Below are positions 1 to 23,105 of a stretch of 23,105 nt of DNA, piece after piece. How positions within the stretch are numbered: position 1 is the first letter of the stretch; each line of letters opens with the position of its first letter. A model generated the notes under the pieces. The model ran no database searches. It was given only the letters and a program-made list of their open reading frames with translations, and was not told the origin of the DNA. The position numbers were made by a program, and so were the translations under genes. This DNA is from a virus. The stretch is from positions 1 through 23,105 of the IMG/VR virus record IMGVR_UViG_3300025647_000291. The stretch is one strand, 5' to 3'.

Positions 1-488
1 GGCAAACCTGCTCTAGACTCTAGAACATCTTCTATCGTACTATCTACCTCTGAGTCATTGTTTAAAACCCAAAAGGAAGCACCCATATTTTTTGTATAGC
101 CTGCCCCTGTTTCACTAAATCGCTGTAATGAGTTACCCCTTCCATCACAATCCGAAGCAAAAACCTCATACAGATCTAAATAAGCCTGAGGAGTATTTTC
201 ATCAATAGTTCTTATAGCAGGATTCTTGTAAATAGGTTTATAGTGAGCGTTCATAATAGCCTGATATTGGTTATTGTAATAGCTCTTGGATCTTCTAAGG
301 TTATAATCGTTTTGATTTTCTCTTTTGTGAGGGACTAGATACATTCCTGTTTTATACCCCCCTGATCCATACCTAGAATCTTTGAGAAACTTAAACTTGT
401 TTCTCTCATAGCTAATATTTATCCAATTATTAGTTTGGTACGGGTGAGAATTATATCTGTCGTTTCTGTTCTCATTCTCAATAGTCAT
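1..488 (-). CDS. Portal protein, N-terminal part (cut by window edge)
   Basis: An open frame of 162 codons starts at an ATG at 488-486 and runs off the left edge without a stop. Visible features are an early basic region, the run GMYLVPHKRENQNDYNLRR near residues 48-66, then a Tyr/Asn-rich stretch and HYKPIYKNP. This spacing of a 'YL-P' motif, an 'RR/RS' motif and 'PIYKNP' resembles the N-terminus of DUF4055-type portal proteins, which form the dodecameric ring at the procapsid vertex. Position supports it: it is the next full gene after terminase apart from the methyltransferase. The ribosome binding site is weak. A perfect 12-bp palindrome (ACTTTGCAAAGT, 498-509) sits just upstream of the start. 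Family assignment is inference from a partial sequence; another head protein is possible. Confidence 0.6.
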   Translation of the reverse strand, partial: MTIENENRNDRYNSHPYQTNNWINISYERNKFKFLKDSRYGSGGYKTGMYLVPHKRENQNDYNLRRSKSYYNNQYQAIMNAHYKPIYKNPAIRTIDENTPQAYLDLYEVFASDCDGRGNSLQRFSETGAGYTKNMGASFWVLNNDSEVDSTIEDVLESRAGL

Positions 489-546
489 AAATAACTCACT
501 TTGCAAAGTCTTATATAAATATAGGTTTTTCTGTTAAATGAGAGGT

Positions 547-876
547 TTACAACCTAGAAAGCCATTGGTCATATATTTCTTTTGATATATTTGCCGTCAT
601 AATCGGAGGTACACTCATACCTATAATGTAATAATATGGTAATTTTTTAAAGTTGTAATCTATTGGAAAACTACCTATCAAACAGCACTCTCTCTTGTTT
701 GGTCTTCTCGGCTCGTCCATCAATACAGAAGAATCTGCGTGAGCTGGTAGAGTTAAAGGAATTTCGCACTTTTTTAGGTACTTTACAGAATAAAACTTTT
801 TTAAACCCAAATCTCTAAATGAAGCATCTTCAAGGCTAGCATCATCTTTATGTCTTAATTTCCATAACCTAAGCAT
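547..876 (-). CDS. C-terminal part of C5-cytosine DNA methyltransferase (motifs IX and X), separated by in-frame TAG
   Basis: This 109-aa frame carries the missing end of the upstream methyltransferase gene. Near residues 62-79 it has RPNKRECCLIGSFPIDYNF, matching motif IX (R-x-x-x-RE...FP-x-x-Y). Near residues 86-94 it has IGMSVPPIM, matching motif X (GNsVPP with Met for Asn). It is in the same reading frame as the N-terminal half. The 24 codons between the TAG at 951-949 and this ATG are also open and read on sensibly. The ATG at 876 has no convincing ribosome binding site, so independent translation is doubtful. It is best read as the second half of one roughly 360-residue enzyme that is nonsense-mutated, read through or split. 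Confidence 0.75.
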   Translation of the reverse strand: MLRLWKLRHKDDASLEDASFRDLGLKKFYSVKYLKKCEIPLTLPAHADSSVLMDEPRRPNKRECCLIGSFPIDYNFKKLPYYYIIGMSVPPIMTANISKEIYDQWLSRL

Positions 877-948
877 CTCTGTATTTTCATTTAAAGGTCT
901 ATCGCTCTCATCATTTTCAAGATAAATTTCACCAAAACTAACACCTCT

Positions 949-951
949 CTA
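949..951 (-). other. In-frame TAG codon interrupting the cytosine methyltransferase
   Basis: The codons around it read TCA TTT AAT TAG AGA GGT GTT on the minus strand, with the reading frame unchanged on both sides. TAG is a normal terminator in this phage: it ends TerL, SSB and the tail genes. General reassignment is therefore unlikely. A nonsense mutation, a sequencing error or a leaky stop would all fit. Confidence 0.8.
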
Positions 952-1629
952 ATTAAATGAAAGTTCTAAATAAGGTCTTTGCAGAAACATATCAACCTGT
1001 TGTAAAAATTTTCCTGCTAAATCCTTTCTGAAAGCAATAAAAAAAACTCGTTCTCTTCTTTGTGGCACTCCCATTTTAGAAGCATCTAACAAAAAGTGCT
1101 GGACATAATACCCCGCTTCGTCTAAATCAGAATAAATCTTCTTAACATACTCTTTAGCTGAACCTTGGATAATACCCTTTACATTCTCAGCTACTACTAT
1201 TTTAGGTTGTAATCTCTTAGCTAAATCAATAAAATCAAAAAATAAAGTATCTAGAACCTGCTCTGATTGTCCCTCTCTAAATTTCTTCTTTTTACCCCAA
1301 TCTTTGTCTCTATTGCCTGCCATTGAAAAGCTTGAACAAGGAGGAGAGCCGTCCAATATATCTAGGTTAAACAGCTCTTTTGGTAGATCGTCACGATCTT
1401 TAAAAGTAGTGATTGACTCAATAAATGAATATTTAGGTTTATGATTCTCTCTATATACTTCCATCATTTTATGGTCTATATCAAGTGCGCCAATAACATC
1501 ATAGCCTGCAAGCTTGTAACCCATTGTAGAACCACCACCACAAGAAAAACAGCTAAAAACCTTTGATTTATGATTTTCAATCCCTTTAGATGTATAACCA
1601 TCTGATAATTTCCAATTATAATTAAACAT
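949..1629 (-). CDS. C5-cytosine DNA methyltransferase, N-terminal catalytic part (motifs I-VIII)
   Basis: The protein (226 aa from ATG 1629) transfers a methyl group from S-adenosylmethionine to cytosine C5. Motif I is the variant FSCGGGSTMGY (residues 28-38), followed by the acidic strand GALDID (47-52). Motif IV is GSPPCSSFS (94-102) with catalytic Cys98. Motif VI is VAENVKG (146-152) and motif VIII is QRRERVFFIAF (190-200). The family normally runs over 300 residues and ends with a target recognition domain and motifs IX-X. Here the frame stops at TAG just after motif VIII, and those motifs follow downstream in the same frame. The start is ATG 1629 rather than TTG 1632, because AAAGG lies 7 bases upstream of the ATG. 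The gene lies between terminase and portal, and a promoter-like motif precedes it. No matching restriction enzyme is visible, so protection of phage DNA from host restriction is the likely role if it is active. Confidence 0.85.
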   Translation of the reverse strand: MFNYNWKLSDGYTSKGIENHKSKVFSCFSCGGGSTMGYKLAGYDVIGALDIDHKMMEVYRENHKPKYSFIESITTFKDRDDLPKELFNLDILDGSPPCSSFSMAGNRDKDWGKKKKFREGQSEQVLDTLFFDFIDLAKRLQPKIVVAENVKGIIQGSAKEYVKKIYSDLDEAGYYVQHFLLDASKMGVPQRRERVFFIAFRKDLAGKFLQQVDMFLQRPYLELSFN

Positions 1630-1650
1630 CAAACAACCTTTCGATTTAAA

Positions 1651-1672
1651 TTAAATATAAAATATTCTCTAA
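1651..1672 (-). promoter_or_regulatory. 22-bp intergenic motif copy 1, probable promoter
   Basis: This copy differs at one position from the copy at 14867-14888; the shared plus-strand core is taaatataaaatattntcta. On the minus strand it reads TTAGAGAATATT followed by TTATATTTAA, about 8 bases ahead of the CGAAAGG ribosome binding site of the methyltransferase gene. It fills the gap between the TerL stop and that gene. Confidence 0.5.
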
Positions 1673-1688
1673 GCGTTTGATTGTTTTT

Positions 1689-3014
1689 CTAGAAAAAGTC
1701 TGCATTGAAGCTCTGAACCTGTGCAGATACCTCGAAATAAAACCTCATCATAAGGGTATCTGAGTGGTCAGGAGATCTGTTTATTTTTTCCTTGATCTTT
1801 TCTTTGGGTACTATTCTTAGCTTCCCATCGCTGTCTATCTTATCTCTTTTGACCTGCTCTAGTTCTTCTATGATCTCTTGCTTTTCCTGTGGTGTGATGC
1901 AATCAGGATCAATATATAAGCCACCTTCATTAATGCACTCAGATAGCTTGAAGTAGCATTGATCCTTTAGGCTGTTGTAGTTCTCTCCGTTCTTAGCTTT
2001 TGAATTATTTATAAATTCGTGAGCATTTGGGATAAACCCTGAAACACCTCCCCCGATGCCGTCACCATCAAAAACAATATTACTATTTGGCACTTTGTAG
2101 GATTTAGCAAGCTCTTGAATTTTGGCTACTATCTCAGATCCTAGGGATTTATCTGCTGAATAGGTATATATCACCCTAAAACCACTCCAAACATAAACCC
2201 TAAACTTATCTGAACCTCTACCCGCTATATCTGAGGTAATATATCTCTCACCACTATCTACAAAGTCATTAGTAAATATGTCTAGAATCTTATCATATTC
2301 AATAAGCCTAGCAGGATCATCATCATAATAGAAGTTACCATACAATAAACGCTCCTGAGTGACCTTATCAGACTTTTTAAGGTTCTCAATATAGTCTTTG
2401 CTTATATGAGGATTATCTGTAACTAGGGAAGGTATAAACGCCCTGTCAGGTCTTAATCGACCTTCATCAAACGGCTTTACAAAATCGTTAAATATCCAAT
2501 TCTTTTGAGGATTGCAGGAATAAAAGGATTTAGGTATAGTTTGCCACCCATCACCCTCTAAAACACTAAAGCGACCTCTTAGAACATCAATACCTTTTAC
2601 TCTGACCTGTTGGGCTTCATCTATAAATGCTCCTGTTAGATCAAGTGAACCTATTCTATCATATTCAGGATCAGAAGGGAACCACCCTATTTCGCCAAAA
2701 TGAATAATTGAACCCGTAAGGGTGTTAATCATTTCGTGAGTTGTAGCATTATAAGAGAAGTATTTAGAAACTTCATACTCGCTTATTACCTTGAAGAAAG
2801 TGGCTAGAGTGGTCTTTCTAAGGTCTGAAAAGGTAGCTCTACCAACAAACCAAGCACTCTTAGGCTTTTCAAATGTTTCAAGGCATATCCAAGTATTACC
2901 AAGCCAAGATTTACCACCTCTAGCCCCTCCACCATAAAGCACCTCATTAGTCTCTGAGTCTTTGAGCCTTTTCCAAGCTTCGATTTGCTTTTTAAATAGC
3001 TTAATTTCCTTCAT
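1689..3014 (-). CDS. terL: Terminase large subunit (ATPase and nuclease)
   Basis: This 441-aa protein is the motor that pumps DNA into the prohead and cuts the concatemer. The ATPase domain has a Walker A motif GGGARGGKS (residues 28-36), a Walker B motif GAFIDEAQ (128-135, with D132 and catalytic E133) and a coupling-type motif SCNP (166-169). The C-terminal RNase H-like nuclease shows acidic residues in TSDIAGRGSDK (D262), FDGDG (D316, D318) and SPDHSDT (D416, D419). Length is normal for the family. It overlaps the end of TerS by 14 bases, so the two are translationally coupled. It ends with TAG, followed directly by the promoter-like motif for the next gene. Confidence 0.95.
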   Translation of the reverse strand: MKEIKLFKKQIEAWKRLKDSETNEVLYGGGARGGKSWLGNTWICLETFEKPKSAWFVGRATFSDLRKTTLATFFKVISEYEVSKYFSYNATTHEMINTLTGSIIHFGEIGWFPSDPEYDRIGSLDLTGAFIDEAQQVRVKGIDVLRGRFSVLEGDGWQTIPKSFYSCNPQKNWIFNDFVKPFDEGRLRPDRAFIPSLVTDNPHISKDYIENLKKSDKVTQERLLYGNFYYDDDPARLIEYDKILDIFTNDFVDSGERYITSDIAGRGSDKFRVYVWSGFRVIYTYSADKSLGSEIVAKIQELAKSYKVPNSNIVFDGDGIGGGVSGFIPNAHEFINNSKAKNGENYNSLKDQCYFKLSECINEGGLYIDPDCITPQEKQEIIEELEQVKRDKIDSDGKLRIVPKEKIKEKINRSPDHSDTLMMRFYFEVSAQVQSFNADFF

Positions 3015-3372
3015 CTAGAACTATCTTAAAGCCTTCTAGTTTGCCTGAGTGCTCAACCTTCTCAGGCTCGTTTAATCCGTACATTCTAGCAAGTGAGTCT
3101 AGAGAGCTCTTAGAAACTGCTATATTGCCCTCCATAGCTAGTTGATGGATCTCTAGGTATTTCTCTGTTAGGAACTCTTTATCTATCTTAAACTTTTCTG
3201 TGCTAACCTCTTCTAGCTGTTTTAAGCGATCTTGTACATTATTATTTCTTAATAACTGACTTGCACCTACTTCGGGTGATTTTGTCTTATAACCTGCTTT
3301 TAAATAGCTCTGAGTAGCGTTTCCTGTTTTAAGGTATTCTTTAACGAATTTTTCTTGTTTAGGTGAAAGCAT
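3001..3372 (-). CDS. terS: Terminase small subunit
   Basis: This 123-aa protein recognises phage DNA and hands it to the large subunit. The N-terminus LSPKQEKFVKEYLKTGNATQ with SYLKAGYKTKSP (about residues 2-34) is the helix-turn-helix of the Terminase_2 family. A predicted helical oligomerisation segment (about 45-95) and a short C-terminal tail follow. Its position directly before TerL confirms the call. It starts at ATG 3372, four bases after the stop of the 34-aa gene upstream. Confidence 0.9.
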   Translation of the reverse strand: MLSPKQEKFVKEYLKTGNATQSYLKAGYKTKSPEVGASQLLRNNNVQDRLKQLEEVSTEKFKIDKEFLTEKYLEIHQLAMEGNIAVSKSSLDSLARMYGLNEPEKVEHSGKLEGFKIVLDEGN

Positions 3373-3375
3373 GGC

Positions 3376-3480
3376 TTACTCCCATTGGTTATTGTCTAGC
3401 CAAATCTCAATATCATCAAATATGGCTAGTATTTCTTTTGAGGTACATTTTCTTGTATATCTTAGGTATTCAGGTATCAT
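3376..3480 (-). CDS. Small hypothetical protein (34 aa)
   Basis: This short open frame starts at ATG 3480, two bases after the stop of the 51-aa gene, and ends four bases before TerS. The peptide MIPEYLRYTRKCTSKEILAI continues into an acidic, Trp-containing tail (WLDNNQWE). No family is recognised. The evidence is tight packing between two neighbours and soluble-looking composition. There is no strong ribosome binding site, so coupling to the upstream gene would be needed. Confidence 0.45.
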   Translation of the reverse strand: MIPEYLRYTRKCTSKEILAIFDDIEIWLDNNQWE

Positions 3481-3482
3481 TG

Positions 3483-3638
3483 TTATTTATCTCTATTAAT
3501 CTTTGGCAAGCCTTCTTTACAGAAACTAGAGTCTATGTGTATTCTTATTGTTTTTGTATTTCCAAGCAAAGACTCAAAGCCTAGTGAGCAAAGCCCAAGC
3601 AAAATAACCACAATTAATAGTGTTAGCATATCTTTCAT
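3483..3638 (-). CDS. Small single-pass membrane or secreted protein (51 aa)
   Basis: The start ATG 3638 overlaps the stop of the upstream gene as ATGA. Residues 4-19 (MLTLLIVVILLGLCSL) form one hydrophobic membrane helix or uncleaved signal. A short polar tail of about 30 residues with one Cys (residue 40) follows. The Cys at residue 17 lacks the small residue expected before a lipobox Cys, so a lipoprotein is unlikely. A small lysis-associated protein is conceivable from the topology, but nothing specific shows it. Confidence 0.5.
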   Translation of the reverse strand: MKDMLTLLIVVILLGLCSLGFESLLGNTKTIRIHIDSSFCKEGLPKINRDK

Positions 3639-4105
3639 TTCTTAGGTCTCTCTTCTACCATTTTATCTAGTGTTTCTCTAGAAAACTCGTATTCAGGCTC
3701 AGGCAAAGGCAAATTAATCTCAGATGCTTGAAAATAACCATAGCCACCCTCAGAAATAGGGCTATACTCAGTAAAGAACCCTCTACCATCTTTTGTATAA
3801 GAATGGAAGTTTGCAAAATTAGGAGCTTTTGACCAATCAATAGATGAAATGCTTTCTTGCTTTTTATCTCCTAGCCATTCGCCTGTTTTAGCTCTGTGCA
3901 TATAGTTGTAAAATTTATCTAGCTCTTTTCTAGGATTCTCAGATTCTTTTAAGCCAAGTCTTAGGAGATATTTTAACCCTCTAGCAATATTGCCTACCTC
4001 ATTAGGATCTAACTCTAAAGACCATAGCCTTGTTTCAATCGCTTCTATGATCTCAATAGGCTCAGGGAGTCCTGTTTCTGCTTTATAGTGTTTATCGTGG
4101 TTCAT
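3635..4105 (-). CDS. Conserved phage protein of unknown function (156 aa)
   Basis: I start this gene at ATG 4105 (MNHDKHYKAETG...), where GAAAGG lies 7 bases upstream. The open frame extends to 4210, but that start has no ribosome binding site and would overlap the neighbour's zinc-binding end by more than 100 bases. The protein begins with a helical region about 65 residues long (EAIETRLWSLELDPNEVGNI, RGLKYLLRLG). Many phages carry such a helical 'Leu-Pro-Glu-Pro' start near the packaging genes. The C-terminal half is rich in Gly, Tyr and Ser, with a Pro/Glu patch (LPLPEPEYEF). No enzymatic motif is visible. Confidence 0.7.
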   Translation of the reverse strand: MNHDKHYKAETGLPEPIEIIEAIETRLWSLELDPNEVGNIARGLKYLLRLGLKESENPRKELDKFYNYMHRAKTGEWLGDKKQESISSIDWSKAPNFANFHSYTKDGRGFFTEYSPISEGGYGYFQASEINLPLPEPEYEFSRETLDKMVEERPKK

Positions 4106-4598
4106 TAGTTGCCTTTCTGATCTTTCTGTATTCTCTAATTCTCTTTGAGTGACAAGGTTTGCAGATATTCTTGTAGGAATATTCTCCGCTTTTTGTTTGT
4201 CTTTTGCCATTGGTACTAAAACTCTCTAGAGGTAGCTTAGATTGACAATCTTTGCATATTTTGAATTTCTCTATTTGCACCCACTTATACCCCCCTGCGT
4301 GATCACATACTCCTGCTATCACTTGCCTGATTCTATCGTGGTTTATCTTATTTACTCTTGAAGCTTCTGCAATATTCTGATATTTACCTAAAACCTCTCC
4401 TGTAACAAAATCTAGCTTAGCTACTGAGATTCTTTTCTTATAAGGATTATCATATACAGGTGGCTCTATAAATTCTCTGATTCTAGCGTTAAATAGCTTT
4501 TTAACTAAATCGCCATTTTTTGATAAAAACTCTCTCTGCTTTTGAGTTGGATTAATTCTGTCAATATATTCAATCTCTTCTAGTGTTAATTCTTTCAT
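4092..4598 (-). CDS. NUMOD1-like DNA-binding protein with C-terminal zinc knuckle
   Basis: Residues about 58-108 (KLDFVTGEVLGKYQNIAEAS ... AGGYKWVQ) match the layout of NUMOD1-type helix-turn-helix repeats found in phage homing endonucleases: strand, 'y-s-i-x-eAa', helices, 'GGY-x-W'. The C-terminus has CKDC (Cys115, Cys118) and CKPCH (Cys146, Cys149), a four-Cys zinc site with LPLESFSTNG between. No HNH or GIY-YIG catalytic core follows, so it looks like the DNA-binding part of a homing endonuclease or a domesticated regulator. The start ATG 4598 has AAAAGG 8 bases upstream, and a structured leader lies in front. Confidence 0.65.
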   Translation of the reverse strand: MKELTLEEIEYIDRINPTQKQREFLSKNGDLVKKLFNARIREFIEPPVYDNPYKKRISVAKLDFVTGEVLGKYQNIAEASRVNKINHDRIRQVIAGVCDHAGGYKWVQIEKFKICKDCQSKLPLESFSTNGKRQTKSGEYSYKNICKPCHSKRIREYRKIRKATNEPR

Positions 4599-4603
4599 AT
4601 TTT

Positions 4604-4688
4604 GCCTTTTATAAACGCTAGGGATCGGTTTCTGACCTTATTTAAGCTATCCCCTAGCTAATAGCACCTGCTACAAGGGAAAACAGGC
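4604..4688 (-). promoter_or_regulatory. Structured 5' leader that may hide the ribosome binding site
   Basis: On the minus strand the leader can form a strong hairpin between GCTAGGGGAT (4658-4649) and ATCCCTAGC (4625-4617). An outer stem pairs GCCTGTTT (4688-4681, one bulged G) with AAAAGGC (4610-4604), which contains the ribosome binding site of the gene at 4598. A competing small hairpin, GCTAT (4668-4664) with ATAGC (4650-4646), uses part of the first hairpin. The pairings are seen in the sequence; a switching function is inference. Confidence 0.4.
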
Positions 4689-4696
4689 ATTTTCTT

Positions 4697-4718
4697 TTAA
4701 ATATAAATTTTTTTCTAA
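4697..4718 (-). promoter_or_regulatory. 22-bp intergenic motif copy 2, probable promoter
   Basis: It matches the core motif at 19 of 21 defined positions, with a T-run replacing two A positions. It overlaps the TAG stop of the membrane-protein gene at 4715 and lies about 100 bases upstream of the gene starting at 4598, ahead of the structured leader. Confidence 0.4.
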
Positions 4719-4906
4719 TCTCTTCTAGCTGTTAATAAGTTGTAAATAAATAAAGCCCATACTAGCCACCAAAATAGACTAAAAATGAACCAACCTATAT
4801 AAGCGTCTTCTTTATCGTCTGCACTCTTATCTGATAATCTGATATGGATAATACCTGATAATAGGTGAGCTGTGAATAAATAAAAGTATATTTCTAGATA
4901 TATCAT
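4715..4906 (-). CDS. Small two-helix membrane protein (63 aa)
   Basis: Two hydrophobic segments are visible, at residues about 2-22 (IYLEIYFYLFTAHLLSGIIH) and 38-58 (IGWFIFSLFWWLVWALFIYN). A charged loop (DKSADDKEDAY) separates them and the C-terminus is basic (TARRD). This topology suits a small inner-membrane protein such as a holin-like or superinfection-exclusion protein, but no family is recognised. Its ATG overlaps the stop of the 20-aa gene upstream (ATGA). It ends in TAG inside the promoter-like motif for the next gene. Confidence 0.65.
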   Translation of the reverse strand: MIYLEIYFYLFTAHLLSGIIHIRLSDKSADDKEDAYIGWFIFSLFWWLVWALFIYNLLTARRD

Positions 4907-4965
4907 AGCTCTACCAAAATGATAGTGGTTAGCAGGATAAAAGCGAAAAATTCTAGTTTAGTCAT
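4903..4965 (-). CDS. 20-aa hydrophobic micro-protein
   Basis: The peptide MTKLEFFAFILLTTIILVEL is one complete membrane helix with a short charged N-terminus. AAGGAG lies upstream of the start (spacing about 9 bases) and is among the best ribosome binding sites in the window. It overlaps the end of the ribbon-helix-helix gene, and its stop overlaps the start of the next membrane-protein gene. The site may serve mainly to couple translation to that gene, but a real micro-protein is plausible. Confidence 0.45.
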   Translation of the reverse strand: MTKLEFFAFILLTTIILVEL

Positions 4966-5098
4966 TTTTATATTTCTCCTTGATGCCGTTTATAAGCAGT
5001 TCTCTGACCATATTTGAAAAAGTCCTATTCTCTATGCTAGCTAATTTATTTATGGACTCTACAAGCTCCTGATCCATTCTAATAGCTTTTACGATCAT
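4958..5098 (-). CDS. Ribbon-helix-helix (Arc/CopG-like) regulator, 46 aa
   Basis: The sequence follows the ribbon-helix-helix pattern. A short strand (IVKAIRMD, residues 2-9) is followed by helix A (QELVESINKLASIEN, 10-24), the turn R-T-F-S-N and helix B (NMVRELLINGIKEKY). This family binds DNA as a dimer through the strand pair and often represses its own operon. It starts where the HTH gene stops (TAATG) and overlaps the 20-aa gene downstream. Family call is strong for such a short protein; the target is unknown. Confidence 0.75.
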   Translation of the reverse strand: MIVKAIRMDQELVESINKLASIENRTFSNMVRELLINGIKEKYKND

Positions 5099-5322
5099 TA
5101 GCAGACCTCCACCTTTAAACTAATATTTACCTTAATGCCTAGAGCATTTTCAATCTTATATAGGTTTTTAGCGTTTAAAAATCTTTTCCCGTTTATCATT
5201 GAGTTGAAGTGGCTTCTTGATATTCCTGCCTTTTTAGATACCTCAAACTGATTAAGATTATTTTTTAGCATATAATCAAAAACTTTAGTCATTACTTTGT
5301 TTGTGATCTCTTCTTTAAACAT
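5098..5322 (-). CDS. Cro/CI-type helix-turn-helix DNA-binding protein, 74 aa
   Basis: Residues about 12-66 form an XRE-type helix-turn-helix. FDYMLKNNLNQFEVSKKAG holds helix 1 and helix 2, ISRSHFNSMINGKR is the recognition helix, and NLYKIENALGI is helix 4. Length fits a Cro-like regulator or an antitoxin with no extra domain. It is followed at once by a ribbon-helix-helix gene, giving two small DNA-binding proteins in tandem. No toxin gene is evident beside it. Its start overlaps the stop of the 37-aa gene upstream (TAATG). Confidence 0.8.
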   Translation of the reverse strand: MFKEEITNKVMTKVFDYMLKNNLNQFEVSKKAGISRSHFNSMINGKRFLNAKNLYKIENALGIKVNISLKVEVC

Positions 5323-5435
5323 TATCTACGCCCTCCAAAAATACTATCTACAACTGAACTGATTGTAAGCCCTGTTACACAAGCGATTACAAAGCAAAAA
5401 AAGATATGATTATCTACAAATTCAAGAAATGTCAT
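5322..5435 (-). CDS. Small membrane protein (37 aa)
   Basis: The frame starts at ATG 5435, directly after the TAG of the zinc-knuckle gene, with GAGGAAGG about 10 bases upstream. Residues 10-31 (HIFFCFVIACVTGLTISSVV) form one membrane helix followed by SIFGGRR. No family is recognised. It belongs to the same tightly coupled operon as the HTH and ribbon-helix-helix genes. Confidence 0.55.
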   Translation of the reverse strand: MTFLEFVDNHIFFCFVIACVTGLTISSVVDSIFGGRR

Positions 5436-5612
5436 CTACTCGCCTTCCTCTATCTCATTTATTTGTCTGTGAAAGTCTCCAAAATCACTTTCATAAGGAG
5501 AAGATTTACACAATGGACATATTGGAATAGAGTCAGCACTGAAAGCTACATTTTGATAATCAAAATTTTCAAACTCTTGCTCTTTATCTAAATTATGGCA
5601 AATCCATTTCAT
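5436..5612 (-). CDS. Small protein with a possible zinc site (58 aa)
   Basis: The frame starts at ATG 5612, overlapping the previous stop as ATGA. The peptide has WICH near residues 3-6 and CPLC at 32-35, so one Cys-His and one Cys-x-x-Cys pair could bind zinc. The rest is strongly acidic (ending INEIEEGE). No family is recognised. Continuous coupling to both neighbours supports it as a real gene. Confidence 0.55.
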   Translation of the reverse strand: MKWICHNLDKEQEFENFDYQNVAFSADSIPICPLCKSSPYESDFGDFHRQINEIEEGE

Positions 5613-6022
5613 TCTTCGCCCTCCTCAATCATTGGGAACTCGCTACAATCTTCCCAAGTGACTTGCCCTTTGAGTTCTTTGATTTTAGAGTTTGAGATGT
5701 AGCGGTGTCTCTCCATATCATCATCAGTGTAACTAGATGCGTCTAAGACTAGGTTTTTACTTGGAAGTGTCATATAAACCAACTGAGCGTTATTTTCATC
5801 GCACCAAACTCTAGCTTCAAATGGTGTCATTTCTCGCTTGGTGGTTTGTGGAATGGGTCTGTGGTAGTTCCAAGCACCATAGCTTCCTTTACCATCTAAA
5901 CAGAGGACACAGCCATTTGATAGTTTTTGAATTAAGAACCTTTTAATCCATCCATTTTTTTTATCGTTTCTCACCTCAATCACTTGAAGCTCTTCAATGT
6001 TTATTTCTTTATATTCGCTCAT
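5609..6022 (-). CDS. Hypothetical protein, 137 aa
   Basis: No known family is recognised. The N-terminal half looks like a small beta domain (INIEELQVIEVR, RFLIQKLSNGCVLCLDGKGS). It is followed by MTPFEARVWCDEN, a short helix, and an acidic C-terminus ending IEEGEE. Its start overlaps the stop of the 49-aa gene (TAATGA) and its own stop overlaps the next start. It belongs to the accessory operon that begins at the promoter-like motif at 6200-6221. Confidence 0.7.
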   Translation of the reverse strand: MSEYKEINIEELQVIEVRNDKKNGWIKRFLIQKLSNGCVLCLDGKGSYGAWNYHRPIPQTTKREMTPFEARVWCDENNAQLVYMTLPSKNLVLDASSYTDDDMERHRYISNSKIKELKGQVTWEDCSEFPMIEEGEE

Positions 6023-6171
6023 TATTTGACCTCTAATTCTTTCTTTAGTTTTTCAATATCTTCAACTGCTTTTTGAAGATCATCGCTAGTTCTCATTCTA
6101 CCTTCTAAGATCATAAGTGCGTGCTTTAATCCTCTTTGGTAGCCCTTGTCAAAAATTCGCTCTGTTGTCAT
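6022..6171 (-). CDS. Small charged helical protein (49 aa)
   Basis: This is the first gene after the motif at 6200-6221. The ATG at 6171 has ACGAAAGG 7 bases upstream, in a leader identical over 21 bases to that of the gene at 12232. The peptide begins MTTERIFDKGYQRGLKHALM and ends with a Lys/Glu-rich amphipathic helix (QKAVEDIEKLKKELEVK), likely a short coiled coil. No family is recognised. Confidence 0.65.
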   Translation of the reverse strand: MTTERIFDKGYQRGLKHALMILEGRMRTSDDLQKAVEDIEKLKKELEVK

Positions 6172-6199
6172 CTTGTAACCTTTCGTTTGTATTGCTCTG

Positions 6200-6221
6200 T
6201 ATAATATAAAATATTTTATAA
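6200..6221 (-). promoter_or_regulatory. 22-bp intergenic motif copy 3, probable promoter
   Basis: It matches the core at 18 of 21 defined positions and contains the perfect 16-bp palindrome TATAAAATATTTTATA (6205-6220). It lies just after the terminator of the upstream gene (6231-6257) and ahead of the ribosome binding site of the gene at 6171, which is what a promoter would do. Confidence 0.5.
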
Positions 6222-6230
6222 TGAAAAGAC

Positions 6231-6257
6231 AAAAAAAATGAGATATTTTAAAATCTC
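6231..6257 (-). terminator. Intrinsic terminator after the zinc-knuckle gene
   Basis: On the minus strand GAGAT (6257-6253) pairs with ATCTC (6244-6240) and is followed by eight T (6238-6231). The TAA stop of the gene lies in the loop. The stem is short, so strength is uncertain, but a promoter-like motif follows directly. Confidence 0.55.
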
Positions 6258-6586
6258 CTAGCTATTGGTATAGCTTCGTCTGATCCTAAGATAGTTGATT
6301 CTGTCTTAGGAGTTCTCCCGATTAGATCCAAGCTGTAACAATTCGTAGAGCAGTAATCTTCTTTCATATTGTTTATTTCTTCACCACAAATAATACACTC
6401 ACCTACATTCAAGCTATAAACAAACCACTCTTTACCATCTACCTTTGATTTTAGCTTTTTCTTGACATCAATATAAGCACCTACAATATCATATCGAATA
6501 CCTAGAAACTTTCCTGCATCTTGAAGATTCTTGAACTTTTTAAGCTCTTGGTTTGTACTTCTAAGTTTAACTGCTTTCTTATTCAT
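6248..6586 (-). CDS. NUMOD-like protein with four-Cys zinc knuckle (112 aa)
   Basis: Residues 12-60 (NQELKKFKNLQDAGKFLGI ... KEWFVYSL) follow the NUMOD/AP2-like pattern of a DNA-binding repeat: 'F-k-n-l-x-dAgkflgi' then 'gk-x-W-F-vy'. A zinc knuckle follows with Cys64, Cys67, Cys79 and Cys83 (CIICGEE ... YCSTNC). No nuclease core follows. It is related in plan, but not obviously in sequence, to the protein at 4092-4598. The start has AAGAAAGG 7 bases upstream. The gene lies between a long hairpin and its own terminator, so it may form its own unit. Confidence 0.6.
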   Translation of the reverse strand: MNKKAVKLRSTNQELKKFKNLQDAGKFLGIRYDIVGAYIDVKKKLKSKVDGKEWFVYSLNVGECIICGEEINNMKEDYCSTNCYSLDLIGRTPKTESTILGSDEAIPIARRF

Positions 6587-6604
6587 TTGATAACCTTTCT
6601 TTTA

Positions 6605-6660
6605 AAAAGTCCCCTCCCTAATGAAAGAATAGAGAAACGAAAGGCAGGGAGGGAACTTTT
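6605..6660 (-). ncRNA. Long stem-loop after dUTPase with a loop complementary to phage ribosome binding leaders
   Basis: Two 15-base arms (6605-6619 and 6646-6660) pair fully in the minus-strand RNA, with one U-G pair. The 26-base loop contains GCCTTTCGTT. That loop sequence is the exact complement of AACGAAAGGC, the ribosome binding leader of the helicase-methyltransferase gene (11619-11610) and the ERF gene (14589-14580). The stem begins just after the dUTPase stop and could act simply as a terminator or mRNA-stabilising hairpin. A regulatory role in trans is inference. Confidence 0.5.
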
Positions 6661-6663
6661 ATT

Positions 6664-7086
6664 TTAGTTTGTAGATCCTAGACCGCCCGATCTATCAATA
6701 TCAACTACAAAACCATCTATAATATCGTGTAGCTTATGAGCTACAAGCTGTCCTATTCTTTCACCTTTTAATATAGAATAATCTCTATTAGGAGTTGCTA
6801 TAAATTTTATTTCATCTCGATAATCTGCGTCTATAACTCCAACTCCTGTGATTCCTAGCTTATACCTAAAGCTCGATCTTGGGTGTAAATAGAGAACATA
6901 ATCCTCAGGAGCATCGCCTATCTTTACTCCTGTTGGAATTAAATAAGTCTCTCCCTTTTTCATATCTAGATCAATAGCAGATTTAATATCAAATCCTGCA
7001 CTGCTCTTGGTTTGCTTAGTTGGTATAAATTCATCTGATTCAGCGATGAATCTAAACATTATCCTATTATCGTTTATTCTAGCCAT
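6664..7086 (-). CDS. dut: dUTP diphosphatase (trimeric dUTPase)
   Basis: The enzyme hydrolyses dUTP to dUMP and pyrophosphate, keeping uracil out of phage DNA. All five family motifs are present in the 140-aa protein. Motif 1 is SAGFDIKS, motif 2 HPRSSF, motif 3 GVIDADYRDEI with the catalytic Asp, motif 4 ERIGQL, and motif 5 DRSGGLGSTN near the C-terminus. I start it at ATG 7086, which has GGGAAAG just upstream. The frame stays open to 7137, but that extension is merely the end of the upstream gene read in another frame. It overlaps that gene by 8 bases. Confidence 0.95.
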   Translation of the reverse strand: MARINDNRIMFRFIAESDEFIPTKQTKSSAGFDIKSAIDLDMKKGETYLIPTGVKIGDAPEDYVLYLHPRSSFRYKLGITGVGVIDADYRDEIKFIATPNRDYSILKGERIGQLVAHKLHDIIDGFVVDIDRSGGLGSTN

Positions 7087-7501
7087 TTTCTTTCCCTCTG
7101 TAATAGCTCGTATATGGGATTTCTTCGCCCGTCTCATATAGATAGTAAAGTCTGCACTCTTGAATAAATAAATCGTATTCGGATTTATTTAAGTCCCTAG
7201 TATCTTTGATGACCTCAAAAATTTCTCCTGTGATCTCACAAACGACCTCTTGTCTGAGAAACTTTTGTTTTAGGATAGCCTTTACAATAGAATGGTGAAA
7301 AAAACCTCTAACCTCTCTCCACAGCTCTTGAAAATGCTTGACTACAACCCCGTTCAGATACCGCCTTTGAGCATCTGAGTGTTTCATAGGTAACTGCTCT
7401 AATGTCATTAATACCTGAGAATCTTCAAACTTGCTAAATGCCTGATATAAAACCTGATCTATTACAGGATAGCCATTTCTAAAACTTACTTCTATTTGCA
7501 T
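7079..7501 (-). CDS. Phage recombination-type protein, NinB/ORF-like (140 aa)
   Basis: The region KHSDAQRRYLNGVVVKHFQE (about residues 40-59), the spaced His in FFHHSIVKAILKQKFL, and the end SEYDLFIQECRLYYLYETGE-EIP follow a common phage protein plan. That plan is 'S-x-x-Q-N/R-R-Y-x-x-G-V...H-x-x-L-K-x-x-F-L...e-f-x-x-Y-i...G-x-x-I-P'. Members are annotated as NinB-like or Orf-like recombination proteins that help load annealing proteins on SSB-coated DNA. The match is to the general pattern, so the exact family is uncertain. It sits between HNH and dUTPase genes with overlaps on both sides. Confidence 0.6.
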   Translation of the reverse strand: MQIEVSFRNGYPVIDQVLYQAFSKFEDSQVLMTLEQLPMKHSDAQRRYLNGVVVKHFQELWREVRGFFHHSIVKAILKQKFLRQEVVCEITGEIFEVIKDTRDLNKSEYDLFIQECRLYYLYETGEEIPYTSYYRGKENG

Positions 7502-7757
7502 CTTTGCCCTTCTTGATTAATTGTAGTTCTATTCGCATTTCTCTAGAATCTTTGCTGTGGGCTTTATCGTGACAATATCTGCATAAAGCGATTAAATTGC
7601 TATCTCTGTCATCTACCTTAGCCCCTGACATGCCCTTAAAAATTATGTGGTGGACATCAACCGCAGGAGCAAAACACCTTTCACAAATATGATGCTCCAT
7701 TCTATACTTTTTGTAGTTTGCAGGATCTCTATAAGTCTTATTTTTTGGTAACAGCAT
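7479..7757 (-). CDS. HNH endonuclease, 92 aa
   Basis: This is a minimal HNH nuclease. CERC (Cys25, Cys28) and CRYCH (Cys59, Cys62, His63) form the structural zinc site. DVHHI (His36-His37), Asn54 in DSNLIALC and the final His67 form the metal-dependent cleavage site. The D-R-D-S-N-L-I spacing is typical of phage HNH proteins of this size. It could be a free-standing homing nuclease or a replication/recombination accessory. Unlike most HNH genes beside terminase, it sits in the replication block. It overlaps the NinB-like gene by 23 bases. Confidence 0.85.
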   Translation of the reverse strand: MLLPKNKTYRDPANYKKYRMEHHICERCFAPAVDVHHIIFKGMSGAKVDDRDSNLIALCRYCHDKAHSKDSREMRIELQLIKKGKDANRSKF

Positions 7758-7896
7758 CTAACTCTCTCAAATATTTCAATCGTTCAATCTCTAGCTCTAG
7801 AGCTTCTAGGTTTTCGCTAAAATCTCTTTTTCCTGAGAAATAAAGCTCCATCGCTAGTCTTTGGATTCTAGACTCTGATAATATTACTGATTTCAT
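7738..7896 (-). CDS. Small coiled-coil protein (52 aa)
   Basis: The ATG at 7896 overlaps the stop of the 178-aa gene (ATGA). The peptide has a polar start (MKSVILSESRIQRLAMEL) and a long heptad-like C-terminal helix (NLEALELEIERLKYLREL). It overlaps the HNH gene by 20 bases. No family is recognised; continuous coupling and composition support it. Confidence 0.55.
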   Translation of the reverse strand: MKSVILSESRIQRLAMELYFSGKRDFSENLEALELEIERLKYLRELDAVTKK

Positions 7897-8429
7897 ATAT
7901 CACCCTCATATTTATCGTTTTTACTATAACCTCTTGCTAAAAGCTCGTTAGTAATTCTAGTTGCTTCCTGTATCTGAGCTTTTGACTGATCTAAAAAACT
8001 CTGTTCCCAAGCTTGCTTGTTAGTTTTTCCTTTGATGAATAAACCTAGATATTTCTCTAGCACCTTCATTCTTACAGAGCAATACAGAGGAAAAGCCACA
8101 TCATCACTAGGTAACTGCTTCGGTTTTTCTGCTTCTCTTAGGCTAAACATCTTGCTTTGATACTCTGAACTCTCAAAGGTCTGCACTAGGGAACGATAAG
8201 AAAGCTTTTTAGCGTGTCTTATGGTTAGCCCTATACAAAGCTCTAGAGATGAATAATTAACACTAGGAAGGCTCCTAACAAGCTCAGAAGCGATGCTGTA
8301 AGCCATATTCTTGACCTCTTCATCTACAATATCTTTCAACCTGCCTTCTCTTGCATATTCTTCTAGTATTTCTCTGTATAGAAGCTCGCTGAATTTTACA
8401 ATCTTATCCAATTTGCTTGCCTTTCTCAT
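7893..8429 (-). CDS. Helical protein next to the replication initiator (178 aa), possible helicase-loader position
   Basis: No family is recognised. The protein looks almost wholly alpha-helical, with DEEVKNMAYSIASELVRSL, LELCIGLTIRHAKKL and a C-terminal EATRITNELLARGYSK. It follows the initiator directly and overlaps it by 26 bases. In lambda-like phages that slot holds the helicase loader (P), but no loader motif is visible, so this is position only. The start is uncertain: ATG 8429 lacks a ribosome binding site, while TTG 8411 has GAAAGG 8 bases upstream, matching the pattern of neighbouring genes. Confidence 0.6.
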   Translation of the reverse strand: MRKASKLDKIVKFSELLYREILEEYAREGRLKDIVDEEVKNMAYSIASELVRSLPSVNYSSLELCIGLTIRHAKKLSYRSLVQTFESSEYQSKMFSLREAEKPKQLPSDDVAFPLYCSVRMKVLEKYLGLFIKGKTNKQAWEQSFLDQSKAQIQEATRITNELLARGYSKNDKYEGDI

Positions 8430-9267
8430 CTATCAGATTCAAGCCCTGTGACATTCTAGCTCGTTTTAGAATATCTAAGCCTGATTCTGATAGTTTTCTA
8501 TCCTGTTCTCTGAAACTTAAATTATTTGCTTTATTTGGCTTCCAATAATTAAACCAAGTATTCAACTGACCACCCACTGAAAAAGTATAAGCTCCCTTTC
8601 TAGTGAAAGTATCCTGAAACTTTGTTATACCGAAGTCATCTTCTAAGATCATCTGCTCATAGAAATATTTTAAAAATTCATCAGGGTACTTATTAGGATT
8701 ATTCTCTTTAAACCTTCTCATAGAGGTTTTGAGATACTCTATCTGTTTTTCATTATCACCTACTAGAGATTTAAAAAACTTCTTTCTATCGAGATGGACG
8801 GAAGGCTTTGCCTTCTCTTTCATATTGTTATTTCTTTTATTTACATTCATCTCTTTAGTGTCGATCTCACGGACTAGGGGAGGTCTGTCTGACGGACTAG
8901 GTAGGTCGATCTTACGGACTAGGTCTTTAGGTGGTACGCCTGACAGACTAGGTATATTCGGCTCTAAAAATGTATATTGATTTACATTATTGTTTGTGTT
9001 AGTTTCTTTAGTTCTTTGAATATGAATTAGCTGTTTTTCTTCTAATGATTTTAATGATTTGATCAATCTGTCTTTGCTTATATCTATTTCTTGTCTAAGT
9101 CTATTTAGACTCGGGAAACATTCTTTTGTATTGTAATTCATATACCGCATAAGATTACAATAAACTGCTAAATCATAAACATTAAGATTAAGAACGACCA
9201 CATTCTTCACTTGAATAAAGTCATCTTTAATGTTGCTTAGTACCTTAAATTTTTCGGAAATTTTCAT
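8404..9267 (-). CDS. Replication initiator with N-terminal winged helix (lambda O-like layout), 287 aa
   Basis: Residues about 20-100 form a winged helix-turn-helix: LNVYDLAVYCNLMRYMN, CFPSLNRLRQEIDISKDRL as the turn and recognition helix, then SLKSLEEKQLIHIQR and a wing. This is the domain used by phage O-type initiators to bind ori. A low-complexity linker rich in Pro, Ser and Lys (about 105-165) follows, then a conserved-looking C-terminal domain (PDEFLKYFYEQMILEDDF; FNYWKPNKAN). The linker DNA holds four direct repeats, as lambda ori lies inside O. The start is ATG 9267 with GGAG six bases upstream; ATG 9279 and TTG 9306 lie inside the structured leader and lack a site. Confidence 0.75.
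   Translation of the reverse strand: MKISEKFKVLSNIKDDFIQVKNVVVLNLNVYDLAVYCNLMRYMNYNTKECFPSLNRLRQEIDISKDRLIKSLKSLEEKQLIHIQRTKETNTNNNVNQYTFLEPNIPSLSGVPPKDLVRKIDLPSPSDRPPLVREIDTKEMNVNKRNNNMKEKAKPSVHLDRKKFFKSLVGDNEKQIEYLKTSMRRFKENNPNKYPDEFLKYFYEQMILEDDFGITKFQDTFTRKGAYTFSVGGQLNTWFNYWKPNKANNLSFREQDRKLSESGLDILKRARMSQGLNLIDEKGKQIG
8860..8953 (-). repeat. Four iteron-like 20-bp direct repeats inside the initiator gene, candidate replication origin
   Basis: Units begin at 8860, 8883, 8905 and 8934 (spacing 23, 22 and 29 bases). They share the pattern GTC-G-TCT-n-ACGGACTAGG-t; the ACGGACTAGG core is identical in three units and reads ACAGACTAGG in the fourth. Both flanks (8820-8860 and 8955-9010) are AT-rich. 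Spacing near two helical turns on one face, plus position in the linker of an O-like initiator, is the lambda-type ori layout. Confidence 0.65.
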
Positions 9268-9277
9268 AAAAAACTCC

Positions 9278-9367
9278 ATCGGGTGGCTAGGGGGAGCGTC
9301 CAACAAGAACCCCTAGCCTTAAAGCATATGCTAACCCGATAGATAAATTCGTAGAGTTTGGACGCTC
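9278..9367 (-). ncRNA. Pseudoknotted leader in front of the replication initiator
   Basis: Three perfect inverted repeats interleave. B pairs 9294-9303 with 9358-9367 (GAGCGTCCAA, 10 bp). A pairs 9285-9293 with 9310-9318 (GGCTAGGGG, 9 bp). C pairs 9278-9284 with 9334-9340 (ATCGGGT, 7 bp). A palindrome AGCATATGCT sits at 9323-9332. One B strand lies in the loop of hairpin A, so A and B form a pseudoknot. On one side the arms C, A and B adjoin with no free base. Arm C ends directly at the GGAG ribosome binding site. It may be a regulatory RNA, or DNA structure for replication. Confidence 0.7.
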
Positions 9368-9389
9368 TCTCATTAAAAAAGATAGTATT

Positions 9390-11603
9390 TTACACAGAAA
9401 ATAGGTCTATCTTAGTGTCAAGATCTAAAATAGTGTCAGAGTGATTCTGCTTATTTATGGCAAAATAGCTTTCTTTTAGTTCGATTGATATTGATTTTCT
9501 ACCCATCTTTAAAGCCTGACAACCCTCTGATCCGATACCACCAAATGGACTCAGAACCGTTTCACCTTCATTGCTGTATAAATGTAAAATTCTTTCGATT
9601 GTGTCGAGCTGTAAAGGGCAAATATGCTTTTCATCATTACCATCTCTTGCACTTCTGTAATTCAGTGTTCTTTTGTAGTCAACATCCATCCAAACAGGTG
9701 ATGCGTATTTTTGCCAAAGATCAACAGGAAGATAATCAGGCTTTGAGCTGTCTTTGTCTTGGTGTGTAATTGGCACTTCATTATCCCCTTCATTTCTAAA
9801 AAACAAAATATAATCAGGAATACCAACTCGACTCATGCTACTGTCTTTTTTAATGGTCTTATGAAGTAATCCTAGAGCCTTTGTTCTTTGCATCTCGGTC
9901 ACGGGATTCTTCCATATTGTTGTTCTAGCATGATAGATAAAACCCTCAGATGTAAACCAATCAACTAGCATACCTGAAAAGTCCCTCAAACCAATATATC
10001 CCTCTTTACCTTTCTGAATAGGCAAATCCATACAGTGAATGGCACATATTCTACCGCTCTTTAAAACTCTCTTTAATTCAGGGATCAGATATTTAAAATG
10101 TTGCTCAAATTGCTCATAATCTCTAACATTGCCCATGTCTTCCTTTTTATCTGAATAAACATAAAGCTCCGCAAATGGAGGACTAAATACTACAATATCT
10201 GCCGCATTATCTTCTATTTTCTTAATCTCCTGAACGCAGTCTCCGTTTAGCAAGTGGTATTTTTCTGTTTTAACTTCTCTAGATTCAATCATAAAGTTGC
10301 TCTTTCCTAGCTTAAAATTTTCATTTGACGAATATAAAGACATGTTTCTAATCATCTCTTTATGCTTTTTTTCTTTTTCAAGAATTGACGATCTAACATT
10401 TTTTTGAGACATTGGCACTAAGATATGGACTTTTACTTTCTCCTTTTGCCCAAATCTATAACACCTTCTAACTGCTTGATAAAATGCTTCAAACTTGAAA
10501 TCGTAGGAAGTAAAAACCATGTTATGGCATTGTTGGTAATTCATCCCAAAACTAGCAATTGATGTCTTTGTAATTAAATTATCAAAGTCCTCATTAGCAA
10601 ATCCATTGAGATTCTGAGCTTTAACAATAGGAGAGTCACTTCCTTGGACATTTTTTGAATCTGAAATAACCTTATTCAGCTCATCGGCTTCATCGTTCTT
10701 AAGCGTCCATATAATGGTTTGACCTTCGTGCTCATTAACTATTTCTAGGGTTTTAGCTATTCTCTCCGAGAAAGATTTTTTTAAGTCTCTATGTAGATCA
10801 GTTGCACTAACTGCAGTCTCACCAAACAAATCACCCGAATCATTATCAAACTCTATTAAGTGCTCAATGTACTCAATCTCAGGTAAGTCATATCCTTCCA
10901 TTTCAAAGCCTAGAGTTTTTGGATTATCGACAGAAATAGAGAATGAACATATAAATTTCCAAAAGTCATCTTGAGCGTGTTTTCGTAGTCTCCATTTTGA
11001 AGTTTCACCACCATCATGAACAAAGAACATGGCAAGCATTTCTAAATAGCTCATAGCACCTAAAAACTCCGAATGATTACCAAGCTCCATATGATCATTA
11101 GGAGATGGAGTGGCAGTACAGCATAGCTTATATCTATGACTCTTAAAGCTATCTATTAGCTTTGTAGATGTAGCCCCACCTCTGCCCTTCAAAATGGAAG
11201 ATTCATCTAAAACAACTCCGCAGAATTGAGAAACATCAACATTATCGAGCTGATCGTAGTTAGTAATAAATACACCCTGACCAAAAACTTCAGATTCTAG
11301 CTTCTCAATATTAATTCCAAATTTTGAACCTTCATTAATTGTTTGCTGTAAAATAGCTAAAGGGCATAAAATCAAAACAGGCTTGCTTTCATGTTTAGAG
11401 ACCTGATACGCCCATTCTAATTGCATTAGAGTTTTACCTAGACCGCAGTCAGCAAATACAGCATATCTGCCATTAAGAAGTGCTTTTTTTACTATATGCT
11501 TCTGAAAAGGAAACAGATTATCGTTTAACTTAGACTCTTCAACATCAAAGCCTGACGATATTACACTCTTTTCTTTTATTTTTAAGAACTCATTATAATC
11601 CAT
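9390..11603 (-). CDS. SNF2-type helicase fused to N4/N6-type DNA methyltransferase, 737 aa
   Basis: The N-terminal half is an SF2/SNF2 ATPase. Motif I is DCGLGKT (residues 52-58), motif II VLDESS (131-136), motif III CCTATPSPND (161-170), and motifs V-VI include SFGMNYQQC and QAVRRCYRFGQ (376-386). The C-terminal part is a DNA amino-methyltransferase. Motif IV is FSPPFAELY (473-481), a variant of (D/N/S)PP(Y/F), and motif I VLSPFGGIGSEG (683-694) comes near the end. IV before I is the beta-class order. Such fusions occur in other phages. The enzyme would track on DNA and methylate it. No partner nuclease is visible, so self-protection or genome marking is likely. Start ATG 11603 has CGAAAGG 7 bases upstream; a tRNA-like element lies in the leader. 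Confidence 0.9.
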   Translation of the reverse strand: MDYNEFLKIKEKSVISSGFDVEESKLNDNLFPFQKHIVKKALLNGRYAVFADCGLGKTLMQLEWAYQVSKHESKPVLILCPLAILQQTINEGSKFGINIEKLESEVFGQGVFITNYDQLDNVDVSQFCGVVLDESSILKGRGGATSTKLIDSFKSHRYKLCCTATPSPNDHMELGNHSEFLGAMSYLEMLAMFFVHDGGETSKWRLRKHAQDDFWKFICSFSISVDNPKTLGFEMEGYDLPEIEYIEHLIEFDNDSGDLFGETAVSATDLHRDLKKSFSERIAKTLEIVNEHEGQTIIWTLKNDEADELNKVISDSKNVQGSDSPIVKAQNLNGFANEDFDNLITKTSIASFGMNYQQCHNMVFTSYDFKFEAFYQAVRRCYRFGQKEKVKVHILVPMSQKNVRSSILEKEKKHKEMIRNMSLYSSNENFKLGKSNFMIESREVKTEKYHLLNGDCVQEIKKIEDNAADIVVFSPPFAELYVYSDKKEDMGNVRDYEQFEQHFKYLIPELKRVLKSGRICAIHCMDLPIQKGKEGYIGLRDFSGMLVDWFTSEGFIYHARTTIWKNPVTEMQRTKALGLLHKTIKKDSSMSRVGIPDYILFFRNEGDNEVPITHQDKDSSKPDYLPVDLWQKYASPVWMDVDYKRTLNYRSARDGNDEKHICPLQLDTIERILHLYSNEGETVLSPFGGIGSEGCQALKMGRKSISIELKESYFAINKQNHSDTILDLDTKIDLFSV

Positions 11604-11633
11604 TTTTTTGCCTTTCGTTGTATATTTGGATAA

Positions 11634-11686
11634 ACGATAGCTAGGAATTGAACCTAGTCATTTAGTTGAGTTACCAAACCTACCGC
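11634..11686 (-). ncRNA. 53-nt tRNA-like element lacking a D-arm
   Basis: A textbook T-arm is present: CTAGG, loop TTCAATT, CCTAG (11657-11641). Exactly where an acceptor stem should be, CTATCGT (11640-11634) pairs over 7 bp with GCGGTAG (11686-11680), including two G-U pairs. Between them is one hairpin, TTTGGT-AACTCA-ACTAAA (11678-11661). No D-arm fits, the middle loop is not a normal anticodon loop, and CCA is not directly encoded. It may be a degenerate tRNA, a tRNA mimic or a leader element. It lies 30 bases upstream of the helicase-methyltransferase start. Confidence 0.5.
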
Positions 11687-11717
11687 CACTACATAGCCTA
11701 AGTTAATTTAAAGGGTC

Positions 11718-11739
11718 TCAAGTTTTAAATATTTTCTGC
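11718..11739 (-). promoter_or_regulatory. 22-bp intergenic motif copy 4 (weak)
   Basis: It matches the core at 15 of 21 defined positions, mainly in the aatattttct half. It lies in the gap between the small gene ending at 11764 and the tRNA-like element, so it would drive the element and the helicase-methyltransferase gene. Apart from this and the tRNA-like element, nothing else is seen in 11604-11763. Confidence 0.25.
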
Positions 11740-11763
11740 TATGCGAGTTTCAATATGTAGTAA

Positions 11764-11886
11764 TTATTTTCTACCTAATTCAAATGTTTTTAGCATTCTT
11801 TTTAAATTCTTGGCTTCTCTAGGCTTCTTGTAATCTCTTACCCAAAAGCCACCAACTAGCTTGTAACTTTTACCCCAAAGTATCAT
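11764..11886 (-). CDS. Small basic hypothetical protein (40 aa)
   Basis: The ATG at 11886 overlaps the stop of the preceding 41-aa gene (ATGA). The peptide begins MILWGKSYKLVGGFWVRDYK and continues as a basic helix (EAKNLKRMLKTFELGRK). The 'W-V-R-D-Y-K-K-P-R-E-A' stretch could be a small nucleic-acid-binding fold, but no family is recognised. It forms a coupled pair with the gene before it. Confidence 0.5.
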   Translation of the reverse strand: MILWGKSYKLVGGFWVRDYKKPREAKNLKRMLKTFELGRK

Positions 11887-12008
11887 TTATAAAACCTCCC
11901 TAATAAACGACCTGTAAACTTATTTAATAATCTTTGAAAAATACGACCTTTTGCAATAGCTTGAACATCTCCAAGTATTCTAGCCATTAAGTAAAGAGTT
12001 GATCTCAT
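11883..12008 (-). CDS. Small basic Gly/Arg-rich protein (41 aa)
   Basis: The ATG at 12008 has AAAAGG 7 bases upstream and lies just after the terminator at 12022-12048. The peptide begins MRSTLYLMARILGDVQAIAK and ends with GRIFQRLLNKFTGRLLGRFYK. Repeated GR steps and alternating hydrophobic residues suggest an amphipathic basic helix. Short proteins of this look (an 'ARxxGDVxAxxKG' start and basic 'TGRLLGR' end) occur in many phages and mobile elements without known function. Family recall is weak. Confidence 0.5.
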   Translation of the reverse strand: MRSTLYLMARILGDVQAIAKGRIFQRLLNKFTGRLLGRFYK

Positions 12009-12021
12009 ATTGCAACCTTTT

Positions 12022-12048
12022 AAAAATGAGCTTCTTATTTAGAAGCTC
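12022..12048 (-). terminator. Intrinsic terminator after the 65-aa gene
   Basis: On the minus strand GAGCTTCT (12048-12041) pairs perfectly with AGAAGCTC (12035-12028) across a 5-base loop, then ATTTTT follows. The TAA stop of the gene is in the loop and stem. Confidence 0.75.
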
Positions 12049-12232
12049 TTCTAGAGGTGTAAGTGTTAAATACTATCTGATAAGCATTTTTCTGATTTTC
12101 GTTAGTTAAAAAACCCTCTGTTAGCCATAGAGCGTCTTGCACTTCGCTTAAGCTTAAGTTGTGTGCTTGGTATCTTAATTCGATAAAATCGTTAGCATTT
12201 TCAATAAGCTGTTCTAGTGTTTTCGTGTTCAT
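12035..12232 (-). CDS. Small hypothetical protein (65 aa)
   Basis: I start it at ATG 12232 (MNTKTLEQLIENANDFIEL). ACGAAAGG lies 7 bases upstream in a leader identical over 21 bases to that of the gene at 6171. The longer frame to 12262 would translate that ribosome binding site itself. The protein looks helical and acidic (LSLSEVQDALWLTEGFLTNE) with a basic end (TSRRASK). It is a single-gene unit between a promoter-like motif and a terminator. No family is recognised. Confidence 0.65.
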   Translation of the reverse strand: MNTKTLEQLIENANDFIELRYQAHNLSLSEVQDALWLTEGFLTNENQKNAYQIVFNTYTSRRASK

Positions 12233-12261
12233 CTTGTAACCTTTCGTTTCGTTCATATTCA

Positions 12262-12283
12262 TAAACTAGATAATATTTTCTAG
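12262..12283 (-). promoter_or_regulatory. 22-bp intergenic motif copy 5, probable promoter or operator
   Basis: It matches the core at 16 of 21 defined positions and overlaps a dyad AACTAGA / TCTAGTT (12264-12270 and 12279-12285). It lies between the SSB terminator and the ribosome binding site of the gene at 12232, so a start of transcription is expected here. Confidence 0.45.
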
Positions 12284-12310
12284 TTATCCAATAGGAAAAA
12301 TGAAAAAAGT

Positions 12311-12346
12311 TTAAAAAAAATAAAAAAACCCCCTAAAAAGGAGGTT
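12311..12346 (-). terminator. Intrinsic terminator after SSB
   Basis: On the minus strand AACCTCC (12346-12340) pairs with GGGGGTT (12333-12327; one T-G pair) over a 6-base loop. A long T-run down to 12311, broken by one A, follows. The stem includes the last SSB codons and its TAG stop. Confidence 0.8.
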
Positions 12347-12722
12347 CATCAGGTAGAGCAGGCATATCAGGGGAGCTATGGGTGTTTACCTGCTTGCTAC
12401 CTAAAATCTGAAAGTTACTTATAAGAATCTCTGTTTTATATCGCTTCTGCCCGTTTGGATCGTCCCAAGACTGAGTTTGAAGCTTACCCTGAACATATAA
12501 GCTAGATCCTTTTTTAACATAGGACTTAATGATTTCCGATTGCTTACGCCAAGCTACCAAATTAAACCATTCTGTTTTCTCTTGCATCTGACCATTTTTA
12601 TCTTTAAATCTCTCTGTAACTGCTAAAGATAAGCTTGCTACTTCTGAACCTGACTGAGTTGTTCTTATCTCAGGTTCTTTGCCTACATTCCCAATAAGGT
12701 GAACACAATTTAAACTCGCCAT
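12333..12722 (-). CDS. ssb: Single-stranded DNA-binding protein
   Basis: This 129-aa protein has the OB-fold pattern of bacterial SSB. NCVHLIGNVGKEPEIR (residues 5-20), VASLSLAVTERF, EKTEWFNLVAWRKQSEII (48-65) and YVKKGSSLYVQGKLQTQSW are all typical. The short linker ends in the acidic tip DEPPF, the peptide that recruits partner proteins and must be at the very C-terminus. The following TAG is therefore a true stop, which shows TAG is not a sense codon in this phage. It closes the recombination operon, one base after the VRR-NUC gene. Confidence 0.95.
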   Translation of the reverse strand: MASLNCVHLIGNVGKEPEIRTTQSGSEVASLSLAVTERFKDKNGQMQEKTEWFNLVAWRKQSEIIKSYVKKGSSLYVQGKLQTQSWDDPNGQKRYKTEILISNFQILGSKQVNTHSSPDMPALPDEPPF

Positions 12723-12992
12723 TTATAAACCTAATAGCCTTTCTATTTCTTTTTTAGTTCTAATAACGCACTTCTGACCTTTCCAATCAGTATGCCATTT
12801 TACTTGTAATTTGTTGAGCTTCCCTTTTTCGCTTTTTACCTCAACTAGATAGTTTTTACCCTCAAAGCCGAGTAGCAGGTCAGGAACGCCCGATCCAACC
12901 CTGTGAAGCATCTCTACACTAGCTCCTAGCTTTCTAGCGTGATCCACTAGCTCAGGCTGTATTGCGTCTATCTTCTTTCTGTAAATGCTCAT
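12723..12992 (-). CDS. VRR-NUC domain nuclease, 89 aa
   Basis: This stand-alone VRR-NUC protein belongs to the PD-(D/E)xK fold. GSGVPDLLLG (residues 33-42) supplies the catalytic Asp, LVEVKSEKGKL (49-59) supplies E-x-K, and Gln63 follows in LQVKWH. Phage members cut branched or flap DNA and help resolve replication or recombination intermediates. It lies between a conserved phage gene and SSB, with an ATGA overlap to the former, consistent with a role in the ERF/SSB recombination block. Confidence 0.9.
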   Translation of the reverse strand: MSIYRKKIDAIQPELVDHARKLGASVEMLHRVGSGVPDLLLGFEGKNYLVEVKSEKGKLNKLQVKWHTDWKGQKCVIRTKKEIERLLGL

Positions 12993-13327
12993 AAAATGCT
13001 CGCTTGCTCTGTTCTCATATAGTTAAACTCCCTAGATTCTTTTTCCTCTTGGCTAATCTGTCTAACTTCGTGGATCATTTTAGCAGTTTGCTTAGTTTTT
13101 CGGTTATCATAGCCTGAATCTCTCAGCTCTTCATTTTCTTCTCTAGCCTTCCTTACAGCTCTCTCTACGGCTGAATAAGTAAATGGTATCTTACTACTCC
13201 ACCAATCTCTTAAAACTAGGCTAGAATCCCTTGAATAGTCTCCTAGCATAATGATAAACACTTGATGATCTTTTAGCTCTTTGTTTGAGCTTAAAATATC
13301 TTTGACTCGCTGATATACATTTTTCAT
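12989..13327 (-). CDS. Conserved phage protein of unknown function (112 aa)
   Basis: The N-terminus (VKDILSSNKELKDHQVFII) and the segment SAVERAVRKAREENEELRD (about 54-72) follow a plan seen in many phage proteins beside recombination genes. In that plan an N-terminal helix is followed by 'R-D-s-d...L...W...f' and 'S-x-x-R-x-x-R-K-x-x-E-x-x-x-L-R'. Function is unknown; a small helical DNA-binding or scaffold protein is possible. It follows a terminator-like hairpin, and its stop overlaps the VRR-NUC start. Confidence 0.65.
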   Translation of the reverse strand: MKNVYQRVKDILSSNKELKDHQVFIIMLGDYSRDSSLVLRDWWSSKIPFTYSAVERAVRKAREENEELRDSGYDNRKTKQTAKMIHEVRQISQEEKESREFNYMRTEQASIL

Positions 13328-13331
13328 AGTT

Positions 13332-13401
13332 AAAAAATTGACCTCTTAATGAATACTTAAATTTTTAGGGAAATTTTTAAATCAGAACATCAAGAGGTCA
13401 A
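13332..13401 (-). terminator. Long-loop terminator or attenuator after the M15 peptidase gene
   Basis: On the minus strand TTGACCTCTT (13401-13392) pairs perfectly with AAGAGGTCAA (13347-13338) and is followed at once by six T (13337-13332). The 44-base loop can itself fold in its AT-rich middle. The stem is convincing, but the long loop makes it look more like an attenuator between the ERF/peptidase genes and the SSB side of the block. Confidence 0.6.
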
Positions 13402-13405
13402 AGCC

Positions 13406-13825
13406 TTATGGATTAAAATATTTAGTTTCTTCTACTAGCTCTGTACTGATCTCAATATGGCACCAAGTGGGAGTATGCTTAAAGTTCTCTATCCTAGCAA
13501 TAAAATACAACTCTGAATTGTGGGTCAAAAACTCTTGCAAGCTCTTAATGTCATCGGTTTTAAGATCAAAAGCTACTGCTCGCTTATGCCAAGATCTACT
13601 AGCACCTGTTGAGCAGTTAGGAGGTCTTAAACCCGAATAAATGAATCCCTTATCATAATTGTTAATTACAATAGGTTTACCAAAATCTGCTCTAAGCCTG
13701 TCTAACATTCTCAATGTATGAGGATCAAATAGGTTAAGTGCATCTTGTTGCCAAATCTCAAAATACTCAGGAGAAACTAACTCCTGAGCTTTGAAATATT
13801 TAGGTATATACTTACTCGTGAACAT
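13406..13825 (-). CDS. M15-type peptidase (D-Ala-D-Ala carboxypeptidase-like), 139 aa
   Basis: This zinc peptidase would cut peptide cross-links of peptidoglycan. The signature SWHKRAVAFD (residues 78-87) gives zinc ligands His80 and Asp87. WCHIE (121-125) gives the third ligand, His123. The preceding INNYDKGFIYSGLRPP is typical of the Peptidase_M15_3 group. There is no signal peptide, so as an endolysin it would need a holin. The start is ATG 13825 with AAAGG six bases upstream; GTG 13831 is less likely. It sits oddly inside the recombination block, overlapping ERF by 14 bases. Tail-associated or regulatory use cannot be excluded. Confidence 0.85.
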   Translation of the reverse strand: MFTSKYIPKYFKAQELVSPEYFEIWQQDALNLFDPHTLRMLDRLRADFGKPIVINNYDKGFIYSGLRPPNCSTGASRSWHKRAVAFDLKTDDIKSLQEFLTHNSELYFIARIENFKHTPTWCHIEISTELVEETKYFNP

Positions 13826-14573
13826 TTTCACCTTTCAAGATTTCTTCTTTTCTCTCTGTGAACTTTGATTTAACATAAGCATTATCAAAACCCTGCTTAA
13901 CTGCTTCCTGCCATAGCTTATTCAAAGCATCAATAGAGCCTGATTTCTTTGGCTTGGTCATCTGCTCGCTAATCCATATTTTGGCGTTAAAATCAAGCTC
14001 CTGCTGTTTATAGGACTCAAAAACCTCTCTAAGCTCGATCTCACCCATTTGAGCAAAATCATCAAAGGTCGCAGGTGCTTTAGGCTCTGTCTTTAAGCTA
14101 ATAGATAGAATCGCCTTTTTAAGTTGATCTTCTAGCTCTCGACCTTCTGCAAATGGATCAATTCTAGCATCTTTGATGCCATTGTCTGCTAACTGAGTTC
14201 CACAGCAATCTATGTCCTTATCGGTAATAATACCTAAGATAGAGCTTAATCCATATCTTTTGTAATAGGTAAAACTTGATCCATCTACTTGAAACTTATT
14301 CATACCTTTTAGCTGAACATCGTCAGGCACTAAAACTGCACTCTCTAAGCTCTCACCTGATTCAATGTGAAAGATGATGGTCTTAACATAGTTTCGACCT
14401 ACTGTCGATTCAATAAGCTGTGTAAATCCTAGCCCGTATCTTTTCATAAATGGATTAATTGTTTTAACAATGTGGTCAAAGCTCGCATATGAATAACCAT
14501 AGCCCTCTGTTCCTTTATGGATAATAGGACAAGCCTGCTGAAAACCTGCTAATGCTTTATATAATTCTTTCAT
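13812..14573 (-). CDS. erf: ERF-family single-strand annealing protein
   Basis: This 253-aa protein promotes annealing of complementary strands for phage recombination and concatemer formation. The N-terminal two thirds match ERF. It begins LYKALAGFQQACPIIHK with YSYASFDHIVKTINPFMKRYG (about residues 27-47). It then has FHIESGESLES, and SSFTYYKRYGLSSILGIITD (99-118), a variant of the 'ITYaKRYaL-aLLGi' signature. The C-terminal third is variable and helical, perhaps an SSB-contact tail. The start has CGAAAGGC and an ATG 6 bases later. It is the second gene of its operon, and SSB is the last. Confidence 0.9.
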   Translation of the reverse strand: MKELYKALAGFQQACPIIHKGTEGYGYSYASFDHIVKTINPFMKRYGLGFTQLIESTVGRNYVKTIIFHIESGESLESAVLVPDDVQLKGMNKFQVDGSSFTYYKRYGLSSILGIITDKDIDCCGTQLADNGIKDARIDPFAEGRELEDQLKKAILSISLKTEPKAPATFDDFAQMGEIELREVFESYKQQELDFNAKIWISEQMTKPKKSGSIDALNKLWQEAVKQGFDNAYVKSKFTERKEEILKGENVHE

Positions 14574-14574
14574 T

Positions 14575-14841
14575 TTATTGCCTTTCGTTAATGAAATATC
14601 TAATAGAAGCAGATCTATTCTTTAAATGCTCCGCTCCTATAATTTTTGAGCTAAAAGATGAGATGCAAACGCACTCCTTACCTGCTTGCACTTCATAGCC
14701 TTTATGCTCAAAACTCGCTAGTATGGACTTTAAATAATCGCTTAAAGTATGAAAACCAAGATCAACCGATTTTTTAAGCCATTTCTCTTTCTCTTCTTTA
14801 GTCACTCCTGTAATTTGGAGCCTTTCATAAGTAAACTTCAT
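14575..14841 (-). CDS. Ribbon-helix-helix-like protein (88 aa)
   Basis: Residues 7-45 fit a ribbon-helix-helix plan. A short strand (RLQITGVTKE) is followed by a helix with Lys/Glu (EKEKWLKKSVDLGF), a turn, and LSDYLKSILASF. This layout recurs in MobC-like and CopG-like proteins. The C-terminal half is unlike known domains (KECVCISSFSSKIIGAEHL). As the first gene after the best copy of the promoter-like motif and the terminator at 14899-14926, it may autoregulate the recombination operon. That role is inference. The ribosome binding site AAAAGG lies 7 bases before ATG 14841. Confidence 0.55.
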   Translation of the reverse strand: MKFTYERLQITGVTKEEKEKWLKKSVDLGFHTLSDYLKSILASFEHKGYEVQAGKECVCISSFSSKIIGAEHLKNRSASIRYFINERQ

Positions 14842-14866
14842 AAATCACCTTTTTAGTATCTTTACC

Positions 14867-14888
14867 TTAAATATAAAATATTATCTAA
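14867..14888 (-). promoter_or_regulatory. 22-bp intergenic motif copy 6, probable promoter of the recombination operon
   Basis: It is identical to the copy at 1651-1672 except at one base. It lies between a clear terminator (14899-14926) and the first gene of the operon (start 14841), so a promoter is required here and this is the only conserved element. The minus strand reads TTAGATAATATT then TTATATTTAA. Confidence 0.6.
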
Positions 14889-14898
14889 AGAATAGAAA

Positions 14899-14926
14899 AG
14901 AAAAAACCTATTTTTTTAATAGGCTT
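14899..14926 (-). terminator. Intrinsic terminator after the structural block
   Basis: On the minus strand GCCTATT (14924-14918) pairs with AATAGGT (14912-14906), with G-T at the base, followed by TTTTTT and TCTTTTC. It lies 9 bases past the stop of the coiled-coil gene at 14935. Confidence 0.75.
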
Positions 14927-14934
14927 TACTTGAC

Positions 14935-15537
14935 TCATTTAGTAGCAATTTTCAAAAGTTGCTCTCTTAGGTCGTTAAATGAACTCGTCAAGGCTCGAAG
15001 CGTGTCTTTGATCTCGCTTATATCGTTCCTTAAATAGCTCATTTCTTTGTCTAATATTCTGTTATCGCTGTGCATATCTTTGAGTTCCTCATAGTGCTTA
15101 CGCTCGTTTTTCTCTAGATCTGCTATACGCCCTTCTTGAATATTATAACCTGTCTTGATGTCTCCAAATCTTTCTGTCAAAGAGTTTACCTGTGCTTTAC
15201 TCTCTACTATATAGTCATCAATCCTAGATTCTGCATTATCAACCCTCTTAATAGCTTCTTCTGTATGTCCTTTAAAATCGCTGTACTCCTTTGAAAATTC
15301 TATAAATGCCTGTCTGTCCTCCCTTATATACTCCTCAAATGCCTTAATACTACTATTTATCATACCTTGTTTTTCTTCTATATCGGTCATCTTTTTGCTA
15401 AATAATTCAAATTTTGGCTTGATGAACTTATCAAAAACTAGAAAAACACCAACTACTAAAGAAGTTGCACCACCGCCTAGAAGATACTCTATCGTGCTGT
15501 TTGCTGTTTCTATATCTTCTTGAGTAGGTAATGGCAT
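14935..15537 (-). CDS. Membrane-anchored coiled-coil protein (200 aa), holin-region candidate
   Basis: Residues about 18-38 (YLLGGGATSLVVGVFLVFDK) form one membrane helix. The rest is a long heptad-rich coiled coil to the C-terminus (for example RVDNAESRIDDYIVESKAQV and KEMSYLRNDISEIKDTLRAL). One N-terminal helix plus coiled coil resembles XhlA-like or phage lysis-accessory proteins. Position at the end of the tail block fits a lysis or host-contact role, but the family is not certain. The ribosome binding site is weak. It is followed by a terminator. Confidence 0.65.
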   Translation of the reverse strand: MPLPTQEDIETANSTIEYLLGGGATSLVVGVFLVFDKFIKPKFELFSKKMTDIEEKQGMINSSIKAFEEYIREDRQAFIEFSKEYSDFKGHTEEAIKRVDNAESRIDDYIVESKAQVNSLTERFGDIKTGYNIQEGRIADLEKNERKHYEELKDMHSDNRILDKEMSYLRNDISEIKDTLRALTSSFNDLREQLLKIATK

Positions 15538-15551
15538 ATCACAAATATAGT

Positions 15552-16139
15552 TTATTTAGCTTTAGGATAAAATTTAGAGTAATCTCTCCAAGGATTATAC
15601 TTAGCAAATGGAATAAATAATAGTTTGCACTGCTCTACTTCGCTAGTTTCGTGATAAGCATAAGATCCACCCAACCGAACTGCTCTATACATCGCCTTTC
15701 TTCGCCACCAAGCTATTTTAAGCTGTGTTAGGGCTAACAAAAAAAGCTCGTCGGCTTCTAACCTTCCTTTTTTGTCATCGCCTAAAATTCTGCTTGCATA
15801 GAGCCAATCGTGAAGTAAAGCTCCTAGAGAATACCTTCCTATCGGCTTCCCTATTATCCACTGAGCCCACTTAGGAATAGAAGCCCCGTCCCATTCAAAG
15901 CCTTTTGGTATTCTGCAAATCCGACCATCAGGCAAAATAAAATCTATAACTGCAGTTGTAACATAGAGATCGAATCCATCTTCGTTCTTTTTATGGATAT
16001 GTCTCCAAGGTCTTTTGTCTGCTCTGAAAGGCTCTAGGTTATTGATCTTAGAAACGAAAAAAGTAAAGAGCTTATAACCCTTTACCTTCTTGATAAATTC
16101 CCTGTTAGCTCTGTACCCTTTAGGCTCAAAGTATTTCAT
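15552..16139 (-). CDS. DUF1353 family phage protein (195 aa)
   Basis: The central region has the DUF1353 pattern. RIPKGFEWDGASIPKW (about residues 76-91) is followed by IGRYSLGALLHDWLYASR (100-117), then EADELFLLALTQ and AMYRAVRLGGSYAYH. The conserved His and Asp in LLHDWLY suggest a metal or catalytic site, but function is unknown. The family is common beside tail and lysis genes of phages, as here. Its start overlaps the stop of the 85-aa gene (ATGA). Confidence 0.85.
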   Translation of the reverse strand: MKYFEPKGYRANREFIKKVKGYKLFTFFVSKINNLEPFRADKRPWRHIHKKNEDGFDLYVTTAVIDFILPDGRICRIPKGFEWDGASIPKWAQWIIGKPIGRYSLGALLHDWLYASRILGDDKKGRLEADELFLLALTQLKIAWWRRKAMYRAVRLGGSYAYHETSEVEQCKLLFIPFAKYNPWRDYSKFYPKAK

Positions 16140-16393
16140 TTGAAAAAAACCACTTCCTTTGGAACATTATCAGGATTAAAGGCGTCTGCTAATCGTTGGA
16201 GATAAATCTGCAAGCTCACTAGCTCCTCATTAGTCAATACTTCTAACACCTTCTCTTTATCGGCTTCTACGCTACCTCTGAAACCTTTTAGGTCATTAGT
16301 GTATGATATTGCCATTGGCTCTGTTTTTGACTTAAAAGTGATCTCATAAGCTCTTGTAGTCACTTCTTTGTCTAGCTTGTATGTGATTGCCAT
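16136..16393 (-). CDS. Small phage protein (85 aa)
   Basis: No family is recognised. The protein looks like a small beta sheet followed by a helix: TRAYEITFKSKTEPMAISY, then GFRGSVEADKEKVLEVL and LQIYLQRLADAFNP. It has AAAGG about 10 bases upstream of its ATG and is coupled to the DUF1353 gene downstream. Location in the fibre/lysis boundary suggests an accessory structural or chaperone role only by position. Confidence 0.65.
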   Translation of the reverse strand: MAITYKLDKEVTTRAYEITFKSKTEPMAISYTNDLKGFRGSVEADKEKVLEVLTNEELVSLQIYLQRLADAFNPDNVPKEVVFFK

Positions 16394-16408
16394 TTTTTTT
16401 CAATTCCT

Positions 16409-16768
16409 TTATAAAACTATTGCTTCAACTTCTGCTATGGTTGTTGCTGATTGTACTTGGGATATTTTATTATATAAATTGCTGATGCAACTATATCCAT
16501 ATAGTTTAGCTTGATTAAGTATATCATCAAGCTCTGCTTGAGTCATAGTATAAGCTACCATATTAGAATCATAGATAGTGTCAGTTATTAATAAATTACC
16601 CGACTTGATTAATTCATCAGCACATTTTAATCTCTGTAAACCCTTATCTCCTCTAAGAAAGAAATTAGTAATAGAACCTGAGTCCATATAGTACCCCTCA
16701 TCGATTTTTAACTCGAACTCCGCCCTAAGTATCCCGATTTGTTTTGACTTTGCATAATCTAAAGTCAT
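16409..16768 (-). CDS. DUF4376-like fibre-adjacent protein (119 aa)
   Basis: The sequence follows DUF4376, a domain found at the end of tail-fibre assembly proteins. KQIGILRAEFELKIDEGYYM is followed by GSITNFFLRGDKGLQRLKCA, then AYTMTQAELDDILNQAKLY and the ending ATTIAEVEAIVL. In phages this protein is encoded just after the fibre and may act as chaperone or cap. The ribosome binding site is strong (GGAGG, 7 bases before ATG 16768) and lies just after the fibre stop, so it can be translated independently. Confidence 0.7.
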   Translation of the reverse strand: MTLDYAKSKQIGILRAEFELKIDEGYYMDSGSITNFFLRGDKGLQRLKCADELIKSGNLLITDTIYDSNMVAYTMTQAELDDILNQAKLYGYSCISNLYNKISQVQSATTIAEVEAIVL

Positions 16769-16779
16769 GTTTTCACCTC

Positions 16780-19509
16780 CTATGTTTGAGCGAATCTGAT
16801 GTTAATGCCGATGTTGTATAGCTCACTAATTAATGTGGAACTTGAATTGGTAATTTCAACTTGCCCGCTTGTATTTACTTCATACCAAACACCTGTGACC
16901 GCTTGCCAAGAGCCTTCGTAGGTGCATGAAACTAAACCTGTTAGCTTAGCATTGGGTCTGAGAGCTGTGGGTAAAGTAAAGAGAACCACAGAACCGCCCG
17001 CTAGAAGAAATTGAGATGCCTTCAATTTAACAACTCCCTCTATCTCGGTGCCATCTATGCCATTATCTCGGTATCTAGCTGCCCTGTATCCGCTTCTAGC
17101 CTCCCAATTACTTTGTAAAGTAGCAGTCGTCCACGAGCCAGGTGTTACACCGCCACCACCGCCATTTAGGTTAAAGGTGGTTCCGCCTTCTCGACCTTTT
17201 AGGTTGGTTCCATCAAACCAAATATCGCCATTTGAAGGGCTTGAGTTAGTTGAAGTTTGTAACTGAAGAGCACCTGATTTGAAAGTGGCTATATGTTTTT
17301 CATCACCTGCTGAATCAGCACAATTTATTCTCAGTTCGTTACTTGCGGCTAAAGAATTACTGCCTGCAAATATCTCGGCATATCCATTTTGCTGTTTGAG
17401 AGTTGCATATCGCTTGCCTGATGTTCCTGCACCTGACCCCCAAAAAGAAACAAAGCTACTCAATACAGACGAAGTAGTGTTTTGCAAATATATTGGATTG
17501 TCACTTAAAAATCCGACATCTGTCACTGATTGTAAGTCTTGAGTGAGTGGTGTCCAACTTGACCAATTTGTTCCACTATCATCTGTGGTTCTAAAAGCCA
17601 TTTTTGAATCGGCTGAGTCAGGCTCAAATATCGTTTGGATAATTCGCCCACTATTGGAATATACATTTACAATTTTTCTAGTAGAAGCACTCCAACCGCT
17701 TGGAATGTTTGTTAAGGCAGAATCGGAAGTTAAGAAACTGCCTGAGATAATAAATGTATTTAAATCACTACCAAAAACTCCTTGATCCACTCCAAATAAT
17801 TTAAATGTCTTGGTGTCCTCAGTGTATCTGAAAGCGTTATTAGTGAACCACAAATCGCCACTTGTTACGCTTGCGTTGGTGTGAGCTTCAAATGTTATCT
17901 TATTATTGCCTGTGGTTTCGCCAACACCCAAAACTGACGCTAGATCTTGTGATCCACCTGCTTGAGAATCCACATAACTCTTGGTGGCTACCTGTTGAGC
18001 TAAAGTTGGATCATTAGCAGTTAAAGTTCCACCTGTGGTGTCTATGTCACCATCAATTTTCAAAATGCCACTTTGACCATATATAAAGCCTGATAATACA
18101 TCTGAATTATCTAATATCTTTAGCCCGCTTTGATTAGCAAGAGTTAAAAAAACACCTGATAGCCTAAATGTAGCATTTGCAGAATCCCAATAAAAAGGAG
18201 GTGCAGAAGTGTCATCGCATACAGAATAAGTACCATCTATATTTTTTAAAACAATAGCCCCGTTCAAGTCAGAATTTGGAATATTTAAGGTATTTCTCCA
18301 AATTTTTTGCTCTAAAACCCCTGCTGTATCTGTAATAGTTGGAGAGCCATCTGTGACAAGTTTTTCATAATAGATTTTACAAGTAGATGCAGGATCGAAA
18401 GTAATATCTTGATAGATATGCAAAACCTCTACATAAATATTAGATCCTGTAGAAACATCTCCAATTTTCAAAGTAGGATTAGAACCTTGGCAAATGATAG
18501 CTAGAGAGACTTCATCTGCTCCATTTGTGCTAGTTCCATCGCTGAAGTTTTGCCCTCTACCAATAAAAAGAAGATCATTGCCTGAACCATTAAAAGGCTC
18601 TAGAATATCTCCATCTGTAACATTTAAACCGACTGAACCACCTGAGAAAGTTTTTCTTAGTGAACCTGATAAGGCTGTTGGCGTGGTAATAATACCTAAG
18701 AAATTATTAACATTTATCTCAGCTGTGGCATATCCATTTAATTTATCAGGATCTACAAAACCTGAAAGAACATTAGAGCCATTGTTAAAAAAGTCTGTGC
18801 TTTTAGGTTTAATGCCACTCTCACCACTCACTGCATCGGTTTGAATATCTAAAATAGGAACTGTCCAAGTTTGTCTTACAAAATCCGAAGCTCCTACGCT
18901 ACAAGTAAAGTTGCCATCTTGATACTCATATTGGAATTTAGTTTGTCCTGCTTCGCCACCATTTGAAAGCTGAACATCAACAGGAATAGAGCTAAATACC
19001 TTTTCCATTTTAACGGATACATCTTGAATGAAAATATTATCAAATCCCACATAGGTTATTTCATTGCCTAGAAAGTTCAAAGCTGTGAAAACAGGAGAAC
19101 CGCTAGCACCTCTGTATCTTAGCTGTCTAACTCCACCATTAGGATCATTAGCAAAGATCTGAGAACCTGAATAAACAACTACCTCGCAAATACCATAAAC
19201 ATCTAAATTTTGAATAGCAGTTGATGGTGCTACAATATTATCTCTCATATAGAGAAATTTTGTATTCCTTACATCTGATAAGGCTGTTACATAATCGTCC
19301 CAAGTGAAAATATTATAAATGCCTTCTGCATTAATATCTACAAACTGAGTGCCATCCCAAAATTTATCAGGATCAATATAATAGAAGTTGTTTCCATCTC
19401 TCCAAATGATTTGCTTAATATCAGTTGCCCAAGATATTTGCTTATCTTTGAGATTAGCTAATAGATTAGCTTCTGTATCGTGTATTCTAAGAATATGTTT
19501 GTCTGCCAT
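16780..19509 (-). CDS. Tail fibre / receptor-binding protein, 909 aa
   Basis: The N-terminus (MADKHILRIHDTEANLLANL) is of the kind that docks fibres to the tail. The shaft is Ser/Thr/Gly/Asn-rich and beta-helical in look. It contains repeated display modules such as SGDLWFTNNAFRYTED (about 554-569) and NGDIWFDGTNLKGREGG (about 765-781). A linker VATKSYVDSQ (about 504-513) is common in fibres, and a poly-Gly hinge (NLNGGGGG) precedes the tip. The last 115 residues (YRAARYRDNG ... IEGVVKLKA ... FTLPTALRPNAKL) form the C-terminal head domain seen in many phage fibres, the likely receptor contact. It starts right after the 986-aa gene and has no clear ribosome binding site, so coupling is likely. 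Confidence 0.85.
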   Translation of the reverse strand: MADKHILRIHDTEANLLANLKDKQISWATDIKQIIWRDGNNFYYIDPDKFWDGTQFVDINAEGIYNIFTWDDYVTALSDVRNTKFLYMRDNIVAPSTAIQNLDVYGICEVVVYSGSQIFANDPNGGVRQLRYRGASGSPVFTALNFLGNEITYVGFDNIFIQDVSVKMEKVFSSIPVDVQLSNGGEAGQTKFQYEYQDGNFTCSVGASDFVRQTWTVPILDIQTDAVSGESGIKPKSTDFFNNGSNVLSGFVDPDKLNGYATAEINVNNFLGIITTPTALSGSLRKTFSGGSVGLNVTDGDILEPFNGSGNDLLFIGRGQNFSDGTSTNGADEVSLAIICQGSNPTLKIGDVSTGSNIYVEVLHIYQDITFDPASTCKIYYEKLVTDGSPTITDTAGVLEQKIWRNTLNIPNSDLNGAIVLKNIDGTYSVCDDTSAPPFYWDSANATFRLSGVFLTLANQSGLKILDNSDVLSGFIYGQSGILKIDGDIDTTGGTLTANDPTLAQQVATKSYVDSQAGGSQDLASVLGVGETTGNNKITFEAHTNASVTSGDLWFTNNAFRYTEDTKTFKLFGVDQGVFGSDLNTFIISGSFLTSDSALTNIPSGWSASTRKIVNVYSNSGRIIQTIFEPDSADSKMAFRTTDDSGTNWSSWTPLTQDLQSVTDVGFLSDNPIYLQNTTSSVLSSFVSFWGSGAGTSGKRYATLKQQNGYAEIFAGSNSLAASNELRINCADSAGDEKHIATFKSGALQLQTSTNSSPSNGDIWFDGTNLKGREGGTTFNLNGGGGGVTPGSWTTATLQSNWEARSGYRAARYRDNGIDGTEIEGVVKLKASQFLLAGGSVVLFTLPTALRPNAKLTGLVSCTYEGSWQAVTGVWYEVNTSGQVEITNSSSTLISELYNIGINIRFAQT

Positions 19510-19513
19510 TTAG

Positions 19514-22474
19514 CTAAACCTCATCTTGTATGTTTTCGTTATTCTCATCTGTGGTATCTTGCCAAAGCTCTAGAGAATTATCAAATGAATCTTGTATAGT
19601 GTTATCTACTCTAACATCTAGATCAAACAAAATGCCCTCTACATCAATACTAGGTAAATTCTCCGATACATTTTTTGCAATACCTGTAATCAAAAACTCA
19701 TAGTAAAGATCATCGGTAATATTTGGTAGCTTAACTTCTAATCTTTTTCCTATATCCCAAAATTTACCTATTTCATACGGAACTTTAAAATTGAATTTAT
19801 TTCTAGGAACTACTTTAGGATTAAAATCTGTGTTAGATCCCATAAAAGAGAGCCATTTTCTAATGTACCAATAAGCAGATGAATCCTTATTTATCCAAGT
19901 ATGATTAGATAGTATTTTTGGTGGCTCATTGATAACGCCATAGTAAAGAAACAAAGCTCTAGCTCTTCTCCAAAGTTTAGCTCTAGCTTCTTGACTTAAA
20001 AAGTCCATTCCTTGACAAGCATTTGCTTGATCTTCTTCTGTGGTTAAATCTGATCCTGTGTTAGTTATAGCCATTGACTTAGTGAACTTCTTTGAACCTA
20101 CATCAAAAGCATAATTTACAACAGGCTCACAAAAGATATTTCTAGAATCCTGCTCAATTCTCTGTCCCCAAGATAACATCTTAGTTTGATCTATCTTCTC
20201 TAGGTTGCTTTGAGTTGTCTTTTGAGCTACCTGAGTGACTCTTTCTTTAAAGTCATCACCTACCCAAGATATGAGGAAAAATCTGTTACAGATGTCCTTA
20301 GAAGCTGCTCTAGAGCTTAGAGATTTATTATCTGTTATCTGAGTTGCTATTTCTACCTCATACCACCCTAAAAGATCTAGCTCGCTCTGTAAATATGATC
20401 CATTAGTATCTAGGTCTAAGTTTAAATAGCTCTGAGCATTTATGTTAGTATAGCCTTTACCCCATCCACTAGCAGGAGTTGATACCCCTAGATTAGAGTA
20501 GTTTTGCAATAGCTTAATATGAGCTAAAGCACCAATAGGATCTTTGATTAAATCGTTAGACTGCCATTCTACGCCACTCAAAGGACTTGTAATATCAGTA
20601 TCATATAATCGCCCTTTGAAATTCGTATATAATCCCTTATCTAAGCTAGACTTTTGAGTAAAAACAAAACCAAGTTGCTCTATATCTATATCTATGATAT
20701 TGCTTGAAATAGTAGCACCTGAATCTAAAGTGAACTCGACCACAAAGACGATTTTATTAAACTTTAAAAATTCATCTAGGTTAGATATGCCTAAATCAAT
20801 GAGCTTATAACCACTTAAATCTGCAAAGCCATCATCTCCCCAAAATGAATTATCATTTAAGCCATTGGTAGAATAATTAGAAGCAAAATTGTCTATAAAT
20901 TGGTTTGCTCCTGCACTATAAGTAGTGGTTTCGTTGAGCTCTACAACCTCTTGAATATCTCCATACCATTTATCTGTTTTAACCTTAAATGATATGCTTC
21001 CGTTCAAATTGCCACTCGTACTCTGAACTCTACAAAATGAGTTTAATATTATATAGCAGTTTTCAAAACTATCAGGAATTGAATTTTTAAATATCTCGTT
21101 GATTGATAACTCATAAGTTCTAGCAAATTCCATTAAACCGACTGAGGTAAACGCTCCATCATAAACAAAAGGCGTGGATCCATCTTCTGTTCTTACATCT
21201 CCTAATGTATCAGTTTTCGATACAAAATCACCAAAGCCACCACCTCTATAATACAAGCCTAGATCAGTTTGAAAAGTCCACCCTGAGCCATCTAAATACT
21301 GAGATGAGTTTCTAACGGCTATGTTATTGCTTTGCTGAATACTAAAACCTAAAGCACCATCAAAACCCTGCTCAAACTCTGATTCGTTTAACTTTAGCTC
21401 ATTATCATTTAGCTCATCTTGGTTAATATCTACCGCAAAAGAAGGGAGCTGTTTATATCCATTGTCATAAGAATAAATCTGAGCATTTGAAGTTATAGCT
21501 TGATCCTGAGAGTTAAAAAACCCTTCGCACTTCCAAAAGTCTGAGTTATACTCTTTTCTTACATCTATAAACTGATAAAGTGAAACCTCTAAAGGATCAG
21601 GTTCTGCACTAAAATTATGCTCTAAAGTTATAGTTAGCTCACCCTGAAAACCTAGCCCACCTTGAACTATGTTTACAACCTTGCCTATATTACCTTCTTG
21701 AAGTCCTTGAATGCATTTGAAGTATAAAAAACCCTCATTCATTAAGGCATTTAGGTTAGTTAGATCTAAGCCAAAAGATTCACTTACTACCAATACCTTT
21801 AAATCGTTATATGTTCCACTAATCCACTTACTGACATAATTAGTTTCCGTATCAGACGAAACTGCTAAAACCTCTGCTCTATCCCCTGTTTGAAGAAAAA
21901 AGGTTTTTTCATTCTCACCGATAGTTAAAGGTAAACTTTCTCCGATAGCTTCCGAATCTGTAAAAATCTGAACATCTAAATTTGCATTATCCGACTTTTT
22001 AAAGTCCTCAGTAATAACAAAGCCTAAATTTGAGTCTCTAGCTTCCTGAGAGCTTCTAACAGGTATGTTATAGGTGCTTTTATCAAATGAAGGTATATCG
22101 CACACACCTGCGTAAATACTACCCTGAAAAGCCCCATCTATCCACTCAATGATAAAACATCTTGACCCGTGGAGTGAATAATTTTCACCAAATGCAAGCA
22201 AAAACTTTTTCCAAAATATCTCAGTATTTTTAATAGTGATATTCAATCCATCAATATTTGCAATATCGCCAAAACGCTCAACCTTAACCGATTTACTTAT
22301 TGGTGATATTCCATCTCTTGCTAAAATGTCTTTGCCATAAATATAGGGAGCTGTATCAGGAAAAGAACCACCTAGAAACCACTCAAAAACACCATTCACT
22401 AAGCCTATGCTTGTATCTGTTGGAGTATCGGGTGAATCTACCTCTATGCGAACAGAAAAATTAAACTTACTCAC
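19514..22474 (-). CDS. Large tail structural protein (986 aa)
   Basis: No family is firmly recognised. The protein is long, beta-rich and acidic, with many Asn/Ser/Asp. It starts MSKFNFSVRIEVDSPDTPTD and contains an aromatic domain near residues 130-160 (CFIIEWIDGAFQGSIYAGVC). The C-terminal part (YYEFLITGIAKNVSENL, followed by DVEGILFDLD) looks like a baseplate or tail-tip fold. Size and position just before the fibre gene suggest the tail tip or central baseplate hub that carries the fibre. The start is GTG 22474 with AAAGG 7 bases upstream, overlapping the preceding gene's stop by 8 bases. Confidence 0.7.
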   Translation of the reverse strand: MSKFNFSVRIEVDSPDTPTDTSIGLVNGVFEWFLGGSFPDTAPYIYGKDILARDGISPISKSVKVERFGDIANIDGLNITIKNTEIFWKKFLLAFGENYSLHGSRCFIIEWIDGAFQGSIYAGVCDIPSFDKSTYNIPVRSSQEARDSNLGFVITEDFKKSDNANLDVQIFTDSEAIGESLPLTIGENEKTFFLQTGDRAEVLAVSSDTETNYVSKWISGTYNDLKVLVVSESFGLDLTNLNALMNEGFLYFKCIQGLQEGNIGKVVNIVQGGLGFQGELTITLEHNFSAEPDPLEVSLYQFIDVRKEYNSDFWKCEGFFNSQDQAITSNAQIYSYDNGYKQLPSFAVDINQDELNDNELKLNESEFEQGFDGALGFSIQQSNNIAVRNSSQYLDGSGWTFQTDLGLYYRGGGFGDFVSKTDTLGDVRTEDGSTPFVYDGAFTSVGLMEFARTYELSINEIFKNSIPDSFENCYIILNSFCRVQSTSGNLNGSISFKVKTDKWYGDIQEVVELNETTTYSAGANQFIDNFASNYSTNGLNDNSFWGDDGFADLSGYKLIDLGISNLDEFLKFNKIVFVVEFTLDSGATISSNIIDIDIEQLGFVFTQKSSLDKGLYTNFKGRLYDTDITSPLSGVEWQSNDLIKDPIGALAHIKLLQNYSNLGVSTPASGWGKGYTNINAQSYLNLDLDTNGSYLQSELDLLGWYEVEIATQITDNKSLSSRAASKDICNRFFLISWVGDDFKERVTQVAQKTTQSNLEKIDQTKMLSWGQRIEQDSRNIFCEPVVNYAFDVGSKKFTKSMAITNTGSDLTTEEDQANACQGMDFLSQEARAKLWRRARALFLYYGVINEPPKILSNHTWINKDSSAYWYIRKWLSFMGSNTDFNPKVVPRNKFNFKVPYEIGKFWDIGKRLEVKLPNITDDLYYEFLITGIAKNVSENLPSIDVEGILFDLDVRVDNTIQDSFDNSLELWQDTTDENNENIQDEV

Positions 22475-23105
22475 TAGACAACCTTTGCAACTCTAAACTA
22501 AGCTCATATCTTTTGTTCTTAATATGCTTAACAACTAAAGACTTATTTAACATTCTTACTTTAAATGTAGAAAATAAGCCCTGCTTTGCTCCAAATGGAT
22601 AAACCTCACTAGGTACTACTAAATCCATTTCAGAGTATCTAAAGACTCTCAAAGATTGCAGGAGTCTAGCCATTTTAGGCTGTAATAATCTTAGAGTAAA
22701 TTTACTTCTTTCGTTTTGCTCCTTCCAATCATTAGAATAAGCAACCCCTAGAGCTGTTGATTCTGCTCCTACATCAAAAGATACGCTAGGATTAAAACCA
22801 CTTACAGGGTATCTAATCCCTGTCACATTAGCTATCTGTATTTTACCTTCATCACCTGTCAAGGGTGCTGTATAGCTTGGTAAAGGTGAAATAGCTAGAA
22901 CTTCAAATCTAACTCTAAAGTGCTTATACTTAGAGCTGTTTAATGCTCCTGTTTGCTGTAATGACTTGATTTTAAAAATAAAATCCCCTTCATCACCAAA
23001 GGCAGGAGAAAAAAGGCTAAATCCCCTTGCTCCATTGGTGAGAAGGGTAAAGTCTCCATCTCTATCTATGTTATAGAAGTTTTCTAACTCTGTTAGCTTG
23101 GCTTG
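22467..23105 (-). CDS. Tail protein, C-terminal part (cut by right window edge)
   Basis: The frame is open from the right edge to the stop at 22469-22467: 212 residues are visible and the start is outside the window. TTG 22862 is only an internal codon, because the open frame continues upstream without a break. The visible part begins with a FTLLTNGARGFSLFSPAFGD region and ends with a basic segment (LLQSLRVFRYSEMDLVVPSE; KHIKNKRYELSLELQRLSSE). Beta-rich look and position before the large tail protein suggest a minor tail or baseplate protein. The family is not recognised. Confidence 0.65.
   Translation of the reverse strand, partial: QAKLTELENFYNIDRDGDFTLLTNGARGFSLFSPAFGDEGDFIFKIKSLQQTGALNSSKYKHFRVRFEVLAISPLPSYTAPLTGDEGKIQIANVTGIRYPVSGFNPSVSFDVGAESTALGVAYSNDWKEQNERSKFTLRLLQPKMARLLQSLRVFRYSEMDLVVPSEVYPFGAKQGLFSTFKVRMLNKSLVVKHIKNKRYELSLELQRLSSE

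Follow-up and report, generated by a model that had tools for sequence, protein, structure and literature searches.

Leader of the replication initiator gene

The window, meaning the whole stretch of 23,105 nucleotides that was analysed, carries on its minus strand a replication initiator gene and, upstream of it, a gene for a fused helicase-methyltransferase. The gap between these two genes holds a leader built from three interleaved perfect inverted repeats (arms B, A and C). These repeats are real, and both their positions and their interleaving agree with the original prediction, in which they were read as a pseudoknotted leader of the replication gene, next to its ribosome-binding site and possibly a compact regulatory RNA; the RNA part of that reading is supported. 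The features are given below in the order of the minus strand, with B', C', D' and A' as the 3' strands of the helices.

9390-11603, minus strand: gene for a fused SNF2-type helicase and N6/N4 DNA methyltransferase, upstream of the leader
9367-9358, minus strand: helix B (pseudoknot, 10 bp), 5' strand, GAGCGTCCAA
9357-9344, minus strand: linker between B and the extended helix C, ACUCUACGAAUUUA, with CUC and AAUUU conserved in the alignments
9343-9334, minus strand: helix C, 5' strand, a 7-bp core (ATCGGGT, 9340-9334) plus UCU (9343-9341)
9332-9323, minus strand: hairpin D, the palindrome AGCA-UA-UGCU, between C and A
9318-9310, minus strand: helix A (9 bp), 5' strand, GGCTAGGGG
9309-9304, minus strand: loop UUCUUG, which must cross helix B
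9303-9294, minus strand: helix B, 3' strand, TTGGACGCTC, in the loop of hairpin A
9293-9285, minus strand: helix A, 3' strand, CCCCTAGCC
9284-9275, minus strand: helix C, 3' strand, ACCCGAT (9284-9278) plus GGA (9277-9275) of the ribosome-binding site
9277-9274, minus strand: ribosome-binding site GGAG, directly 3' of the core of C' and upstream of the ATG at 9267
8404-9267, minus strand: replication initiator gene (HTH_36, weak DnaD_N)
8856-8954, minus strand: four iterons of 22-24 bp inside the initiator gene, a probable origin separate from the leader

Hairpin D and the three-pair extension of helix C were absent from the earlier reading. In this extension, UCU pairs with GGA through two standard pairs and one U·G, and three of the four bases of the ribosome-binding site are paired. 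The strand order is 5'-B C D D' A B' A' C'-3', where helix B joins the loop of hairpin A to the 5' end. As had been noted before, one B strand lies in that loop, the arms B', A' and C' adjoin without a spacer (9303-9278), and C' abuts the GGAG. The unbroken strand made of B', A' and C' allows helices B, A and C to stack as a helix of 26-29 bp; in that case the loop following A would cross helix B, and the linker of 14-17 bases between B and C would run back along the stack. The resulting shape would resemble an H-type pseudoknot whose strand order is permuted, and would include a three-way junction.

To gauge the possibility of a chance origin, which the original prediction had thought small, the whole window was dinucleotide-shuffled 120 times; with both strands considered, this layout with 26 or more pairs appeared a single time. 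The layout alone is thus unlikely by chance, though possible. The recurrence of the leader with compensatory changes in related phages, described below, argues more strongly for a non-chance origin than the shuffles do.

Elsewhere on the minus strand of the window, two large proteins of 909 and 986 aa are encoded by adjacent genes (16780-19509 and 19514-22474); neither had a match in Pfam, PHROG or NCBIfam.

Copies of the leader in related phages

Related phages, contig L057 among them, were retrieved by a terminase search. One contig (L001/L047) is identical to the window and adds no information. A first covariance model was built from the window leader alone, with helices C, D and A and with helix B left out. 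This model recovered a leader in contig L057 (78 bits, E 9e-15) and also found copies in L056 and L061 (42 bits, E 1.9e-6), whose leader sequences are identical to each other. The features of these contigs are the following.

L057 1211-1325: the same leader, with arms changed yet complementary, ahead of the replication operon
L057 1320-1559: ORF of 79 aa between leader and initiator, overlapping the initiator ORF
L057 1877-1972: four iterons of 22-24 bp inside the initiator gene
L056 5255-5366 and L061 3625-3736: leader
L056 4598-5919 and L061 2968-4289: leader with a gene for a NUMOD4-HNH homing endonuclease after it, between the portal and Mu-F-like genes

Helix B of L056 is formed by GAGCCTAGC with GCTAGGCTC, with 9 pairs intact, and these pairs are an independent check because helix B was absent from the model that found this copy. 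Over an overlap of 4309 bp, L056 and L057 are 99.8% identical; they therefore come from one phage species, which holds two diverged copies of the leader about 9.6 kb apart. The comparison set thus comprises three distinct leader sequences from two phage lineages, and the tail GGAG-(6 to 8)-ATG is kept in all three.

The leader at the initiator operon is common to both lineages, and the L057 initiator homologue is about 40% identical to that of the window. The 79-aa protein of L057 has no Pfam match; by eye it looks winged-helix-like, and it starts with MKIS, as the window initiator does. Regarding the gene upstream of the window leader, the helicase-methyltransferase is about 74% identical to genes in many other phage contigs (L004-L042), whose surroundings otherwise differ and which lack the leader. 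On this comparison, it is a mobile, recently exchanged gene. Because these relatives are without the leader, the helicase-methyltransferase and initiator genes form no stable unit: the leader stays with the initiator operon, whereas the upstream methyltransferase moves.

The leader is not a standard part of the endonuclease family either, since in five relatives from other phages the start of the endonuclease gene adjoins or overlaps another gene and leaves no room for it. Moreover, the portal-to-Mu-F-like stretch of L059 (86% DNA identity) and of L055, which belongs to the window's own phage, gave no match to the leader model, and no endonuclease ORF was listed there. For this reason, the endonuclease and leader of L056 and L061 look like an insertion.

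Further searches were carried out in other sequences. A DNA pattern for arms B'A' gave mostly chance matches in coding DNA, and one for B'A'C' recovered L057 and otherwise mostly chance matches, with nothing new. Scanning viral contigs with the alignment of the rep proteins returned L057 only. In bacterial genomes, the relatives from the terminase scan did not exceed about 45% identity, came mainly from Bacteroidota and lacked the leader, and the search with the initiator C-terminus gave no match. Covariance searches of 694 genomes in two phyla and of six phage records found no leader. A weak model match within the window (1363-1453, E 0.27) was rejected, as it lies inside a C5-methyltransferase gene and vanishes with a better model.

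Covariation and strand of the structure

An alignment of the three sequences with the pseudoknot included (A8) contains 33 pairs, and 99% of its cells are paired. Changes on both sides of the pair were present in 14 of the 33 pairs and in every helix (4 of 10 in B, 3 of 10 in C, 2 of 4 in D and 5 of 9 in A), so that the compensatory changes proposed as a check for stems A, B and C were indeed found. None of 500 shuffles reached this covariation, and sliding the partners by 1-3 columns lowered the pairing to 41-46%. This alignment was fitted to C, D and A, which favors those helices; helix B was not fitted. With an unfitted alignment, RNAalifold recovered C and A too. One pair of hairpin D is non-standard in L056. 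The three C pairs covering the ribosome-binding site are invariant in the three sequences, so covariation is uninformative for them, and the ribosome-site side of the extension would be conserved regardless. Taking these data together, the leader is almost certainly a conserved structured RNA of the mRNA.

Wobble pairs (U·G or G·U) occur at alignment columns 35/102, 42/95 and 67/88. Read on the opposite strand, these pairs would become A·C mismatches, which assigns the structure to the sense RNA. This bears on the other part of the original prediction, a folded DNA element for replication, considered here as single-stranded DNA with a role in the initiation of replication or in packaging. The initiator gene does adjoin the leader, and hairpins occur in the origins of other replicons. 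However, the G·U pairs are compatible with the mRNA strand alone, the position of the fold is fixed to GGAG-ATG in all copies, that of the endonuclease included, and the iterons within the initiator gene fit an origin better, which makes a DNA element highly improbable. The iteron sequences are entirely different between the window phage and L057. The lambda O gene also carries its iterons internally, and those found here are probable lambda-O-like replication origins and a better candidate for that role than the leader, which would leave the latter free for RNA control.

A self-cleaving ribozyme with permuted helix order was considered as well, given that the helices cross twice, that loop bases are conserved and that permuted hammerheads exist (PMC10085705). 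It is hardly credible here, since no hammerhead core (CUGANGA/GAAA) was seen by inspection, the strand order is not that of HDV, as had been recognized from the start, and no Rfam ribozyme matched.

A coding reading of the leader was also rejected: the ATG within GATGGAG shares the reading frame only in the window, as that of L057 lies out of frame and L056 has none, so that it is not conserved.

Predicted masking of the ribosome-binding site

The ribosome-binding site is paired in the predicted fold of all copies. According to the energy model, in which the pseudoknot is ignored, the pairing probability of GGA is 0.95-1.0 in the window, L057 and L056, and the last G of GGAG is mostly free in the window and L057. 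This range for GGA holds whether the B arms are available or not. By these predictions, the layout of the leader is that of a translation-repressing leader.

It is therefore rather likely, in our judgement, that the leader acts in cis as a translational control element that masks the ribosome-binding site of the initiator mRNA and is locked by the pseudoknot. The 90-base element would be the structured 5' leader of this mRNA. Helix C is predicted to pair GGA of the GGAG and keep the ribosome off, and the coaxial B-A-C stack together with the 10-bp pseudoknot would lock the closed state. An event specific to one stage of the phage cycle could then open the fold and release initiator synthesis; the opener may be a protein or a small molecule, or else the message itself may be made or cut without the 5' strands.

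The signal that opens the fold is probably a trans-acting one serving a small regulon, rather than the initiator acting on its own message only. The earlier idea of autoregulation by the initiator, if limited to its own gene, fits poorly with the finding that one phage species has a further copy of the leader in front of a homing endonuclease gene. Because two unrelated genes of one species are involved, a trans signal or a stage-specific shortening of the mRNA is likelier than self-regulation alone. A small phage regulon sharing the leader seems to be the best explanation, given the two diverged copies in one species, of which one precedes the initiator operon and the other the homing endonuclease.

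In L056, the promoter scan found a promoter-like TTGAAT-17-TATAAT that ends 7 bases before helix B, and in L057 a TATATT was seen by eye at the same distance; the scan found no promoter directly ahead of the window and L057 leaders. A start at this point would suit another role for the fold, namely protection of the mRNA 5' end or an aid to translation, in which the stack resists nucleases and strain in the linker frees the ribosome-binding site. The linker must indeed span 26-29 bp if B, A and C stack. Nevertheless, the ribosome-binding site is predicted to be masked in every copy, and together with the result of the scan this makes such a role unlikely.

The masking could also be bypassed by an internal promoter or an RNase cut, as in I-TevI and mobE, so that shortened messages are translated at one stage. 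Such bypassing is known for phage homing endonucleases (PMC2988022), and the linker motif AATTTATCTA is conserved, AT-rich and similar to a promoter element. However, the motif has no -35 match and is not enriched within the window, and transcription from the predicted L056 promoter would include the entire fold. A bypass, moreover, needs no pseudoknot. It is thus a quite improbable account of the leader.

Comparison with known regulatory RNAs

The nearest known systems to the masking leader proposed here are the masking structures of phage homing endonucleases and T4 late genes, and the pseudoknot operator of gene 32. In the first group, a stable RNA structure masks the ribosome-binding site (PMC2988022). 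The likeness to I-TevI, segB, mobE and the T4 late genes is that the structure pairs the ribosome-binding site of a phage gene and that one copy of the leader precedes a homing endonuclease. By prediction, the leader would work as they do, but the fold and the range of genes differ: those are simple hairpins, whereas four helices with a pseudoknot are found here, ahead of an initiator too. A homing endonuclease lies downstream only in L056 and L061, and the window and L057 copies precede replication genes, which separates them from T4-type leaders. In the latter, a late promoter located inside the hairpin removes the 5' strand, while the promoter-like site of L056 precedes the fold and would retain the whole structure.

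In T4 and RB69, gene 32, also a phage replication gene, has an operator with a leader pseudoknot for which translational control has been demonstrated (PMC3014915). There, the pseudoknot is 67 bases upstream and the unstructured, A+U-rich ribosome-binding site is coated by gp32, whereas here the fold abuts and includes a paired ribosome-binding site. The strand order also differs, and the downstream gene encodes an initiator or an HNH endonuclease instead of a single-stranded DNA-binding protein. The E. coli rpsO/S15 operator likewise has a pseudoknot at the ribosome-binding site controlling initiation, but its topology and genes differ, and no ribosomal protein is involved here as far as seen. 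The H-type pseudoknot riboswitches SAM-II and preQ1-II resemble the leader in being compact pseudoknots at a masked ribosome-binding site; to our knowledge, its helix order is unlike that of either. Rfam covariance models gave no match at gathering score in the window, L056 or L057, only chance hits with E near 9. No published equivalent was found among the titles and abstracts covered, which include few subscription journals.

There are, furthermore, conserved bases that masking alone leaves unexplained. The linker has the conserved but unpaired stretches CUC and AAUUU, and the loop after A has UUCU; this loop reads UUCUUG in the window, UUCUG in L057 and UUCUAC in L056. The CUC could pair with either of two alternative partners, GAG of the ribosome-binding site or the 5' GAG of helix B, the latter predicted by the RNAalifold run, and this might provide a switch. 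Such bases are compatible with a ligand riboswitch of a new class, where the junction and pseudoknot would form a pocket and a metabolite, for example an infection-dependent one, would stabilize or free the masked site. The compact pseudoknot and junction lie directly at the ribosome-binding site, and the downstream genes are unrelated to each other. Nonetheless, we regard a metabolite-sensing leader as unlikely, because no Rfam riboswitch matched, the copies precede DNA-replication and mobile genes rather than metabolic ones, and the sequences are too few to separate pocket bases from shared ancestry. A broader view is tentatively possible, if doubtful: the leader could be a phage RNA switch of a new class, with an undescribed pseudoknot topology, that responds to a cue of the infection cycle and sets a common timing for synthesis of the initiator and of the homing endonuclease within one phage.

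Phage replication initiators need the right amount and timing, and few RNA elements controlling them are known. The covarying pseudoknot described here, a system of about 100 bases that one species carries twice, in front of genes with different functions, offers a concrete place to seek a new trans-acting phage regulator or ligand, and a homing endonuclease is found with the same kind of leader as a replication module.
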